In this document: positions 1 to 64,000 of the stretch, in pieces
How positions within the stretch are numbered: position 1 is the stretch's first letter
How the letters are laid out: every line of letters starts with the position of its first letter
Assembly (NCBI GenBank): GCA_017512365.1
Contig: JAFWGQ010000004.1
Location: 1 to 64,000 of the forward strand
DNA from: Mogibacterium sp.
GTDB lineage: Bacteria > Bacillota > Clostridia > Peptostreptococcales > Anaerovoracaceae
Length of the DNA stretch: 64,000 bases
Reading direction: 5' to 3'
The notes under the pieces: generated by a model
What the model was told of the DNA's origin: nothing
The model's database searches: none
What the model saw: only the letters and a program-made list of their open reading frames with translations
Program-made: the position numbers and the translations under genes

Positions 1-225
1 GTGGTTAAGGAGCTCGGTAGTCGCTCCCACCACCTGGAAGATGATCTTTACCGTCCCCTCTTCAGGGTTCACTCCCGCCACGGTAAGCGGGATCCTCTCG
101 CCTTCTTCATCAACTCTCAGGATGATGAACTGGCCCGGCTTCGCCTTGCGCGCCACCAGCGGAGCTTCGATCTCCAGCTGCGTGACCGTCGGCCTCAGAG
201 CCTTCCTTCTTACTATTTTGTACAT
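1..225 (-). CDS. nfnA: NfnA-like NADH-dependent reduced ferredoxin:NADP+ oxidoreductase subunit, N-terminal part
   Basis: Only the first 75 residues are in the window; the gene runs off the left edge with an open frame. The start is ATG at 225, with GGAGGTG just upstream. The translation begins MYKIVRRKAL and contains PGQFIILRVDE and ERIPLTVAG, the FAD-binding entry of the ferredoxin-NADP reductase-like fold typical of the small subunit of NfnAB (also annotated sulfide/dihydroorotate dehydrogenase-like). In that family the subunit binds FAD and a 2Fe-2S cluster and works with NfnB in electron bifurcation between NADH, ferredoxin and NADPH. Here it follows selC and the grd genes, and NADPH is what thioredoxin reductase would use to drive glycine reductase, so the placement makes sense (inference). 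The C-terminal half and the partner gene are not visible. Confidence 0.82.
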   Translation of the reverse strand, partial: MYKIVRRKALRPTVTQLEIEAPLVARKAKPGQFIILRVDEEGERIPLTVAGVNPEEGTVKIIFQVVGATTELLNH

Positions 226-309
226 CAAAACACCTCCGTCACCGGCTTTCCTGTACTGTTTCATGCTGTTCTACATATAGCCGGTATTTGCTGTAATGCC
301 AATAACGGC

Positions 310-407
310 TGGCGGGAGTACGTGGGAATCGAACCCACCCGGGAGGCTCTTAACCCCCTGCAGACGGTTTTGAAGACCGCGAGGCACACCAGCACCTGTC
401 TACCCCC
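310..407 (-). tRNA. selC: tRNA-Sec (anticodon UCA), selC
   Basis: The minus strand folds as a long tRNA of 95 bases plus an encoded CCA. The anticodon loop is CUUCAAA, giving anticodon UCA, which reads UGA. The extra arm is long (about 20 bases, around the AGGGGGUUAAGAGCCUCC part) and the T arm is GUGGG-UUCGAUU-CCCAC. Length and anticodon fit selenocysteine tRNA and no canonical tRNA. It sits between grdD and nfnA, downstream of the two UGA-containing genes it serves, and may be co-transcribed with them. Confidence 0.93.
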
Positions 408-428
408 ACATTACTGTATCGAGTCTGA

Positions 429-470
429 CGCCGCACCGGTAAAAGCAGATGAAAAATTCCCGGTGCGGCG
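429..470 (-). other. Hairpin between grdD and selC
   Basis: An 11-bp inverted repeat (CGCCGCACCGG and its complement) encloses a 20-base loop, 27 bases after the grdD stop and 22 bases before the tRNA-Sec 5' end. There is no U-run, so it is not a typical intrinsic terminator. It may separate or process the mRNA and tRNA parts of one transcript (inference). Confidence 0.5.
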
Positions 471-496
471 CCGCCTCAATATCTATTATGAAGGTT

Positions 497-1651
497 TTAG
501 CCGATATATCCTTCAGCAGTCAGGATCTCTTTTGCCTTTTCGAGATTGGCGTCTGACACGCGGATTATCGGTCCCGTGCAGCCCATGCCGCTCTCTGCGT
601 AGATTCCCTGCTTCCAGAGCGCCTGCACTCCGTCTTCAAGGTCCATGACCTCGATGCCCGGTATCTGTGCAGTAACGACCTCTGCAGGAGGAGCCTTTAC
701 CTCTTCCTCGGCAGCTGCAGGCTTCGCCGCAGCCTTGCGCGCCTTGAGGATGTTGTCAAGACCGGCCTTCTTTGCGGCCGCGAATTCCTTTGCGGCTACA
801 TCGAACACTTTGCCTCTGACGAGCTGGGCCGCGTAGCGGAGCGCTCCGGCTATCACCGGGGCTCCGGAGGCTCTCGAGATGATCATGACGAGTCTGTCAT
901 ATCCTTCTCCGATCCCCGGACCGTATCCGTATCCGCTGGCCTCAAAGCTGCCGCCTGTCTGGAACGCCGACATCATCTTTACAAGAACATTTCCCGTAAG
1001 AGAATCGGTCACCATGATATCAGGCGATCCCTGAAGCAGGTCGTTGCCTCTCATCACGCATCCGCCGTCAGCTCTCGATGATTCAGCGAATCTGATCGGA
1101 TAGCCGCCGTCAGCAAGCTCCTTGAGAGCCTTCTCTGTCTGCCTTGCTCCGTCAACATTCAGTATGCCTATGGACGGATCAGCAACTCCGCACGCCTTGG
1201 CTGCTATGATGCCGTATACCGCGTTTTTGATCATTCCCTCGATCCTGTCCGCGCTGGATGTTCCCGTAGTGTTGGCTATGAACATCTCTTTCCCCGTTGC
1301 CGGCGTGATGACTCTGCCCACGGTCGAGACCCCGATAGGGAACGGATAATGCATCGTGACCGCAGCGTCGACTTCTCCCTTTTCGAGAAGCTCTTCCATC
1401 TTCTTGTGGCCTTCTTCATCGTCAGCTACCTTGACAGTGGTCACTCCTTCAGCCTCGAGAGTTCCGATGTACCATACATCGATGCCCTCTCTGGCCGCCA
1501 TCACGGCCGCCGCCATGGAGTTTTCTTCACCGTGCTCGCTTCCCATTCCGGTAAGAGCGATCTTTGGCTTCTTCCCGTAGCTGCCGCTTTCCAGTCCGTT
1601 TGCCATTTCAAGGAAGGTCTCGGCGATCAGTTTTTCAATATTCTGAGCCAT
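497..1651 (-). CDS. grdD: Glycine reductase complex component C, alpha subunit GrdD
   Basis: 384 residues beginning MAQNIEKLIAETF, with AAAGGAGGG upstream of the ATG. The protein has the fatty-acid/phospholipid synthesis PlsX-like fold of GrdD. Component C accepts the carboxymethyl-selenocysteine group from GrdA and releases acetyl phosphate. In characterised GrdD a C-terminal cysteine (Cys359 in Eubacterium acidaminophilum) carries the acetyl group; the matching residue here is Cys358 in SGMGCTGPIIRV. An Ala/Lys-rich linker (about 305-320, KARKAAAKPAAAEEE) separates the main domain from this C-terminal part. The gene follows grdC by 11 bases, so the two are surely translated from the same mRNA. 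Acetyl phosphate made here yields ATP by acetate kinase, which is not in the window. Confidence 0.93.
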   Translation of the reverse strand: MAQNIEKLIAETFLEMANGLESGSYGKKPKIALTGMGSEHGEENSMAAAVMAAREGIDVWYIGTLEAEGVTTVKVADDEEGHKKMEELLEKGEVDAAVTMHYPFPIGVSTVGRVITPATGKEMFIANTTGTSSADRIEGMIKNAVYGIIAAKACGVADPSIGILNVDGARQTEKALKELADGGYPIRFAESSRADGGCVMRGNDLLQGSPDIMVTDSLTGNVLVKMMSAFQTGGSFEASGYGYGPGIGEGYDRLVMIISRASGAPVIAGALRYAAQLVRGKVFDVAAKEFAAAKKAGLDNILKARKAAAKPAAAEEEVKAPPAEVVTAQIPGIEVMDLEDGVQALWKQGIYAESGMGCTGPIIRVSDANLEKAKEILTAEGYIG

Positions 1652-1662
1652 GATGCCCTCCT

Positions 1663-3210
1663 TTACTCTGCCAGAAGTCCGGCTGCGAAATCCTTGAGCG
1701 CGCTGGCGATCAGTCCCTTGACTTCCTCTTCGGATACACCGGAGCCGCCGCCGGAGGACTGTCCCTTGTTGGCTTCAATAACGAATGATACGCCGTCGAA
1801 AAGGTTCGTCATTCTTCCGAGGAAGAGACTTCCCTTTCCGATCACCATGGCTCTTTCGATCTTGCCCTCAAGCATGAGATCTCTGCAAGGTCCCATGAAA
1901 GGAACTCCCGAAGGGATATGTCCCTGTGTCGGAGCCCAGCCCTTCATGCCGTGATCCACGATGAATGTCGCGAGGTCCTTCTTTTCGAGGTCGCCTCTCT
2001 TTACTCCGAGAGCTGCGATCATCTTGTAGTTGGATTCAGGAACATCTCCTGCGCCTGCAGGTTTTGTGATGTCCGGATTCTGCATCTCAGGCGCGAACTT
2101 GTCGACATCAGTGATCCTGAGGCCGGCAGCGTCGAGCGGATCAGTCACGAGAGATCCGATAACATTCTGAGGAGCTGAACCTGTGCCTACTTTATGTCTT
2201 CCGACGATATCCGTACGGATGACCGGATCCGTGCCGTTGTCCTCACTGATGAGCACCGAGAATCCCGCGAGACAGTCCTCGAGGACAGGGATGCCCTTTT
2301 CAACATGGCTCTTGCCGTTCATTCCGAGCTTGGCCGTGCAGCCGCCGGCTGTCACGACAACATTTTTGAATGTTCCGGCCTTGACCAGCGACGCCGCATT
2401 CAGAAGCGCGTGTGCAGGTCCCGCACAGAATCCTCTCGTATCGGATCCTGTCGCGTTGACAAGACCGGCGATCTCAGCTGCAGCCTTGGCGAAGTTGCCG
2501 CCGCCTCTCTGGTTCATGTCACCGCAGGCTTCCTCGGCGCAGTCGATGACATAGTCGACTTCTGCCGGGTCGATGCCGGTGACTCTGATGAGGTGGAGCA
2601 GCGAGAGCACGCTCGTAGCCTTGCTGGAGATGTTTTCGAGCATGACATGGGCCGAAAGGTTCACGTCAACATCGTGCGCTTTCTTCACAGCTCCGACGAG
2701 CTTTCCGTCGAGGTAGAGTCCGCATCCGCCGTCCTCGACGACAGCTTTGAGGCTTTCCTCCGTGAACTCGGCGTTCTTGTCCATTACGGCAACCTGCTCG
2801 TCCGAGAACATGCCGTGCGCAGCGAGCTTTTCTTTAACGGAAGCTGCAAAGCCGGCCTCGAGTTCGACCAGATCGAATGTGTCGCAGATCTGCATGAGTC
2901 CGTAGAACTCATCCTCAGGCATGATCTCGCCGTACTTTCCTGTTCTGTCAGTGATGTCTGTCGGCTTGTCATACCACGGGAATTCGATCGCCTTGAGCTG
3001 TTCATTGTCGATATTGCCGATGTATGCCTGGTTAGGCGCATATCTTACGACATCCTCGAAGCTTCTCAGGTGCTTCGGAAGCTCCTTGAGATACTCTCCG
3101 TCAGGATTGACTATGCGCTCTGTTACCTGAGTCGCTCCATCGTGGATGACCATGTCAGGCGTATATGCCAGAGTATAGCTGGCACCTCTTAATACTGCAT
3201 AATCACTCAT
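1663..3210 (-). CDS. grdC: Glycine reductase complex component C, beta subunit GrdC
   Basis: 515 residues beginning MSDYAVLRGASYTLAY, with TAGGAGAA before the ATG. This is the KAS-III-like large subunit of component C, which with GrdD turns Se-carboxymethyl-selenoprotein A plus phosphate into acetyl phosphate. Family features include the cysteine-containing stretch YVIDCAEEACGDMNQRGGGNFAK (quoted in part: DCAEEACGDMNQRGGGN), FCAGPAHALLNAASLV and the C-terminal IGKGSLFLGRMTNLFDG. Length matches known GrdC proteins. It lies 10 bases downstream of trxA and 11 upstream of grdD, in the order trxA-grdC-grdD. Confidence 0.93.
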   Translation of the reverse strand: MSDYAVLRGASYTLAYTPDMVIHDGATQVTERIVNPDGEYLKELPKHLRSFEDVVRYAPNQAYIGNIDNEQLKAIEFPWYDKPTDITDRTGKYGEIMPEDEFYGLMQICDTFDLVELEAGFAASVKEKLAAHGMFSDEQVAVMDKNAEFTEESLKAVVEDGGCGLYLDGKLVGAVKKAHDVDVNLSAHVMLENISSKATSVLSLLHLIRVTGIDPAEVDYVIDCAEEACGDMNQRGGGNFAKAAAEIAGLVNATGSDTRGFCAGPAHALLNAASLVKAGTFKNVVVTAGGCTAKLGMNGKSHVEKGIPVLEDCLAGFSVLISEDNGTDPVIRTDIVGRHKVGTGSAPQNVIGSLVTDPLDAAGLRITDVDKFAPEMQNPDITKPAGAGDVPESNYKMIAALGVKRGDLEKKDLATFIVDHGMKGWAPTQGHIPSGVPFMGPCRDLMLEGKIERAMVIGKGSLFLGRMTNLFDGVSFVIEANKGQSSGGGSGVSEEEVKGLIASALKDFAAGLLAE

Positions 3211-3220
3211 AGTATTTCTC

Positions 3221-3538
3221 CTATACGTACTTCTCTACCATTGCCTTTACAGCTTCCGGTGTAGCATCGTCCTTGACCAGCTCTTCCAGCTTCTCGCCGT
3301 CCTTATATACCGCGATGACCGGGAGACCCATTACCTTTTGTCCGATAGCTACTCGTCTTGCCTTCGAAGTGTTGAGCGCGGCGAATTTGAGCTTGTCGCC
3401 GTACTGATCGGCAAGAGCGTGAACGTGCGGCATCAGAGCCTGGCACGGAACACATCCGTCGCCGTAGAAATCCACTACTACATAACCGTCTGCCTGAAGT
3501 ACTTCTTCTTCGAATGTTTTCTTATCAACTTCTAACAT
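3221..3538 (-). CDS. trxA: Thioredoxin of the glycine reductase system
   Basis: 105 residues, a single thioredoxin domain. The redox motif is GCVPC (Cys29 and Cys32) in place of the common WCGPC. The CVPC variant is known from thioredoxins encoded beside glycine reductase in amino-acid-fermenting anaerobes, where thioredoxin reduces the oxidised selenoprotein A. The cis-proline is in GLPVIAVY. It lies 32 bases after trxB, with AGGAGG before its start, and directly precedes grdC. It is best read as the dedicated reductant of GrdA. Confidence 0.93.
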   Translation of the reverse strand: MLEVDKKTFEEEVLQADGYVVVDFYGDGCVPCQALMPHVHALADQYGDKLKFAALNTSKARRVAIGQKVMGLPVIAVYKDGEKLEELVKDDATPEAVKAMVEKYV

Positions 3539-3570
3539 TGTCGTGTCCTCCTTTTATCACTTATCTGTTA

Positions 3571-4536
3571 TTAGGTTCTTGCTCCGCCTGAATATGATGT
3601 TCCGTTCAGCTCTTCGATGAATTCGCTGGCCTGTACCGCTGCAATAGCCCCGTCTGCCGCAGCTGTCACTACCTGCTTCAGGCTCTTCTTACGGATGTCT
3701 CCTGCTGCAAAAACGCCCGGGATATTGGTTTTCATGTCTTCATCCGTAAGGATATAGCCTCTTTCCATGTCGACTTTTCCCTCGTAGATAGCCGACGAAG
3801 GCGTGTATCCTATGAACACGAATATCCCGAAGGTGCCGTCGTCTTCATCGGCAAAGATCTCTCTCGTCTCGCCTGTCTTAGTGTCCTTGACGACCATGCT
3901 CTCTACGATTCCGTCGCCTTTTATCTCTTCAACAGTCGTATTCCACATGAAGTCCATCTTAGGGTTGGCGAATGCCTTCTCCTGGATGGATCTTGCGGCT
4001 CTCAGCTCGTCTCTTCTGTGGATAAGCGTTACCTTGCGGGCAAATCTCGTAAGGTACATCGCTTCTTCTACAGCCGCGTCTCCGCCGCCCACTACATATA
4101 CTTCCAGATCTTCGAAGAATGCAGCGTCGCATGTCGCGCAGTAGGATACGCCCTTTCCTGTGAGCTCCTTCTCGCCCGGGCAGCCGATGTATTTATGTAC
4201 TTCTCCGCCGGTGATGATCACGGACCTTCCGCGATATTCTCCCTTACTTCCTTTGATTATCTTAACTTCACCTTCGAGTTCGACATCGGTGATAGTATCT
4301 TCCACTCTTTCACAGCCGAATTTATCAGCCTGTGCTACCATGCGCGCCATCAAGGACGGACCTGTCTCGCCCTCGATCGAGCCCGGGTAGTTTTCTATCT
4401 CGTCTGTTATGAGGATCTGACCCCCGAATTTCTGCTTTTCGATTATCAGTGTGTCCATCTTGGCTCTGCCTGCGTACAGTCCTGCCGCAAGTCCAGCCGG
4501 GCCACCACCGATGATCACGATATCATACGTTTTCAT
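3571..4536 (-). CDS. trxB: Thioredoxin reductase (FAD, NAD(P)H)
   Basis: 321 residues from the ATG at 4536, chosen because GGAGGT lies 7 bases upstream; an ATG 15 bases further out lacks such a site. Domains: FAD-binding GGGPAGLAAGLYAGRA near the N terminus, the redox-active CATC in GVSYCATCDAAFF near residue 135, the NAD(P)H-binding GGGDAAVEEA, and the C-terminal FAD motif GVFAAGDIRKK. It reduces the neighbouring thioredoxin. NADPH specificity is suggested by the HRRDELRA segment but is not proved by sequence alone. The gene lies between grdA and trxA, the usual grd arrangement. Confidence 0.94.
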   Translation of the reverse strand: MKTYDIVIIGGGPAGLAAGLYAGRAKMDTLIIEKQKFGGQILITDEIENYPGSIEGETGPSLMARMVAQADKFGCERVEDTITDVELEGEVKIIKGSKGEYRGRSVIITGGEVHKYIGCPGEKELTGKGVSYCATCDAAFFEDLEVYVVGGGDAAVEEAMYLTRFARKVTLIHRRDELRAARSIQEKAFANPKMDFMWNTTVEEIKGDGIVESMVVKDTKTGETREIFADEDDGTFGIFVFIGYTPSSAIYEGKVDMERGYILTDEDMKTNIPGVFAAGDIRKKSLKQVVTAAADGAIAAVQASEFIEELNGTSYSGGART

Positions 4537-4571
4537 GTGGCTTACCTCCATGATGATTTTTCATGATTTCG

Positions 4572-4623
4572 GGAAGCGGACCGCCGTCAAAAGGAGTATG
4601 ACCGATAGACAGCGGTCCGTTCC
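4572..4623 (-). other. Intercistronic hairpin between grdA and trxB
   Basis: A GC-rich inverted repeat (GGAACGGACCGC against GCGGTCCGCTTCC with one bulge) follows the grdA stop by about 10 bases. There is no U-run. It could stabilise the 3' end of the grdA message or partially attenuate transcription, which would fit the need for more GrdA than TrxB (inference). Confidence 0.45.
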
Positions 4624-4632
4624 ATAGTAATA

Positions 4633-5103
4633 TTACGCTTCTGCGACCTGTTCACGAATAGCGTTCATCTCTTCGCAAATGTCGTCTACGTCCAGCACCA
4701 TTTCCATCATGCTGATCTGCTCATCATACACAGCCTCATCGATCTCTGCTTTGATCTCAGGCTCGCATATGTGATAACATGGGAGTTTCAACGAAACCCC
4801 TGCCAGACACCCTGCAAATGTAGGATCTCCGAGAGCTACAGTCTCTGCAGCGAGGCCGGCGGCCTCACCCTCTGCAGCGCCTACGAGGACTACCAGGTTA
4901 TCCCTGCCGTACTCATCGTAGAATTCCTTTACTCTCTTCTGATTCTCCAGATCCATGGCTCCGGCAGCCGTTCAGACGAAGCACTCTGTCGAGAAGAATA
5001 CGACATCGGCTCCTGCTGACTTGGCACATTCGGCTATCGCCGGACCCGGAATACCATCACGGTCTCCGATGACGATAACTTTCTTTCCATCCAGAATTGC
5101 CAT
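4633..5103 (-). CDS. grdA: Glycine reductase selenoprotein A, GrdA (contains selenocysteine)
   Basis: Read through an in-frame TGA (complement of 4972-4974), the gene encodes 156 residues: [20 protein letters not shown], then CFVU with selenocysteine at residue 44, then [17 protein letters not shown]. GrdA carries the carboxymethyl group between component B and component C, and Cys41-x-x-Sec44 is its redox centre. If the TGA were a stop, only 43 residues would be made from this start, and the downstream ATG would give 107 residues without the active site. The length, the CFVU motif and tRNA-Sec 4.5 kb downstream all support recoding. A bacterial SECIS would lie just after the UGA; a short CCGGA/UCUGG stem is possible there but not convincing by eye. 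Confidence 0.95.
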
Positions 5104-5144
5104 CTGTTACTCCTTTCTTGAATAAACTCCAGAGATAGTTTTTA

Positions 5145-5187
5145 AACTGCCCGGCCGAGCATAGGGGCACGCACGGCCGGAACAGTT
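5145..5187 (-). other. Hairpin upstream of grdA
   Basis: An imperfect inverted repeat (AACTGTTCCGGCCG against CGGCCGGGCAGTT) lies 42 bases before the grdA start, between the BCCT remnant and grdA. Only AAAAAC follows on the minus strand, so it is not a clear terminator. It may be a processing or stabilising structure for a grdA-led transcript (inference). Confidence 0.45.
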
Positions 5188-5239
5188 ATAAGAATGAAAC
5201 CCCGTAAGGATCTCATCTTATCAGGTTGCAAGCGCCGCA

Positions 5240-5470
5240 TCACTCTTCTTTTTCTTTTTTCAGAGCCTTCACCAGCGCGGCCATCGAGATGACCATTATG
5301 AAAGCGAACGGGAAGGCTGCAACTATCGAAAGAGTCTGCAGCATGCTGAGGCCATTGCCGGATCCCAGCATCATTGCCGCCGCAAGTGCGGCCATGAGCA
5401 CGCCCCATACCGCAGGCTGACTTCCAATGCCCGCGGGAAGGTCTTCATCCCGGACGATGCTCTCTATCCT
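5240..5470 (-). pseudogene. Remnant of a BCCT-family (betaine/carnitine/choline-type) transporter, C-terminal end only
   Basis: A minus-strand frame ending at TGA 5240-5242 reads ...PAVWGVLMAALAAAMMLG, then GLSMLQTLSIVAAFPFAFI, then MVISMAALVKALKKEKEE. This is the last transmembrane segment pattern (L-Q-x-x-S-I-x-A-x-P-F-A) and short charged tail of BCCT transporters. The other eleven or so helices are missing: upstream the frame runs directly into the stop of the DUF3841-type gene. No start codon with a ribosome site precedes the fragment. BCCT transporters are common companions of glycine, sarcosine and betaine reductase genes, so a transporter gene was probably here and was mostly replaced (inference). 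Confidence 0.72.
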
Positions 5471-5477
5471 GTGTGGC

Positions 5478-6053
5478 TCAGATGAGCCATTCTTTTTTTA
5501 TCTGCCACATTCCCGCCTGCACCGCTCTGACACCGGATGTATCTCCCTTCCTTATAGCAGCATCGTGTCTGAACAGCCTCTTCCAGCTGTCTGTGATCTG
5601 CCTCTTCACATCCGGATAGAACGGCCTGAGCACGGCCTCCGAACTGTCCCTGATGCCGCGCATCTCCAGACCTCTTGCAAAAGCCTTTTCATCCTCCTCC
5701 GTCTCTCCGACATACGAAAGCCTGAGGACCTTGTACCAGTCGTACTGGTCGAAGAACACCGCCTCATGCACAGGCACCGTGAGTTCCATCACCCTGGCGC
5801 CGCCGGATCTGTCGACAAGTTCCTCTGAAGCAAATGCCCAGTAAGGATATGCCTTGTCGTCCGGACGCGGGACTATCTTTTCCGCCTCGCGGACATAGGC
5901 GTCATATGCAGCCAGAAAGATGGCTGCGCTTTCTTCATATTTCTTCTGCACATACTCCCTGCGCGAGAAGGCGATGCCTTCTTTTTCGACAGCCTTCCAT
6001 ACGGCTTCGGCCTGCGGGGAGTACAGCTTTACAAAACCACGTCCTGTATCCAT
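5478..6053 (-). CDS. DUF3841-type protein, second copy
   Basis: 191 residues from ATG 6053, chosen because GGGAGG lies 10 bases upstream; an ATG 18 bases further out is possible. The protein begins MDTGRGFVKLYSPQ and is soluble, with no signal peptide. It shares a plan with the gene upstream: an N-terminal V(K)LYSPQ/VWTKQ strand, a middle PYWAFASEE / PVWVSFEKE segment, MELTVPVHEA / LELRVPAEQV, a DW(Y)KVL / KWTRI stretch, FYPDVKRQITDSWKRLF / FYPELRRKIINSWDRLF, and a final MWQIKKEWL / MWEVKKEWI. This resembles DUF3841, whose function is unknown to me. Overlap of 25 bases with the upstream copy indicates coupled translation. Its place inside a glycine reductase operon is unusual. Confidence 0.72.
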   Translation of the reverse strand: MDTGRGFVKLYSPQAEAVWKAVEKEGIAFSRREYVQKKYEESAAIFLAAYDAYVREAEKIVPRPDDKAYPYWAFASEELVDRSGGARVMELTVPVHEAVFFDQYDWYKVLRLSYVGETEEDEKAFARGLEMRGIRDSSEAVLRPFYPDVKRQITDSWKRLFRHDAAIRKGDTSGVRAVQAGMWQIKKEWLI

Positions 6054-6583
6054 TCCTTTTTTACCTCCCACATGAGACCGTACGCGCTGGTGCTCCCCAG
6101 GACTATGCTGTCATCGAAGAGCCTGTCCCAGCTGTTGATGATCTTTCTGCGGAGCTCCGGGTAAAACTGCGTCATCACGGCGCGGATATTGTCCGTTCCG
6201 AGATCTTTCAGGCAGCTGTTGTGCTCCGCCTCATCCGCAGCATCTGCAGGTATGTATGAATAGTTCGTGATCCTTGTCCATTTGGCGATATCCAGCCTCG
6301 TGACCTGCTCTGCCGGAACCCTCAGTTCGAGCACGGCATAGCCCGCTTCGGGGCTCATGGTCGCCTCTTTTTCAAAAGATACCCATACCGGAAACAACAC
6401 ATCATCCGGCCTGTCCGCGACAGGCATGTGATCTGCCAGCCAGCGGTAGATAAAAAGCATAATGTCCGCAGTGTCTTCGAGTTCACGGCGTATGAATCCT
6501 TCATCAGCTATGAATCTCCCGTTCGCTTCGAGCTGATCGAGCACTGCACTGTTCTGCTTTGTCCATACTGTTATCTCCGGCAT
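6029..6583 (-). CDS. DUF3841-type protein, first copy
   Basis: 184 residues beginning MPEITVWTKQNSAVL; the Shine-Dalgarno is weak (AGAAAG). It is a diverged paralogue of the next gene: the shared block FYPxxxRxIxxSWxRLF and the MWxxKKEW end are clear by eye. The family call DUF3841 rests on the TKQ opening, the P-x-W aromatic segment followed by LRVPAEQV, and the S-W-x-R-L-F motif near the C terminus. No catalytic motif is evident and no function can be given. It begins 72 bases after grdB, from which it is separated by a perfect palindrome. Confidence 0.72.
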   Translation of the reverse strand: MPEITVWTKQNSAVLDQLEANGRFIADEGFIRRELEDTADIMLFIYRWLADHMPVADRPDDVLFPVWVSFEKEATMSPEAGYAVLELRVPAEQVTRLDIAKWTRITNYSYIPADAADEAEHNSCLKDLGTDNIRAVMTQFYPELRRKIINSWDRLFDDSIVLGSTSAYGLMWEVKKEWIQDVVL

Positions 6584-6611
6584 ATGGATCTTTCTTCTGC
6601 ATGCCGGCCCC

Positions 6612-6637
6612 GCCCTGCAGCCATATGGCTGCAGGGC
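6612..6637 (-). repeat. Perfect 26-bp palindrome between grdB and the DUF3841-type pair
   Basis: GCCCTGCAGCCAT and its exact complement meet with no spacer, 19 bases after the grdB stop. As RNA this would be a very strong hairpin. There is no U-run after it. It is likely a 3'-end stabiliser or processing element at the end of the grdX-grdE-grdB part of the operon (inference). Confidence 0.6.
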
Positions 6638-6655
6638 AGTACCGGTGGATAAGTC

Positions 6656-7969
6656 TTAGTCTTCGAAGACCTTCTGTCCGTCGACAGGTGTCTCGAGGGC
6701 CTTGAGAGCCTTCAGGACGAGCTTGCGGCGGAGTTCCTTCTCCTCAGCCTTGTCAAGAGCAGGATTGCCCAGCGGATGAGGTATAGCGATCGCAGGAACG
6801 ATCCTGTTCGCGCCTACTGTCAGCGAAATAGGTGTTACCGTGCATACATGGACTACAGGGAGTCCGGCTCTCTCGAGCTCTTTTACCATCGTTGCGCCGC
6901 AACGAGTGCAGGTTCCTCACGTAGAGGTCAGGATGACTGCGTCAACTCCGTCTGCTTTGAGTCTCTTTCCGATCTCCGCGCCGAAGCCTTTGGCGTTAGC
7001 TACGGAAGTACCGTTTCCTACTGTTGCATAGTATTTCTCATGCAGCTTGCCGATAACGCCTTCCTTCTCGAGGTCACGCAGCACGTCTACAGGCAGTACT
7101 CTGTCTGCGTCCGCATTCGCATATACAGGGTCATAGCCGCCGTGAGCAGTCTCGAAAGTGGTATCGTCAAGATCAGTGAAGCCGGCAAGGCTGTATTCGC
7201 CGAATCTCGAAGCGCTGGAGCTCTCGATGTGATCCGGGTTGCCCTTTGGCACGATTCCGCCGGATGTTACCAGAGCGATGGTAGCGTGAGCCATGTCTTT
7301 TACAGCAGGGTTTGGCTCGACTCTGTCGAAGTCAGGCATCGGATACTCTGTGACGAAAGGCTTGTCAGCAAGTTTCTTAAGGAGCATGTCGACAGCTCTC
7401 TTCGAGCCTCTCTCCTTCTCGAAGAAGTTGACACGAACGCCCTGGTTCATATATCCGTCCTCGCAGGAAGCGCCGATCTTCTCGCCCTTCGCATACTTGA
7501 GAGCGAATGCTGTCATCTTCTTGACTGCATCTCTCATGCCGGCAGCGCTGTCCTTTGTCTCAAGGATGTATACCTTGTCCTTGTACATGTCTGCGCCAGG
7601 GTTCTCGACATACATTCCTGTCATGGACTTGATGCCGAGTTCCTCAGCTACTGCAGCTGCAATGGTTCCGCATGCCACACCGTAACGTCCTGCGTTGAAT
7701 GCAGGACCTGCGATGAACAGATCAGGTGCAAGATCCTTGACCCAGCCGAGGATCTCCTTCTTTACTGCTTCGATGTTTTCGTTGAAGTATGAGTCTCCGC
7801 ATACGATGGTAGCGATGATCTCAGCGTCATCTCCGAATCCCTGATTGAATGCCATTCCAGGTCCGATAACCTCGCCCTTGTGAAGCTCAGCAGGGGTGTC
7901 GGCTTTTTCCTCTCCGCCGATTCCGGCAAAGAACTGGTTGATGTAGTGAACTACTTTATATTTAGCCAT
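6656..7969 (-). CDS. grdB: Glycine reductase component B, gamma subunit GrdB (contains selenocysteine)
   Basis: Reading through the in-frame TGA at 6917-6919 gives 437 residues, with selenocysteine at 351 in LTSTUGTCTRCGATMVKE. This is the known GrdB active-site context. GrdB with the processed GrdE subunits forms the substrate-specific component B: GrdE's pyruvoyl group holds glycine as a Schiff base and the GrdB selenocysteine takes part in transfer of the carboxymethyl group to GrdA. Start ATG 7969 (MAKYKVVHYINQFFAGIGGEEKAD) is preferred over ATG 7975 because GGAGG is 8 bases upstream of the former and only 2 from the latter. It follows grdE by 24 bases. Its glycine type, not sarcosine or betaine, is inferred from the riboswitch and from pairing with GrdE. 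Confidence 0.95.
6890..6904 (-). promoter_or_regulatory. Candidate bacterial SECIS hairpin in grdB
   Basis: Twelve bases after the UGA codon the mRNA reads CGUUGC-GGC-GCAACG, a 6-bp perfect stem with a short G-containing loop. Bacterial SECIS elements are short stem-loops inside the coding region just downstream of the UGA, and they bind SelB. Position and size fit; the loop does not match the E. coli consensus, as is usual in other lineages. Confidence 0.6.
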
Positions 7970-7993
7970 TTTCATATCCTCCTTTCACTGAAC

Positions 7994-9274
7994 CTATCTT
8001 GCACTCAGCATTCCGAAGCCCATCTCGTTGGTAGAAGCTGTGATTACCTGAAGCTCAACCTCGAGTGTTCCGTCTTCTCTCAGTGTCTTGTCGCTTGCAC
8101 CGGCGATCTTGTTGATGTAATCAAGTGTGCCGATGACCTTGTCAAGCTTAGGAAGGATGATCACTTCGTTCGCGTTTCCGCCTGTGACTACCGCATCAGC
8201 TGCAACGTCAGCGTCAGCCAGCGACTGCGACTTTCCGTCTCTTCCTGCATACTCATCTGTAACGATGACAGTCTTTACTCCCTCTGCCTCGATCTTCTTG
8301 CAGTTCATGATCAGGTCTGTATCCGGGTTTCCGAAGCCTTCCTGAGTCAGGATGATGCCGTCAAGGTCGAGCATGCGGCAGAGCTTGGCCGTCATGTTGG
8401 AAGATCTTTCCTTATCTGCAAGGTATACGTTCTCGTTCGTGATGATCTCGCATACGAAGTTGATGGTCTTGCCGTGCTGTGCGAAGAGGTCCTCCACTAC
8501 AGGGTTGTTCTGATGGATGTATGTAGGGTTCTTGTCGCATGCGGATACGCAGTTTCCGGATACGATGGCTCCGTCCATCGCCTCTGTAGGGCTGATGATA
8601 GTAGGGATGATCTGCTTTGCATCGACGCCGTATACATAGGTGTCGTGCAGAAGTCCCTGAGTCTGGAGCATTGCTACATAGCCGACTCTAGGCAGGTCAG
8701 GATACTTCTCCATGCCCTCCTTGACGCCGTATGTCTCATAGACAACCGTGTCGTCAGGCTTGATTTCTCTGGCGAGTTCGCCGATCTTCGCGGCTACGCG
8801 GAACCCGGCCTTGCGCACAGCTGCTTCATAGTCGTGCTGCTTGAGGCCTTCAACAGGCTCGCATACCATGACAAGGTTGAGTGTCTTCGAGAACGGTGTG
8901 TAGTCTGCGCCCGGGCCTGTCATGTCGATGACGCCCTCCTGGAATCCTACGATCTTGCCTGCTGTCACAAGAGCCATGCCCTTGAGCGCGAGGGTCTTGC
9001 CGGATCCGACTGTATCGACCTTGGATACCCATCCCGGGAATACTCCGCCCTTGCCCTCTACCTTTACGCGAGGCTCGATGACATCCTTTACAGGTGTGAT
9101 CCTTACGGATTCACCCGGCTTGGCGATGTCGAAGTAAACATCCTTGATCTTCTCATCTTCAAGGACTACAGGCTTGAGATCCTCTGCGTTTACGTAAAGG
9201 ACTCCTTTTTCGATCTTTGATTCTTCCGCAAACCGGATATCAGTGATATTGATTTTTCCGATTTCCAATCTCAT
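7994..9274 (-). CDS. grdE: Glycine reductase component B proprotein GrdE (alpha/beta, pyruvoyl-dependent)
   Basis: 426 residues beginning MRLEIGKINITDIRF, with AAGGAGG before the ATG. GrdE is made as a proprotein that is cleaved at a cysteine to give two subunits, the new N terminus becoming a pyruvoyl group that binds glycine. The cleavage-site cysteine is Cys242 in VSGNCVSACDKNPTY, matching position and context in E. acidaminophilum GrdE. Other family stretches are KDVIEPRVKVEGKGGVFPGW and GAIVSGN. It lies 104 bases downstream of grdX and 24 upstream of grdB. Confidence 0.95.
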   Translation of the reverse strand: MRLEIGKINITDIRFAEESKIEKGVLYVNAEDLKPVVLEDEKIKDVYFDIAKPGESVRITPVKDVIEPRVKVEGKGGVFPGWVSKVDTVGSGKTLALKGMALVTAGKIVGFQEGVIDMTGPGADYTPFSKTLNLVMVCEPVEGLKQHDYEAAVRKAGFRVAAKIGELAREIKPDDTVVYETYGVKEGMEKYPDLPRVGYVAMLQTQGLLHDTYVYGVDAKQIIPTIISPTEAMDGAIVSGNCVSACDKNPTYIHQNNPVVEDLFAQHGKTINFVCEIITNENVYLADKERSSNMTAKLCRMLDLDGIILTQEGFGNPDTDLIMNCKKIEAEGVKTVIVTDEYAGRDGKSQSLADADVAADAVVTGGNANEVIILPKLDKVIGTLDYINKIAGASDKTLREDGTLEVELQVITASTNEMGFGMLSAR

Positions 9275-9322
9275 TTCTGATCGCCTCCTTTGGTATATAA
9301 TAAGAGTTGCAATTATTTGCCG

Positions 9323-9361
9323 GGAGCCTGTCGATAAATAGGGGCAATACAGACAGTCTCC
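9323..9361 (-). other. Hairpin between grdX and grdE
   Basis: GGAG-A-CTGTC pairs with GACAG-G-CTCC around a 19-base loop in the 104-base grdX-grdE spacer. No U-run follows. It may protect the grdE-grdB message from 3'-to-5' or 5' decay coming from grdX (inference). Confidence 0.4.
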
Positions 9362-9378
9362 TGTATATTAAGAGGGGA

Positions 9379-9774
9379 TCACCGGTCCGCTGCAGCAACA
9401 GCACTCCTCAGAAGACTCAGGTCAACGACCTGAAAATCCTCGAGGAGCAATGGATTGGTGATCTCCTTCTTAACGATAAATTTGCTGAATGCATTCACAG
9501 CATTTCCGATGAGTCTTACAGACTCGGGATCAGCGGCCGGAAAACTTCCGTCAGACGGCTTTGGTGCGCGCTGCACAAGAAGAGACCTGTATGGTGTCTC
9601 GTTAGGCTTCACGCTTCCATACAGTGGATGATTCAGCAATACGGCTCCGTTGTTGACCAGATCTCTTGCTCTGATCAGGACATCGATGAGTCCGCCGTTG
9701 ATAAATTCGATCTCATGCGTTGTGCCGAATTCATCAGCCGCCAGCGGATTGTTTGTAAGGATGAAATAGCTCAT
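9379..9774 (-). CDS. grdX: GrdX family protein
   Basis: 131 residues beginning MSYFILTNNPLAAD, preceded by a weak CGGAGT site. GrdX is a small conserved protein encoded first in many glycine reductase operons; its biochemical role is not established. Recognition rests on the N-terminal ILTNNP, the segment VLIRARDLVNNGAVLLNHPLYGS (quoted in part: GAVLLNHPLYGS), and the NETPYRSLLV stretch, together with its position before grdE. It starts only 14 bases after the attenuator hairpin, so it is the first gene controlled by the glycine riboswitch. Confidence 0.9.
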   Translation of the reverse strand: MSYFILTNNPLAADEFGTTHEIEFINGGLIDVLIRARDLVNNGAVLLNHPLYGSVKPNETPYRSLLVQRAPKPSDGSFPAADPESVRLIGNAVNAFSKFIVKKEITNPLLLEDFQVVDLSLLRSAVAAADR

Positions 9775-9787
9775 CTGATACTCCGTT

Positions 9788-9834
9788 TAAAAAGGGAGAG
9801 TGCTCCGCATCATAAGTGCGAACAGCATTCTCCC
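9788..9834 (-). terminator. Intrinsic terminator forming the riboswitch expression platform
   Basis: The minus strand reads GGGAGAATGCT...TGCGGAGCA-CTCTCCC followed by UUUUU: a long stem with a short internal mismatch and a poly-U tail, ending 14 bases before grdX. Placed between the glycine aptamer and grdX, it is best read as the attenuator that glycine binding would disable, giving an ON switch for glycine reductase (inference on direction of control). Confidence 0.82.
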
Positions 9835-9868
9835 TGTTTCATCTGTATTAATGATCCAGAAATAGGTA

Positions 9869-10010
9869 TCCTTCCCGGTCCTTTTGCTTGAAAGATTCGT
9901 CCGTTAAGCTGCTATCTCTACCGGACTTGCCTCTTCAGCGACCACCCACCGGTATAGCAAAACAAACAATGCCCATGCAGGTACCGATGGCTGATTCTCT
10001 CTCGGGAGGA
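9869..10010 (-). promoter_or_regulatory. Glycine riboswitch (gcvT-type aptamer) upstream of grdX
   Basis: On the minus strand a P1 stem pairs UCCUCCCG (10010-10003) with CGGGAAGGA (9877-9869). Inside are GAGAGAAUC, the core GCUGAAGAGGCAAGU, a GUCCG/CGGAC hairpin, and AAUCUUUCAAGCAAAAGGAC, all hallmarks of the gcvT aptamer (…GGAGAG…CCGAAGGGGCAA…CUCUCAGGCAAAAGGAC). The P2 arm is extended by a CAUCGGUA/UACCGGUG stem. I see one aptamer, not the usual tandem pair. Such RNAs normally control glycine cleavage; here the target is glycine reductase. Confidence 0.85.
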
Positions 10011-10050
10011 TTCAGACCCTTTATTAAAAAAGCCCCTATTTCTTGATAAT

Positions 10051-10079
10051 AATTTATCAAATCCTATAACTTTATTCAA
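10051..10079 (-). promoter_or_regulatory. Promoter of the grd operon
   Basis: TTGAAT (10079-10074) and TAAATT (10056-10051) are separated by 17 bases on the minus strand, about 41 bases before the riboswitch P1 stem. Sequence match to the sigma-A consensus is fair. Confidence 0.6.
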
Positions 10080-10131
10080 TAGATTTAATGTTTTTCTATG
10101 TGTTTTTTGAATACCGGATCTCCCTCGCTAT

Positions 10132-10160
10132 TGATAATTTTCCGGATTTGTTCTATACCA
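10132..10160 (+). promoter_or_regulatory. Promoter of the small plus-strand gene
   Basis: TTGATA and TATACC separated by 17 bases, followed by an approximately 110-base leader that can form GC-rich hairpins (GCGGG-UCUUU-CCCGC is one) before the gene at 10276. Confidence 0.55.
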
Positions 10161-10275
10161 ATAATGACATAAGTCCGCGCGGGTCTTTCCCGCCGGACCG
10201 GAAGACAGTGTCAGCTGAAGCATGAGAACGGAGACCGGTCTGAGACGGCTCCGGACGAACACAGGAGGCAAAACA

Positions 10276-10566
10276 ATGAAAGTAAAAGACATCGTAAACA
10301 ACACCGAAGAAGAACTGTCGAGAGACGAACTTGTCGGCAAGATGAAGGAAGGCCGTCAGGTCGATCTGATCCTGAAAGAGAAAAAGACCGATGACATCGG
10401 CTACCTGACCTGGGACATGGAGCAGTGGAGCACCGTTGACGGCAAGAGATTCATAAGGACATATCAGCTCGAGGGCCGCGTACTCAGCGAGTACACATCG
10501 CACAACATACACGATCTGAACGCATACTTCTTCCCTGACGAGGCAGCGGCGGTCCAGCTGAGCTGA
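10276..10566 (+). CDS. Small conserved-looking protein of unknown function
   Basis: 96 residues beginning MKVKDIVNNTEEELSRDELV. The start is ATG 10276, which has AGGAGG 8 bases upstream; an ATG 54 bases further out lacks one. The protein is acidic, soluble, with no signal peptide, membrane segment or cysteine. The N-terminal half looks helical (EELSRDELVGKMKEGRQVDL) and the rest looks strand-rich (GYLTWDMEQWSTVDGKRF, TYQLEGRVLSEYTSH). I do not recognise a family. It has its own promoter and a terminator shared with ppdK, so it is a stand-alone gene between the grd locus and ppdK. Confidence 0.75.
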   Translation: MKVKDIVNNTEEELSRDELVGKMKEGRQVDLILKEKKTDDIGYLTWDMEQWSTVDGKRFIRTYQLEGRVLSEYTSHNIHDLNAYFFPDEAAAVQLS

Positions 10567-10574
10567 TATCAAAA

Positions 10575-10593
10575 AGTAAAGTATTCTTTACAT
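10575..10593. repeat. Short palindrome GTAAAG-N4-CTTTACAT, copy 1
   Basis: AGTAAAG-TATT-CTTTACAT lies 8 bases after the stop of the small plus-strand gene. The same 7-4-7 palindrome occurs three more times in the window (23,423; 23,458; 27,344). Confidence 0.6.
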
Positions 10594-10615
10594 ATTTAGC
10601 ACAATCAACAAAAAA

Positions 10616-10655
10616 GTTGACGCATTTCCGGCGATATTGCCGGATTTGCGTCAAC
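10616..10655. terminator. Bidirectional terminator between the small gene and ppdK
   Basis: GTTGACGCA-(A/T)TTCCGGC...GCCGGA-TTTGCGTCAAC forms a long stem with a 6-base loop, preceded by AAAAAA and followed by ATTTGTTTATTTT. It serves the plus-strand gene and, in reverse, ppdK. Confidence 0.85.
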
Positions 10656-10677
10656 ATTTGTTTATTTTACGGAGAGA

Positions 10678-13305
10678 CTATTTTCTTTTCTCTTCGATAG
10701 CAGCCTGTGCAGCAGCCAGTCTTGCGATCGGCACTCTGAACGGCGAGCAGGATACGTAGTTGAGTCCTACTTCGTGGCAGAAGTGTACGGATGCAGGGTC
10801 TCCGCCGTGCTCTCCGCAGATACCGAGCTTGATGTTCGGTCTGGTCTTCTTTCCGCCCTCTACAGCCATTCTTACGAGCTTGCCGATGCCTGTCTGGTCG
10901 AGCGACTGGAACGGATCCGCCTCGAGTATGCCCTTGTCGACGTATTCCTTGATGATGGCGCCGGTGTCATCTCTCGAGAATCCGAATCCCATCTGTGTCA
11001 GGTCGTTTGTACCGAACGAGAAGAATTCAGCTTCCTCTGCGACCTCGTCAGCTGTAAGAGCAGCTCTAGGGATCTCGATCATCGTTCCGACCATGTACTT
11101 CATCTCTTCGCCGGCCTCTGCGATCAGCCTGTCAGCGACTTCGACGATGGTCTTCTTGACGAATCTGAGTTCGTTGACGTGGCCTACCAGCGGCACCATG
11201 ATCTCAGGCACGATATCGAGGCCTTCCTCTTTGCGTACCTCGAGCGCGGCTGTGATGATAGCCTCAGTCTGCATCTCGGCGATCTCAGGATATGTGACGG
11301 CAAGTCTGCAGCCTCTGTGACCCAGCATAGGGTTGAACTCGTGGAGTTCGAGAGTCTTGTTGACTACCTGCTCATAAGGGATGCCGAACTGCTCGGAGAG
11401 CTGCTTGATGTCCTCGTCTGTCTTAGGCAGGAACTCGTGCAGTGGCGGATCGAGCAGTCTGATCGTTACAGGCCTGTCGCCCATTGCCTTGTAGATGCCC
11501 TTGAAGTCTTCCTTCTGATACGGCAGAAGTCCTGCGAGAGCTTCCCTTCTGTCGGCTTCGTTGTCGGCGAGGATCATTCTTCTGATCTTAGGGATCCTCT
11601 CGTCCTCGAAGAACATGTGCTCTGTACGGCAGAGTCCGATACCCTCGGCGCCGAACTCAACAGCCTGCTTTGCGTCTCTAGGGTTGTCGGCGTTCGTCCT
11701 TACCTTGAGAGTCCTTGCCTCGTCAGCCCACTCCATGATCTGGCCGAAGTCCCCGGAGAGCTCAGGAGCCAGTGTTTTGATGGCCTCTGCATATACGCTT
11801 CCGTCCGAACCGTTGAGCGAGATGCTGTCTCCCTCTTTATAGACCTTGTCGCCTATCGTCATGGTCTTGCCGGCTTCGTCCACGATGATGTCCTTGCAGC
11901 CCGAAACGCAGCACTTGCCCATTCCTCTCGCTACTACAGCAGCGTGGGATGTCATTCCGCCTCTTGCTGTCAGGATGCCTTCAGCGGCAGCCATTCCTGC
12001 GAGGTCCTCAGGGGAAGTCTCTTCTCTGACGAGGATGACCTTCTTGCCCTCTTCTGCCGCAGCAGCTGCGTCGTCAGCGCTGAAGTAGATCTGGCCTGTA
12101 GCGGCTCCCGGAGAAGCAGGAAGTCCCTTTGCGACTGCCTTGGCCTTCTTGAGCTCGTCAGCGTCGAATACAGGGTGCAGCAGCTGATCGATCTGTTCAG
12201 GCTCGATCCTCATGACGGCTGTTTCCTTGTCGATAAGGCCTTCGTTCACGAGATCAACGGCAACCTTTACGGCAGCAAATGCCGTCCTCTTGCCGTTACG
12301 CGTCTGGAGCATGAAGAGCTTTCCGTCCTCTACTGTGAACTCCATATCCTGCATGTCCTTGTAGTGACCTTCGAGCGTGTTCGCGATCTTTTCGAACTGA
12401 GCGTATACTTCAGGGAATTTCTCCTTCATCTCGGCGATAGGCTGCGGAGTTCTGATGCCCGCAACTACGTCTTCACCCTGAGCGTTTACGAGGAACTCAC
12501 CGTAGAGCTTGTTCTCGCCCGTCGCAGCGTTACGCGTGAACGCTACGCCTGTGCCGGAATTGTCGCCGCTGTTTCCGAATACCATCGACTGGACGTTGAC
12601 GGCTGTTCCGAGCGAATCAGGAATGTCGTACATCTTTCTGTAAAGGATGGCTCTTTCGTTGTTCCATGACCTGAATACGGCCTTGATGGCCTCGAGCAGC
12701 TGATCCTTAGGATCCTGAGGGAATTCTCTTCCGAGCTCTCTCTTTACTACTTCCTTGTAGCCTTTGATGACCTCCTTAAGGTCTTCTGTAGTAAGATCAA
12801 CGTCGAATTCAACGCCGGCTTTCTTCTTCTGACCGTCGAACACGGCGTCGAAGTTGGACTTCTTGATCTCCATTACGACATCGCCGAACATCTGGATGAA
12901 TCTTCTGTAGCTGTCGTAAGCGAATCTGTCGTTGCCTGTCTTCTTGGCGAGACCTTCCACCGCGACGTCATTGAGTCCGAGGTTGAGGATGGTGTCCATC
13001 ATGCCCGGCATCGAGATAGGCGCTCCGGATCTTACCGAAACGAGCAGCGGGTTCTCGTTGTCTCCGAACTTCTTTCCCATGACCTCTTCGAGCTCAGCGA
13101 GGTGCTCCCATACTTCGTCGATGACTTCCTGAGACAGGACTCCGCCGTCCTCGGTGTACTTTCTGCACGCTTCAGTCGTGATCGTGAAGCCGAATGGTAC
13201 AGGAAGACCGATATTGGTCATCTCCGCGAGGTTGGCTCCCTTGCCGCCCAAAAGGTTTCTCATGTCCTTCGAGCCCTCATTGAATGAATAAACGTATTTT
13301 GCCAT
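10678..13305 (-). CDS. ppdK: Pyruvate, phosphate dikinase
   Basis: 875 residues from ATG 13305 (MAKYVYSFNEGSKDMRNLLGG), chosen for the AAAAGGAG site upstream; the open frame extends 40 codons further without a site and into the glyS stop region. It interconverts pyruvate, ATP and phosphate with PEP, AMP and pyrophosphate. Domains: N-terminal nucleotide-binding (LGGKGANLAEM, RNAATGENKLYGEFL), central phosphohistidine domain with the catalytic His in GGMTSHAAVVARGMG, and the C-terminal TIM-barrel PEP/pyruvate domain with GICGEHGGDP holding the catalytic cysteine. Length is typical of the bacterial enzyme. In an amino-acid fermenter it supports PEP formation or energy-conserving glycolysis. It lies 98 bases downstream of glyS. 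Confidence 0.96.
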   Translation of the reverse strand: MAKYVYSFNEGSKDMRNLLGGKGANLAEMTNIGLPVPFGFTITTEACRKYTEDGGVLSQEVIDEVWEHLAELEEVMGKKFGDNENPLLVSVRSGAPISMPGMMDTILNLGLNDVAVEGLAKKTGNDRFAYDSYRRFIQMFGDVVMEIKKSNFDAVFDGQKKKAGVEFDVDLTTEDLKEVIKGYKEVVKRELGREFPQDPKDQLLEAIKAVFRSWNNERAILYRKMYDIPDSLGTAVNVQSMVFGNSGDNSGTGVAFTRNAATGENKLYGEFLVNAQGEDVVAGIRTPQPIAEMKEKFPEVYAQFEKIANTLEGHYKDMQDMEFTVEDGKLFMLQTRNGKRTAFAAVKVAVDLVNEGLIDKETAVMRIEPEQIDQLLHPVFDADELKKAKAVAKGLPASPGAATGQIYFSADDAAAAAEEGKKVILVREETSPEDLAGMAAAEGILTARGGMTSHAAVVARGMGKCCVSGCKDIIVDEAGKTMTIGDKVYKEGDSISLNGSDGSVYAEAIKTLAPELSGDFGQIMEWADEARTLKVRTNADNPRDAKQAVEFGAEGIGLCRTEHMFFEDERIPKIRRMILADNEADRREALAGLLPYQKEDFKGIYKAMGDRPVTIRLLDPPLHEFLPKTDEDIKQLSEQFGIPYEQVVNKTLELHEFNPMLGHRGCRLAVTYPEIAEMQTEAIITAALEVRKEEGLDIVPEIMVPLVGHVNELRFVKKTIVEVADRLIAEAGEEMKYMVGTMIEIPRAALTADEVAEEAEFFSFGTNDLTQMGFGFSRDDTGAIIKEYVDKGILEADPFQSLDQTGIGKLVRMAVEGGKKTRPNIKLGICGEHGGDPASVHFCHEVGLNYVSCSPFRVPIARLAAAQAAIEEKRK

Positions 13306-13402
13306 AAGCCTTACTCCTTTTCCTTTCCGGACACCGGCTGGTTGCCGGCCCCCTTTTAGATAGCTTATTGATACCGATCTGAAAGATACCGAGTCCCAAA
13401 CC

Positions 13403-14839
13403 CTAAAACCTGAGTCTTTCCTCAATGTATCCTTTCACCTCCGCGATCGGGACCCTGACCTGTTCCATCGTGTCCCTGTCGCGTATGGTAACTGATTTAT
13501 CTTCAGCTGTGTCAAAGTCGACACAGATGCTGAACGGTGTTCCTATCTCGTCTTCTCTCCTGTAGCGTTTGCCGATGGAGCCGGACGCGTCGTACTCTAC
13601 CATGAAGTGCCTGCTGAGCTCTTCGTAGACCGGAAGCGCGACATCCTCGAGCTTCTTCGAAAGCGGCAGTACGGCCGCCTTGTACGGAGACAGCGCAGGA
13701 TGAAGCCTGAGGACCGTCCTGACATCCTCCTTGCCCTTGGCGTCGGTCAGCACTTCTTCATCGTAAGCGTCGACAAGGAATGCAAGCACGAGCCTTTCGA
13801 CTCCCACAGACGGTTCGATGCAGTACGGAACATATCTCTCGTTTGTCTCGGGATCGAGATAGCTCATGTCCTCGCCCGACGTGGTCTGGTGAGCCATGAG
13901 GTCATAGTCTGTACGCGAAGCGACGCCCCAGAGCTCTCCCCATCCGAACGGGAAGAGATACTCGATGTCCGTTGTCGCGTTGCTGTAATGCGACAGTTCC
14001 TCCTGAGTGTGATCCCTCAGCCTCGTGTATTCCTCTTTGAGTCCGAGGTTCTTCAGGAAATTCGCGCAATAATCCTTCCAGTATGCGAACCATTCGAGCT
14101 CTGTGCCCGGCTTGCAGAAGAACTCAAGCTCCATCTGCTCGAACTCCCTCACCCTGAAGATGAAGTTGCCCGGCGTGATCTCGTTGCGGAACGACTTGCC
14201 CACCTGGGCGATGCCGAACGGGATCTTGCGGCGCGATGTCCTCTGCACGTTCTTGAAGTTAACGAAGATGCCCTGCGCGGTCTCAGGCCTCATGTAGATC
14301 TCGGCCTTCGAATCCTCGGTGACGCCCTGGAAGGTCTTGAACATCAGGTTGAACTGTCTGATGCTCGTGAAGTCGCTCTTGCCGCAGCCCGGACACTTTA
14401 TGCCCTTTTCCGCGATAAAGCTTTCCATCTCATCCTTCGTCCAGCCGTCCACGATGACCTCTTCATCAGGCTCGTTTTCCTTCAGATAGTCTTCGATGAG
14501 CTGGTCGGCTCTGTAGCGCGTCTTGCAGGCTCTGCAGTCGATCAGCGGATCGGAGAACCCTCCCACGTGGCCTGATGCCACCCAGGTCTGAGGGTTCATA
14601 AGGATAGCCGCGTCAAGACCCACGTTGAGCCCTGATTCGCGTACGAATTTCTGTCTCCACGCGTCCTTGATGTTGTTCTTGAATTCTACTCCGAGCGGAC
14701 CGAAGTCCCATGTGTTCGCAAGTCCGCCGTATATCTCCGAACCCGGATAGATATAGCCCCTGTTCTTGCAGAGGGCTATGATCTTCTCCATAGTTACGGC
14801 TCTGTCAGTTACAGGAATATCTTTTTTGTCTACTGCCAT
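13403..14839 (-). CDS. glyS: Glycyl-tRNA synthetase, single-chain class II type
   Basis: 478 residues beginning [21 protein letters not shown]. This is the eukaryote/archaea-like dimeric type found in many Firmicutes, not the alpha2-beta2 type. Motifs include [20 protein letters not shown], the class II motif 2 region [21 protein letters not shown] (quoted in part: [18 protein letters not shown]), and motif 3 with [13 protein letters not shown], followed by the anticodon-binding domain ([14 protein letters not shown]). Cysteine pairs [11 protein letters not shown] and CPGCGKSDF form a probable zinc-binding insertion. It follows the DUF4342 gene by 13 bases in the recO-era block. Confidence 0.95.
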
Positions 14840-14852
14840 ATATATCTATCCT

Positions 14853-15488
14853 TTACAGTTCTTCCTCGTCCTTGAATTCTTCCTCGATTATGTCCTCGGC
14901 ATCGCTCGTCTTATATGCATCGGCGGCGTCCTTTATCAGTTCCTTGACTGTCTTGCCGGCCTTTTTGGCGAGGGAATCGATGGTGTTCATGAGTTCATCG
15001 ATCGTCTCCTTGTCGTTGATGGCAGACTGAGACTTGTCCATGACCTTTATGACCATGCCCTTTGCCTTGTCATAGAATCCGATCGCCTTGCCGTCGATAT
15101 CCACGACCTTGCCCTTGTCGTCCACGAAGTCTATGCTGCACTGTGTGCCCATTGCGGCAACGATGCCGAGGATAGCTCCCCAAGGTACGAGCATGGTGCC
15201 TATGACGCCTGCTGTAACAGGGAAGTTCACGATGGTCTTGTCGCCCTTGCTGACGATGATCCTCGAGACATTGCCTTTTTCAACGAGTTCCTTCATCTTC
15301 AGGAAGATCGGGCTGTCCTTGAGGCTCGCTCCCGCGACGTGGTCATGCTCTGCGTTCATCTTTTCCTCTACGGCGATGATGGCGTCGACTACGCTTCCTT
15401 CAGCTGCCTCGAGAGCTTCCTTTGCCTCTGCATATGTGCAGCCTGTTCTGTCCTTTACGAGATCGATCTTTTCGATAGTGATTTCCAT
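14853..15488 (-). CDS. DUF4342 domain protein with UBA-like N terminus
   Basis: 211 residues. Residues 1-45 resemble a UBA/TS-N helical bundle (EKIDLVKDRTGCTYAEAKEALE). A DUF4342-like part follows (KMKELVEKGNVSRIIVSKGDKTIVNFPV), with a hydrophobic segment near 115-140 (TAGVIGTMLVPWGAILGIVAAMG) that could be one membrane helix or hairpin. The C terminus is helical and acidic (EDIIEEEFKDEEEL). The start overlaps the recO stop by one base (TAATG), showing translational coupling. Function is unknown. Confidence 0.8.
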   Translation of the reverse strand: MEITIEKIDLVKDRTGCTYAEAKEALEAAEGSVVDAIIAVEEKMNAEHDHVAGASLKDSPIFLKMKELVEKGNVSRIIVSKGDKTIVNFPVTAGVIGTMLVPWGAILGIVAAMGTQCSIDFVDDKGKVVDIDGKAIGFYDKAKGMVIKVMDKSQSAINDKETIDELMNTIDSLAKKAGKTVKELIKDAADAYKTSDAEDIIEEEFKDEEEL

Positions 15489-16261
15489 TACGTCTGTACC
15501 TCCAGTTCTAAGGTTGTTCTGAGCACATCGACACCCAGATAGCGGTTCGTGTACTCCGCCAGTATATCTCTGACCACTCCCGCGACCTCAGGCTTGAGAT
15601 CCACCTTTTCGAATGTCGCAAGGGGTCTGGAGTCAAAATATCCGAACACTGTAATTATATCGAAGGCAGGCTGGTAAATCAACGAATCGGGCGTTGTTTT
15701 CTCCTGTAATGCGCAGTCCGGACAAATGATGCCTCCGCCCGTCACTGAGAAGCTTCTGAAGCCCCCTTCCCCGAAGGTCTCACGGCTTTTGCCGCAGCCC
15801 ACACAGCACGAAAGCTCCGGCGCCACGCCCAGCATCTTAAGGGACTTTACGATGAAGGCAAAAAGCAGCGTCTCCGCGCTTGACCTGCTCTTCGAAACCG
15901 ATTCCAGAAACCCCAGCGCGAGATCAAAAAGCCCGGGCATCGGCTGCTCTTCTCCGAGGACCTTGTCAAGATACTCGATGAAGGCCGAAGCCGCCATGAA
16001 CCGGTCTATATCCTCTCCTATCGGGTAAAAGCTCTTCTTTGCCTGAGCGGAATTGATGCTGTAGGTTTCTCTGCCTCTGAATATGTCATAATCCGCATAA
16101 GTAAAAGGACGCAAGGCGAGTGCTGCCTTGCTCCGGCTCTTCTCGTTCACGGAAGTGCCTGCCGATATCTTGCCGTACTGTTTTGTGAACAGCACGATCA
16201 TCCGGCGGTTATTAGCGATCTTTCTCTGGCGGAGAACTATTCCCTCTGTACTGATGATCAT
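15488..16261 (-). CDS. recO: DNA repair protein RecO
   Basis: 257 residues: N-terminal OB-fold (TEGIVLRQRKIANNRRMIVLFTKQYGK), a helical middle, and a zinc-binding cysteine set CCVGCGKS...ICPDC characteristic of RecO. It promotes RecA loading and strand annealing in recombinational repair with RecF and RecR. The gene follows era by 6 bases, the common era-recO order in Firmicutes. Confidence 0.93.
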   Translation of the reverse strand: MIISTEGIVLRQRKIANNRRMIVLFTKQYGKISAGTSVNEKSRSKAALALRPFTYADYDIFRGRETYSINSAQAKKSFYPIGEDIDRFMAASAFIEYLDKVLGEEQPMPGLFDLALGFLESVSKSRSSAETLLFAFIVKSLKMLGVAPELSCCVGCGKSRETFGEGGFRSFSVTGGGIICPDCALQEKTTPDSLIYQPAFDIITVFGYFDSRPLATFEKVDLKPEVAGVVRDILAEYTNRYLGVDVLRTTLELEVQT

Positions 16262-16267
16262 AGCGCG

Positions 16268-17176
16268 TTATTCATCTTTGTAGCCCCAGTTTTTTATGGT
16301 GCGTTCCGAGTCGCGCCAGCCCTCCTTTACCTTCACGAAAAGGCTCAGGAAGACCTTGCATCCCAGAAGCTCCTCTATCTCAAGCCGCGCGGCCTTGCCG
16401 ACTCCTTTGAGCTTGTTGCCGCCCCTGCCTATGATTATCCCCTTGTGCGATTTCTTTTCGCAGTATATCACAGCACCTATCTCGGTCGCCCTGCCCGGTT
16501 CTTCCGGCTCTTTGAACGATTCTATCTCGACAAACACGCCGTGGGGCACCTCGTCTTCGAGGTAGTTCATGAGCTTTTCCCTGATGATCTCGCTGCAGAT
16601 GAACCTGACGGGATCGTCTGTCGCGATATCCTCGGGATAATACATCGGGCCGTCTTCCATGTAGCCGGCAAGACGTTCCCTGAGTTCTTCGACATTGTCT
16701 CCCCTGAGAGCCGATACTCCGTATATATCGTCAAAGAGTCCCGTCTCCTCATATCTGTTGTAAAGCGCCAGATACTGCTCCGGACTCATCAGATCCATCT
16801 TGTTGATCGCAAGAAGCTTCGGAGCCTCGGCGTCTCTGAGTATCCTTATGATGCTCTCGTCGCCCTTTCCGAATTCCATGGTCCCGTCAACGATAAGCAG
16901 GATAACGTCAACTCCGCTGAGCGTATTGATCGCGGTCTCGTTGATCGCGCTGCCCAGTTTGTTATGCGGCTTGTGGATGCCCGGAGTGTCGAGGAATATC
17001 ATCTGAAGTCCTTCTCCGTCTCCGTGCTCCAGGTCCGTATAGATGCCTTTTATTCTGTTGAGTGTGGTCTGCGGCTTGGCCGATGTGATAGCGATCTTTT
17101 CGCCCAGCATCGCATTCATGAGAGTGGACTTGCCCACGTTCGGCCTTCCGGCTATACCGATAAACCCTGATTTCAT
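16268..17176 (-). CDS. era: GTPase Era
   Basis: 302 residues. GTPase motifs: G1 GRPNVGKST, G2 region PQTTLNRIKG, G3 DTPGIH, G4 NKMD. The C-terminal KH domain is seen as IIIGRGGNKLKGVGKAAR. Era binds the 3' end of 16S rRNA and is needed for 30S maturation. It lies 15 bases downstream of ybeY, another rRNA-processing factor. Confidence 0.96.
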   Translation of the reverse strand: MKSGFIGIAGRPNVGKSTLMNAMLGEKIAITSAKPQTTLNRIKGIYTDLEHGDGEGLQMIFLDTPGIHKPHNKLGSAINETAINTLSGVDVILLIVDGTMEFGKGDESIIRILRDAEAPKLLAINKMDLMSPEQYLALYNRYEETGLFDDIYGVSALRGDNVEELRERLAGYMEDGPMYYPEDIATDDPVRFICSEIIREKLMNYLEDEVPHGVFVEIESFKEPEEPGRATEIGAVIYCEKKSHKGIIIGRGGNKLKGVGKAARLEIEELLGCKVFLSLFVKVKEGWRDSERTIKNWGYKDE

Positions 17177-17191
17177 CTGACTGTTATCCCC

Positions 17192-17692
17192 TCACCTTTT
17201 AAGCCCGATCGCTGACAGCACTTCTTCTTCTTTCTTCCTCATCACGGCTTTTTCGCCCTCTTCCATGTGATCATATCCGAAGAGATGCATGACGCTGTGC
17301 ACGAAGAGATAAAGCACCTCGCGGGTGAAGCCTGTGCCGTACTCCCGGGCCTGATCGGCCGCGACATCATAGCAGATGACAACATCGCCGATAAGGGTCC
17401 CCGTCTCTTCATCAAGAAGATCTGCAAGAAGCTCATCGTGTCCAGCGAACTGAGGAAAACTCAGCACGTCGGTCACCTTGTCCCTTTCCCTGTACTCGCG
17501 GTTCAGTTCGAGTATCTCGTCCCTGTCCACGATGGTGACTCCCAGTTCCGGTTCCAGATCCGAAAGGCTCACTCCCTCCGCCGCGAGTTCAGCTCCGAAC
17601 TCGTTTTCCATAGCACGCCCGAAGGCCTGATCCATCAGCTTCCATATCTCGGGCGTCAGCCTGTCGTTTTCATCGCTGTATACAATATGCAT
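17192..17692 (-). CDS. ybeY: Endoribonuclease YbeY
   Basis: 166 residues beginning MHIVYSDENDRLTPEI. The zinc site HxxxHxxxxxH is present as HSVMHLFGYDH near residues 130-140. YbeY takes part in 16S rRNA 3'-end maturation and ribosome quality control. It sits 4 bases after phoH and 15 before era, the conserved phoH-ybeY-era order. Confidence 0.95.
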   Translation of the reverse strand: MHIVYSDENDRLTPEIWKLMDQAFGRAMENEFGAELAAEGVSLSDLEPELGVTIVDRDEILELNREYRERDKVTDVLSFPQFAGHDELLADLLDEETGTLIGDVVICYDVAADQAREYGTGFTREVLYLFVHSVMHLFGYDHMEEGEKAVMRKKEEEVLSAIGLKR

Positions 17693-17696
17693 CTTT

Positions 17697-18689
17697 CTAC
17701 CTGCTGCTTACCTTGTCGCCCTTTACCTGGCTTCTGCTCCTGACCCTGCTGTCGTAGGCGTCATACGCCCTGATGATGCGCTTCACAAGCTCGTGCCTGA
17801 TGACGTCCACTTCGCTGAAGGTATTGAACTTTATTCCTTCCACGCCCTTCAGTATCTTCTGAGCTTCCATCAGGCCGGACCTTGTGCCCGACGGCAGATC
17901 GATCTGGGTGATGTCTCCGGTGACGACGACTTTTGAGTTGAAGCCCATCCTTGTCAGGAACATCTTCATCTGCTCGCGCGTGGTATTCTGCGCCTCATCG
18001 AGTATTATAAAGGCGTTGTCGAGCGTACGGCCCCTCATGTACGCGAGCGGCACTACCTCGATCACGCCCTTTTCCCTGAGCCTCATCGCCGCCTCGATCC
18101 CGAGCACGTCATAGAGCGCGTCGTACAGCGGCCTGAGATAAGGATCTACCTTCTCCTGCATGTCGCCAGGGAGGAAGCCAAGCCTCTCGCCCGCCTCGAC
18201 AGCCGGTCTTGTGAGTATGATCCTTTCGATCTCCTTGCTCTTGTATGCGTTGATCGCCATGGCGCACGCGAGGTACGTCTTGCCTGTGCCCGCCGGTCCT
18301 ATGCCGAACACCATGTCGGTCTTTCTGATGTTGTCCACATATTCCTTCTGAGCCTGAGTCTTGGGACGAAGCGGTCTGCCGGTATGCGTATAGCAGATGA
18401 TGTCCTTTGACGTGGACTTCTCATCAAATTCCCTGCCGCCGGCTTCCATCTCGATGAGATACCCGAGCTTCTGAGCGTCTATCTCAGGCTCTATGGTCAG
18501 GGTCTCGATCAGCCTTGCGATGATACGCGCCGCAAGCTCGGGATTCCTGCCTCTTATGGTCAGCACCCCGTTTCTGAATGACATCTCCGTGCCGGTGTAC
18601 TTTTCTACAGAGCGGATATTGGAGTCATAATTGCCGAACAGGCCCTGTACATCGATCTCTTCCGGTATGTTTAGCTTGAATTCTTCCAT
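17697..18689 (-). CDS. phoH: PhoH family ATPase (PhoH/YbeZ-like)
   Basis: 330 residues. A KH-like N-terminal region (about 1-110) is followed by the PhoH ATPase domain with Walker A GPAGTGKTYLA and Walker B FIILDEAQN. The GDITQIDLP and RSGL segments are also typical. PhoH-like proteins are linked to RNA metabolism and commonly act with YbeY; the exact reaction is not settled. The C terminus is basic (RSQVKGDKVSSR). Confidence 0.93.
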   Translation of the reverse strand: MEEFKLNIPEEIDVQGLFGNYDSNIRSVEKYTGTEMSFRNGVLTIRGRNPELAARIIARLIETLTIEPEIDAQKLGYLIEMEAGGREFDEKSTSKDIICYTHTGRPLRPKTQAQKEYVDNIRKTDMVFGIGPAGTGKTYLACAMAINAYKSKEIERIILTRPAVEAGERLGFLPGDMQEKVDPYLRPLYDALYDVLGIEAAMRLREKGVIEVVPLAYMRGRTLDNAFIILDEAQNTTREQMKMFLTRMGFNSKVVVTGDITQIDLPSGTRSGLMEAQKILKGVEGIKFNTFSEVDVIRHELVKRIIRAYDAYDSRVRSRSQVKGDKVSSR

Positions 18690-18705
18690 CTATGCCTTTC
18701 TGGTC

Positions 18706-19161
18706 TTACTTGCCGCTGAGGAATTCTTTGACCGCCTTGTTGACAGCAGATCCGTCCGCCTTGTCTTTCAGCTCTGCCATCACGCCCTTCATGAGAGCTC
18801 CCATGTTCTTCATGTCGCCCTCGATGCCGAGCTTTCCTGCGATCTCCTTTACCTTTGCTCTGATCTCTTCCTCGCCCATCTCTTCAGGCAGATAGCTCTG
18901 GAGGATCTCTATCTCCTTCTTGTAGCCCTCGACCATGTCGTCTCTGCCGGCCTTTGCGAAGTCGGCAAGAGCGTCAGTCCTCATCTTGACCTGTTTCTTT
19001 ATGATCTTGACGATGTCCGCGTCATCTTCTAGCTCGACTCTCTGGTCGATCTCGTACTGCTTGACGGCGGCTCTGACCATGTTCACGGTGTTCTTCTTTA
19101 CCGCGTCGGCGCTCTTCATGGCGTCCTTGTAATCCTGCATCAGCTGTTCCTTTAAACCCAT
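18706..19161 (-). CDS. yqeY: YqeY/GatB-like domain protein
   Basis: 151 residues from ATG 19161 (MGLKEQLMQDYKDAMKS), which is 10 bases from AAAGGAGTG; an upstream GTG overlaps the ribosome site and is less likely. The family shows LPEEMGEEEI and the C-terminal GatB/YqeY tRNA-binding-like domain. It is thought to bind tRNA or assist amidotransferase-like reactions; its role is unproved. It follows rpsU, a frequent neighbour in Firmicutes. Confidence 0.92.
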   Translation of the reverse strand: MGLKEQLMQDYKDAMKSADAVKKNTVNMVRAAVKQYEIDQRVELEDDADIVKIIKKQVKMRTDALADFAKAGRDDMVEGYKKEIEILQSYLPEEMGEEEIRAKVKEIAGKLGIEGDMKNMGALMKGVMAELKDKADGSAVNKAVKEFLSGK

Positions 19162-19232
19162 TTTGTTCACTCCTTTATTGATCCGTTGTTTATCGTTGAT
19201 ACACAGACACCGTGAGCCGGGTGTCCGGTGAA

Positions 19233-19266
19233 AGAAAAATGCGAACCGTGACAGCAGGTTCGCATC
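19233..19266 (-). terminator. Terminator downstream of rpsU
   Basis: GATGCGAACC-TGCTGTCAC-GGTTCGCAT followed by TTTTTCTTTC on the minus strand, 12 bases after the rpsU stop: a classical intrinsic terminator. Read-through or another promoter is needed for yqeY. Confidence 0.88.
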
Positions 19267-19277
19267 CTCATTTGCTA

Positions 19278-19457
19278 TTAATACTTGCGAGCTTTCTTGC
19301 GAGCAGCCTCAGACTTTTTCTTACGTCTTACGCTTGGCTTCTCATAGTGCTCTCTCTTGCGCAGCTCTGCCATGACGCCATCGCGAGCGCAAGATCTCTT
19401 AAATCTCTTAAGAGCACTCTCCAGGCTCTCGTTTTCTCTTACGACTACCTGTGCCAT
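19278..19457 (-). CDS. rpsU: 30S ribosomal protein S21
   Basis: 59 residues: [19 protein letters not shown], then [13 protein letters not shown], then a strongly basic end ([20 protein letters not shown]). Length and the basic tail match bacterial S21, which binds near the anti-Shine-Dalgarno region of 16S rRNA. GGAGGTGAG is upstream of the ATG. The gene has its own sigma-A-type promoter inside the end of nnr, a structured leader and its own terminator, so it is a nearly independent unit inside the block. Confidence 0.97.
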
Positions 19458-19491
19458 ATTCTTGTCTCACCTCCTGTCGCCATTGGATTTA

Positions 19492-19537
19492 TGCGGTTCT
19501 GGCCATGGGGTCTGTCCCCCTGGCCATATCGACCGCA
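19492..19537 (-). promoter_or_regulatory. Structured leader RNA of rpsU
   Basis: Between the promoter and the ribosome site the transcript can form nested stems: outer TGCGGT/ACCGCA, inner TGGCCA/TGGCCA and GGGG/CCCC closing an ACAGA loop. It is compact and well paired. It may be an autoregulatory S21-binding site or a stability element (inference). Confidence 0.5.
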
Positions 19538-19545
19538 ACGCAGTG

Positions 19546-19574
19546 ATTGTACTACGCTCAGAACAGATTGTCAA
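19546..19574 (-). promoter_or_regulatory. Promoter of rpsU
   Basis: TTGACA (19574-19569), 17-base spacer, TACAAT (19551-19546) on the minus strand. The -35 box overlaps the last codons of nnr. The match to sigma-A consensus is nearly perfect. Confidence 0.85.
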
Positions 19575-21078
19575 TAATATCTCCCGCCATCATTTTTCTT
19601 CTTGAGTCGCCGTCACGAGCGTACTTTTCGGCAGCCTTGCCGTGCAGCATCACGCCGTAGAGGAGACTAGTGTCGAGCGAATTGCCCTGCGCGATGAGCG
19701 ATGCGATTACTCCCGCCAGGACATCTCCCGATCCCGCCGTAGCGAGACCTGAATTGCCCACTGTATTTATGAACAGATTGCAGCCGGTCCCCTTGTCCAT
19801 CAGGGATATGAGAGACACGTCGGATTTGACCACCATGCTGACTTCGAACTTCTCCGAGAACTTTCTTGTGTACGGGATCCTGTTTCTTGCGACCACGTTC
19901 ACGTCTTCTCCGCAGAGCCTTGCCATCTCTCCGAGGTGAGGCGTTATGACGCACGGACATCTCCTCTTGCGGAGCGACTTCAGGTTCTTTGAGATCAGAT
20001 TCAGCGCTCCGGCATCGAATACAGCCGGCTTCCTGCCTGCAAGGATCTGCTTTACGAGCAGTCTTCCGACCGAGTCCTCCCTCAGGCCCGGGCCGATCAG
20101 GAGAACGTCCACGCTCGCCGCAAAGCCCTCAAATGCTCCGAGCACATCATCCGGCTTGTACGGCACCGCGATGGCTTCGGGTATGGATACATTGCAGAAC
20201 CCCGTGTACTTGCTCGGGCAGAATACCCTCACGAGTCCGCAGCCCGTCCTGTACGCGGCCTTGGCCGCCAGCATGCCCGCTCCGAGCATCCCGTTCGAGC
20301 TGATGATGACTCCGACCGTGCCGAAGGTCCCTTTGTGTCCGCTCTCCGTCCTCGGTATGAGAGCTCTGTCTATGGTATCCTCGAGGAACCCGGAATCGAG
20401 CACCTCGAGTTTATCGGTAACATTATCGTATCCGTCAGGCATCAGGCCTATGTCCACTACCCTGACCTCGCCGCAGCATTCCCTGCCGGCGCCGAAGAAC
20501 ATTCCTGTCTTGTAGCTTCCGAAGGTGACCGTGAGATCGGCCCTTATGGATTCTCCCATGATCAGGCCGCTCGTCGCGTTAAGACCCGTCGGGATGTCCA
20601 CGGAGACCTTGATCCCTGACTTCGAATTGATGTACTTTACGAGCCTGATATCGTCATCGGAGAGGACCTTGTTGAGCCCGATCCCGTACATGCCGTCCAC
20701 TATGCAGTCATAGCGCGAGTTGAGCACGCTGCGCTCGATGCCGCGGAGGCCCGATATCCTCACATCAGGATGCGCGTTCGCGAGAATGCTCATCTGCCTC
20801 TTGAACTCGCTGCCTGCCCTGTTGATGTCGCCCGTGAAGTGCAGATCGATCTTTTCATAGCCCTTCTGGGCGAGCCATCTTGCCGCAGCGATCGCGTCTC
20901 CGCCGTTGTTTCCGTGACCGGCAAGGATGAGTATCCTGGCGGATCTGTCTGGGATCTTCTCCGCCACTGCATCAGCGACTCCCCTGGCAGCGTTCTCCAT
21001 GAGAACGACGCCGGGAAGCCCTGCCTGCATGGAATAATCATCCATGTATTTCATTCCTTTTGCCGTCAGTGCGAACAT
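19558..21078 (-). CDS. nnr: Bifunctional NAD(P)H-hydrate epimerase/dehydratase
   Basis: 506 residues with both domains of the repair enzyme. The N-terminal epimerase domain (YjeF_N-like, about 1-215) shows LMENAARGVADAV, LAGHGNNGGDAIAAARWL and VDIPTGLNATSG. The C-terminal ADP-dependent dehydratase domain shows GHKGTFGTVGVI, ITPHLGEMARL and GSGDVLAGVIASL. It repairs hydrated NADH and NADPH. AGGAGGG precedes the ATG. The gene lies between the PyrK-like gene and rpsU and does not carry the TsaE or Alr neighbours seen in some genomes. Confidence 0.95.
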   Translation of the reverse strand: MFALTAKGMKYMDDYSMQAGLPGVVLMENAARGVADAVAEKIPDRSARILILAGHGNNGGDAIAAARWLAQKGYEKIDLHFTGDINRAGSEFKRQMSILANAHPDVRISGLRGIERSVLNSRYDCIVDGMYGIGLNKVLSDDDIRLVKYINSKSGIKVSVDIPTGLNATSGLIMGESIRADLTVTFGSYKTGMFFGAGRECCGEVRVVDIGLMPDGYDNVTDKLEVLDSGFLEDTIDRALIPRTESGHKGTFGTVGVIISSNGMLGAGMLAAKAAYRTGCGLVRVFCPSKYTGFCNVSIPEAIAVPYKPDDVLGAFEGFAASVDVLLIGPGLREDSVGRLLVKQILAGRKPAVFDAGALNLISKNLKSLRKRRCPCVITPHLGEMARLCGEDVNVVARNRIPYTRKFSEKFEVSMVVKSDVSLISLMDKGTGCNLFINTVGNSGLATAGSGDVLAGVIASLIAQGNSLDTSLLYGVMLHGKAAEKYARDGDSRRKMMAGDIIDNLF

Positions 21079-21090
21079 CGACGATCCCTC

Positions 21091-21816
21091 CTAAGCGATA
21101 TTGTCCCAGTCTATTATGTTCTTGTCGAAAACAGGCCCGGCATCGCTGCAGTTCAGTCTGCCCAGCTTTGTTTCGATGAAGCAGTCATCGTAATCAGCCG
21201 ATTCGGCGAGCACAGTGCTGCTGAGACTGAACTGACCGTTCTCTGCCCTGTCCGCGAGTTCCTTCAGCATGTCGAGCGAACCTCCCGCGCAGACATACGG
21301 GGCCTTCCTTATGACATCGGAAGCCTTCCCCTCTCTGCCGTTGCTGCCGTCCTGCGTCAGCACCTCGATCTCGTTCACGAGGTTCCTGAAGCTCTCAAGC
21401 ATGTAGATATCCTGCTTCGTCGGATAACTCAGCACGAGCTTGCACCTTACGCCGCGCATCAAAAGACTGCGGGCAAGGCCCAGCATCTCAGGGATACCCA
21501 TATCATCTGCCACCAGATACACCTCATCCGGCATGGCCTCGAGATCGAAGCCGTTGCCCAGTCCGGTGTTTACCAGGACTTCATCTCCCGGCATGAGAGA
21601 AGCAAGCACGCTGCTCTCTTTCCCTTCTGCCGGAAACACTATCGTGAATCTGTTGCTGTCGAAGTCGCATACCTGGTAAGGTCTGCGCATTCCGCCCGCT
21701 TCTATCATCGCGTACTGACCGGGGAGGCTGAAATCGCACTCACCCATGTCGATAGTCATCTTGTGGATGTCACGAACAAGATTGTCGTTCTGTACGACTT
21801 TAGCAATCTTTTTCAT
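21091..21816 (-). CDS. PyrK-like ferredoxin reductase-fold flavoprotein lacking the usual 2Fe-2S cysteines
   Basis: 241 residues with the plan of dihydroorotate dehydrogenase electron-transfer subunits: an FAD-binding barrel (GQYAMIEAGGMRRPYQVCDF), GDEVLVNTGLGNGFDL, and a C-terminal AGGSLDMLKEL followed by SDAGPVFDKNIIDWDN. In PyrK the segment before that end carries four cysteines for a 2Fe-2S cluster. Here it reads TVLAESADYDDCFIETK and LNCSDAGPVF, leaving two cysteines. Electron transfer through a normal cluster is therefore doubtful. It is next to nnr, not pyrD, so a role in dihydroorotate oxidation is unsupported. It may be a repurposed flavoprotein (inference). Confidence 0.75.
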   Translation of the reverse strand: MKKIAKVVQNDNLVRDIHKMTIDMGECDFSLPGQYAMIEAGGMRRPYQVCDFDSNRFTIVFPAEGKESSVLASLMPGDEVLVNTGLGNGFDLEAMPDEVYLVADDMGIPEMLGLARSLLMRGVRCKLVLSYPTKQDIYMLESFRNLVNEIEVLTQDGSNGREGKASDVIRKAPYVCAGGSLDMLKELADRAENGQFSLSSTVLAESADYDDCFIETKLGRLNCSDAGPVFDKNIIDWDNIA

Positions 21817-21865
21817 CTATAAAGCTTATTTCCTTGATCTGTTATTTCTCTGTCCCTGTATAATT

Positions 21866-22879
21866 TTATTTTGAAGCCTTTTTGACAGCCCCGATGATCT
21901 CGGCTTTTGTCATCCCTGCGTTCACATTTACGCCGAGCTTCGCTGCAGCTTCAAGCAGCTCATCCTTCTTCATGGACATGTCTGCCTTTACTGCTGCCGG
22001 TTCTTCATCCATGTCGAGTCTGATCGTCGGCCTGGTATTTCCCGCAGGAGCCGGCGCTGGGGTCGGTGCAGGCGCAGGTGCTGCAGGGACCGGTGCCGGC
22101 CCTCTGTTTGCAGGAGGCACAGCTGTCGGTGCAGGCGCTGCTGCCGGCCCTCCGTTTACAGGAGGCACAGCCGTCGGTGCAGACGCTGCTGCCGGTCCTC
22201 CGTTTGCAGGAGGCACAGCCGTCGGGGCAGAAGCTGCTGCCGGCCCTCTGTTTGCAGGAGGCACAGCTGACGGTGCAGGCGCTGCTGTCGGCCCTCCGTT
22301 TACAGGAGGCACAGCCGTCGGTGCAGGCACTGCTGCAGTCGCTCTGTTTGCAGGAGGCGCAGCTGCCGGTGTCGGTGCCGGCGTGTTCTGCACTCCGGCC
22401 GGACCTGAGAAGCTCAGATCCACAACGTATGTGTCCATGATCTTGTCATGCCAGGCTCTGTGTCTCTCATCGACAAGTATCCAGATATATCCGAGCAGAA
22501 GCACGTTCGATGCCTGCTTTACGATGCATTCTCTGTAAAGCATCCTCCAGAATCCGAGCGGCTTTCCGTCGAAGCTCGACACGACCTGGAGTCCGAGCAG
22601 CTTCTTTCCGATGCTGGCGGATCTGGAGTAGAATATGCATTCCACGACAATATATGCCAGCATAAGCAGACCTGCGATTGCTGCTGCGATGGCGGAGCCG
22701 GAGGACTGTTCATAATATCCGTATCCGAATCCGCTGTTGTAGCCGTAATAGCTGTATGAGTTCCGTTTCGAAGCGGCGATCAAAAGAATGATATATAGTA
22801 TGGCCGGGATAGCTCCGTCGATGCATGCAGCACCGAATCTTCTTCCCGGCTTTGCGAGTTTCATTCTTATTTTTGCCAT
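21866..22879 (-). CDS. RDD family membrane protein with Ala/Pro-rich repeats and a Rho-N-like tail
   Basis: 337 residues. The N-terminal RDD domain (about 1-155) begins KPGRRFGAACIDGAIPA and ends HRAWHDKIMDTYVVD, with two to three membrane helices and a Tyr/Gly-rich loop (SYSYYGYNSGFGYGYYEQSS). Residues about 165-285 are a repeat region of 16-residue units such as PTAVPPANGGPAAASA. A short C-terminal helical module (KKDELLEAAAKLGV, MTKAEIIGAVKKA) resembles a Rho-termination-factor N or SAP-like motif. RDD proteins are poorly understood; some act as transporters. GGAGAAG precedes the ATG. Confidence 0.82.
   Translation of the reverse strand: MAKIRMKLAKPGRRFGAACIDGAIPAILYIILLIAASKRNSYSYYGYNSGFGYGYYEQSSGSAIAAAIAGLLMLAYIVVECIFYSRSASIGKKLLGLQVVSSFDGKPLGFWRMLYRECIVKQASNVLLLGYIWILVDERHRAWHDKIMDTYVVDLSFSGPAGVQNTPAPTPAAAPPANRATAAVPAPTAVPPVNGGPTAAPAPSAVPPANRGPAAASAPTAVPPANGGPAAASAPTAVPPVNGGPAAAPAPTAVPPANRGPAPVPAAPAPAPTPAPAPAGNTRPTIRLDMDEEPAAVKADMSMKKDELLEAAAKLGVNVNAGMTKAEIIGAVKKASK
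22096..22382 (-). repeat. 48-bp minisatellite in the RDD protein gene
   Basis: Six imperfect tandem 48-bp units spanning the Ala/Pro-rich region, each containing CTCTGTTTGCAGGAGGC or the close variant CTCCGTTTACAGGAGGC. The unit length is a multiple of three, so copy-number change would lengthen or shorten the linker without frameshift. Confidence 0.9.
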
Positions 22880-22984
22880 TGTGATCTTCTCCTTTTAAGA
22901 ATTGTTATCCGATTTAGTATAACACTTCTTAAAGTGAATCATGCATAGAAATAGCAAATTTAATTGTTTTTAATAAGAACGAGG

Positions 22985-23404
22985 CTAGTCCTCATGCGGC
23001 TCGAATCCCACAAGACTTTCAGGCATCGGTCTGCCGCTCTTGTTATAGTAGTCGACCATTGCCGCCTTGATGGCGTCCTCTGCCAGTACCGAACAATGGA
23101 TTTTCCTCGCCGGAAGTCCGTCCAGCGCCTCGACTACAGCCTTGTTCGTCAGCTCGAGCGCCTCATCGAGACTCTTTCCCTTGATGAGCTCTGTGGCCAT
23201 CGAGCTTGTGGCGATGGCGCTGCCGCAGCCGAAGGTCTTGAACTTTACATCCTTGATCCTGTCGTCCTCGACCTTTATGTACATCTTCATGATGTCTCCG
23301 CAGAGCGGATTCCCGACTTCGCCGATACCGTCCGCATCTTCTATAACACCGACGTTGCGCGGGTTTTCAAAGTGATCCATTACCTTATCTGTATATAGTG
23401 ACAT
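22985..23404 (-). CDS. iscU: Iron-sulfur cluster scaffold IscU/NifU-like
   Basis: 139 residues beginning MSLYTDKVMDHFENPRNVG. The three cluster-binding cysteines are in NPLCGDI, TFGCGSA and IHCSVLAEDA. It assembles Fe-S clusters from sulfur supplied by the cysteine desulfurase encoded just upstream. AAAGGAG lies before the ATG. Between nifS and this gene are two copies of a TGTAAAG-N4-CTTTACA palindrome, the nearer ending 19 bases before the start. Confidence 0.95.
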   Translation of the reverse strand: MSLYTDKVMDHFENPRNVGVIEDADGIGEVGNPLCGDIMKMYIKVEDDRIKDVKFKTFGCGSAIATSSMATELIKGKSLDEALELTNKAVVEALDGLPARKIHCSVLAEDAIKAAMVDYYNKSGRPMPESLVGFEPHED

Positions 23405-23422
23405 TTCCTGCTCCTTTCATTA

Positions 23423-23440
23423 TGTAAAGCATCCTTTACA
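23423..23440. repeat. Palindrome TGTAAAG-N4-CTTTACA, copy 2
   Basis: TGTAAAG-CATC-CTTTACA, immediately upstream of the iscU ribosome site. It forms a tandem pair with copy 3, whose centre is 35 bases away. Confidence 0.7.
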
Positions 23441-23457
23441 TCTGTTCTGCGTCAATG

Positions 23458-23475
23458 TGTAAAGTTTTCTTTACA
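23458..23475. repeat. Palindrome TGTAAAG-N4-CTTTACA, copy 3
   Basis: TGTAAAG-TTTT-CTTTACA in the nifS-iscU spacer, 46 bases after the nifS stop. Both arms are identical to copy 2 while the spacer differs, as expected for a protein-binding site or a mobile palindrome. Confidence 0.7.
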
Positions 23476-23521
23476 TACGTTACATTCTCAACTTTCTCCG
23501 GCGGTATCGTCACCGCGCCGT

Positions 23522-24730
23522 TCACTTCGACCAGTACTCCGGGACGCAGTGCTCTCTCGTGCCGTTCTCGAGGTCTTCCCAGTACGGCGACATCGCCCTG
23601 TATCTCGCGACCACATCATGCACCTTTTCGATGATGTAATCGACCTGCTCCTCATCGTTTTCTATGTCAAGACTGAATCTCAGCGATCCGTGAGCGGCTT
23701 CGACCGGGACTCCCATGCCCGTAAGAACGTGTGAAGGGTCGAGCGATTCGCTCGTGCATGCCGATCCCGACGAGCACTCGATGCCGTACATATCGAGGTG
23801 GAGCAGCAGGCTCTCACCCTCTACGCCTTCGAACGACCAGTTGACATTGCCCGGGAGTCTCTTCACAGGATCTCCGTTGAGCTGCGAATAAGGAATGTCC
23901 TTAAGGCCGTCGATCAGCCTGTCTCTCAGCGCCCTCACCCTGCTCATATTGGCATCCATATTGTCGGTCGCTTCCTTCAGAGCAGCAGCCATCGCCGCTA
24001 TGGCAGGCACGTTCACAGTACCGGCTCTCTTGCCTCTTTCCTGGGCGCCGCCCTCGATCACGTTCACGAGTCGGATGCCGTTCCTGGCATAGAGCACTCC
24101 CACGCCCTTAGGCCCGTGGAACTTGTGTCCCGACATCGAAAGCATGTCGATGTTCATCGCCTGGACATCGATCGGAAGATGGCCTGCCGCCTGTACCGCG
24201 TCCGTATGGAAGAGCACTCCCTTTTCTTTGCAGATCTTTCCGATCTCAGGTATCGGCTGGATCGCCCCCATCTCGTTGTTCGCAAACATTATGCTGACAA
24301 GCGCGGTGTCCTCCCTGATCGCGTCTTCCACCTTCTTAACATCAACGATGCCGTTGGACTCAGGCGCGAGGAACGTGACCTCAAAGCCTTCCTTCTCGAG
24401 CTTGGCCATGGTGTGGAGTATCGCGTGATGCTCGATATTGAGCGTCACCAGATGCTTCTTTCCCTTGGCCTTAAGGCCTCTTGCAGCGCTGATAAGAGCC
24501 TGGTTGTCGGCCTCTGATCCGCCGGATGTGAAGTAGATCTCATTCGGCTTTGCGGCATTGATGCATTCAGCAACGATCGCCCTGGCCCTGTCGAGCTCCT
24601 CCTGTGTGCGCTGTCCGTCGCTGTGCAGGCTGTTCGGGTTGCCGTTGAATTCATCCAAACATTCGATGAACTTATCTCTCGCCGTCCTGCTCAGATAAGT
24701 CGTGGCGGCATTATCCGCATATACTTTCAT
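23522..24730 (-). CDS. nifS: Cysteine desulfurase, NifS/IscS type
   Basis: 402 residues from ATG 24730 (MKVYADNAATTYLSRTAR); GGGAGG is 8 bases upstream, whereas the ATG 21 bases further out has none. PLP-dependent: the Schiff-base lysine is in SMSGHKFHGPKGVG, and the catalytic cysteine loop is SSGSACTSESLDPSH. It removes sulfur from cysteine for Fe-S cluster assembly on IscU. It starts 17 bases after the regulator gene, giving iscR-nifS-iscU. Confidence 0.95.
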   Translation of the reverse strand: MKVYADNAATTYLSRTARDKFIECLDEFNGNPNSLHSDGQRTQEELDRARAIVAECINAAKPNEIYFTSGGSEADNQALISAARGLKAKGKKHLVTLNIEHHAILHTMAKLEKEGFEVTFLAPESNGIVDVKKVEDAIREDTALVSIMFANNEMGAIQPIPEIGKICKEKGVLFHTDAVQAAGHLPIDVQAMNIDMLSMSGHKFHGPKGVGVLYARNGIRLVNVIEGGAQERGKRAGTVNVPAIAAMAAALKEATDNMDANMSRVRALRDRLIDGLKDIPYSQLNGDPVKRLPGNVNWSFEGVEGESLLLHLDMYGIECSSGSACTSESLDPSHVLTGMGVPVEAAHGSLRFSLDIENDEEQVDYIIEKVHDVVARYRAMSPYWEDLENGTREHCVPEYWSK

Positions 24731-24747
24731 TTTGTTTCCTCCCGGTA

Positions 24748-25197
24748 TCAATTGTCACAGCTCTCGCAGTAGCCCTTGAGCATCTTTCTGCGGTTGCCGG
24801 TAATAATATCTTCAAGTGTGATCTCGCTGAGATAACCCTCAATGACCTTGTCCAGGCCGGCCCACAGCGGCAGCGTGCTGCACGTGGCGGCCTTGTCGCA
24901 CTGCACGCCGTCCTGCATGATGCAGTTGACAGGCGCGAGCGTACCCTCGGTCAGAAGCAGGATCTCATTGATATTGTAGTCCTTTGGCTCCCTCGCCAGC
25001 TTGTAGCCGCCGTTCTTGCCCCTGAGGCTGAGCAGCATCCCTCCTTTGTTGAGTATGGATATGATGCTCTCGAGGTACTTCATCGACAGCTTCTCTCTTT
25101 CCGCTATATCCGATAAAGAAACATATCCGCCGCCCTCGTTTTTCGCAAGATCCACCATCACGGTCAGAGCATATCTGCCCTTCGTGGATACCATCAT
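24748..25197 (-). CDS. iscR: Rrf2 family regulator, IscR-like
   Basis: 149 residues from ATG 25197 (MMVSTKGRYALTVMVDLAKN), with AAAGGAGG 8 bases upstream. The N-terminal winged helix (YVSLSDIAEREKLSMKYLESI) is followed by a Cys-rich part with CIMQDGVQCDKAATC, fitting the three-cysteine 2Fe-2S ligand set of IscR-type Rrf2 proteins, plus a further C-terminal CESC. It heads the Fe-S cluster operon and has a palindromic operator inside its own promoter, so cluster-dependent autorepression is likely (inference). Confidence 0.93.
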   Translation of the reverse strand: MMVSTKGRYALTVMVDLAKNEGGGYVSLSDIAEREKLSMKYLESIISILNKGGMLLSLRGKNGGYKLAREPKDYNINEILLLTEGTLAPVNCIMQDGVQCDKAATCSTLPLWAGLDKVIEGYLSEITLEDIITGNRRKMLKGYCESCDN

Positions 25198-25237
25198 TGC
25201 GGGTACCTCCTTTCCGCTTTTCCTTTTGTCCAAGCAA

Positions 25238-25267
25238 AATCCTACCACTCGGGTAGGATTAAGTCAA
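25238..25267 (-). promoter_or_regulatory. iscR promoter with overlapping palindromic operator
   Basis: On the minus strand TTGACT and TAGGAT are spaced by 17 bases. Between and over the -10 lies AATCCTACC-N5-GGTAGGATT (25238-25260), a perfect 9-bp inverted repeat. Operators of Rrf2 proteins typically overlap the core promoter in this way. Confidence 0.8.
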
Positions 25268-25336
25268 CATCGAATTCCCTCTTTTTTTGCGGGAATTGGT
25301 TTCCCGCGGATTCCTTCCTCAGGGCAGACAGTTTCA

Positions 25337-25366
25337 TTGCATTTTCAGGCCTGCTGTACGTATAAT
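25337..25366 (+). promoter_or_regulatory. Promoter of the Na/Pi cotransporter-like gene
   Basis: TTGCAT and a perfect TATAAT separated by 18 bases, 60 bases before the start codon. It is divergent from the iscR promoter. Confidence 0.7.
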
Positions 25367-25425
25367 ATACGGGGAATATTGGGATCATATCGTTCTTATT
25401 TCTCGGTTATCAGGGAGAATGATCT

Positions 25426-27288
25426 ATGCATGTTTTCTATACTGTGATCGCTTTTCTGGGCGGACTCGCGATGTTCCTCTACGGCATGCGCGTCATGGGC
25501 GACGGGCTCAAAAGCTCATCCGGCGGAGCGATGAAGAGTGCGCTGGCTAAAGTCACCAACAAGCCGTGGATGGGCTTTCTGCTCGGTATGCTGGTCGCCT
25601 GCGTCATCCAGAGCTCTACCGCTACCATAGTGATCACCATCGGACTTGTCGGCGCGGGATTCCTGACATTCCATCAGTCCGTGGGCATCGTGCTCGGAGC
25701 CAATGTAGGCACCGCCATCACGGCCCAGATCATCAGGCTCATGGACGTCAGTTCGGGCATGGACAGCCCGCTCTACTTCTTCAAGGCCAACAATCTTGCC
25801 CCTCTCGCTCTTGTGATCGGCATAGTCCTGATCATGTTCGTCAAGACCAACTCAGCCAAGACCGCCGGCTCGGTCGCCTGCGGCTTCGGAATACTGTTCA
25901 TGGGTCTGATCTACATGAGCGATGTCGTAGGTCAGTACAGCGACGCTCTTTCCGGGCTGCTGCTGGCTTTCCAGAACAACTACCTGCTCGGCTTCTTCGC
26001 CGGCGTGCTTGTCACCGGGATAGTACAGAGCTCGTCCGCGGTAGTCGGCATCATACAGTCGATCGCAAGTTCAGTCGGTGTCACATTCAGCGCGGTATTC
26101 GCCGTCATCATCGGCGTCAACATCGGAGACTGCATCACGACATATCTCGTCAGCAGGATCGGCGCCAAGCCGGATCAGCGCAGGACGGCAGTCGTCCATA
26201 TCGTATACAACGTATTTGCCGCCGTCCTCTGCTTCCTGATGGTATTCATCGGCAGAAAGACCGGCATAATAAGCGATGAGCTGTGGACAATGCCGCTCAA
26301 TTCCGGCGGCGTAGCCAATATACACGGAGTCTTCAGGCTCGTGCCGGCAGTCCTCCTGCTTCCGCTGACCGGATTGTTCGAAAAGATCACATGCGCAATA
26401 GTTAAGGAAGCACCTCTCGAAGAGGAGGACAAGCACGCCATCGAGGCTCTCGATGCTCTCGACGAGCGTCTCTTCAACTCCCCTGCCATCGCTCTCGATC
26501 AGGTAAAGAGAGTTGTATGGGAGATGAGCGATATCGCCGCGCACAACTACGATTCCGCGGTCAGGCAGATCTACGAATACGATCCGAAGCGCGACCGGCG
26601 CATCATGGAGCGCGAGACACTGCTCGACAGCATGATCGACCAGGCCAACAAATACATCGTGTCGCTCTCGCCTTATGTCACGATGGACAAGGACACAAAA
26701 TACCAGAACAGGCTGATCAAGGCTCTGATCTGCTACGAGCGCATCGGCGACCTCGCAGTAAATATCAACGATGAAGTCATTGCTCTCAGAGAAGCAGGCA
26801 GAAGATTCTCGCCTAACGGCATGGCAGAGTTGAGGATCGCGTTCGACGCGGTGTATGAGATACTGGACATAACCAACAGAGCGTATAAGTCCGGCGACAC
26901 GGTGCTCGCCGGTGAGGTGGAGCCTCTCGAGGAGGTCATAGATGATCTTGTCGAAGAACTCAACGCGAGACACGTATACAGGATGGTCAACCACCTGTGC
27001 GATGCTGTCAACGGCATCCACTTCCAGGCGATCCTCACCAATGTCGAACATATTTCAGACAAGTGCAGCGACCTGGCGGTATATATACTCGAAGGCGAGA
27101 ACTCGGCCATATTCGGAAACGAGCATTCCTACGTGCACGAACTTCACCACTCCAACAACGCAGGATACCTTCAGGCTTATGAGGACGGAAGGACCAGGTA
27201 CTTCGCGGAGCTCGATTCGATCCCTGTGACCAATATCATCGAGGAGGTCGCGGACGAAACCGGGAACGCGAGCCATGCATCCGAATAG
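25426..27288 (+). CDS. Na/Pi cotransporter family protein with PhoU-like C-terminal domain
   Basis: 620 residues. The membrane part (about 1-310) has the two inverted family repeats with QSS motifs: CVIQSSTATIVITIGL and GIVQSSSAVVGIIQS. About nine hydrophobic segments are visible. From about 350 the protein is soluble and helical (ERETLLDSMIDQANKYI, CYERIGDLAVNINDEV), resembling PhoU. Family members import phosphate with sodium, or in some bacteria act in phosphate balance; the PhoU-like tail suggests feedback control. It stands alone on the plus strand with a good promoter. Confidence 0.92.
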   Translation: MHVFYTVIAFLGGLAMFLYGMRVMGDGLKSSSGGAMKSALAKVTNKPWMGFLLGMLVACVIQSSTATIVITIGLVGAGFLTFHQSVGIVLGANVGTAITAQIIRLMDVSSGMDSPLYFFKANNLAPLALVIGIVLIMFVKTNSAKTAGSVACGFGILFMGLIYMSDVVGQYSDALSGLLLAFQNNYLLGFFAGVLVTGIVQSSSAVVGIIQSIASSVGVTFSAVFAVIIGVNIGDCITTYLVSRIGAKPDQRRTAVVHIVYNVFAAVLCFLMVFIGRKTGIISDELWTMPLNSGGVANIHGVFRLVPAVLLLPLTGLFEKITCAIVKEAPLEEEDKHAIEALDALDERLFNSPAIALDQVKRVVWEMSDIAAHNYDSAVRQIYEYDPKRDRRIMERETLLDSMIDQANKYIVSLSPYVTMDKDTKYQNRLIKALICYERIGDLAVNINDEVIALREAGRRFSPNGMAELRIAFDAVYEILDITNRAYKSGDTVLAGEVEPLEEVIDDLVEELNARHVYRMVNHLCDAVNGIHFQAILTNVEHISDKCSDLAVYILEGENSAIFGNEHSYVHELHHSNNAGYLQAYEDGRTRYFAELDSIPVTNIIEEVADETGNASHASE

Positions 27289-27336
27289 ATCCTGATGCTG
27301 ATCGTTACCCGCAAAGCCTTTCGGCTAAGCGTCAGA

Positions 27337-27368
27337 GGCGATATGTAAAGAACTCTTTACATATCGCC
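27337..27368. terminator. Long palindrome between the converging Na/Pi and potD-like genes (contains palindrome copy 4)
   Basis: GGCGATATGTAAAG-AACT-CTTTACATATCGCC is a perfect 14-bp stem with a 4-base loop, and its core is the same TGTAAAG-N4-CTTTACA repeat (27344-27361). Flanking U-runs are weak. It lies where two genes converge, so a bidirectional terminator role is plausible. Confidence 0.6.
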
Positions 27369-27384
27369 ATTCTTGTATTTCCTT

Positions 27385-28515
27385 CTATTCTGCTTTTACC
27401 TTTTTCCAGTAGTCGCTGTACAGCTCTGTCGTCTTTGCATCGAGGGTCACCAGCGATTCGCATCTGTCGATGGTCTCCTCATCCGGGAAGACAGCCTTCT
27501 CTTTCAGATACTCGTCATCTATGAGATCGAGAGCCGCTTCGTTAGGCGTTGTGTAATACAGATAGTCGAAGTTCTGAGCAGCCACCTCGGCTTTACAGAG
27601 GAAGTTTATCCACTTCTCGGCGTTCTCTTTGTTGACGGCTTCCTTAGGCACCACCCATGAGTCGATGAAAAACTCCGACCCCTCCTTCGGGATAACGAAG
27701 TCGACGTCCTCATTCAGGTCCTTTGTGTATATGTACTCGCCGTTCCATACGACGCCTAGCGCCGCAGAGCCGTTAGCGAGAAGATCTCTGGCCGAGTCGT
27801 TAGCGTACTTGTACACGAGAGGTTTCTGAGCGATCAGGTCGCCCGCAGCCTTCTTTATCTCCGCCTCATCCGTCGAATTCTCGGACCATCCGTTCTTCTT
27901 GAGTCCGATCATGAAGGCGTCTCTGACGCTGTCCGGCATCACGATCTGGTCCTTGTACTTTTCGTTCCACAGATCGTCCCACGAATCGATCTCATCGCCC
28001 TTTGTCATCTTCGTATTGTACAGTATGCCCGCTATGCCGGCCTGATAAGGCACGGAGTACTTGTTGCCCGGATCGAAAGACTCGGACTTTTTCATGTAGA
28101 CCTCGCCGATGTTTCTGACCTCCGGGATATTGTCCATGTTGAGCTCGCCCAGCATGTCATTGGCTATCATGCGCTGTATCATGTAGTCGGAGGTGCATAT
28201 GCAGTCGTAAGTCGTGGCGTTGTTTTCGAGCACCGTATACATCTCTTCTGCCGTATCGTAGGTGTCGATGATCACGCGCACGCCCGTCTCGGCCTCGAAG
28301 TCCTCGGCCAGCATCGGGTCGAAGTAATCTCCGTAGCTGTAAACGTATACCTCGCCGTTGACACCGCTCCTGCAGCCGGACATCATAAGCGCCATCCCCG
28401 CGGCAAGAACGCATAAAGCGAGCACCGCTACCGCCCTTCCGAGTCTTGATGGTCCTTTTCTCTCTGCTATTACGGCGCTGGCCGCGCGCTTTTTATAATT
28501 TATATTCATTTTCAT
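27385..28515 (-). CDS. PotD-like polyamine ABC transporter substrate-binding lipoprotein
   Basis: 376 residues from ATG 28515 (MKMNINYKKRAASAV); an ATG six bases in is equally possible, and a GTG overlapping the upstream stop would give 403. After a basic N terminus comes a hydrophobic signal ending in a lipobox (ALMMSGC), so it should be lipid-anchored outside the cell. The mature part is a type 2 periplasmic-binding fold of the spermidine/putrescine family: VYSYGDYFDPMLAEDFEAE, YDCICTSDYMIQRM, YQAGIAGILYNT, WNGEYIYTKDL. No ATPase or permease genes for an ABC importer follow it. It comes straight after the permease-GGDEF gene, so it may be a sensor or feeder for that protein (inference). Confidence 0.85.
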   Translation of the reverse strand: MKMNINYKKRAASAVIAERKGPSRLGRAVAVLALCVLAAGMALMMSGCRSGVNGEVYVYSYGDYFDPMLAEDFEAETGVRVIIDTYDTAEEMYTVLENNATTYDCICTSDYMIQRMIANDMLGELNMDNIPEVRNIGEVYMKKSESFDPGNKYSVPYQAGIAGILYNTKMTKGDEIDSWDDLWNEKYKDQIVMPDSVRDAFMIGLKKNGWSENSTDEAEIKKAAGDLIAQKPLVYKYANDSARDLLANGSAALGVVWNGEYIYTKDLNEDVDFVIPKEGSEFFIDSWVVPKEAVNKENAEKWINFLCKAEVAAQNFDYLYYTTPNEAALDLIDDEYLKEKAVFPDEETIDRCESLVTLDAKTTELYSDYWKKVKAE

Positions 28516-28592
28516 TTTATCCCGTATTAGTATAAACTTTCCTTGCAATACCGGCAGCAATCCCGGCACACTCGAACCGCTGGCCGTTCCCG

Positions 28593-31433
28593 TCACTGAG
28601 CCATCTTAGCGTCTATCTGCTCTTCGCGGCGCAGAGCATCCTCGTACATGCTTTCATTGAAGTACCCGACCTCGCCGCTGTGGCCGTTCCTTACGCTGTC
28701 GGCCGCAAGCTTGGCACGGTCGAACCTCTGCCCTACTCTGAGGCTCTTGTCGACATTAGCGTATACGCCGATACGAAGTCGAGCAGCGGCTATCCTTCCG
28801 GCATCCGTGCCGTCCTCCATTACGAAGTCTTCTATGTCGCTGTAGCTGGCCCTGTGCGGGCAGTAGATCTCGAATTCGTCGACCTTACGTCTGCAGGCTA
28901 TGCCGCCCGCGTGCTTCGCGTAGTTCTGTATGCACACGCCCATGTGCCTTAGTACATCGTCTCCGAATTCCCTTCCGAAGCGCTCGTTTATCATGTGGAA
29001 GCGGTTGATATCCACCATGACGGCATCCATCGGAGTGTCCGGATAGAGCTCGTCGTACTTTGCGACGCCCATCCAAAAGTATTCCTTCTTGAACAGATTC
29101 GTCAGCTCCTCGCGAAGGTGAGCGGAATTGATATCCTCGTCTTCTCCGAGGAATTCTATGCTCTTGCTTACCCTCTTTCTTATGAGCTCGTTATCCTCTT
29201 CCTCGCCGACAACCGACGCATCCTCGAGATCCGCAGCGCTGTCGTCCCTGGTGACGGCGCCGAGGCTCTTGAGAAGCATCTTCTCTTTATACATCAGCTC
29301 GTCGGCGCGTTCAAAGACGGTATGGAAATCGTGATCTGACTCAGGCTCGAACATGGACATGCCCCCGGATACTACGACCCTTCCGAGACTGATGTTGTCG
29401 ACCGAACGGTTATGGAGCATCTGCAGAAGCTCCTCTCTTATATCGTAGTCGTGGCCGCTCAGTATGACAGTGAACTCGTCGCCGCCGAGACGGTATACCG
29501 GACTGTGTTGATATATCTCGCATATCATGGCGGAGGCGGCGCAGATGTACTCATCGCCTACCTTGTGCCCCTGAGTGTCGTTTATATGCTTAAGCCCGTT
29601 GACATCGCAGACAACGACAGCGAAGTCAGCGCACTGAGTCCCCGCTATCGCCTCGTCGATCTCCTTTTGCTTCACGAGATAGGCATGCTTGCTCTTGACG
29701 CCGGTCAGAGGATCCCTGTTGGCTATCATCTCGCTCTCTCTGGTCCTTTTATTTAGGAAGGAGTGGTTTGAGAACATCATGATGACCGCAAGTGCAAAGA
29801 GGGACATCGTCATGACGATGGTGTTCGTGTCGTTCTCCTCGAGCTCGGAAATCTGCTTCTCTATGAACTCCTCGTCCTCGCGGCGCTTGCTGTCCTCGGT
29901 CGCGCTGTAATGCGTGCGGACATTGTCTATCATGCGGTTGTTGGCAACGATCATCGACTGGCGCATCCATACAACGGATATAAAGAGCAGTATGGCCAGC
30001 ATGGCGGCCCATACTATAACGGACTTGCCGTACTTTCTTTCCTTGTCGCGTTCGAGCACGATCCTGAAGTATACGAAGCCGAGCAGTGTCCAGACGATGA
30101 AGATAAAGAAGGTCTCCCTCTCGATGGAGCCTGCCGCCGTAAGGTTTGGTATCAGAGTGTACAGGCCATAGCCCGCCATTATCGCAACGCCGGCAAGACC
30201 CGTGATCCTCTCGATCCTGTCCGCCCTTCTTCCGGCCTTTACGGCCGCGGATCCCGACACGAGCGCGTAGATAAGGGTAGCTCCTATAGTCGTGACGTCT
30301 ACGATCCATCCGATCGCGGTCCTTCCGACAAATGGGATGAATAAGGAAAGCCCTGCGATCAGATACATCGCATTGGCCGGCAGGGCCCTGTCATTGAGCC
30401 TTCCGATATTCTCGGGCAGCAGCCCGTCCCTTCCCATCGTAAGGAAGAGCCTGCTGACAGCCGAGGTATTGCCTATAAGGCTCGAGATTATGAGAGCCAT
30501 CAGAGCAGCCATAAGGATGCTGACCCCGGTGTTTCCCATATAGTGCTTTGCCGCATAGAACGCAGGCAGAGCCTCGAGCCCCTCGAGATTGCCCCTGTCC
30601 CTTATATACTCGAGCCACGAGCCGTAGCGCTCCGGATATGCCGTCACCGAGGCCATGGTTATGAGTATGTAGAGGACCGTCGTGATCACGACGGATATAA
30701 CGAGATAGCGAAAGGTCTTGTCCCTTTTGAAGCTGAATTCCGCGGCTCCGTGCGATACACTCTCAAAGCCTATGAACGCCCACGGAGATATCACGGCTAT
30801 CCTGACTATCTGCGAAAGAGCCTTTGTCTCGGGCACATAAAGAGGCTGCCATGTCATCCTGTGGCCCGTGATCGAGCAGATGCCGACTATCAGTATGCCG
30901 GCCGTAAAGACAGCGGCCATGGCTATCATTATCACGGTAGATGCGCGCCTGGCTCTGCTGCAGACAAGCGCCGTAAGCACGAGCGCGGCTATGGTAACGA
31001 TAATCTCGCCCACGTAGATATCGTAGCCGAATATCGTATACAGCTTGCCGAACTGCAGCACCGGACCTATGAAGTAGCGCGAGAACAGCGGTATCGAGGT
31101 CGCGTTCGCCCACAGGACCGACATATATGTAAGCGCGAGGAACCAGGCGGTCAGGAAGCCGTAATCAGCCCCGAAGACCTCTTTGGTATAGGTGTAGGCT
31201 CCTCCCGAATCCGGATATATCTGCATCAGGTAGGAGTAGTTGCGGGCTATGATCAGCATGACAATGCCGCCAAGGATCATCCCGATTATGCTTCCGGCGA
31301 GCCCCGACTGCGCAAGGTAGGTGCTGCTCGTGACCACAAGCGAGCCCCAGCCTATGGCCGTACCAAGCGAAAAAGCTATGAGGCCGAGAGGCGAAAGGTG
31401 CCTGTTCAGTTTCTGTTCTGTGGCTTTCTTCAT
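28593..31433 (-). CDS. Amino-acid/polyamine permease fused to an active-type and a degenerate GGDEF domain
   Basis: 946 residues from ATG 31433 (MKKATEQKLNRHLSPLG). Residues about 1-420 are an APC-superfamily permease: SLGTAIGWGSLVVTSSTYL, PDSGGAYTYTKEVFG, PWAFIGFESVSHGAAEF and about 12 membrane helices. Two or three further helices follow (to about 570). A diguanylate cyclase domain comes next: DPLTGVKSK, CDVNGLKHINDTQGH and RLGGDEFTVIL, with no RxxD inhibitory site upstream. The last 190 residues are a second GGDEF-like domain where the signature is replaced by CRRKVDEFEIYC. The protein probably links uptake or binding of an amine or amino acid to c-di-GMP synthesis (inference). It lies between the HPt gene and the PotD-like gene. 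Confidence 0.88.
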   Translation of the reverse strand: MKKATEQKLNRHLSPLGLIAFSLGTAIGWGSLVVTSSTYLAQSGLAGSIIGMILGGIVMLIIARNYSYLMQIYPDSGGAYTYTKEVFGADYGFLTAWFLALTYMSVLWANATSIPLFSRYFIGPVLQFGKLYTIFGYDIYVGEIIVTIAALVLTALVCSRARRASTVIMIAMAAVFTAGILIVGICSITGHRMTWQPLYVPETKALSQIVRIAVISPWAFIGFESVSHGAAEFSFKRDKTFRYLVISVVITTVLYILITMASVTAYPERYGSWLEYIRDRGNLEGLEALPAFYAAKHYMGNTGVSILMAALMALIISSLIGNTSAVSRLFLTMGRDGLLPENIGRLNDRALPANAMYLIAGLSLFIPFVGRTAIGWIVDVTTIGATLIYALVSGSAAVKAGRRADRIERITGLAGVAIMAGYGLYTLIPNLTAAGSIERETFFIFIVWTLLGFVYFRIVLERDKERKYGKSVIVWAAMLAILLFISVVWMRQSMIVANNRMIDNVRTHYSATEDSKRREDEEFIEKQISELEENDTNTIVMTMSLFALAVIMMFSNHSFLNKRTRESEMIANRDPLTGVKSKHAYLVKQKEIDEAIAGTQCADFAVVVCDVNGLKHINDTQGHKVGDEYICAASAMICEIYQHSPVYRLGGDEFTVILSGHDYDIREELLQMLHNRSVDNISLGRVVVSGGMSMFEPESDHDFHTVFERADELMYKEKMLLKSLGAVTRDDSAADLEDASVVGEEEDNELIRKRVSKSIEFLGEDEDINSAHLREELTNLFKKEYFWMGVAKYDELYPDTPMDAVMVDINRFHMINERFGREFGDDVLRHMGVCIQNYAKHAGGIACRRKVDEFEIYCPHRASYSDIEDFVMEDGTDAGRIAAARLRIGVYANVDKSLRVGQRFDRAKLAADSVRNGHSGEVGYFNESMYEDALRREEQIDAKMAQ

Positions 31434-31503
31434 ATGTACCCTTTTTCTTTCAGTATCGCCCGCGCATCCTCGGAGCAGCTCCGGGTTGATATGCATCAGG
31501 CTG

Positions 31504-31848
31504 CTATTTGCAAAGCTCCGTCAGCTCTTCGAGTGCCCTGTCGTATTCGTTCATAAGATCCGTAAGGTCAGGCATCTCTTTCGCGTTCCTGAGCTTTTCG
31601 GTGATCTCCTTCACCGGCCTGGCAAGCGGGGTCAGTTCAAGATTGCCCAGAGATCCTTTCAAAGAATGTGCAGCGTCAAAAGCCCGTCTTACGTCACCCT
31701 CAGCCACCGCTTTTTCAAGTATCCTGAGGTTCTCATCCTCGAGCATCATGTTTACGAGCTGGAGGTAGAAATCCTCCATATCCATGCAGCGCGCAACGCC
31801 CTCTTTTACATCAGCGCCGTACGCAGACAGTTTTTCCATCGTTAACAC
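31504..31848 (-). CDS. HPt (histidine phosphotransfer) domain protein
   Basis: 114 residues. GTG 31848 is chosen because AAGGAGG is 6 bases upstream; an in-frame ATG three codons in is the alternative. The helical protein has the HPt signature AAHSLKGSLGNL, with the phospho-accepting histidine at about residue 61. It overlaps the response-regulator gene by 7 bases and so is coupled to it. An HPt shuttles phosphate between a hybrid histidine kinase and a receiver; the REC domain encoded upstream is the natural partner. No kinase is in the window. Confidence 0.88.
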   Translation of the reverse strand: MLTMEKLSAYGADVKEGVARCMDMEDFYLQLVNMMLEDENLRILEKAVAEGDVRRAFDAAHSLKGSLGNLELTPLARPVKEITEKLRNAKEMPDLTDLMNEYDRALEELTELCK

Positions 31849-34025
31849 AGGCTGCCTCCTTCCAGAGCTTTTTCGGCCTCTGCCATCATGTCTCTGTCGT
31901 GATCATCCTTATTACCGAACGCGATACCGAATCTGAGGGCTGCATCCGGTGATCCTTCCCGGAATTCATCATAAGCTGTCTGTATGCTCTGCACCTTTTC
32001 GCTGATGACGTCCTTCTCATTGATGTTCGCCCTTGTGAGTATGACCGCAAACCTGTGCACTCCGAGGCGGCATACGAAGTCCGAAGCCCTGAAGCTGTGT
32101 TTGAGCACTTCAGCGACTGCGCGCACTGTCCTGTCCGCGCTATCAGACCCTTCGTTCCTCGATATATCCTCGTAGTTGGATATATCCACAAGGACGAGAG
32201 TGCTGTGCTTTCTGTCCGCGTCATACAGCAGGATATCGAAGCCGCTGCTGTTGTACAGCCCTGTCGACGGGTCGTGCAGCGCCTCGTATGTCATCCTGTC
32301 GCGGATAAGCTTGCGGCTCATCCTCCTTTCAGGAGTCATAGGAGCATCGCTTTTGCGGTCCTTTGCCTCAATGATGAATTCCTCAAATTTCGGTGCCGGA
32401 ACAGGCTCCGAGAAATAGAATCCCTGGACTATATCGCAGCCCATGGCTTTGAGTGTGAACAGCTGCTCTGCAGTCTCTACTCCCTCAGCGATGACAGGCA
32501 CGCCGAGCGATGCAGCGATCTCGATGACTATTTCGAGCATGCGGGTGTTCTTGCCGTTTTTGAAAGCCGTCCTGATGAACTGCATATCGAGCTTCAGCGC
32601 ATCTACAGGAAGATCCGAGAGCATATTGAGTGATGAGTAGCCTGCGCCGAAATCATCCATCTCGATAAAGAATCCGTGCTTTCTGAAATTCTCTACTGTC
32701 CTTACTATGTGATCCGAGTCCTGGCTGTAAGCGGACTCTGTTACCTCGATCATCAGATCCCTGCCGCTGAGTCCGTATTCATCTGTCAGGTCGCTGACTG
32801 AATCGACTATATCAGGATCGAACAGGTCCACCCTGGATACATTCACGCTGACAGGTATCTTGACGCCGTATCTTACGTACCAGTCCATTATCTGTTTTGC
32901 GGCTTCCGTCCGGATGTACTGGTCCATCTGCTTGATCAGACCGTTGCTCTCAAAGAGGCCGATAAAATATCCCGGACCGAGAAGGCCGAATTCAGGATGC
33001 TCCCAGCGTGCCAGCGCCTCGGCGCTGTGAAGCACCGGCAGTTCTCCCCTGATGTCGAATTTCGGCTGGTAATACACTTTGAACTGATTCTCTTCAATTG
33101 CGCGAGGGAAATCCACGAGCAGCTGCTCTGAGAACATCGCAGATTCGTGCAGCTCGCTGTCATATATCGCGACTGCCTTGGTGAAGGTGCTGCGGACGGT
33201 ATCCGCGGCGAGCTTGGCTCTGTCGAAGCGCCTCTCGATCTCGATCGATTTGTCCGCGTTCGGATAGACGCCCATCCTCAGCCTTACTACATTCTCATCT
33301 TTGCCTTCTCCGGCAGCGCCTTCGGAAATAGAGTCAAGCAGATCTGTATAGTCACTTCTGTGAATGCAGTAAATGAGGAAGTTGTCCGCTTCTTTTCTGC
33401 ATGCGATGCCTTCTCTTTCATCCAGTATCCCTGTGATATTGTCTGCTATGCGTTTAAGCACCTCGTCGGCATATATCCTTCCGTATCTCTCGTTGATCAT
33501 ATGGAAGTGGTTGATGCTCAGTGCTATGGCATCCATCTCCAGCTCCGCATGACGTATATCGAACTGGTCTGCGTATCTGAAAAAGAACTCGCGGCTGTAG
33601 AGGCCGGTGAGACTGTCGTGCTCCGTCTGCCCTATTATTATGCGGTCCTCAGACAGCTCAATAGTGCGTCTGACTCTGGCTTTGATGACCTCCGGTCTCG
33701 GATAAGGCTTAGGTATAAAGTCAGAAGCACCAAGGTCAAGACTCTCGACCTCAGCGTTCCTGTCGGCCGTCATAACTATGACCGGCAGCCTGTGGTGGAG
33801 ATCCTTTTTCCTTATCCTTCTGAGTATCTCCATGCCTTCGATGTCCGGCAGATTCAGATCGAGCAGAACGAGACTCAGCCTGTCGCCCTTTTCATCGATC
33901 AGGGCAAGCGCCTCCCTGCCTGTATGAGCAGTCAAAATATCATAACTGCCCTGAAGTATCATCGCGAGTATCTCGCAGTTCACGTGCTCATCTTCGACTA
34001 TCAGTATGAGTTTCTTGTCTTGCAT
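31842..34025 (-). CDS. Response regulator with REC, degenerate GGDEF, EAL and second degenerate GGDEF domains
   Basis: 727 residues. Residues 1-125 are a receiver: acidic EDE, phospho-acceptor Asp56 in VLLDLNLP, and IPKPYP with the conserved lysine. Residues about 140-310 are a GGDEF-like domain in which the signature is CRKEADNFLIYC. Residues about 320-565 are an EAL domain with all key motifs: EALARWEHP, NVSRVDL, EVTES, MDDFGAGYSSL, IAEGVET. The C-terminal 150 residues are a further GGDEF-like domain (LYNSSGFDILLYD, RLGVHRFAVIL) lacking the signature. It should be a c-di-GMP phosphodiesterase controlled by phosphorylation. The HPt gene overlaps its end. Confidence 0.92.
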   Translation of the reverse strand: MQDKKLILIVEDEHVNCEILAMILQGSYDILTAHTGREALALIDEKGDRLSLVLLDLNLPDIEGMEILRRIRKKDLHHRLPVIVMTADRNAEVESLDLGASDFIPKPYPRPEVIKARVRRTIELSEDRIIIGQTEHDSLTGLYSREFFFRYADQFDIRHAELEMDAIALSINHFHMINERYGRIYADEVLKRIADNITGILDEREGIACRKEADNFLIYCIHRSDYTDLLDSISEGAAGEGKDENVVRLRMGVYPNADKSIEIERRFDRAKLAADTVRSTFTKAVAIYDSELHESAMFSEQLLVDFPRAIEENQFKVYYQPKFDIRGELPVLHSAEALARWEHPEFGLLGPGYFIGLFESNGLIKQMDQYIRTEAAKQIMDWYVRYGVKIPVSVNVSRVDLFDPDIVDSVSDLTDEYGLSGRDLMIEVTESAYSQDSDHIVRTVENFRKHGFFIEMDDFGAGYSSLNMLSDLPVDALKLDMQFIRTAFKNGKNTRMLEIVIEIAASLGVPVIAEGVETAEQLFTLKAMGCDIVQGFYFSEPVPAPKFEEFIIEAKDRKSDAPMTPERRMSRKLIRDRMTYEALHDPSTGLYNSSGFDILLYDADRKHSTLVLVDISNYEDISRNEGSDSADRTVRAVAEVLKHSFRASDFVCRLGVHRFAVILTRANINEKDVISEKVQSIQTAYDEFREGSPDAALRFGIAFGNKDDHDRDMMAEAEKALEGGSLC

Positions 34026-34056
34026 GGTCCTGCTCCGTTTCTTCGTATACAGGTAG

Positions 34057-34086
34057 ATTATACCCTAATATATGTTCAAAGCACAA
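34057..34086 (-). promoter_or_regulatory. Promoter of the REC-EAL gene
   Basis: TTGTGC and a perfect TATAAT separated by 18 bases on the minus strand, 31 bases upstream of the start codon. Confidence 0.6.
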
Positions 34087-34089
34087 AAA

Positions 34090-35232
34090 TCAGCGGTCCT
34101 GCCGGTGATGCTGTTTCTTCATCTCATACATCCTGTCATCCAGATCCTTCATGAATGTATCCATGTCGCCTCTGCCCGGCTCGAATGTGCTGATGCCGTA
34201 TGAGAAATCAAGTCTGTATTCGTTTTCACCGCGCCCTGCATTGAACTCCGCGAGACTGCGCTCCATAGCAGCGACATATTCGTCCATGCTGCGGTCCGCT
34301 TCCATCCGCTCCAGCACTATGAATTCATCTCCTGCAAAGCGGAATACACTCTCCTTGCTGACACGGGACTTCTTCAGGATCTCCGCGACCTGCACGAGAG
34401 CCTTGTCTCCCTCCGAATGTCCGTAGTTGTCGTTGATGTCCTTGAACCTGTCTATATCGAGCATCATGCCCGAGAACCTGTAGCCGCGGTCTATCCAGGT
34501 CGCCAGTACGAAATCCAGGTACTTGCGGTTATATATGTAGACCAGAGAGTCTATGTAAGCGCTCTCGTTCTGCTGCATCATGTACATGCCCGTCAGGCCA
34601 ATCGCCGATGAAAGCCATGCCAGAGAGAGTCCGTAGAAAGCGAACTGCAGACCTGCGCCGATGAGTATGGGTATCAGGAACATGTTGATGTTGAAGAAGG
34701 CTCTGGCGCCGTATTCCTTCTCGTAGCGCCGGGTGACTACGATCGCGCTGATCAGGATATACAGTATGACGACGTAATAAACATAGCCGAAAGGTCTTCT
34801 TTCATAAACATTGCTGTCGGAGATATAGTAAACGACCGGAGTGAACAGATTGACCAGAGTCATTACGAGCATAAAGCCTACAACAAATATCTGAGGCTTG
34901 TACTTCTGCCAGATGCGTCCGGTATCGCCGTAGAGTCCGATATCCACATAGATAAGAACACAGAACGGGAGTATAAGATTTATGCTGAAAAGATATGTAT
35001 TGGCGATATGGTTGAGCAGTATAGCTCCGGGAAACGTCTTTCCGTCGAGGAAGTACGAAAAAGCCTCAAAAAAGCAGCCGAACATTACGCCGAATATAGT
35101 GAAGGAGTATATCCTGTCCTCCACGCGGCGGGCCAGTATCTTTGTGCGCGACACATAATACAGCATGAGCAGTATGAATATGCCCACGCCGTTGGCCATG
35201 TATATAGATCTGAGATCCATGCTTGTCTGCAT
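34090..35232 (-). CDS. Membrane-bound diguanylate cyclase
   Basis: 380 residues from ATG 35232 (MQTSMDLRSIYM), with AGAGGA 5 bases upstream. Residues about 5-205 hold seven hydrophobic segments, a membrane sensor of MASE or 7TM type that I cannot assign more closely. The GGDEF domain follows: DSLVYIYNRKYLDFV, MLDIDRFKDINDNYGHSEGD and the active-site RFAGDEFIV. AGDEF is an accepted active variant. No RxxD inhibitory site precedes it. It starts 70 bases after the 850-residue pseudopilin gene, separated by a long hairpin, so partial read-through from the pilin operon is possible. Confidence 0.92.
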   Translation of the reverse strand: MQTSMDLRSIYMANGVGIFILLMLYYVSRTKILARRVEDRIYSFTIFGVMFGCFFEAFSYFLDGKTFPGAILLNHIANTYLFSINLILPFCVLIYVDIGLYGDTGRIWQKYKPQIFVVGFMLVMTLVNLFTPVVYYISDSNVYERRPFGYVYYVVILYILISAIVVTRRYEKEYGARAFFNINMFLIPILIGAGLQFAFYGLSLAWLSSAIGLTGMYMMQQNESAYIDSLVYIYNRKYLDFVLATWIDRGYRFSGMMLDIDRFKDINDNYGHSEGDKALVQVAEILKKSRVSKESVFRFAGDEFIVLERMEADRSMDEYVAAMERSLAEFNAGRGENEYRLDFSYGISTFEPGRGDMDTFMKDLDDRMYEMKKQHHRQDR

Positions 35233-35250
35233 TGCTTCCTCTGTCAATAG

Positions 35251-35288
35251 AAATGAGAACAGTCTCCCGAACGAAACTATTCTCATTT
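35251..35288 (-). terminator. Hairpin between the modular pseudopilin gene and the diguanylate cyclase gene
   Basis: AAATGAGAA-T-AGT pairs with ACT-G-TTCTCATTT around an approximately 11-base loop, followed by CTATT. The U-run is weak, so termination may be incomplete, letting some pilin-operon transcripts enter the cyclase gene. Confidence 0.55.
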
Positions 35289-35301
35289 ACTGATACATAT
35301 T

Positions 35302-37854
35302 TCATCTGTTGTTGATGAAGAACACCTCAGGTGCAGGCCAGTCGCCATAGTGAGTATTGACAAAGAGGCTGTATTGCTGATCACCTATATCAGTTTTCTG
35401 TTCGTGCCTTGCTTTGTTTCCGCCCTTTGTTATCTCTCTCAGCTGTATTACAGTCAAAAGATTGTACCTGCCTCTGTAATAATCCTCTATATCTCCATCG
35501 TAAGGAACGGCATCATTCCATGTGTTTTCGCCTGAAATAAAACTGTTATATGTATTTTCATCAGTGTCGATAGCTCTGATCTCAGCGATTTCCTCTCCAG
35601 GGCCGGGACGCTTGTACGACATGGAATCGCTGCCTTCCTCTTTATATTCGTTTATCGATTCGAAGAAGTAGTCATTCTGAACAGCAGCATTTCCGCCTCC
35701 GATAAACGCATTGTTCACCGATTCAGTTTCACCTACAAGTCCTGTACAGTAGCAATGCTGTATGCTTCCTTTGGCATATCCGACAAACCCGCCTGCAGAG
35801 CCCTGCGGTTTTGCCCACGCAGAGCATGTCGAGTAGCAGTCACTGATAACTGCGCTTCCCGCATTGCCTATAAATCCTCCGGCGATCCCGTTGGCAGCTG
35901 TTGCCTCAACATTTTTCAGGACTTCATCTCTGCTGCCGTTGGTATTATGTGTGTAATACTCGCCTTTTTCAGTATGACCTCCTGAATAACATGCAGTTAT
36001 TCCGGGATTTCCGTAAACAGCTCCTATAAAGCCTCCCGCATTATCAGAGCCTTTCACAACAACAGAAGCCGCGCTGTATCGGGCATCACCGCCGTCCATA
36101 TATCCTATAAGACCTCCTGCGTCACCGGATTCAGCTATAACGGTAGCGGTCTCCGGATCATCATCGGTGCTTCCTTCAGGGATCTCGTTATATGCGATGA
36201 CATTGCTGATCTTTGTACTGTGAGCACTGCCGACCAGAGCTCCGACTTTTCCCGCACCTGTTATGCTGAAATCGATCAGTCTCAGATTCTTTATCGTACT
36301 GCCTGAAGCAGCCGATCCGAAGAGGCCCGCATAGTCACGGAAAGCATCGCTTGTTTTGATCTTTGAAACGCTGTGCCGGAGCCCGTCATAATCGATCTTT
36401 GTGCTGTATGATACAGGATAGTATCCTCCTGCAGATGTACCGTCGAACTCGATCACAGATTTACCGTCAGGATTTCCTATCGTTCCTGTCCTGAGAAGCT
36501 TTGGATCTTCCGTTTCAGGTCTTCTCGATGTATATGACTCCCAGTCGATGTCAGCCGTCTGGAAAGCTTTTACTATGGTCATCGACTTGTTGGCATATGA
36601 TGTCGACGACTGTGCGGTCTCTGTAGTTTTGCAGCCTGCGTTTGAAACCAGCTCCTCCAGATTTTCCAGATGTCTTATGCTGCTTATATAAGCATATCTG
36701 GAACTGTCGGAGAAGGACAGGTTGTTATCGACATCCTTAGGCTTCGCGATGCTGTCGTATAAGCTGTTTTCAGTAGCCTCATTGCTGAATTCTATATTTG
36801 CAAGTTTTGTCAGGCTGTATGCAACAGCTTCTATTCTGATATCCTCACCCGCGATGAATGCCTTATCAGGTGTATCCTGCCCCAGTCTGGCAAAATGGAG
36901 TCCTTTGCCGTTGGAATCCCTTGTGGTTATATCATCAATAGTGTAGATATATATATCGTGATCATCATGCTGTATCCGGTCTGTGCGCACATCTGAAGCG
37001 GAAAGGGTCCTGTCAAGCTCGATGCCCTTTTTCGCTTTGCTTGTTACACCGGTTATTATCAATTTCAGTTTTGCGTCGCTGTTTTTTGAATTGTTGTCCT
37101 TCACCTTGACACAAAGAGTATCCCCGTTGATGACCTCTATCGATGGTGTTTTAAGGATCGTTGACTGAAGAGCGGCGGCGGCGGCACCTCCGTACCAGCC
37201 AAGTATCTTCCCCTCGCGGAAACGGTCTCGTCTGTCTTTCCTGTTATCCGTCTGTACTGTGCCGTCTGCTTTATATGTGTCTACATAACTGTTTAACTTT
37301 TTATACTCTCCGCTTGCATCAGTAGTGTAATCATCTTGTGAAAGACTGTAATCAAACTTCCCGGAGCCCGTTGAACAATAGAAAACATCAAGCACCATGC
37401 CTGTTTCCCACTGGTATTTGATGACGTAGCTGCTGCCGATACGCACTGTTTCGTCGATAGCCCCGAAAGGAAGCATGATGTCGAACATGTCTTCGGCTGA
37501 TGCATTTCCGTCGTTTACAACTATATAGCGGGCACCGCTTTCCGCATCAAGATATCCGATCATTGCCTCCTTGCCTGCTTCATCAGCTTTTTTTGCTCTT
37601 TCAGCAACTCCAAGATACCCCTGACCCTTTGCCAATGTGAGATGATTCTGGGCAGCGATGAAGATCTCTTTCGCGATCCCGTCTCTTTCGACCTGCGCAA
37701 GCATTCTCTGATATGCAACCAGACCAATGAACGCCACAGCCATAAGGACGACTATTATGGCGACAGTGATCATCATCTCAGCCATCGTCATGCCCAGATT
37801 CGATGCCAGCTTTTTCCGATTCCTATTCTTATTTGAAATCTGTTTTCTTTTCAT
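35302..37854 (-). CDS. Large modular pseudopilin with GLUG-like repeats
   Basis: 850 residues, far longer than a normal pilin. The N terminus is a class III-type prepilin signal: basic leader (KRKQISNKNRNRKKLASN), then LG before MTMAEMMITVAIIVVLMAVAFIG, with Glu at +5, cut by PilD. A pilin-like stem (to about 200) is followed by extended domains. From about 518 to 720 are GLUG-type repeats (GLFGSAASGSTIKNLRL, GGFIGAVYGNPGITACYSGG, GGFVGYAKGSIQHCYCTG) seen in bacterial adhesins. It is the last gene of the giant-adhesin/minor-pilin operon. By analogy with modular pilins in other Gram-positive bacteria, it may present a binding domain on the pilus (inference). Confidence 0.87.
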   Translation of the reverse strand: MKRKQISNKNRNRKKLASNLGMTMAEMMITVAIIVVLMAVAFIGLVAYQRMLAQVERDGIAKEIFIAAQNHLTLAKGQGYLGVAERAKKADEAGKEAMIGYLDAESGARYIVVNDGNASAEDMFDIMLPFGAIDETVRIGSSYVIKYQWETGMVLDVFYCSTGSGKFDYSLSQDDYTTDASGEYKKLNSYVDTYKADGTVQTDNRKDRRDRFREGKILGWYGGAAAAALQSTILKTPSIEVINGDTLCVKVKDNNSKNSDAKLKLIITGVTSKAKKGIELDRTLSASDVRTDRIQHDDHDIYIYTIDDITTRDSNGKGLHFARLGQDTPDKAFIAGEDIRIEAVAYSLTKLANIEFSNEATENSLYDSIAKPKDVDNNLSFSDSSRYAYISSIRHLENLEELVSNAGCKTTETAQSSTSYANKSMTIVKAFQTADIDWESYTSRRPETEDPKLLRTGTIGNPDGKSVIEFDGTSAGGYYPVSYSTKIDYDGLRHSVSKIKTSDAFRDYAGLFGSAASGSTIKNLRLIDFSITGAGKVGALVGSAHSTKISNVIAYNEIPEGSTDDDPETATVIAESGDAGGLIGYMDGGDARYSAASVVVKGSDNAGGFIGAVYGNPGITACYSGGHTEKGEYYTHNTNGSRDEVLKNVEATAANGIAGGFIGNAGSAVISDCYSTCSAWAKPQGSAGGFVGYAKGSIQHCYCTGLVGETESVNNAFIGGGNAAVQNDYFFESINEYKEEGSDSMSYKRPGPGEEIAEIRAIDTDENTYNSFISGENTWNDAVPYDGDIEDYYRGRYNLLTVIQLREITKGGNKARHEQKTDIGDQQYSLFVNTHYGDWPAPEVFFINNR

Positions 37855-37906
37855 TATGCCCGTATATGAAATATGATGATATAAACCGATCGTTGATTAT
37901 TGATAT

Positions 37907-38521
37907 CTAATTATCGGTAATGACACGTATAGAGAAAGTATCTACCTGTGCCGGAGTCTCGGCTCCGTTTTTCCGAAGAACTCTAAGATTATTGAATACT
38001 ACGATCCCGTTATTGTAATCCACGCTGTCATAGGTGATATGCAGCTTCTTATCCTTATCCGATGCTTCAGGTGACACGAGTCTGATTGATTTCTGATAGA
38101 TTTTTTTCAAATCATCATCAAGATCGGATTCCTTGACAATGACCCCGTCAACTGCGTATCGCTGAAGCATTATGTCACTGGTATCTGGATTCGAAGAGTC
38201 ATTATTCTGAATGAATATCCTCGAAGTGGATCCGGTCGCTTCGTTGAAGAAACGGATACCCTGGTCTCCGTTTTTATTATCAGATGCAATATCTTTGGCA
38301 GTACCGAGTTCATTTCTCAGGGATGCCATTCCGGTGGACAGAAGCACCTCGGCATTTGAAGCGATCACAACGTTGTCATACGCTCTTATCGCAGAAGGAA
38401 TACCCGCTACCATGATTGCAGAAACCAGAAGCAGGATGATTATCGCGATCAGAGCCTCTGCAAGGGTGAACGCCTGTATGTCCGTTATTCTTTTTTTGAT
38501 GTTTTCAGATAGTCTTTTCAA
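37907..38521 (-). CDS. Type IV pseudopilin
   Basis: 204 residues from a TTG start (38521). The leader KRLSENIKKRITDIQA is cut before FTLAEALIAIIILLLVSAI, with Glu at +5: a canonical prepilin N terminus. The rest is a small soluble domain of 165 residues (ending RVLRKNGAETPAQVDTFSI) rich in strands. It is the third of four pilin-like genes in the operon after the giant surface protein, the position of GspI/J-like minor pilins in related systems (inference). Confidence 0.87.
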   Translation of the reverse strand: MKRLSENIKKRITDIQAFTLAEALIAIIILLLVSAIMVAGIPSAIRAYDNVVIASNAEVLLSTGMASLRNELGTAKDIASDNKNGDQGIRFFNEATGSTSRIFIQNNDSSNPDTSDIMLQRYAVDGVIVKESDLDDDLKKIYQKSIRLVSPEASDKDKKLHITYDSVDYNNGIVVFNNLRVLRKNGAETPAQVDTFSIRVITDN

Positions 38522-38531
38522 TTGTGCGTCT

Positions 38532-38885
38532 TCACTTGTTCAGGATATATGCCTTGACTGTATTCCCCTGGAATGTATCGTTCGTATAGCTTTTTACCGA
38601 TATGGTGAATTTTTTAGGATCGGTCGTCCCTGTTTCTGTGATAGTTATGCTGTCCGTGCTCCAGGAACCGTCCACAGTGGCAATATCCTCATTGCTTGAA
38701 TAATAGTCGTCAAGAACGGCCCTGCTTCTCCTCACGATATTTGAACCGGAAAAGACCGCACCGGCAAGCATCACGATCGCAAGCGCGGATATCAGAAGAG
38801 CCACCAGTGTCTCCGCTATGGACTCGCCGGCTCTGCTGCCCAGTTTTTTCCTTATTGAATTATTTAACATTCTTTCTTTTTCCAT
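38532..38885 (-). CDS. Small type IV pseudopilin
   Basis: 117 residues from ATG 38885 (MEKERMLNNSIRKKLG). A GTG 36 bases further out is possible, but no good ribosome site favours it. The cleavage region is SRAG before ESIAETLVALLISALAIVML, with Glu at +5. The mature domain of about 95 residues is the smallest of the set. It lies 16 bases after the PilX/GspK-like gene and 10 before the next pseudopilin. Confidence 0.83.
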   Translation of the reverse strand: MEKERMLNNSIRKKLGSRAGESIAETLVALLISALAIVMLAGAVFSGSNIVRRSRAVLDDYYSSNEDIATVDGSWSTDSITITETGTTDPKKFTISVKSYTNDTFQGNTVKAYILNK

Positions 38886-38901
38886 GCTGAAATACCCATA
38901 A

Positions 38902-39642
38902 TCATCCTGCCAAGGATTCACCGGATATCATTTTATCAAGGTGCCATGAGATCTCCGAAGGATTTGTGATCGAGTAGTCGCTCGCAAGCGTTACCGGAGG
39001 ATTAGCATCCCTTATATCCGCAGAAAACAGCAACATCATTTTGTATCCGTTCCTGTCCAGAGTGATCATCAGATTCCCGTCAGAATACTCTTCCTTTACA
39101 GAGACCCGAAGCGGATCATCCTCATCATCTTCCTTACCGGGTGTACCGAGAATAAATTCAGCGGGGAAGCTGTTTTCAGCATCAGCACATCTTTTGGCAA
39201 GATCCTTTGCGAAATCATTGATTTTTACATTTGAAGGCGCACCTGAAGAGCCAGTCTGAGAAGCAGTCCCTTCATCTGCGGCCGTATCGTCCGGCATGTT
39301 CTGGCTGACACCGGGCAGATTTGCCTTGATGTCTTTGTTTGTGATCTGATTCATAGGCTTGTCAAAAATAGCAGGTTCTTCGCTGCCATTGATCGTAAAG
39401 ACAGAAACGCTCTGATCGGAAACCAGGTCTCTGATCAGGCCGGCAGCTGAAGTGACAGCATAATAATTCTGATCGGTCTTTGCCAGACCGCTCATTCGGC
39501 CGGAGGTAGTTGTCGCCGCCACAAGGATCACCGCGCTCAGTGCCGCGCATACCAGGAACAGCAGTAACGCATATGTGATAGACGCGCCTGACTCCGAGCG
39601 CAGCTTCCGGTATATTCTGTTTTCAGATCTGCAGTTATCCAT
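38902..39642 (-). CDS. PilX/GspK-like pseudopilin without Glu5
   Basis: 246 residues. The leader ...KLRSESG precedes ASITYALLLFLVCAALSAVILVA. The hydrophobic helix is intact but position +5 is Tyr, not Glu. In type II secretion and type IV pili, GspK and its pilus equivalents lack Glu5 and sit at the filament tip, capping the GspI-J-K complex. The gene overlaps the stop of the 3,669-residue protein gene by one base (TGATG), so the two are translationally coupled. Confidence 0.8.
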   Translation of the reverse strand: MDNCRSENRIYRKLRSESGASITYALLLFLVCAALSAVILVAATTTSGRMSGLAKTDQNYYAVTSAAGLIRDLVSDQSVSVFTINGSEEPAIFDKPMNQITNKDIKANLPGVSQNMPDDTAADEGTASQTGSSGAPSNVKINDFAKDLAKRCADAENSFPAEFILGTPGKEDDEDDPLRVSVKEEYSDGNLMITLDRNGYKMMLLFSADIRDANPPVTLASDYSITNPSEISWHLDKMISGESLAG

Positions 39643-42600
39643 CAGTTCGAAGTATCCCTTGCATTGAGTTCTTTATTATACATGCCGCCGGAAAGATATC
39701 CGACACCATCAGCGTCGACCGTCAGTATGTAGTAGTATGTAGCTCCCGGTCTTGTATATCCGTCAGGTGCGACTGTCTCTTTTACATAATACGTTCCGTA
39801 ATACATCTCACCGACATAGAAAGCACCGCTGCCGTTCGATACGATATTTTCAAGAGGATCTCCATTGGCACGTGTAGCCACGGTAGTCCCGTCCGGATCA
39901 TGGTAGAAGGTAAGACGTGCACCACTCAATGGTCTGTATTTTTCTCCGCCTGCTCCGCTGATCTTGCGCAGAATAACGTTTCTGGTGCCTCCGATCCAGT
40001 AAACCGCATCTCTTTCTCCCATCAGGCCTCCTCTCAGTCCGTTGCGGTCGTTGACAAAACGCTGCAGATTTACAGGCTCTGTACATGTACCGAATCGTTT
40101 AGTGGCTACGCCATAATTATTATAAAGAGAATTACGGTCAGGCACATACACGCCGATGTATGCCCTCCTGTCCAGACCGCTGGTGTTGATTATTGCAGTG
40201 CTTGCGAACCCGAGTTCCACATTGCATTTTTCAGTCTCGCTTCCGGAATTAAGGGTGTTGCCGGATACATTGACTCTGCCTGCGAAATAAAGCCTCGCTG
40301 CATTGCCGCCTACGGCAATACCGCCGCCGGAATTCGTTACGGAGTTATTAGTGATGCTGCCCCCGCTCATATCCAGAGAAGTCTTGTTTTCAAGGAATAT
40401 GCCGCCGCCATTATTCGCGCTGCATTTTGAAATCGAACCGCCGGACATGAACATGGTATTTTGAGCGTTTGCCTTATCTGAATACTTTACATACACTCCC
40501 CCTCCATTATTGCTGGCAGTACACAGCGTTATATTACCGGCAGAAATACTTATAGTGCTTTTTCCGTCTTTGTAAATACCGCCGCCATTTTTTGCAGAAC
40601 AGTTCCTTATCTCACCGCCTTCAAAGTAAAGGAAAGAACCATAACTCATAAGCACTGCACCGCCGTCTCCGGTGACTGCTGAATTCTGCAAAGTAGCTTT
40701 CGGGCCAATGGTGACTCTTGCTTCATCGCCATAACTGCCTTCATTCCTATCGATACCGATCAGTCTGGAATTCGCAGTCGTTGTTACTCCTGAATTCGAT
40801 CCTCCGTCCAGTATAATGCTCTGGATCACAAGAGTGCAGCCCGGGCTGATCATCGCCCCATCGCGCATCGTGGCTGCCCTTGTCACAGTAGCAGTCGTTC
40901 CGGCTCTTCCTCTGTACGGATAATCCGAATCAGTTCGGCCGGCAGTTGTCAATGTAATGCTTCTAGCTGATCCTGTATATGTAAAGATCCTGTTTTTCGC
41001 TCTGTAAGAATCCAGCATCTTTACATTATAAGCATTCTGTGTATACGGGCTACCGTCCTTATAGTACAGGACCGGGCTTGTATTCCTTAAATAGCTGAAT
41101 GCTGCTGCCTTGCTTTTATTATTTCTGGCATCGTTATCTTTTGTTGAAGGGATATCAAGTGCATCAAACACAGCAGGATCTTCCCCGTTTTCATCAAGAT
41201 ACAGCAAATGTCCCGCGCTGTCAGTGATCTTGCATATCACATCTCCCCGCCATATCAGCTTTTTACCATTAGGATCACTTCGGTCAACTACTCCGACCAG
41301 AGACCCGTCATCTGCTCTGAACACCTGAGTGTTATCTGCAAAGCCGAATCCCTTTGGATCTTTTATCGCAGAACTTCCGAACTGATCCCCTTTTGCATTG
41401 GCATTAACGACACCTATCCTTCCTGACAGATCGCAATTGACAAATACGCTTTGTGCATGGTTTTTTGAACTGTTGCTTATGTACCACAGTCTCATATTTG
41501 ACGCTACCTTTCCATCCGTAGCATTGTCGATTATGCTGGAATTATCGGTTCCGGTGCTTCCCGCTTCCCCGACTGTAAGAGTTCTGTTGTCTGCGAGATA
41601 TACTCCGGCAGCATTTCCGGCAGCAGTAGATATCACATTACCTTTGATCATCGATCCGTTCATCAGTGTCAATTGAGAATCGCAGTTGATTCCTCCGCCT
41701 TTGGTGCCGGACCTGTTTCCGCTTATTTCAGTATGATCAATAGTAAGTCTGCGGTCATTTGCCGAACTGCTCATATTGATGCCGCCGCCATCACTTCTGG
41801 CGACATTATTACTGATCTTCGAATCATGTATTTCTACACTTCTGATACCTTTTACGCTGATACCGCCGCCGTTTCCGTTGGTTCCTGTGCCACTACTTGT
41901 ATTACCTGTGATCTCAGCATTATGTATCTCAAGAATAGTTCCCGCTGCGTCTTTATCATGACGTATTCCGCCGCCGTAGGTCCCGGCAGTACAGTTTTCG
42001 ATTTTCATCGCTTTTGTCTTAGTCGGATCATTCTTATCGATCTCATTGGTAATCAGAAGAGTTTTTCCTGAAAAGAATACACCTCCGCCGTATTGGTATG
42101 ACTCACAATTTTGTATCCTGCACCCGCGGATCTCAGCTACCTGGGCATTGGAACTCGAGAAAGCAACGCCACCGCCGCGATACCCGTAGCAATTCCTGAA
42201 TTCACAATCTGTAACGTATGTATGTGTCGCAGTGCTTCGGAGACCTCCGCCGTATCGGTCACCGCTGGCGTTGTTTTTCGCACGGCAATTGTCGAAAGTG
42301 CAGCCATGCACGATAACAGAACATGTTGCGGTAGGGTTTGCGCTGTTCAAACTGTAGAAATTAGCTCCGCCTCCATTTCTTTCAGTGGCTGTGCAGTCGA
42401 TATAATCATTGTCGACTAAATAGACATATTTAGCTCCGCTCTCCATGCCTCCTGCCGCATGTGCTTCACTTCCGTTAAACTCACATTTATAAACCGTAGT
42501 CACGGAATTGTTATTGCCATCTATTCTGTGGAATAATGCTCCTCCCTGGTCATATGCAGTGCAAGCTGAGAAATTGCAATTATATACGAAAAGTCCCTGA

Positions 42601-45600
42601 GCTAGTCTGGCAACATCCGCTTCACTAAGCTCCGGCAGATTTTGCAGTCTCTGGAAATCTTCGTCTGTCATGTTCTGCCGGATATCCTGAAGACTGACAG
42701 CGGTATTTTGCTGAACATCTGTCCAGATCGCGCCGCCGCCCTGTCTGCTGGCCGTGGATTTCGACCTGCAGTTATCGAAGTCAGTGTTTGTGACGCTCAC
42801 GTTCACATCAGTTCTGCTTCCTTTTGCGATATATATACCGCCTCCGTTATTCGCGATGCAGTTAACGAATTCCGCAGAGTCAATGTAAACAGCAGTAGCG
42901 TTTGTTTTCACTACTCCTCCATCGATATTTCCCCCAAGGCTCTTTCCATCAAACTTCAGATTGCTGATACGAAGAACTGTTTTGGCGTTCGCAGTAGATG
43001 TAATGAATGATTGATAATTATCCGAGTCCCTGCTGATGGTCGCTCTTTCGCCTTCGTAGTAATAGCCGTCCTGTCTGTCTCCTTCTTTCTGCACAGCTGT
43101 ATTCAGGGTGATATCATAGCTCGAAGGTATCGCAAGCGTATCTGATGAAGGGATAAGATAATCCACCAGCATCTGTATCGTTTGTACTTTCCCGATCTGA
43201 GCGTTGTGATTGGTTATGAAATCTTTTGCATCTCCCAGCCTCGCGAAGCAGTACTCAACATTTCCCGATGCGTCAGGAGCTGTCTGTACAACAACTTTAT
43301 CCTGTGTAACGAGCGTAACTTCCTGTGTGACGACCTTGCAGATAGGTTTGTCTCCGCCGAACACGATGTTCACCGTGCCTCCGTATGATGACGGTAATAC
43401 AGGACCTGTAAAATCGAAAGTATCGGATGATCCCAGCGTGAAACTGCTGAGCTTATCCTGCGGGATGCTCCCCTTTGCCGTTCCGTTTATCCTTACAGGT
43501 ATATCTTTTCCTCCAGCTCCGATATAGCTGCCGGTCATGTCGTAATTCTGGCCGCAGGCACCCGGGAACACGAGTTTTATGGATTTCATCTTTGTAAGCT
43601 TCAGATCATCCGCCGTTATAGGCATGAGTTTGTCTCTGATCGCTCCGTTTTTAGCGTACACGAAACCATAGCCGTAATCAGTCACGCCTGCATCTCCATT
43701 GATCGCGGATCTTCCGAATACATTCATCGAACTGATGTCAAGCTCATAATCAGTGTTGTTCTCTATGGAGATATAGGCCGGTTCAGCAAACCATATCGTC
43801 AGGGTAGTAAGATCTCCTGTTACAAATGCCCCTTCGTCCTTATATCTTCTGACATACTTCCAGCCGGCAGATGTTGATGCATCGCCGCTGGACCAGTTGA
43901 CGTCAGTAAGATACTGCCCGAATGTATTTGCGTCCTGATCGAATGCGCCGGCAAATACCGATGTATTGGTCGGGAGTTTCACAATATCACTGTAGTTTGT
44001 ACGCAGGTCCTCGGCGATCGAAGACACATTGTTTTCTCCTTCAGGCAGATAATAATCATTGATCGTAAAACTGCTGGAAGGATTGAGTTGAGGCGGGAAA
44101 CCATCCGGACCGGCAGTAAAGTTATTTTTGTATTTTACTACTATTCTGATGCTCTTGCCCCACATGACCTTCTTTGAAGATCCGATAACAACAGCTTTGA
44201 GATCTGTGAGTCTGTCATTCGTTACAGAATTGATTACTTTGTGTTTATCCGTAAATGTGTCGCCTGTAAAACCACCGAAGATCGCAGCCGCGCGGCCTCT
44301 GTTTTTGAACAGATCTGCGCCATAGTCGCCAGGGACATAGATGCCGATTTCTCCACTGGTAATGTTTCCTATGCTGATGACAGCGTCCGTATCCTTATCA
44401 AGGTAAACATTGCTTGTTACACTACCGTTGAATTTGTTTTCCTTGATCCTTACTGTGCCGGAAAGATTGAGTTTTGCGGAATCGCTGCCGATGCCGACAG
44501 CGCCGCCTTCATGTGACGGACTGATAGTGTTGTTCTGTATGGTTCCGCCGCTGAAGTTACCTGTCCCGGTATCTATGTAGAACGCTGATCCGTTATGTGC
44601 CTGGTTGCCCGCATAAGTACCGCCTGAAACCGTTACTATAGCAGCACCGCCATGGACCGCACCGCCATTTCCATTTGCAGTGTTATTGATAATTGATCCG
44701 TTCGTCAGATCAACTGTTCCGGCAGATATCCTGATGGCTCCGCCGTCCCCGTTCGCAGCAGTATTATCACTGATCTGACCTCCGCTCATCGTGAACGTGC
44801 CGGATGCAGCGAAATAGACTGCTCCCCCGCTGCGAGCAGTATTGTTTGTAATTTTTGTTGTAGTCGTACTTCCGCTTACATTGATGATAGCGCTGTCTGC
44901 ATATATAGCGCCGCCGTTGCCCTGTGCTGCTTCGTTATGGTGGATATTTCCTCCGGAAACCCTGATCAGGCCTCCCTCCGCATACAATGCACCGCCGCTG
45001 CCGGTAGTTGCTCTGTTATAGCTGATCTCACCGCCGCTGATCTCCAGTGTGCCGCTGCCTGCATAGTACACAGCGCCTCCGTTTTCCGCACTGTTTGATT
45101 TTGCATCTTCACCGCCGAAAGTTCCTCCGCTGATAGTCAGATCTCCGGATGCAACATATATCGCGCCGCCCTTTGCAGCCGCATTGTGCTCAAAGCTGCC
45201 TCCTTCAACGGTCGCAGTACCTCCGTCTATATATACAGCGCCTCCGTTGCCGGTATTATTTGCATTTTTGAAAGTCGTTCCGTCACCAACAGTAAGTTCT
45301 CCGGAACTGCGCACCAACTCACTGCCGGCTCTTATATTCCCGCCATCTCCGTCAAGCGTTATATTGCTGAGAGTCAGAGTCCCGAGGTTATCGAACATCG
45401 GATCTTTAGTGAATCCCTTTTCACGTTTGATCACATAGTTGCCGCTTGCACTTGTGATAGTCACATTGTAGTTGGCAGGTATCTCGAGCCTGTCTCTTGA
45501 CGGAATAACATAGTCGACAAGCATCTCGATAGTCGATGTCCCTGCCATGTAGTCTGTCGTGTAATCCAGCGCTTCATTCAGAGTAAAGAATTCCTGATAA

Positions 45601-48600
45601 GAATGTTCGCCGGTCGTATCGATCCTGCAAATAGGATAAGGCGCATTGGACAATGCGACAGTCTTGTCTTCTTCCAGGTTGAATGGTTGTACTGTAGTAT
45701 TACCGGTTACAGCAGCCGGTTCGAGCGTCCCTCCCTGTCTGCCGGTCATGGCTGACAGCGTGTAGTTGTCGTTTCCGGTTTCCTTTACGGTGTATTCACC
45801 TCCAGCAAGGCCTATGATATTGACATCGCTTCCATTTTTGACGCTCAGCCTGATAGAGCCCGGATCGGTCTCTGTCGCCGGGGTAGCTTCCACAGTATTG
45901 TGGCCGTAGCCTTCAACGCTGTAACTTTCTTCTGTAATAGCCGGTGATGAAACGGTGACCGTGAATGTCTGATAATCACTCATGCCCGTGTCTGCAGTCA
46001 CCTTCTTTGTGATCTGAAGATCGTGCCCGCTCTCACGGAAAATGGCATATATCGTAGGTTCAGAACCTTCGAAACGATTCCATTCTTTCCCGTCATAACT
46101 CCACTTCAGTACACCGTCCCTGATCTGCAGATGAAGTTTTGTTCCCGGTTCTGTTGATATTGAACTGGTTTTGACTGCTCCGCTGTTACCGGTTCCGATA
46201 CGGCTGTAGATAAGTCCCAGATCGTTCACGCCATCATCAAGACGCGCAGGCATATTGAAGCTCTTAGTGCTGTCCTGATCTAAAATTATCTCCTTTGATG
46301 ATGCTGTTATTATCTGAGATTGCGACACAGTTGCATTATTAAGCTGCCCGCTGTCGACATACTCTGCATTCAGAGCTATAGGAGCGCGGTCGTATGTGAT
46401 CGTATCAGACTCTGTGCTTCCGTCAACAGAGCCTTTGACCGGTGCCAGATTACCGCCTCCGGTCTCTTTCATGTAATTGATCTTTACCTCAGCGGTCTGG
46501 CTCTTAGGCTTGTATACAAGATACAGGCTGTTGCTCCCAAGACTGCTTGTAGTATCGTCTTTGAACATTACTGTGATAGCTCCCGAGTTGTCTGCAGACA
46601 GGGATTTGACCTTCCCGTCATCTCCCGGTTCATCTCCGGAAACAGCAGTGCCGATATATGCATACGAAAACTCATATCCGCTGAATTCCTCAGGGACACT
46701 CACATATTCACTGACTATATTTTCTATAGTTTTAGAAGTCCCTGCCTCAAGCTCAGCTTTGGATTCTTTTCTCCAGCCGTCCCTGCTTTCTGTTTCTGTC
46801 CCTTCAGCGGTAAAAACATGCAGCGGAACGAGCGAAGATGCCGTCCACCTCGCGTAAAGCGTCTTCTCTTCTGTTATCCTTGTTTTATCGAATGCAAACG
46901 CCGATCCGCCCTGTTCGGACGCGCTCCAGAATCTGAAACTGCTCCCGCTCAGCGAAGGCTGTATCACAGGATCCGGATCTGTGACATATGAATTCAGCGG
47001 CACCAGGATGTAATAGCGCCCGTTATCAGTATAATACTGGCGCCCGTCATTGCCCTTCCAGCCATCCGGGTTTTCCGTTCCCCAGCTTGATTCATCCCAC
47101 GATGCAGCAGAATTGTTTTTGTCAAAATAAACTTTGACCTTCCATTCGGCATAAAGGGTAACAGGCTCTTCAGAATCTATCGCGTATTTCTTTCCCTTAT
47201 CGTAATGCTTGCCGCTGCCGTCTTTTTTTGTGTTCCATCCTGCGAATATGTAGTCGCCGTTGGTAAAGAATTCGTCACTGCTGAGTTTGTATACTCCATT
47301 ATCTATAAGGTTTGTGACAGTAACGCTCTTCTTGTCAGTGCCGACGCTGAATACAGGATCCTTCGGATAGCCCTCTGTGTTTTCAATGTAACTGAAATCA
47401 GGCGCAAGATCGGTTTTGATCGTTCCGCCATTGGCATCAAAAACGGTTTTGGCAGTGCTCGCCTTGGTGTAGGCAGCTTCCATGATGACTGTTTTCTTGC
47501 CCTTCAGTGTCACCGCATGATCAGCCAGAAGGGTGAAGGTCTCTCCCGGGCGATACACTTTGCCGCTCTCATCATCTCGAATTCGCCACCCGATGAACTC
47601 ATATCCGTCAGGTGCGATCGCGCTTCTGTTCAGCTCGATGCTGGCATTGTCCGCATATCCGTTCTCATCAGAAGCACTCTCGCTTCCGTCATCCATTCTT
47701 CCCTCGATCGTTGTGCCTTCGGCCTCTACGACCGGTTCATATTGAATGAAGTATTCTCCTGCCTTTTTCCAGTGCAGTCTCAGGAGAAGATTCTCAGTTA
47801 CAGGAGTACCGAAAGTATACGGCGTCTCTTCACCTGTCGTTTCATTGACCTTATACCATCCCGCATAGCGGTATGTGCCCGGAGCATACTTGTATGTCTG
47901 ATATCCGGTAGCTTCGCCGATCTTGGTCGTGTAATATGTTTGTCTTTGATTGCTTTCTCCGGATACATATTCATCAGGATAACCGTAGTACTCCCTGTTC
48001 CTGTTGACAAAATAGTATCTGCCTGACGCCGAAAGGACATAGTCGCGCGTAACATTTGTATACTCTGCGACGGTCTCACCAGATCCTTCTCCTATCCAGA
48101 ACCAGGTCGAACCTGTTCCTGAAAGCACCTGCTCACCGTCGTCATATGTATATAAGGCTCCGCCGTCAGTATCGATCTTGACAAGGTACCAGACTTGTGG
48201 TTGAGGCGGGTCATAACTTGGATCGTCATTCCATTTTGCATACAGTGTTGCATTGCGGTCCAGTATCAGTTTTCCGCCCGTAACGCTTACGCCTGCATCC
48301 GGGTCGCTTGCACCGGAGATCAGATTCCCGTTCCCATCTGTGATCTGCGTTCTGTAGACCACATCTCCTGATGTGCCCAGGCTTCCGGTATACCATCCGG
48401 CGAATGCTTTTTTGGCCATGGTCGGCTTGCGATCGGAAAGCGAAGCAGGCTCCTCTCCTTCAGAGAAGCTGAAAGGCGCATAATATGTCGCCCCTGATCC
48501 AGAAGGTCCTGAGTAAAAGCTCAGCCATTTGATGCTTTTGAACAGCGGGTACAGATGCGTAGTAGCGCTTACCTCGATCGGGTTCTCATCATCTATAGGA

Positions 48601-50651
48601 GATATTGGCTGGCCTTCATCATCGACCGGAGATCCCGGAGTCGACACAGGAGTATATGACCATGCGTAAAACTCCATCCCCGGCATCGCAGTGCTGTCTT
48701 TGTCGAAGTATTTAACGCTTACCTCGCTTATATCGATCTCACCGCTTGCCGGCGTCTTTTCATGATCCAGCTCGACTTTTCGCGTAGCGGCTACCGGGAA
48801 CGACTCTGTATCTCTGTCACGCTGTTCATGGAAAATGACATAGGTGTTGTCTTTGAAAACAGCATACAGATGGACCTCAGCATAACCGAGAGCTTTTTCA
48901 TCAGGTGTAAGCTCAGGGATATTGTTGAAATCGTACGGCTTGTCAGCTAATATGATTTCCCCTTCTTCAATGGTTCCTTCATACCATCCGGCAAAAACAG
49001 CATCCGGATCCGTTGGGTCGGTCACGTTTTCAGGAATTACAGGAATATCTCCGTACTTCACTCTCTGTTCAGTGAGAGTATTTCCCAGATCTGTCTTTAC
49101 AGCATACTCTGTGTATTCTCCGTAAGAGTTGTATGTGAAGAATGTATATTTCCCGATATATACCGGATTGCCGTCCTCATCCACGAGCTTTCCGCTGTCA
49201 TCGACGACCGCAAAAATACTGAACCCGTCAGTTTCAAAGCTGACTGTTCTGCCCTTCGTCTCCGAGTCGAGAACTGAGTCCGCGTCATCTTTTGAATCCG
49301 TAAAATGGACTACCTGGAGATCTCCCGGTATATTGTTTTCATCAAGCAGCTGTATCTTCACTTCGACACCGGCATCAGGCTGATACTCCCTGCCGCTGCC
49401 GTCAACGATGGAAATGTCAAAGACACGCGCGTAATCGAGCTTCTCCGCACCGACGGCCTCTGCAGCACGTCTTTTGTACTGTAAGTATCTGAGCCCTCTC
49501 AGTTCTTTTACCTCAAGCCCTGCATCCTCAGGAAGTCCTGCTGCTTCGTCATATGTCACAGAGACATTGTATCTGCGGCTGTCGCTTGCCTCGATTGTTT
49601 TGGCGATCGAGTTCTTCTTTGCATTTTCCGGGCTGTCAGCTTTTTCTCCGTCTTCTTTCTTATCCGACTTATCTGACATGTCCGTCTTATCTTCAGATTT
49701 CCTGCCGCTGTCTTTTTCGGCCTCTTCTTTGGTCTTCTGAGCAGAAAGCATGAAATGAGCGCTGCTTTCAGCACTGTCATTCCGGTCAGGATCATACTCA
49801 AAGACCAGCGCATCATCATCGGTGACCGCCAGACCGCCTTTGTCTTCCGTATATCTGACAGCATCTTCGCCGTCCTTGTAGTCCTTGTCTGCATCATATG
49901 TCTCATATGCCAGCAGATCATCGCTGCCGCTTCCATCCCTGTATACAAGCACGTCCGCAGCATAGAGCTCCTTATCGAATTCCTTTGCAAGTTCTTTCTC
50001 GCGCTTCGCATTTTCTTCATAAAAATAGACGAGAAGCGGTCTGTCTGTTTTCAATACATCGCTGACCGTCTTTCCGTAGATCAGGATGTTGACAGGCTTC
50101 TCAGGGACGTATACGCTGCCGTCTCCGTCATAAAGTGTTACATCGATCGCAAGCAGCGCCGTCTCATCGTACGAGTTGTCTTCATCGAAGCTTATATATT
50201 CGGCTTTCGCTGTCACATCATCAGGCAAGACCCCTTCGATCGTGATGCTTGCAGGAGCTTTGCGGGCTTTGCCGCTGTCTTCACTGAGATCAGCTTCTCT
50301 GCCCGTGAGTGAATACCACCAGTTCCTTGAATATGTGAGAGCAGCCGAAGCCTGCTCCTTTCCGTTCTTGTCTTTTTCATACAGCGGTGCCTCGATGACT
50401 TCTGCATCGACAGCTCTCTCATGTGGAGCGGAAGTTTCTTCGTCTGATCCGCTGTTATCCTGTTTTTCTTTATCAGAAGTCTCGTCCCCGCTTTTCTCCG
50501 GCTGCGCATCCGAAGAGCCTTCTTTGTCAACGGCATTTGTCTCTACAGCATAGGAAAAAAGATCCTGTCCGCACCAAAAGACGGTGCTACACATGGACAG
50601 AACCATGACGAGTACCATTATTGAACCAAGGAGTCTGTTCTTTTTATGCAC
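39642..50651 (-). CDS. Giant secreted surface protein with InlB-like repeats, beta-helix blocks and a SpaA-like end
   Basis: 3,669 residues from GTG 50651 (AGGGGGG 9-11 bases upstream). An N-terminal signal peptide (RLLGSIMVLVMVLSMCSTVFW) is followed by an acidic low-complexity stretch (to about 75). Residues about 500-1270 hold Listeria/Bacteroides-type (InlB B) repeats ending in FAGWYEG, LYAVFKD or LYAEWKV. A Cna-B/DUF5979-like domain is at about 1540-1670. Right-handed beta-helix blocks at about 1725-2085, 2505-3125 and 3260-3490 are built of repeats such as ISGGEISYNRATTGSGGALY. A SpaA-like domain ends the protein (SGARLTFYHDPDGTTV, YYVKETVAPDGYTRP). There is no LPXTG or membrane anchor. 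It is probably an adhesin held by the pilus or by the wall non-covalently (inference). Confidence 0.93.
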   Translation of the reverse strand: MHKKNRLLGSIMVLVMVLSMCSTVFWCGQDLFSYAVETNAVDKEGSSDAQPEKSGDETSDKEKQDNSGSDEETSAPHERAVDAEVIEAPLYEKDKNGKEQASAALTYSRNWWYSLTGREADLSEDSGKARKAPASITIEGVLPDDVTAKAEYISFDEDNSYDETALLAIDVTLYDGDGSVYVPEKPVNILIYGKTVSDVLKTDRPLLVYFYEENAKREKELAKEFDKELYAADVLVYRDGSGSDDLLAYETYDADKDYKDGEDAVRYTEDKGGLAVTDDDALVFEYDPDRNDSAESSAHFMLSAQKTKEEAEKDSGRKSEDKTDMSDKSDKKEDGEKADSPENAKKNSIAKTIEASDSRRYNVSVTYDEAAGLPEDAGLEVKELRGLRYLQYKRRAAEAVGAEKLDYARVFDISIVDGSGREYQPDAGVEVKIQLLDENNIPGDLQVVHFTDSKDDADSVLDSETKGRTVSFETDGFSIFAVVDDSGKLVDEDGNPVYIGKYTFFTYNSYGEYTEYAVKTDLGNTLTEQRVKYGDIPVIPENVTDPTDPDAVFAGWYEGTIEEGEIILADKPYDFNNIPELTPDEKALGYAEVHLYAVFKDNTYVIFHEQRDRDTESFPVAATRKVELDHEKTPASGEIDISEVSVKYFDKDSTAMPGMEFYAWSYTPVSTPGSPVDDEGQPISPIDDENPIEVSATTHLYPLFKSIKWLSFYSGPSGSGATYYAPFSFSEGEEPASLSDRKPTMAKKAFAGWYTGSLGTSGDVVYRTQITDGNGNLISGASDPDAGVSVTGGKLILDRNATLYAKWNDDPSYDPPQPQVWYLVKIDTDGGALYTYDDGEQVLSGTGSTWFWIGEGSGETVAEYTNVTRDYVLSASGRYYFVNRNREYYGYPDEYVSGESNQRQTYYTTKIGEATGYQTYKYAPGTYRYAGWYKVNETTGEETPYTFGTPVTENLLLRLHWKKAGEYFIQYEPVVEAEGTTIEGRMDDGSESASDENGYADNASIELNRSAIAPDGYEFIGWRIRDDESGKVYRPGETFTLLADHAVTLKGKKTVIMEAAYTKASTAKTVFDANGGTIKTDLAPDFSYIENTEGYPKDPVFSVGTDKKSVTVTNLIDNGVYKLSSDEFFTNGDYIFAGWNTKKDGSGKHYDKGKKYAIDSEEPVTLYAEWKVKVYFDKNNSAASWDESSWGTENPDGWKGNDGRQYYTDNGRYYILVPLNSYVTDPDPVIQPSLSGSSFRFWSASEQGGSAFAFDKTRITEEKTLYARWTASSLVPLHVFTAEGTETESRDGWRKESKAELEAGTSKTIENIVSEYVSVPEEFSGYEFSYAYIGTAVSGDEPGDDGKVKSLSADNSGAITVMFKDDTTSSLGSNSLYLVYKPKSQTAEVKINYMKETGGGNLAPVKGSVDGSTESDTITYDRAPIALNAEYVDSGQLNNATVSQSQIITASSKEIILDQDSTKSFNMPARLDDGVNDLGLIYSRIGTGNSGAVKTSSISTEPGTKLHLQIRDGVLKWSYDGKEWNRFEGSEPTIYAIFRESGHDLQITKKVTADTGMSDYQTFTVTVSSPAITEESYSVEGYGHNTVEATPATETDPGSIRLSVKNGSDVNIIGLAGGEYTVKETGNDNYTLSAMTGRQGGTLEPAAVTGNTTVQPFNLEEDKTVALSNAPYPICRIDTTGEHSYQEFFTLNEALDYTTDYMAGTSTIEMLVDYVIPSRDRLEIPANYNVTITSASGNYVIKREKGFTKDPMFDNLGTLTLSNITLDGDGGNIRAGSELVRSSGELTVGDGTTFKNANNTGNGGAVYIDGGTATVEGGSFEHNAAAKGGAIYVASGDLTISGGTFGGEDAKSNSAENGGAVYYAGSGTLEISGGEISYNRATTGSGGALYAEGGLIRVSGGNIHHNEAAQGNGGAIYADSAIINVSGSTTTTKITNNTARSGGAVYFAASGTFTMSGGQISDNTAANGDGGAIRISAGTVDLTNGSIINNTANGNGGAVHGGAAIVTVSGGTYAGNQAHNGSAFYIDTGTGNFSGGTIQNNTISPSHEGGAVGIGSDSAKLNLSGTVRIKENKFNGSVTSNVYLDKDTDAVISIGNITSGEIGIYVPGDYGADLFKNRGRAAAIFGGFTGDTFTDKHKVINSVTNDRLTDLKAVVIGSSKKVMWGKSIRIVVKYKNNFTAGPDGFPPQLNPSSSFTINDYYLPEGENNVSSIAEDLRTNYSDIVKLPTNTSVFAGAFDQDANTFGQYLTDVNWSSGDASTSAGWKYVRRYKDEGAFVTGDLTTLTIWFAEPAYISIENNTDYELDISSMNVFGRSAINGDAGVTDYGYGFVYAKNGAIRDKLMPITADDLKLTKMKSIKLVFPGACGQNYDMTGSYIGAGGKDIPVRINGTAKGSIPQDKLSSFTLGSSDTFDFTGPVLPSSYGGTVNIVFGGDKPICKVVTQEVTLVTQDKVVVQTAPDASGNVEYCFARLGDAKDFITNHNAQIGKVQTIQMLVDYLIPSSDTLAIPSSYDITLNTAVQKEGDRQDGYYYEGERATISRDSDNYQSFITSTANAKTVLRISNLKFDGKSLGGNIDGGVVKTNATAVYIDSAEFVNCIANNGGGIYIAKGSRTDVNVSVTNTDFDNCRSKSTASRQGGGAIWTDVQQNTAVSLQDIRQNMTDEDFQRLQNLPELSEADVARLAQGLFVYNCNFSACTAYDQGGALFHRIDGNNNSVTTVYKCEFNGSEAHAAGGMESGAKYVYLVDNDYIDCTATERNGGGANFYSLNSANPTATCSVIVHGCTFDNCRAKNNASGDRYGGGLRSTATHTYVTDCEFRNCYGYRGGGVAFSSSNAQVAEIRGCRIQNCESYQYGGGVFFSGKTLLITNEIDKNDPTKTKAMKIENCTAGTYGGGIRHDKDAAGTILEIHNAEITGNTSSGTGTNGNGGGISVKGIRSVEIHDSKISNNVARSDGGGINMSSSANDRRLTIDHTEISGNRSGTKGGGINCDSQLTLMNGSMIKGNVISTAAGNAAGVYLADNRTLTVGEAGSTGTDNSSIIDNATDGKVASNMRLWYISNSSKNHAQSVFVNCDLSGRIGVVNANAKGDQFGSSAIKDPKGFGFADNTQVFRADDGSLVGVVDRSDPNGKKLIWRGDVICKITDSAGHLLYLDENGEDPAVFDALDIPSTKDNDARNNKSKAAAFSYLRNTSPVLYYKDGSPYTQNAYNVKMLDSYRAKNRIFTYTGSARSITLTTAGRTDSDYPYRGRAGTTATVTRAATMRDGAMISPGCTLVIQSIILDGGSNSGVTTTANSRLIGIDRNEGSYGDEARVTIGPKATLQNSAVTGDGGAVLMSYGSFLYFEGGEIRNCSAKNGGGIYKDGKSTISISAGNITLCTASNNGGGVYVKYSDKANAQNTMFMSGGSISKCSANNGGGIFLENKTSLDMSGGSITNNSVTNSGGGIAVGGNAARLYFAGRVNVSGNTLNSGSETEKCNVELGFASTAIINTSGLDRRAYIGVYVPDRNSLYNNYGVATKRFGTCTEPVNLQRFVNDRNGLRGGLMGERDAVYWIGGTRNVILRKISGAGGEKYRPLSGARLTFYHDPDGTTVATRANGDPLENIVSNGSGAFYVGEMYYGTYYVKETVAPDGYTRPGATYYYILTVDADGVGYLSGGMYNKELNARDTSN

Positions 50652-50702
50652 TTATACGTGTCCCCCCTGAAAGGCTAATTAGCAAATAAAGCTATCCGAT
50701 TT

Positions 50703-50731
50703 ATTATAGCAATCAAGAAGTCATTTTTCAA
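50703..50731 (-). promoter_or_regulatory. Promoter of the giant-protein/minor-pilin operon
   Basis: TTGAAA, 17-base spacer, TATAAT on the minus strand, 52 bases before the GTG start. The -35 box lies in the last codons of the upstream gene. Both hexamers and the spacing equal those of the pilB promoter. Confidence 0.82.
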
Positions 50732-51104
50732 TGTTTACAGTCATCCGTTCCTTCGTCATTTTGTCAGCGATGACATACCATCTCTGCACTGTGTTCTCAA
50801 GAAAAAAATAGTGGTAAAAGTAAAAGCCGAGAAGGACCGCAAAGGCAAGCATTATCACTGCAGGGACGATCCCGAGTTCCGGATGCAGAAGCACGAGATA
50901 TACATCGAACAGCTCGGCAAAGACCACCATCACTGTAACTATGAGGTGTACCAGGCGTTCGTGCTGGAGCCATGCGATCTTTCGCAGATGATCTTCAATC
51001 AGAGCCGCCGTTACTTTATTCCCTTCTATAGAAGCCGTGACCGCCGCTTCATGTTCCCGGCACCACTGCTTCATATTGACCCCGTAATTTGTTTTTCTTC
51101 CCAT
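50721..51104 (-). CDS. Small membrane protein of unknown function
   Basis: 127 residues from ATG 51104 (MGRKTNYGVNMKQWC); a TTG two codons upstream is possible. The N-terminal 45 residues are hydrophilic, then two membrane helices (RLVHLIVTVMVVFAELFDV and GIVPAVIMLAFAVLLGFYF), and a short basic tail (WYVIADKMTKERMTV). I do not recognise a family. It starts 4 bases after the stop of the LTA-synthase-like gene, so the two are co-expressed and may act together. Confidence 0.72.
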   Translation of the reverse strand: MGRKTNYGVNMKQWCREHEAAVTASIEGNKVTAALIEDHLRKIAWLQHERLVHLIVTVMVVFAELFDVYLVLLHPELGIVPAVIMLAFAVLLGFYFYHYFFLENTVQRWYVIADKMTKERMTVNIEK

Positions 51105-51110
51105 GATCAA

Positions 51111-53459
51111 TTATTTCCCGGCCACTTCGAACCATGCTGGGTCGATCTCATCGAACATATTTGCATACTGTACATACCGGTATTTTTTTATCAGCGGATC
51201 ATCTTCCAGAACCGCAACATTATCGTATATGTTCCCTTCATTATCGATCACGCCCTGTGAAGAGATGACCGGATACTTTTCATGCACTTCTTTAAGCATC
51301 TGAACATATGGCGGCAATTTGAAGTTCCCTTTTTCCAGGATAAGCCACGGCAAATAGTTTGCGCTTACTGAGACATCGTGTTCTGCCTTTGTCTCATAAT
51401 TGGTCCAGATAAAGAATCTGGTTTTGAAATAATCGATGTATCCCTGCATATTGGTATACACATCGCTTTGCGCCTCCGGCGGAAGCATCGGCTGATGATC
51501 CCCGAAGAATATGATCATCGTCGGCTCATCGCTGTTCCTGTACTGATCCATCATCTTTTCCAAAGATTTATCGGATTCCCTGATCAGCGACAGGTATACA
51601 CGTGTATTCTGGTGCAGTGTTTCATCATATGCTTTCAGCGAATCATCCTCTTTCAGATCGTCAAAATGGTCATAGTCAGCATGGTTCTGGATGGTGACAT
51701 CGAAGAGGAATCGCGGCTGCCCTCTGTTCTCTTTGTCCCGCTCTTCCATGAAGGAATAATCCGTTGCATCAGTGACATAGTTGCGTAATAAATTGTTCTC
51801 CGTCAGTTCAGGATATTCCTCGATCGAATGAAACGTTCCGAACCCGAGATTCGGATATACTTTATCACGGTTCCAGTTTTTCGCTTCATTTGCATGGAAC
51901 GCCTCTGTAAGGTAATCATTGTCTCTGAAGTAAGATGCAAGGGAAAACATTGGTTTTGTAACATTTTCAGTATAAGGATATGCACCCACGCCCAGAAAAG
52001 CCAGTGTGTTGCCTGTCAGAGCCTCAAATTCAGTATTACAGGTCCCGCCTCCCAGTACAGAGACATACAGATTTCCCTCTGTTGTGTTGTCGTCCAGTTT
52101 GTCAACAAAAGGCATAACGTCAATGCTTTCATCAAGACCAACAGTTCTCAGATCAGAAAAAGCCTCATCCATCACCATTATGATCCTTGTCGGCCGGGTC
52201 CCCGTTGTTTCCGCGCCTGATGTGTATTCTTCAAGATAGGATCCCACAGTCTCACGGGAATATCCTTCCGGCATTTTTACATGTCCGCTCATTGCGCTTT
52301 TCACAAATGTAAGAACTATCCCTTCCCTGTGGAAGCCCTCCAGCACTTTTGCATCCCATTGGAAAGTGTTGAGCCGGCTGAACGCCGGATTATTGATGCA
52401 GATGATTATCAGTACTATAGCGGCGGCTATACCGGCGCTGCGTTTTGCAAACCGGGTCTTTACAGGTGCTTTTTCTTCCGGCTTTGTTTTTTTCCATACA
52501 AGAATGACAAGTGCAATAAAAGACAAAACAACAGCAATGCTTACAGCTATCCTCCACGTAAGAGACAGATCATATCCGCCGATGACTTCTTTCGCGGTAC
52601 CTATTGCTTTAAGATCTGCGGGCATGATCGGTTTGTTTCGAAAGAGGATCACGTAATGGTTTGCGATATACCAGAAAAGCGTAAAAACGGATACAGCAGC
52701 AGTTCCGATCCACGGCAAGGTAAGTGAATTGACAAGTACAGCAACAGCATATAATAACAGCCAGTTCAGAATGAAATCCGTATAATCGACATACGGCAGA
52801 CTTCCGCAAAGGAAGCATCCCATGATCATAGTTACAAGAACCGCCGATGCAGACAGCAATGGCAAAACTACACCCGGAACAGCTTTAAATATATAGGTCA
52901 ATCCTATAGCCAGCACTATTGCAGCCAGCAGTATCCCCAGGAAATATACCACCCAGACAGAAGCAGGTATGATAGTATTGCCCGGAAATCCTACTGAGAT
53001 AAATCCTGTCTGCTCATCCTTTGTCAGGTGTACGAGAGCTTCTTCACCGGTCGAAACTGCAGAACGAACGCTCTTTGTATACGGGTGTGTTGTACCGTCC
53101 TTATTCAGATGGGAAACATTGCGCCCGAACACACTTATGTCAATGGATACGATATCCGCTTCTTCCACATCATAGATGTATAGTTCTACAGACTCGACGT
53201 TATATGTCAGATCAACAAGCCGAAGCGTCTTCAGTTCAGACCCGAAATAAGCATTCGCCTGATATAAATAAGCAAAGCTTGCATTATTGTCCGTCAGATA
53301 ACTGGTACAGGTACCTTCTCCAACAACATTGTTCGTGTAGATCACAGCATCGAACTTCAGCGGCAGGTACCCGAAAAAAATCAGGCAGAAAGCCAGCGGC
53401 AATGCCACTATAAATGCAATCAAAAATGACGTAATATGATCTTTGTCAATTTTCTTCAT
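51111..53459 (-). CDS. LTA synthase-like phosphoglycerol/alkaline-phosphatase superfamily transferase
   Basis: 782 residues from ATG 53459 (MKKIDKDHITSFL); a GTG three codons upstream is possible. One N-terminal helix is followed by an extracytoplasmic insertion (about 35-160), then four to five helices (about 165-340), then the extracellular sulfatase-fold domain. Catalytic features include the first metal-site TRIIMVMDEAF, the nucleophile threonine in GGGTCNTEFEALTG, a QNHADYDHF segment and FFGDHQPML. The family polymerises glycerol phosphate or transfers it to glycans. The additional domain makes it longer than typical LtaS (about 640). It is placed between the major pilin and giant-adhesin operons, so it could modify wall polymers or the pilus components (inference). 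Confidence 0.88.
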   Translation of the reverse strand: MKKIDKDHITSFLIAFIVALPLAFCLIFFGYLPLKFDAVIYTNNVVGEGTCTSYLTDNNASFAYLYQANAYFGSELKTLRLVDLTYNVESVELYIYDVEEADIVSIDISVFGRNVSHLNKDGTTHPYTKSVRSAVSTGEEALVHLTKDEQTGFISVGFPGNTIIPASVWVVYFLGILLAAIVLAIGLTYIFKAVPGVVLPLLSASAVLVTMIMGCFLCGSLPYVDYTDFILNWLLLYAVAVLVNSLTLPWIGTAAVSVFTLFWYIANHYVILFRNKPIMPADLKAIGTAKEVIGGYDLSLTWRIAVSIAVVLSFIALVILVWKKTKPEEKAPVKTRFAKRSAGIAAAIVLIIICINNPAFSRLNTFQWDAKVLEGFHREGIVLTFVKSAMSGHVKMPEGYSRETVGSYLEEYTSGAETTGTRPTRIIMVMDEAFSDLRTVGLDESIDVMPFVDKLDDNTTEGNLYVSVLGGGTCNTEFEALTGNTLAFLGVGAYPYTENVTKPMFSLASYFRDNDYLTEAFHANEAKNWNRDKVYPNLGFGTFHSIEEYPELTENNLLRNYVTDATDYSFMEERDKENRGQPRFLFDVTIQNHADYDHFDDLKEDDSLKAYDETLHQNTRVYLSLIRESDKSLEKMMDQYRNSDEPTMIIFFGDHQPMLPPEAQSDVYTNMQGYIDYFKTRFFIWTNYETKAEHDVSVSANYLPWLILEKGNFKLPPYVQMLKEVHEKYPVISSQGVIDNEGNIYDNVAVLEDDPLIKKYRYVQYANMFDEIDPAWFEVAGK

Positions 53460-53484
53460 TTCTTTCACGACGCAAGTAAATCAA

Positions 53485-53525
53485 TAAAAAGGCTCGCTCA
53501 AGCTTTTGCTGTGAGAGAGCCTTTC
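53485..53525 (-). terminator. Terminator downstream of the major pilin gene
   Basis: AAGGCTC-T-CTCA pairs with TGAG-C-GAGCCTT around CAGCAAAAGCT, followed by TTTATT on the minus strand, about 95 bases after the pilin stop. It separates the strongly expressed pilin from the LTA-synthase-like gene. Confidence 0.82.
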
Positions 53526-53620
53526 ACACATAAGAACCATCAGACAATCATCTCATTACAGTGAACCGCTAATCATAGATGACAGCTGTTCATGTTGTTC
53601 AGATATGCTGTTCCGCTCAA

Positions 53621-54013
53621 TTATTCAGCTTTAACACTAGCAGTTCCGTTAGCAGCAACTTGTACTGTTACTTTCTTTCCCTTAACATTAGAAGGTAAAG
53701 TTACAGTTTTCTGCGAGCCACTAACACGAGTCTCCAGAGTAGGTTTCGGGGACGTCTGCCAACCGGATACCTGCTGCTTTATCCTGGATGCATTTACTGT
53801 TGCTGAAGTAGCAGTAGTTGCACCGTTAGAAAGGTAAGTGGAAACAGCCTCAGCATAAGCAGCACGGATATTGGACAGGTCTGTCGCCTCACGGCTCTTC
53901 TCAAGCTGGTTTGTGAAGATAGGAATAGCGATAGCGACGAGCACTGCGATGATCGCTACTACGATGAGCAGCTCAGCGAGTGTGAAACCTTTGTTGTTTC
54001 TCTTCTTTTCCAT
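53621..54013 (-). CDS. pilA: Major type IV pilin
   Basis: 130 residues beginning MEKKRNNKG, cut before FTLAELLIVVAIIAVLVAIAIPI, with Glu at +5: a textbook type IV pilin signal. The mature protein is about 121 residues, with the helix continuing through FTNQLEKSREATDLSNIRAAYAEAVSTYL, a short variable domain (GATTATSATVNASRIKQQ), and a C-terminal strand (GKKVTVQVAANGTASV). There are no cysteines. CGGAGGGAG precedes the ATG and a strong terminator follows. Its position at the end of the pil core operon and its compact size make it the major pilin. Confidence 0.92.
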   Translation of the reverse strand: MEKKRNNKGFTLAELLIVVAIIAVLVAIAIPIFTNQLEKSREATDLSNIRAAYAEAVSTYLSNGATTATSATVNASRIKQQVSGWQTSPKPTLETRVSGSQKTVTLPSNVKGKKVTVQVAANGTASVKAE

Positions 54014-54157
54014 TGTTTGTTCTCCCTCCGTTTTATTTTTTTGCAGGGAAGGCTGCGCCCGCCCTTGAATGAGTTATAAATATTGAAAAATTTACCAACT
54101 AATATACTACGAACCATTGGTTACAGAACGGTTATACTCTCACTGCTGTTCTGCGCG

Positions 54158-54781
54158 CTACTTTGCATATGCGGCTTCTACTGTAGGATCCAGTTCTTCG
54201 GTCGTAGCCGCTTCATCCTTAGGCAGCGCAGAGTCGGGTGTCCCGCCTACCATCGTTTCATAGAACGTACCATCCAGAGTGATAGTCGTAGCCCCGTTTG
54301 TATCAACACTGCAGTTCACATCACCTATAAGACATCTGTAATCACCCGATGTGAGTTCTTTCATGATTTTTTTTGCCGCAGCATAACTGGACGTCTTGTA
54401 CTGAAGGTTGAAGTTCCGTCTTATCTGGTCGCCATCTCTGGTTACTTCGTCAAACCCGATATTGTAATCGTCGACGCCGGCAAGCACAGTATTCAGGAAT
54501 GCTGTTTCCGGCTTGCTGTTGTTGTAGCTGCCCATCTTCGTTAATATTCCGGTGCTGTTGATGCCCTCGAGTTCCTTCTGCATCTTCTTGATCTTACCGG
54601 TTCTTAACTGTGCCGCTTCCAGTTCTGTCTGCAGAGCGCTTTCATCAGCCTTTGCGGAAGCAACCGCATCTTTTATATTGATGTACACAAACTTATAATA
54701 GGCAAGCCCCAGAAGCATGACCGCCAGAACGATCACCAGAACGATTTCTTTTGCTGTCAATTGTTTGCTCATCATCTTCAT
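54158..54781 (-). CDS. pilO: PilO-like pilus alignment protein
   Basis: 207 residues. A short cytoplasmic end, one helix (KEIVLVIVLAVMLLGLAYYKF), a coiled-coil (AKADESALQTELEAAQLRTGKIKKMQKELEG; key residues only) and a C-terminal ferredoxin-like domain (FNLQYKTSSYAAAKKIMKELT). This is the PilO/GspM plan. PilO pairs with PilN across the membrane and links to PilM. The start overlaps the pilN stop (ATGA), showing coupling. Confidence 0.83.
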   Translation of the reverse strand: MKMMSKQLTAKEIVLVIVLAVMLLGLAYYKFVYINIKDAVASAKADESALQTELEAAQLRTGKIKKMQKELEGINSTGILTKMGSYNNSKPETAFLNTVLAGVDDYNIGFDEVTRDGDQIRRNFNLQYKTSSYAAAKKIMKELTSGDYRCLIGDVNCSVDTNGATTITLDGTFYETMVGGTPDSALPKDEAATTEELDPTVEAAYAK

Positions 54782-55425
54782 TTTTCCTGAGCCTCCTCTG
54801 CAGCTTTGCCCGCATCATTGAGATATACCGAAAACGTCACAGTGACCGGACCGCCTTCATTGCCTGTGACCTTGTTGGCATTGTCGATCACACACCTTTC
54901 CACGATCGGATCTTTCTCGATCGCGGCCGCGATCTGATTGAGTTCGGAAAGAGAAGATCCCTTGACCTGAAGAGTGGCCACATTGCCGCTGAGCGACCAG
55001 TTGTTCACCGTACCGCTGTTGACGACCGCGTCTTCCACTGCCTTCATCACCTTGACACGATCTACACGAGTAAGTTCTTCTTCAGTCATTCCTTCAGTCG
55101 TGTAATGAGCGTACTCTTCTTCGATGTTTCCCATTTCGCGAATAGTCTTGTTGGCTTCATCGAGCTGGGTCTGGAGTTCTGCCACCCTGGCATTGGTTGA
55201 GGCCAGCATGACAAGCGGTCTTACGAACAGCACTCCGATCAGCACGACAGTAAGCAGTACAAGCCCTATGACCACAGGAAGGGATTTTCTGGATGAAAAG
55301 AAGCTTTCCTTTTTTATCACAAGATTGATGGATGTCTTGGTCGGGATCTTCCCCCGCGGCACACCGCCGGACTGACTGCTCCGGCGCCCCAGACTTATTT
55401 CTTTGTTCAGATCAAGTTTTGCCAC
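54778..55425 (-). CDS. pilN: PilN-like pilus alignment protein
   Basis: 215 residues from GTG 55425, with AAGGAGGGG upstream. The N terminus has a conserved PilM-binding type motif (KTSINLV), then one helix (VVIGLVLLTVVLIGVLFV), a coiled coil (RVAELQTQLDEANKTIREMG) and a C-terminal domain (VNNWSLSGNVATLQVKG). Order and topology match PilN, the partner of PilO and PilM in the inner platform. Confidence 0.83.
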   Translation of the reverse strand: MAKLDLNKEISLGRRSSQSGGVPRGKIPTKTSINLVIKKESFFSSRKSLPVVIGLVLLTVVLIGVLFVRPLVMLASTNARVAELQTQLDEANKTIREMGNIEEEYAHYTTEGMTEEELTRVDRVKVMKAVEDAVVNSGTVNNWSLSGNVATLQVKGSSLSELNQIAAAIEKDPIVERCVIDNANKVTGNEGGPVTVTFSVYLNDAGKAAEEAQEK

Positions 55426-55441
55426 CTATCACCCCTCCTTT

Positions 55442-56509
55442 CTATGATTCCGTCGCAATGCCTGCCGCCTGCACAAATGTGTTGCAGTTTGGTATCTCTT
55501 CGCCGTCAGGCACCAGCTCGGATGCCGTATGCAGCCTCATATCCAGCATCTCGCCTATGGCTGTCGTAAGAGGTCCTATCGCCGCACCTCCTCCGCAGAG
55601 CCACATGTCCGTCAGGGAACTGTCCGGATTACTGAATCTGTAAAAGTTCATCGCGCGCATCAACTCGACTGCTATGTTTTCATAAGTCGTACGGCACTCC
55701 TCGCGCTCGAGACAGTTCTCAAAATTGGAAAGCAGGTATGTGTGTGCAAGGTGGCGCTCCACGCTGAACATGTCTGCCAGTACATCATCAAGCGCCGAAA
55801 GGCCCATGTCGAGCACACGCGTTGCCTCATGCCGGTCTTTGTCATAAATATACATTCGGATCGAATCATATCCGAGGTCGAGTATGCAGAATTCCGTAGA
55901 GTATTCGCTCAGCAGTTTATACTGTTCGCGTATCAGGGAAATATATGAACATATTGCAGGCGCTGTCTTGACCAGCCTGAGGCCGGTTTTCTGCAACATG
56001 GCTTCGATCTCTTCGATGACTGCGCGTTCAGCCCCGACAGCCATGAGATCCAGAGTTTCTTCTTCTGCTGGCGTTTCTGTCTGTGCATCCTCTTTTGTAA
56101 CCGGCGTCCCGGAAGGAGACTCGTTTTCTTCCGGCTCATCTTTTTTATCAGGCGGGAGCACTGCGTAATCAAAAACGTAATCCTTTATTTCGCCCGTGAT
56201 ATAGTCGCTGAATTCAAACGGAAGATTATATGCCAGCTGTTCTGTAGTCATGAGCGGCATCCTTACGTTCTTGATAAAAACAGTCTCGTTCGAAAGCACA
56301 TAAGCTGCGTTCCTTGCCTTTATCCCGTTTTCCTTCATCGTTCTGGCAATGAGGTCGCTCAGTGTCTCGATAGAAGTTATCCGCCCTTCCTTGAGCAGAT
56401 TCTCGGGCATTGAAACCGCTACGGCATCAAGCACGACATTGTTGTCGACAAGGACCATCTTCAGCTGGTCTGCTCCCACATCTATTCCAAGTATTGTTTT
56501 TTTCGCCAT
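55442..56509 (-). CDS. pilM: PilM-like actin-fold ATPase of the pilus platform
   Basis: 355 residues from ATG 56509 (MAKKTILGIDVGADQLKM), with GGGGGAT upstream; the frame extends a further 54 codons into pilD but without a start site. Actin/FtsA-like motifs: GIDVGADQLK (phosphate 1), FCILDLGYDSIRMYIYD and LCGGGAAIGPL (adenosine). An acidic/Pro-Glu-rich insertion (about 115-145, PPDKKDEPEENESPSG...) is unusual. PilM is cytoplasmic and binds the PilN N terminus. Confidence 0.9.
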   Translation of the reverse strand: MAKKTILGIDVGADQLKMVLVDNNVVLDAVAVSMPENLLKEGRITSIETLSDLIARTMKENGIKARNAAYVLSNETVFIKNVRMPLMTTEQLAYNLPFEFSDYITGEIKDYVFDYAVLPPDKKDEPEENESPSGTPVTKEDAQTETPAEEETLDLMAVGAERAVIEEIEAMLQKTGLRLVKTAPAICSYISLIREQYKLLSEYSTEFCILDLGYDSIRMYIYDKDRHEATRVLDMGLSALDDVLADMFSVERHLAHTYLLSNFENCLEREECRTTYENIAVELMRAMNFYRFSNPDSSLTDMWLCGGGAAIGPLTTAIGEMLDMRLHTASELVPDGEEIPNCNTFVQAAGIATES

Positions 56510-56523
56510 TTTGGATCCCCCAT

Positions 56524-57318
56524 CTATATCAGAAGATTTTGGTACCAGTTTACGAGCGGTTCTCCGTACATCAGCATTATCGCGGCAGCTGCCGCGATCC
56601 ACGGCCCGAACGGGAACGCAGTTCCTTCGCCTGAATGTCTGCTTTTTATCAGATTGAAAAGCAATCCGCACAGACAGGCAATAATGAGCATGAACAGTGT
56701 CCCGATGAAACCGAGGTACAGGCCGGATACAGCTGTCAGCTTGATATCTCCTCCGCCCAGTGTATCTCTGCCCATGATCTTATCTAGTATGAGCGACAGC
56801 CCCAGCAGCCCTCCGCCGAATACAAGGCCGGCAGCGATATGACTTATGACATGTCCCCAGCCTGTGAAGATGAAAGGCTCTGCCAGTATCCACGCAGCGA
56901 CAGCTACGATATGGCAGCCATCCGGAATGATCATGTCATCTATATCAGTAAGCGTCAGTACAAAGAGCACACAGAGAAAAATATAATTTCTGAGGCACAG
57001 CACCGTCAGATCAAAACGCAATAGGCACAGCACCGTGATGATACCGAATGCGATCTCTGTGAGCGGATAGCGTACAGAGATTTTTTCTCCGCAGTATCTG
57101 CATTTTCCGTCCGTGCTCAACCAGCTCAGGACAGGAACAAGATCTCTGGCTGCCAAATCATGTCCGCAGCTTGTACAGCGGCTGCGGCCTCTGAAAAACG
57201 ATTCTCCCCTGACTATCCTGTATGCTGCACAGTTAAGGAACGAGCCCATGCATGTGCCGAAAACAAAAGCGGCAACAGTGAAAAATATGAGCATGGGTGT
57301 ATATCCGTATATCGTCAT
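56524..57318 (-). CDS. pilD: Prepilin peptidase PilD
   Basis: 264 residues. The methyltransferase-type N-terminal domain has the zinc cysteines CTSCGHD and CRYCGEK. The A24 aspartyl protease aspartates are in LTDIDDMIIPD and GGGDIKL. About eight hydrophobic segments. It removes the leader and methylates the new N terminus of the pilin and of the four pseudopilins at 35-40 kb. It lies between the small cysteine protein gene and pilM. Confidence 0.95.
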   Translation of the reverse strand: MTIYGYTPMLIFFTVAAFVFGTCMGSFLNCAAYRIVRGESFFRGRSRCTSCGHDLAARDLVPVLSWLSTDGKCRYCGEKISVRYPLTEIAFGIITVLCLLRFDLTVLCLRNYIFLCVLFVLTLTDIDDMIIPDGCHIVAVAAWILAEPFIFTGWGHVISHIAAGLVFGGGLLGLSLILDKIMGRDTLGGGDIKLTAVSGLYLGFIGTLFMLIIACLCGLLFNLIKSRHSGEGTAFPFGPWIAAAAAIMLMYGEPLVNWYQNLLI

Positions 57319-57321
57319 CGT

Positions 57322-57993
57322 TTAATTATCGTATGCGCTTCCTGTCCACTCTTCGTTCTCGTGCCATACAGCGCAGTAGTTCTCATCGGCATAAAGGAAG
57401 TAGTTGATCTCGCCTTTTTCACCTGTTCCGTAAAACGCGACTACTCCGTCATATCCGCTTGTTGTCGATGTCCCGCGCCTTATCGGCACTTCCTCTGTAA
57501 CATAAACGCACTCCAGAGGCTTGTTGTTTACTGTTACAGTTATCTTTTCAGGTTCAGGATCGTCCTTTCCGGCCTTTTCGAGGATGTCCTTCCTTGCTTC
57601 TGCCAGTTTGTTCCCGGCATATGAAGCATTCAGTCTTGTACGTCTTGCAGCATCATCGTTGTGGAGACCGCATACAGGCTCGAGTATCCCCTCATCATTC
57701 CTGAGAAGGTAGACATTTCCATGGGCCGGGCATATGTCATCACGCGCCGGCATCACTTCATTAAGAGTCTTTCTTGCGTCTTTTATGCTTCCCTCATCGA
57801 AGGTGACGAGGTATTCTATCCTTAATCCGTCTGTCGCGGTCTTCATGGCCTGCTGACATGCGATGCACTCGGATCTGAATCGGAATGCTTTCCAGGCGGG
57901 GTAATAAATGATCGCCACCATCACCAATATCAGTACCGACAGTATGACCAATATGCGAGCTGTTCCCCCATGGCAGTTTTTGAGCTTTGTCAT
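57322..57993 (-). CDS. Membrane-anchored, cysteine-containing protein, possibly pilin-like
   Basis: 223 residues from ATG 57993 (MTKLKNCHGGTARILVI), one base after the pilC stop; an upstream start inside pilC is unlikely. One N-terminal helix (ILVILSVLILVMVAIIYY) is followed by CIACQQAM and by a segment CPAHGNVYLLRNDEGILEPVCGLH. This C-P-x-x-G...C-x-x-H pattern resembles the short two-cysteine module at the end of some Firmicutes pseudopilins. There is no Glu5-type cleavage site, so it is not an ordinary pilin. It lies in the core operon between pilC and pilD. Confidence 0.65.
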   Translation of the reverse strand: MTKLKNCHGGTARILVILSVLILVMVAIIYYPAWKAFRFRSECIACQQAMKTATDGLRIEYLVTFDEGSIKDARKTLNEVMPARDDICPAHGNVYLLRNDEGILEPVCGLHNDDAARRTRLNASYAGNKLAEARKDILEKAGKDDPEPEKITVTVNNKPLECVYVTEEVPIRRGTSTTSGYDGVVAFYGTGEKGEINYFLYADENYCAVWHENEEWTGSAYDN

Positions 57994-57994
57994 T

Positions 57995-59215
57995 TTACAT
58001 TCCGTTATACATCGAGAACATCGCCACGTATATTGCAACGACTACGTATCCGGCGACCGCGCCCATGAACACGAGAGTTGCCGGTTCGAGTTTCGCCATC
58101 GCAGCAGCTATTGCCGATTCAAGCTCGGAATCGTAATAATCCGCAGTCATCGCCAGAGTCTGTTCGAGCTCTCCGGATTCTTCACCCACAGCCGTCATAT
58201 CTACAAGTATGTCCGGCAGGCAGCCTGATTCTCTCAGGCTCCTTCCCAGCGTATGTCCTGTCTCAAGATCAGCGGACACCTTCCCTATCTCGCTGCTTAT
58301 ATAGTAATTGCTCATGGTCCTGGCGGTGATGTTCACAGCCTTAGTGATAGGAAGTCCTGCGCCGAGCATCATCGTCATCGTATTGGCGAACTGGCTCGCG
58401 GCATTCAATATGTTTATCTCTCCGAGAACAGGAAGCTTCAGCGCCATTTTGGCCAGCTTCATCCTTCCTTTTTCTGTATTGCCATAGAGTTTGTAGCAGA
58501 TAAATATAACTATAATTATCATTACTATTACCCACCAGAACTTCCTGAAGAATGTTGAGAGGGCAATAAGCGATTTAGTGATACCCGGAAGCTCCGCGCC
58601 CTGAGCATCGAATACAGCTGTGAAAACAGGCACTACCTTTACCATGAGCACTATTACGACAGCGACAGCAAGCAAAAGCACAAAGGTCGGGTATATCATC
58701 GCTCCCCGGACCTTGCCCTTCAGTTTCATCTGCTTGGTATAGTGCTCGCTTACAGACTCGAAAGAAGCATCGAGGTTACCGGCTTCTTCACCGGCACGTA
58801 TGGTCTCGATGAAAGTAAGCGGCAGCATGCCTTCTCCTCTTTCTTCAAAGCTGGCTGCGAGCGAACGTCCCGATTCCACATCATCAGCTACCTGATCCAG
58901 CATTTTTTTGAGCGGCTTGTCCGTCATCTTGTCCCCTATCAGACGCACCGTCCTTGAAATAGGTATGCCGGATTTGAGTATGACAGCGAACTGGCTGCAC
59001 ATCAGCGTAAACGCTTTGTCATTGAGCCTCCTGCCGCCCAGATCACTCCCGAGGAAATTGCCGACGATCCCCTTTTCTTTTGTCGAGTTAAGCTGGAGGA
59101 TTATCGGATATGACTCCTTGATCCTCGAAGCGGCATCCATCTCATTGAAGCCCTCTATTACTCCAGTGACCTTTTTGCCGTCTCTGGACATCGCTGTGTA
59201 ATTGAAAGTATCCAT
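57995..59215 (-). CDS. pilC: Type IV pilus platform protein PilC
   Basis: 406 residues. Two GspF-like repeats with three membrane segments: one near the end of the first half (MIYPTFVLLLAVAVVIVLMVKV), one central (FWWVIVMIIIVIFICYKLY) and one at the C terminus (LEPATLVFMGAVAGYVVVAIY). Conserved stretches are FTLMCSQFAVILKSGIPI, FIETIRAGEEAGNLD and MTAVGEESGELEQTL. It is the membrane base on which PilB and PilT act. Confidence 0.95.
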   Translation of the reverse strand: MDTFNYTAMSRDGKKVTGVIEGFNEMDAASRIKESYPIILQLNSTKEKGIVGNFLGSDLGGRRLNDKAFTLMCSQFAVILKSGIPISRTVRLIGDKMTDKPLKKMLDQVADDVESGRSLAASFEERGEGMLPLTFIETIRAGEEAGNLDASFESVSEHYTKQMKLKGKVRGAMIYPTFVLLLAVAVVIVLMVKVVPVFTAVFDAQGAELPGITKSLIALSTFFRKFWWVIVMIIIVIFICYKLYGNTEKGRMKLAKMALKLPVLGEINILNAASQFANTMTMMLGAGLPITKAVNITARTMSNYYISSEIGKVSADLETGHTLGRSLRESGCLPDILVDMTAVGEESGELEQTLAMTADYYDSELESAIAAAMAKLEPATLVFMGAVAGYVVVAIYVAMFSMYNGM

Positions 59216-59255
59216 ACCTTACCTTATTTCTGTCCTTAAAGCCGGTAAATGCTGT

Positions 59256-60305
59256 CTATGCATTCTTTTTTACATAATTATCATCGTGTGAATACGAAAC
59301 CGCGACATCCTTGCTTATCGCTCCTCCCCTTACGAGTTTTACAAGCGCCTGGTCCATGGTCTGACCTCCTATGGCTGCGCTCGTCGCGATGGCGTTCGCG
59401 ATCTGAGGCGTGTTGCCGTTTCTGATCAGGTTGCGGATCGCGTCAGTAACTACCATCATCTCTACAGCAAGAGCCCTTCCGCCGCCTTTCTTAGGCAGGA
59501 GCTGCTGCGTGATGACAGCCTGAAGCACCATCGAAAGCTGCAGCCTTATCTGTGTCTGCATGCCCTCCGGGAATACCTGTACGATACGGTCTACGGCATC
59601 TGATGCGCTGCCCGTGTGCAGTGTACCGAAGACCAAGTGTCCTGTCTCGGCTGCAGTGATGGCTGTCTCGATGGTCTCACGGTCTCTCATTTCGCCGATG
59701 AGAATGACGTTAGGGTCCTCGCGAAGGGATGCCCTGAGGCCCGATGCGAAGCTTTCCGTATCCTTGCCTACCTCGCGCTGGTTGATCGCGGCCATGTCAG
59801 GTGTATACATGTACTCCACAGGGTCCTCAAGCGTGACGATGTGGCATTTCTTTGTATGATTGATATAGTCGAGCAGTGCAGCGAGAGTGGTCGATTTACC
59901 GGAGCCTGTCTCACCTGTTACCAGAACGATGCCCTTATGCAGCTTCGGAAGTTCGAGCGCCGCAGGAGGAAGACCGAGCGTATCGAGCTTAGGTATCCTG
60001 TCAGAGAGCAGTCTGAGCGCTACCGACGGATGTCCCTGCTGCCTGAATATATGGATACGGCAGCGGTTGCCCGCATATGTCTCAGCTGCATCGAGCTCTC
60101 CAGTATCCAGATATGTCTGATAGCCCTCTTCTGTAAGAGAGAACTGCTTTGCATACATGGTGCAGTCTTCTGCGCTCAGAGGCTGGTCAGTCATGTTCTC
60201 GAGCTGACCGTCTTTTCTGTATTTCGGAGGCAGCCCGCAGATCAGATGAACATCAGATGCTCCGTCTTCTCTTGCCTTCAGTACCATTTCTTCTATAGTC
60301 AGCAT
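59256..60305 (-). CDS. pilT: Twitching motility ATPase PilT
   Basis: 349 residues from ATG 60305, with GGAGGA 8 bases upstream. Walker A GETGSGKST, the Asp box (HIVTLEDPVEY), Walker B LIGEMRD and the His box (GHLVFGTLHTGSA). The length and the lack of an MshEN domain fit the retraction ATPase, not the extension ATPase. It powers pilus retraction, so these pili should be dynamic. It follows pilB by 48 bases. Confidence 0.95.
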   Translation of the reverse strand: MLTIEEMVLKAREDGASDVHLICGLPPKYRKDGQLENMTDQPLSAEDCTMYAKQFSLTEEGYQTYLDTGELDAAETYAGNRCRIHIFRQQGHPSVALRLLSDRIPKLDTLGLPPAALELPKLHKGIVLVTGETGSGKSTTLAALLDYINHTKKCHIVTLEDPVEYMYTPDMAAINQREVGKDTESFASGLRASLREDPNVILIGEMRDRETIETAITAAETGHLVFGTLHTGSASDAVDRIVQVFPEGMQTQIRLQLSMVLQAVITQQLLPKKGGGRALAVEMMVVTDAIRNLIRNGNTPQIANAIATSAAIGGQTMDQALVKLVRGGAISKDVAVSYSHDDNYVKKNA

Positions 60306-60353
60306 TTCAGTTCCTCCTGATATCCTTAACTTCGCTGAGTCTGGGTCCATCCA

Positions 60354-62111
60354 TTAAATATCTTCATAAATCACACGCTGTACTTCTTCGGAAGTCGTGA
60401 TGCCGTCTTTAACAAGCTGTATCGCATTGTCCTTAAGTGATATGAATCCGCTGTCAGGATCAGCGAGCATGGATTCGATCGCCTCTCTGCCCTTTCCGGC
60501 AGCTATCATCCTGCGGACCTTGATCGTAAGAGGCAGGATCTCGAATACTCCCGTCCTGCCGCGATAACCTGTATCGAAGCATTTAGGGCAGCCCTTGCCG
60601 CGGTAGAACACTCTCTCCGGATCGTATTCAAACCCAAGATCGACCTGTTCCTCCTCGTCCGGATGATATGCCTCTCTGCAGTCAGGACATATCCTTCTGA
60701 CAAGTCTCTGAGAGAATACGCCCTTGAGAGCACTCGCTACCAGATAAGGCTCTACTCCCATGTCTATCAGTCTTTCGACAGTACCTACAGCATCGCTTGT
60801 ATGGATGGTCGAAAGCACAACGTGGCCTGTGATGGCAGATCTCATTGCGATCTCGGCCGTCTCGCCGTCACGGATCTCTCCGACGCAGATGATGTCAGGG
60901 TCCTGACGCAGGATGGCACGAAGGCCCTTTGCGAATGTCATGCCTGTCTTTTCGTTTATCTGTACCTGATTGATTCCGTCGACGTTGTACTCCACAGGAT
61001 CTTCAAGCGTTATGAGGTTGACCTCACGCTTGTTCAGGTCGTTTATCATTGCGTACATCGTGGTCGATTTACCGGAACCGGTAGGACCGACGATCAGGAT
61101 AACTCCGTTCTTGATCTTTATCAGCTTTTCGTATTTTTTTATATCGTCTCCGAGCAGACCTATCGCGGAGTGATCGAGGTTTCCCCCGGACTTGTCGAGC
61201 AGTCTGGCTACGATCTTCTCTCCGTAAACCGTCGGCAGTGTCGATACACGAAGGTCGATATCCCTGCCCTGCATCTTTACGTTGAAGCGTCCGTCCTGAG
61301 GCACACGTCTTTCGGTTATGTCAAGGTTTGACATGACTTTGATACGCGCTATCACCGCGGACTGGAGTTCGCGCGGGACTGTAAGGATATCTCTGAGCAG
61401 TCCGTCTATACGCATGCGTACAGAGAACTCGTCTTCTCTCGGTTCGAGATGGATATCGCTGGCGCGCTCTGTGACTGCACGCTCGATGATGGAGTTTACG
61501 AGCCTGATGGCAGGTGCCTGATTAGCACTGTCTTCTCCAATCAGATTAGCTGTGAACGCCGCATCCTTGTTGGCCTCATCATCGTCGCCTGACAACGCAG
61601 CCTCTCTCTTCATCTCCTCGATGGCTTTGGCAGCGCCTTCGTTTCCGTACAGGATCTGTATCGATCTGTCGATGGCATTAGCCATGGCTATCATAGGGAT
61701 TATCTTTTTATGTGTAGTCTTGCGGACCTCTTCAAGTGCATAGAAATTCAGAGGGTCCGCCATGGCAAGATAAAGCTCATCCCTGATAATGCGTACAGGA
61801 ACGACCTGATACTGTTTGGCGATATTGGCAGGAACGACCTGCGCGAGTTCTGTCGGTATGTTGATCTTGTTGAGATCGATAAACTCGATGCCGAGCTGCA
61901 TCTGCAGAGCTTCGATCATCTCCATCTCTGTGATGTAGCCTTCATCGATCAGTACCGTACCGAGACGCTTTCCTGAGCCCTTCTGCTTGGCCAGAGCCTC
62001 TTCGAGCTGTTCCTCGGTTATGAGACCTGCCGCGATAAGGATATCGCCAAGTCTTTTCGGCCTCTTGCTGCCGCTGTTCCCGTTTCCGCCGGAAGTTTCT
62101 ATGACTGCCAT
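60354..62111 (-). CDS. pilB: Type IV pilus extension ATPase PilB with c-di-GMP-binding type MshEN domain
   Basis: 585 residues. The N terminus carries two consecutive MshEN motifs: RLGDILIAAGLITEEQ... (residues 20-43) and RLGTVLIDEGYITEME... (49-72), each keeping R-L-G, the following G, two spaced leucine-type positions (L then L in the first, M then L in the second) and the final Q. This motif pair binds c-di-GMP in MshE. The ATPase domain has Walker A GPTGSGKST, Walker B CVGEIRDGET and a zinc site CPDC...CPKC. It heads the core pilus operon and has a strong promoter. Confidence 0.95.
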   Translation of the reverse strand: MAVIETSGGNGNSGSKRPKRLGDILIAAGLITEEQLEEALAKQKGSGKRLGTVLIDEGYITEMEMIEALQMQLGIEFIDLNKINIPTELAQVVPANIAKQYQVVPVRIIRDELYLAMADPLNFYALEEVRKTTHKKIIPMIAMANAIDRSIQILYGNEGAAKAIEEMKREAALSGDDDEANKDAAFTANLIGEDSANQAPAIRLVNSIIERAVTERASDIHLEPREDEFSVRMRIDGLLRDILTVPRELQSAVIARIKVMSNLDITERRVPQDGRFNVKMQGRDIDLRVSTLPTVYGEKIVARLLDKSGGNLDHSAIGLLGDDIKKYEKLIKIKNGVILIVGPTGSGKSTTMYAMINDLNKREVNLITLEDPVEYNVDGINQVQINEKTGMTFAKGLRAILRQDPDIICVGEIRDGETAEIAMRSAITGHVVLSTIHTSDAVGTVERLIDMGVEPYLVASALKGVFSQRLVRRICPDCREAYHPDEEEQVDLGFEYDPERVFYRGKGCPKCFDTGYRGRTGVFEILPLTIKVRRMIAAGKGREAIESMLADPDSGFISLKDNAIQLVKDGITTSEEVQRVIYEDI

Positions 62112-62164
62112 TCTCTCAAACCTCTATATATTCAAACACTTCTTCACATTTTTATACATCAAAT

Positions 62165-62193
62165 ATTATATGTGTGTTTTGCACATTTTTCAA
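62165..62193 (-). promoter_or_regulatory. Promoter of the core type IV pilus operon
   Basis: TTGAAA and TATAAT with a 17-base spacer on the minus strand, 54 bases before pilB. The hexamers are identical to those of the giant-protein operon promoter. Confidence 0.82.
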
Positions 62194-62233
62194 CAAATAT
62201 GCCTGTACACAATTGTATACCTTAACACATTTT

Positions 62234-62264
62234 ACAAGAAAAGAGACTGCATCGCTGCAGTCTC
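62234..62264 (-). terminator. Terminator of the tRNA cluster
   Basis: GAGACTGCA-GCGA-TGCAGTCTC (one base offset) followed by TTTTCTTGT on the minus strand, just after tRNA-Cys and before the pilB promoter. Confidence 0.88.
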
Positions 62265-62267
62265 AGT

Positions 62268-62341
62268 TGGAGGCGACACCCGGATTTGAACCGGGGATAG
62301 AGGTTTTGCAGACCTTTGCCTTACCACTTGGCTATGTCGCC
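62268..62341 (-). tRNA. tRNA-Cys (GCA)
   Basis: Cloverleaf with anticodon loop TTGCAAA, T arm CCCGG-TTCAAAT-CCGGG, and encoded CCA. Last gene of the six-tRNA cluster. Confidence 0.95.
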
Positions 62342-62348
62342 ATATCGT

Positions 62349-62372
62349 GAAGGGACTCATCTGAGTCCCTTC
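62349..62372. other. Hairpin between tRNA-Gln and tRNA-Cys
   Basis: GAAGGGACTCA-TC-TGAGTCCCTTC is an 11-bp perfect inverted repeat. The T-run lies on the plus-strand side (TTTTCTT), opposite to tRNA transcription, so it would terminate antisense rather than cluster transcripts. It may guide tRNA processing. Confidence 0.6.
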
Positions 62373-62378
62373 TTTTCT

Positions 62379-62452
62379 TGGCTAGGGTAGCAGGATTCGA
62401 ACCTGCGAATGACGGAATCAGAATCCGTTGCCTTACCGCTTGGCTATACCCC
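62379..62452 (-). tRNA. tRNA-Gln (CTG)
   Basis: Cloverleaf with acceptor GGGGTAT, anticodon loop TTCTGAT (CTG), T arm GCAGG-TTCGAAT-CCTGC and encoded CCA. Confidence 0.93.
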
Positions 62453-62502
62453 ATCAGCATGGATATTGTAACACAAATACGCAGCTTGTTAAAGAGAAAA
62501 AT

Positions 62503-62579
62503 TGGGGTGGATGGTGGGATTCGAACCCACGAATACTGGAGCCACAACCCAGGGTCTTAACCACTTGACGACACCCACC
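62503..62579 (-). tRNA. tRNA-His (GTG)
   Basis: Anticodon loop TTGTGGC, the extra 5' G(-1) opposite C73 that identifies histidine tRNA, T arm GTGGG-TTCGAAT-CCCAC, encoded CCA. Confidence 0.94.
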
Positions 62580-62596
62580 ACATTTTTCAAAAAAGG

Positions 62597-62673
62597 TGGC
62601 GACCGGGAACGGGCTCGAACCGTCGACCTCCAGCGTGACAGGCTGGCATTCTAACCAGCTGAACTACCCGGCC
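62597..62673 (-). tRNA. tRNA-Asp (GTC)
   Basis: Anticodon loop CTGTCAC, acceptor GGCCGGG, discriminator G, T arm with TTCGAGC, encoded CCA. Confidence 0.95.
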
Positions 62674-62678
62674 GCATA

Positions 62679-62754
62679 TGGTGGGACCAATAGGGCTCGA
62701 ACCTATGACCCCCTGCTTGTAAGGCAGGTGCTCTCCCAGCTGAGCTATGATCCC
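62679..62754 (-). tRNA. tRNA-Val (TAC)
   Basis: Anticodon loop CTTACAA, acceptor GGGATCA, discriminator A, T arm with TTCGAGC, encoded CCA. Confidence 0.95.
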
Positions 62755-62759
62755 ATATC

Positions 62760-62836
62760 TGGTAGCGGCGACTGGACTTGAACCAGTGACCTTCCGGGTA
62801 TGAACCGGACGCTCTAGCCAGCTAAGCTACGCCGCC
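62760..62836 (-). tRNA. tRNA-Met (CAT), elongator type
   Basis: Anticodon loop TTCATAC, acceptor GGCGGCG fully paired with CGCCGCT, D arm AGCTTAGCTGGCTAGAGC, encoded CCA. The paired first base and the D arm fit elongator, not initiator, tRNA. A tRNA-Ile with modified CAU cannot be wholly excluded. Confidence 0.9.
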
Positions 62837-62868
62837 ACAGTCGCGCATTTCGTTTTACGCGCTTGATT

Positions 62869-62897
62869 ATAGTAACAAAAGCAGACAGCCTTGTCAA
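62869..62897 (-). promoter_or_regulatory. Promoter of the tRNA cluster
   Basis: TTGACA, 17-base spacer, TACTAT on the minus strand, 32 bases before tRNA-Met. Confidence 0.75.
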
Positions 62898-62915
62898 CAA
62901 AAATCAATCTATTTA

Positions 62916-62943
62916 TTGTGGAATAATGGAATTATGATATACT
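62916..62943 (+). promoter_or_regulatory. Promoter of lgt
   Basis: TTGTGG and TATACT with a 16-base spacer, 36 bases upstream of the lgt ATG. The region lies between the divergent tRNA promoter and lgt. Confidence 0.5.
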
Positions 62944-62979
62944 CTTTCTCAGTTTGAACTGTAACAGGAGGCTTCTTAC

Positions 62980-63726
62980 ATGGGTCACCCGGATCCTATT
63001 GCTTTTACGATATTCGGCATAGACATAAGATGGTACGGCATACTCATAGCATGCGGCATGCTGCTTGCCGTTCTTATCTCGTGCAAAAGGGCGCATACCC
63101 ACGGCATGACTGAGGAGGACGTGCTCGATCTTGCGATCTGTATGCTGCCGGTCGGTGTCATAGGAGCAAGGCTCTACTATGTGCTTTTCAACTCATCGTA
63201 CTATCACAGCCTGTCCGACGTGCTGGATATACGCAGCGGAGGTCTTGCCATACACGGCGGTCTCATATTCGGAGCCATCGTCGTATTTGCGGTATCCGCA
63301 CACAAGAAGATCAATCCTCTCAACATGCTCGATCTCATCATACCGAGCGTGGCCCTTGCCCAGGCCATCGGCAGATGGGGCAACTACTTCAACGGAGAGG
63401 CTCACGGGGGCCCGACCGATCTGCCATGGGCGATACTCGTCGACGGACAGCTCGTCCATCCTACTTTCCTCTATGAATCGGTCTGGTGCCTCATGCTGTT
63501 CTTCTTCCTCAGCTGGTTCGACCAAAAAAAACGCACTGCCATGGGGCAGACGTTTTCTCTTTATCTCATACTCTATTCCATCGAAAGATTTCTGGTCGAA
63601 GGTCTGCGCACAGATTCTCTTATGATCGGCCCTTTCAGACAGGCCCAGGTCATCAGCGTCTGCGCCATCATCTTCGGAATATTCCTGTACAGATACTCCA
63701 CAAAGAGATTCCCCCTCAAATCATAG
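62980..63726 (+). CDS. lgt: Prolipoprotein diacylglyceryl transferase
   Basis: 248 residues beginning MGHPDPIAFTIFGIDIRWYG; ACAGGAGG precedes the ATG. The Lgt signature GRWGNYFNGEAHGG is present, as is the catalytic-region GGLAIHGG, with seven membrane helices. It moves diacylglycerol from phosphatidylglycerol to the lipobox cysteine of prolipoproteins, such as the PotD-like lipoprotein in this window. It is a single gene with its own terminator. Confidence 0.96.
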   Translation: MGHPDPIAFTIFGIDIRWYGILIACGMLLAVLISCKRAHTHGMTEEDVLDLAICMLPVGVIGARLYYVLFNSSYYHSLSDVLDIRSGGLAIHGGLIFGAIVVFAVSAHKKINPLNMLDLIIPSVALAQAIGRWGNYFNGEAHGGPTDLPWAILVDGQLVHPTFLYESVWCLMLFFFLSWFDQKKRTAMGQTFSLYLILYSIERFLVEGLRTDSLMIGPFRQAQVISVCAIIFGIFLYRYSTKRFPLKS

Positions 63727-63805
63727 ATAACGCTGTATCAGCTCATTATCTTCCAGAGCGCTTTCCAGTATCCTGCTCAGTACGCTTGTATGATCCCTTA
63801 AAATG

Positions 63806-63834
63806 AAAAAGACTGCAAGGGGCGCAGTCTCTTT
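63806..63834. terminator. Terminator downstream of lgt
   Basis: AGACTGC-AAGGGGC-GCAGTCT followed by CTTT, and preceded by GAAAAA so that it could work in both directions. It lies 80 bases after the lgt stop. Confidence 0.75.
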
Positions 63835-63860
63835 CGAAAAAGGGTATTGGGACTAGAGAT

Positions 63861-63879
63861 AGGATTGTCTAGCAATCCT
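63861..63879. other. Small inverted repeat in the right-hand intergenic region
   Basis: AGGATTG-TCTAG-CAATCCT, 135 bases after lgt. The remaining 270 bases to the window edge hold no convincing gene, only AT-rich sequence and hairpins. Confidence 0.4.
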
Positions 63880-63962
63880 TAATTGCATTATAGATGCTCT
63901 GATTTTTTTTGCAATCGCAAATACACAAAAAAACAAGATTAGCGATTTTAATACAATTTAGA

Positions 63963-63995
63963 GCCTGAAACCCTTGAATTGTAAACCTTTCAGGC
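63963..63995. terminator. Possible terminator at the right edge
   Basis: GCCTGAAA and TTTCAGGC enclose a 17-base loop, followed on the plus strand by ATTTT. The gene it serves is probably outside the window. Confidence 0.5.
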
Positions 63996-64000
63996 ATTTT

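What the first reader, a model, noticed from the sequence alone, without database searches (positions are those of the whole stretch)
27385..35232. c-di-GMP signalling island built around a permease-GGDEF fusion and a PotD-like lipoprotein
Five adjacent minus-strand genes encode a 7TM diguanylate cyclase, a REC-EAL response regulator, an HPt, an amino-acid/polyamine permease fused to GGDEF domains, and a PotD-type binding lipoprotein without ABC partners. All the parts needed to sense an extracellular amine or amino acid and convert it to c-di-GMP synthesis or breakdown are together, except a histidine kinase. A transporter that is itself a cyclase (a 'transceptor') is uncommon. Domains are seen in the sequence; the circuit is inferred.
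Basis: partly seen in the sequence, partly recalled or inferred. Interest (0 to 1): 0.78.

Follow-up and report, generated by a model that had tools for sequence, protein, structure and literature searches.

The report
Amino-acid permease wired to c-di-GMP
A bacterial membrane transporter for amino-acid-like molecules appears to have become the sensing half of an enzyme that makes the signal molecule c-di-GMP, and related bacteria have plugged the same transporter into other kinds of signalling machine.

Summary
The five minus-strand genes are real, but they are not one five-part polyamine circuit. The core is a three-gene module: an APC-permease–GGDEF fusion, an HPt, and a REC–degenerate-GGDEF–EAL phosphodiesterase. 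The module recurs away from PotD in another family; in three aligned relatives the permease-cyclase and the REC-GGDEF-EAL protein are one chain. The permease half belongs to a clade of 40 'signalling permeases' (support 100/100) whose outputs are exchanged: hybrid histidine kinase (19), GGDEF (16), GGDEF-REC-GGDEF-EAL (3), HD-GYP (2). Four kinase-type loci have HPt and REC-EAL beside them (one HPt frame broken), so the 'missing' kinase is what GGDEF appears to have replaced. The PotD lipoprotein is probably a resident neighbour: it is the genome's only detected PotD, keeps its place in genus members without the module, and an orthologous potABC without potD lies about 50 kb away. The 7TM cyclase is not conserved with the module; it borders a type IV pilus locus whose PilB carries two c-di-GMP-binding MshEN motifs, a possible target. 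My paper searches showed no APC-permease–GGDEF fusion. Ligand, transport and signalling are untested.

The parts
28593..31496 (-). APC permease (aa ~25-480) + two-TM adaptor hairpin (aa ~490-575) + intact GGDEF (aa 592-739) + degenerate GGDEF-like domain (aa ~769-962)
   Evidence: Pfam AA_permease_2 and GGDEF; hydropathy of the aligned family; tree; GGDEF motif intact in 19 of 19 cyclase-type rows, this one included
31504..31848 (-). HPt phosphotransfer protein, phospho-acceptor histidine in AHSLKG
   Evidence: Pfam Hpt; alignment with HPts of relatives
31842..34025 (-). REC - degenerate GGDEF - EAL - degenerate GGDEF, predicted phosphodiesterase
   Evidence: Pfam; EAL motif residues and REC Asp present in 14 of 14 aligned homologues
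27385..28515 (-). PotD, polyamine-binding lipoprotein; probable binding protein of the unlinked PotABC; neighbour rather than proven member
34090..35286 (-). Multi-TM diguanylate cyclase (AGDEF), not conserved with the module
   Evidence: its N-terminal part gives only weak matches in relatives' loci (L094, 24 bits; L139, 20 bits)
27337..27368 (.). 14-pair inverted repeat between PotD and the convergent Na/Pi gene; likely terminator
60354..62111 (-). PilB with MshEN domain: two 24-residue c-di-GMP motifs with a 5-residue spacer (the first fits the strict printed motif, the second differs at two hydrophobic positions and fits the relaxed one); candidate effector
   Evidence: motif from PMC5013675
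62268..62836 (-). Six-tRNA cluster; tRNAs of the same cluster border the REC-EAL gene directly in four relatives

Best explanation
The core is a candidate transceptor module. An APC-type amino-acid carrier domain is joined through a conserved two-helix hairpin (TM13, about 45-60 outside residues, TM14) to a cytoplasmic GGDEF cyclase. Occupancy or cycling of the carrier by an external amino acid or amine is proposed to move the hairpin and change cyclase activity (inferred). The neighbouring HPt and REC-EAL protein form the opposing arm: a hybrid kinase encoded elsewhere phosphorylates the HPt, which phosphorylates REC and sets EAL phosphodiesterase activity (inferred; the HPt histidine and REC aspartate are present). 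The arrangement probably descends from a permease-hybrid-kinase/HPt/REC-EAL phosphorelay in which the kinase was replaced by GGDEF (supported by the tree), leaving the HPt without its in-cis kinase. A possible local target is the MshEN domain of PilB in the adjoining pilus locus (inferred from position). PotD is the binding protein of an unlinked PotABC importer that happens to reside here (inferred from orthology).
For: Domains and motifs. 40 signalling permeases form one clade (100/100), with kinase types outside a nested 22-row clade (100/99) that holds all the GGDEF, fused and HD-GYP rows and one kinase row; over all 46 rows and 6 labels the tree needs 7 changes, against a mean of 22.4 in shuffles. 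Fusion of PERM-GGDEF with REC-GGDEF-EAL in 3 aligned relatives, plus L012 with a broken frame. Kinase-type loci with HPt and REC-EAL (L036, L041, L163; L138 with a broken HPt frame). The REC-EAL tree and the PERM tree agree where they share taxa (window with L024 and L140, then L025 and L026, the fused ones further out). Complete potABC without potD at about 78.1-81.0 kb of the same contig. MshEN motifs.
Against: No structure could be predicted, so fold, hairpin and pocket rest on sequence. The ligand is unknown and sensing is not shown; in CbrA, L-histidine did not significantly affect the measured activities in vitro (PMC7096432), so a fused carrier need not be the sensor. G280, the window's nearest relative by PotD (92%) and REC-EAL (87%), keeps REC-EAL beside PotD but has neither PERM nor HPt there, and G228 and G135 keep HPt and REC-EAL without PERM, so the module is not indivisible. 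PotD stays beside PERM in the window and two species whose carrier domains are 58-63% identical to the window's, with little room for a promoter of its own in those two (about 3 and 48 bases from PERM to the PotD ORF start), so a functional link is not excluded. The three candidate kinases were found by kinase-domain similarity only.
Confidence: 0.6

Rival explanations
1. One reading: PotD binds a polyamine and docks on the outside hairpin or carrier of PERM-GGDEF to switch the cyclase.
For: The best solved matches of PotD are PotD-type proteins (4eqb, E 3.7e-66; binding-site residues were not checked against a source); adjacency kept in three species; NspS-MbaA precedent (PMC8967002).
Against: Only PotD detected in the genome, with an orthologous potABC lacking potD; PotD in all 21 genus genomes but beside PERM in only the window and G259 among them (G481, is a third); 45 of 47 fetched carrier loci show no PotD, though many are cut by contig ends; PotD of PERM-bearing G259 is no closer to the window's (81%) than PotDs without PERM beside them (G280 92%, G292 86%, G246 81%).
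Confidence: 0.1
2. The carrier domain is only a transporter; the fusion tethers a constitutive cyclase to the membrane, or lets the cyclase state regulate transport instead of the reverse.
For: CbrA kinase works without its SLC5 domain and its transport works without the kinase (PMC7096432); standalone relatives of the same carrier exist.
Against: The hairpin is kept across kinase, cyclase and HD-GYP outputs, though shortened in the outer kinase clade and in L165, and outputs are exchanged while the carrier stays, as for a sensory input.
Confidence: 0.25
3. The cluster is a chance pile-up at a variable spot beside a tRNA cluster and has no joint function.
For: The stretch between the tRNA cluster and potD is variable: empty, HPt+REC-EAL, or full module; and upstream of potD other genomes have REC-EAL with pilin-like genes or a dCache-GGDEF protein.
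Against: HPt, REC-EAL and PERM recur together away from this place in other families (REC-EAL + PERM in L161; all three in L162 and L163), and PERM-GGDEF is fused to REC-GGDEF-EAL in three relatives.
Confidence: 0.05

Closest known systems
CbrA / CrbS, SLC5-STAC histidine kinases (transceptors)
   Same: A secondary carrier fused in one chain to a signalling output through an adaptor; CbrA binds and transports L-histidine (PMC13022988 abstract and passages; PMC7096432 abstract and passages).
   Different: There the carrier is SLC5, the adaptor STAC and the output a histidine kinase; here the carrier is APC-type, the adaptor a two-TM hairpin, the output GGDEF, and in relatives GGDEF-REC-GGDEF-EAL, HD-GYP or hybrid kinase. 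No STAC match listed.
NspS-MbaA polyamine sensing (Vibrio, Sinorhizobium)
   Same: A PotD-like protein paired with a membrane c-di-GMP enzyme (PMC8967002 passages; PMC9993111 listing and abstract start only).
   Different: MbaA is a GGDEF-EAL receptor, not a carrier; NspS acts beside a separate PotD1 importer, whereas here this is the only PotD detected and potABC is unlinked.
PotABCD spermidine/putrescine importer
   Same: PotD here and potABC about 50 kb away are orthologous to contiguous potABCD of G082 and G032.
   Different: Here potD is separated from potABC, as in other genus members.
Cationic amino-acid transporters (CAT1, CAT4) and a bacterial amino acid transporter (6f34/5oqt; the name GkApcT is recalled)
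   Same: Among the nearest solved relatives of the carrier half.
   Different: Remote (E 2.1e-21 at best with a family profile); no c-di-GMP or kinase output is named for those chains.
MshEN-type PilB/MshE ATPases
   Same: Window PilB has two MshEN motifs with a 5-residue spacer.
   Different: Only position on the contig links it to this module.

Membership tests
Transceptor (carrier fused to signalling output) | Carrier and output domains in one open frame | tested here: met
   same layout in relatives
Transceptor (carrier fused to signalling output) | Carrier binds or transports a solute and this changes output | not testable with these tools
   needs transport and cyclase assays
SLC5/STAC kinase (CbrA-type) | SLC5 carrier domain | tested here: not met
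   Pfam gives AA_permease_2 / AA_permease only for the carrier part of the window protein
SLC5/STAC kinase (CbrA-type) | STAC adaptor | tested here: not met
   no STAC match listed at E up to 0.1 for the window protein or 0.01 for 9 relatives; a two-TM hairpin lies there
SLC5/STAC kinase (CbrA-type) | Histidine kinase output | tested here: not met
   GGDEF in the window; a kinase in 19 of the 40 signalling rows of the tree
NspS-MbaA | PotD-like binding protein encoded beside the receptor | tested here: met
NspS-MbaA | Receptor with GGDEF and EAL in one MbaA-like chain | tested here: not met
   carrier + GGDEF + degenerate GGDEF, no EAL
NspS-MbaA | Binding protein dedicated to signalling, separate from the importer's PotD | tested here: not met
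   single PotD detected in the genome and an orphan potABC
PotABCD importer | potA, potB, potC and one potD in the genome | tested here: met
   unlinked; joint function not tested
APC carrier family | AA_permease_2 above gathering score, glycine-rich TM1 motif | tested here: met
   98.3 bits against 27; GTAIGWG in TM1
Active diguanylate cyclase | GGDEF signature and metal-binding Asp region | tested here: met
   GGDEF and DVNGLKHIND present; activity not assayed
Active EAL phosphodiesterase | EAL, N, E, DD, K, E, Q residues (list recalled) | tested here: met
   activity not assayed
Complete in-cis phosphorelay | Histidine kinase encoded beside HPt and REC | tested here: not met
   none among the five genes; three hybrid kinases elsewhere in the genome

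The most novel reading that the evidence does not exclude
A whole receptor superfamily in which one APC-carrier chassis plus a two-helix adaptor is wired by domain exchange to synthesis (GGDEF), destruction (HD-GYP, EAL) or phosphorelay (hybrid kinase), so that amino-acid or amine flux through a secondary carrier sets c-di-GMP directly, without a separate sensor domain.
Probability: 0.5. Interest if true: 0.75.

Novelty: new variant of a known kind. Interest (0 to 1): 0.6.

Why it matters
Carrier-plus-signal proteins are described as rare (PMC13022988), and the ones I saw studied are SLC5-kinase fusions. An APC carrier that keeps its body while swapping kinase, cyclase and HD-GYP outputs would give a natural experiment in how transport is turned into signal, and a chassis for building nutrient-to-c-di-GMP sensors. 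It also shows how a kinase could be exchanged for a cyclase while its HPt and REC-EAL partners stay, which would explain an orphan HPt. The MshEN-bearing PilB on the same contig makes a testable link from nutrient to pili.

Tried and rejected
PotD as the module's own sensor: weakened by the orphan potABC and by genus-wide synteny. The 7TM cyclase as a fifth conserved part: only weak N-terminal matches in relatives (L094, L139); the extra cyclase beside PERM-GGDEF in L162 shows two N-terminal TMs in my scan and matches the window's cyclase only from about residue 220 on. A c-di-GMP riboswitch linking the pilus genes: none at gathering score in the window; the own-genome search for RF01051 found none, but its controls did not ring either, so it shows nothing. 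Substrate from neighbours of standalone permeases: no single pathway in the ten proteins scanned. The named-organism scan returned two weak matches to the GGDEF part and gave no name for the lineage.

Rows and counts: the carrier tree holds 46 rows. Not in it: L012 (frame broken by a stop), the G015 copy in L131 (my ORF picker took the other strand), the divergent own-genome permease L044 (branch too long; only), and hits that I did not fetch in long form (18 regions after and 9 after one search were fetched). Many loci end at contig ends, so neighbour counts are lower bounds. The ORF picker missed the HPt of L085/L086 and PotA/PotB of L043; tblastn found them.

Literature. One search listed 2 papers, one search listed 12 of 124, one search listed 4, none; no listed title or abstract start describes an APC permease fused to GGDEF or kinase. 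Apart from the passages cited, these papers were not read. The library is open-licence PMC only. One search was run with the underscore dropped from the term, so its zero means little.

Full report
OBSERVATION. The five minus-strand genes are present as described. The permease protein has an AA_permease_2 domain, an intact GGDEF and a second, degenerate GGDEF-like domain (KVDEF). That second domain is 41% identical to the GGDEF-like domain of the neighbouring REC protein, which suggests it was copied from that family; the other 15 GGDEF-type rows of the tree set are 729-845 residues long and show no match to it. The REC protein's EAL residues and receiver aspartate are kept, and both its GGDEF-like domains are degenerate. 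The HPt histidine is kept. The 7TM protein reads AGDEF. A 14-pair inverted repeat at 27337-27368 lies between PotD and the convergent Na/Pi gene. The own assembly is listed as 92.9% complete with 6.94% contamination, but the PotD neighbourhood matches that of other genus members.

THE CARRIER FAMILY. A family-wide search with the whole protein found a match at E <= 1e-100 in 17 of 296 genomes, the own genome included. An order-wide search with a carrier+hairpin profile found 43 of 393 at E <= 1e-80, standalone carriers included. A class-wide search found 8 of 391 at E <= 1e-100, of which one is the own genome and one (G072) a standalone carrier. The lineage is unnamed in these data; it looks like Clostridia to me, which I did not test.

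OUTPUTS ARE EXCHANGED. Fetched relatives show PERM-GGDEF, PERM-GGDEF-REC-GGDEF-EAL (L031, L032, L033), PERM-HisKA-HATPase-REC and PERM-HD-GYP (L164, L165). In a tree of 46 carrier domains, the 40 with signalling outputs form one clade (100/100): 19 kinase, 16 GGDEF, 3 GGDEF-REC-GGDEF-EAL, 2 HD-GYP. A nested clade of 22 rows (100/99) holds all 16 GGDEF, all 3 fused, both HD-GYP and one kinase row (L139); the other 18 kinase rows lie outside it. Over all 46 rows and 6 labels the tree needs 7 changes, against a mean of 22.4 when labels are shuffled; the two HD-GYP rows do not group together and L165 has the longest end branch. So the output was probably switched from kinase to c-di-GMP enzymes, with L139 a possible switch back. 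Signature motifs are kept in 19 of 19 GGDEF-type rows, 19 of 19 kinase-type rows (H-box) and 2 of 2 HD-GYP rows; L036 is cut off by its contig end just after the H-box.

THE ADAPTOR. Between carrier and output lies a hairpin of two predicted helices around window residues 495-509 and 558-574, enclosing about 45-60 residues. The window's hairpin segment matches all 19 cyclase rows, L164 and 8 of 19 kinase rows (L036, L037, L038, L040, L041, L138, L139, L163), partly L166 and L167, and not L042, L165 or the outer kinase clade of eight (L132-L137, L146, L147), which has a shorter version. It takes the place that STAC has in SLC5 kinases; that it transmits signal is inference.

PARTNERS. Among the 40 signalling loci I find an HPt in the same local gene run in 10 (window, L024, L140, L032, L036, L037, L041, L138 with a broken frame, L162, L163) and REC-GGDEF-EAL in 11 (window, L024, L140, L025, L026, L036, L041, L138, L161, L162, L163), with 3 more fused (L031, L032, L033). 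These are lower bounds because many loci end at contig ends; I saw neither in the outer kinase clade. L162 and L163 come from one genome of another family: L163 is the kinase version with HPt, REC-EAL and a further hybrid kinase; L162 has REC-EAL, HPt, a two-TM cyclase and PERM-GGDEF. This offers an explanation for the lone HPt of the window: in sister systems a kinase is fused to the carrier, and here GGDEF stands in its place. Three hybrid kinases elsewhere in the genome, 52-58% identical over kinase and receiver domains to the hybrid kinase of the L138 locus, are candidates for feeding it; that similarity is generic and weak evidence.

POTD. It is the only PotD match in the genome at E <= 0.001. 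All 21 genus genomes (own included) have a match at E <= 1e-50 with 61-100% identity. In the 21 genus loci, the Na/Pi-cotransporter gene follows PotD in 16 (in six with a YitT-type gene between); in L094 Rrf2 follows directly; three loci end at a contig end; and in L098 (G082) PotD is the last gene of a contiguous potABCD, as in L099 from a genome outside the genus. The own genome has potA, potB and potC at 75, 78 and 74% identity to G082's, on the same contig about 50 kb away. Downstream of potC lie folD and a relA/spoT-type gene; upstream of potA one ORF of 313 residues was not identified. PotB- and PotC-like genes at 70% identity or more are found in 21 of the 22 genomes searched, G082 itself included; G290 (82% complete) has only remote ones. 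The simplest reading is that PotD serves this unlinked PotABC; that is orthology, not a test of function. PotD sits beside the carrier fusion in the window and two species of the same genus (G259, G481), and in none of the other 45 of 47 fetched carrier loci.

HISTORY OF THE SPOT. In G259, G481, G228 and G135 the REC-EAL gene directly follows a tRNA cluster (six tRNAs; three seen in G481 before its contig end); then come HPt, the permease fusion (absent in G228 and G135) and PotD. In nine relatives (L082, L083, L084, L088, L089, L091, L092, L093, L095) PotD follows these tRNAs (four of the six seen in L084) with no module between. G280 has PotD and REC-EAL but no PERM or HPt match there. REC-EAL genes of the six PotD-linked loci form one clade (98/99), so the set was probably inherited and pared down. 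In the window the same six-tRNA cluster is about 27 kb further on, at 62268-62836; a type IV pilus locus, a 3669-residue protein and the 7TM cyclase lie between. G280 carries homologues of three of the pilin-like genes beside REC-EAL, and G292 of one pilin-like gene and of the giant protein's N-terminal part; the core pilus genes (PilB and others) gave no match in the stretches fetched from these two, which end short. The pilus-side genes look like a later insertion in this branch (inference).

TARGET. PilB (60354-62111) has an MshEN domain with two 24-residue motifs (residues 20-43 and 49-72) separated by 5 residues, the layout shown to bind c-di-GMP (PMC5013675; abstract and passages). The first fits the strict printed motif; the second has Tyr and Met at two hydrophobic positions and fits the relaxed motif of that paper. 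Regulation of the pilus by this module is inference from position.

LITERATURE. CbrA is called a rare transceptor (PMC13022988; abstract and passages) and is the nearest functional parallel, though L-histidine did not significantly affect its activities in vitro (PMC7096432; abstract and passages). NspS-MbaA is the parallel for a PotD-like protein with a c-di-GMP enzyme (PMC8967002; passages). Searches listed no paper whose title or abstract start describes an APC-permease-GGDEF or -kinase fusion; most subscription papers are outside that library.

VERDICT. Shown here: gene content, motifs, exchange of outputs across the family, recurring partners, an unlinked potABC, the MshEN motifs. Inferred: that the carrier senses, that the hairpin transmits, that the HPt takes phosphate from an unlinked kinase, that PotD serves PotABC, that PilB responds.

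Noticed in passing
window 35302-62111 (-): Type IV pilus locus (PilB with MshEN, PilT-like ATPase, PilC, prepilin peptidase, PilM, pilin with N_methyl), several ORFs with pilin-like N-termini judged by eye, and a 3669-residue protein with Flg_new and SpaA domains.
   Followed up: partly
L164:5435-7813 and L165:954-3179: Carrier domain fused to HD-GYP, a type of c-di-GMP-degrading enzyme, with HD and GYP motifs intact.
   Followed up: yes
L130:4083-6953, L142 and L141: Non-signalling relatives of the carrier: one fused to a sugar-transfer-type ATP-grasp domain, one beside such a gene, one beside a Mur-ligase-like gene.
   Followed up: partly
L087:7209-9875: MatE/MurJ-like transporter with HATPase_c_2 and an HD-CE domain in one chain, beside PotD in G196.
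   Followed up: no
L081:9811-11475: In G292 a dCache-HAMP-GGDEF protein lies directly upstream of PotD, where the module lies in the window.
   Followed up: partly
window 310-407, 6879-6916, 9866-10014: tRNA-Sec, a SECIS_4 element and a glycine riboswitch: signs of a selenoprotein and glycine-use region.
   Followed up: no
L150:3651-6998 (own genome C5): Hybrid histidine kinase with SBP_bac_3 sensor stretches, one candidate partner for the lone HPt.
   Followed up: no
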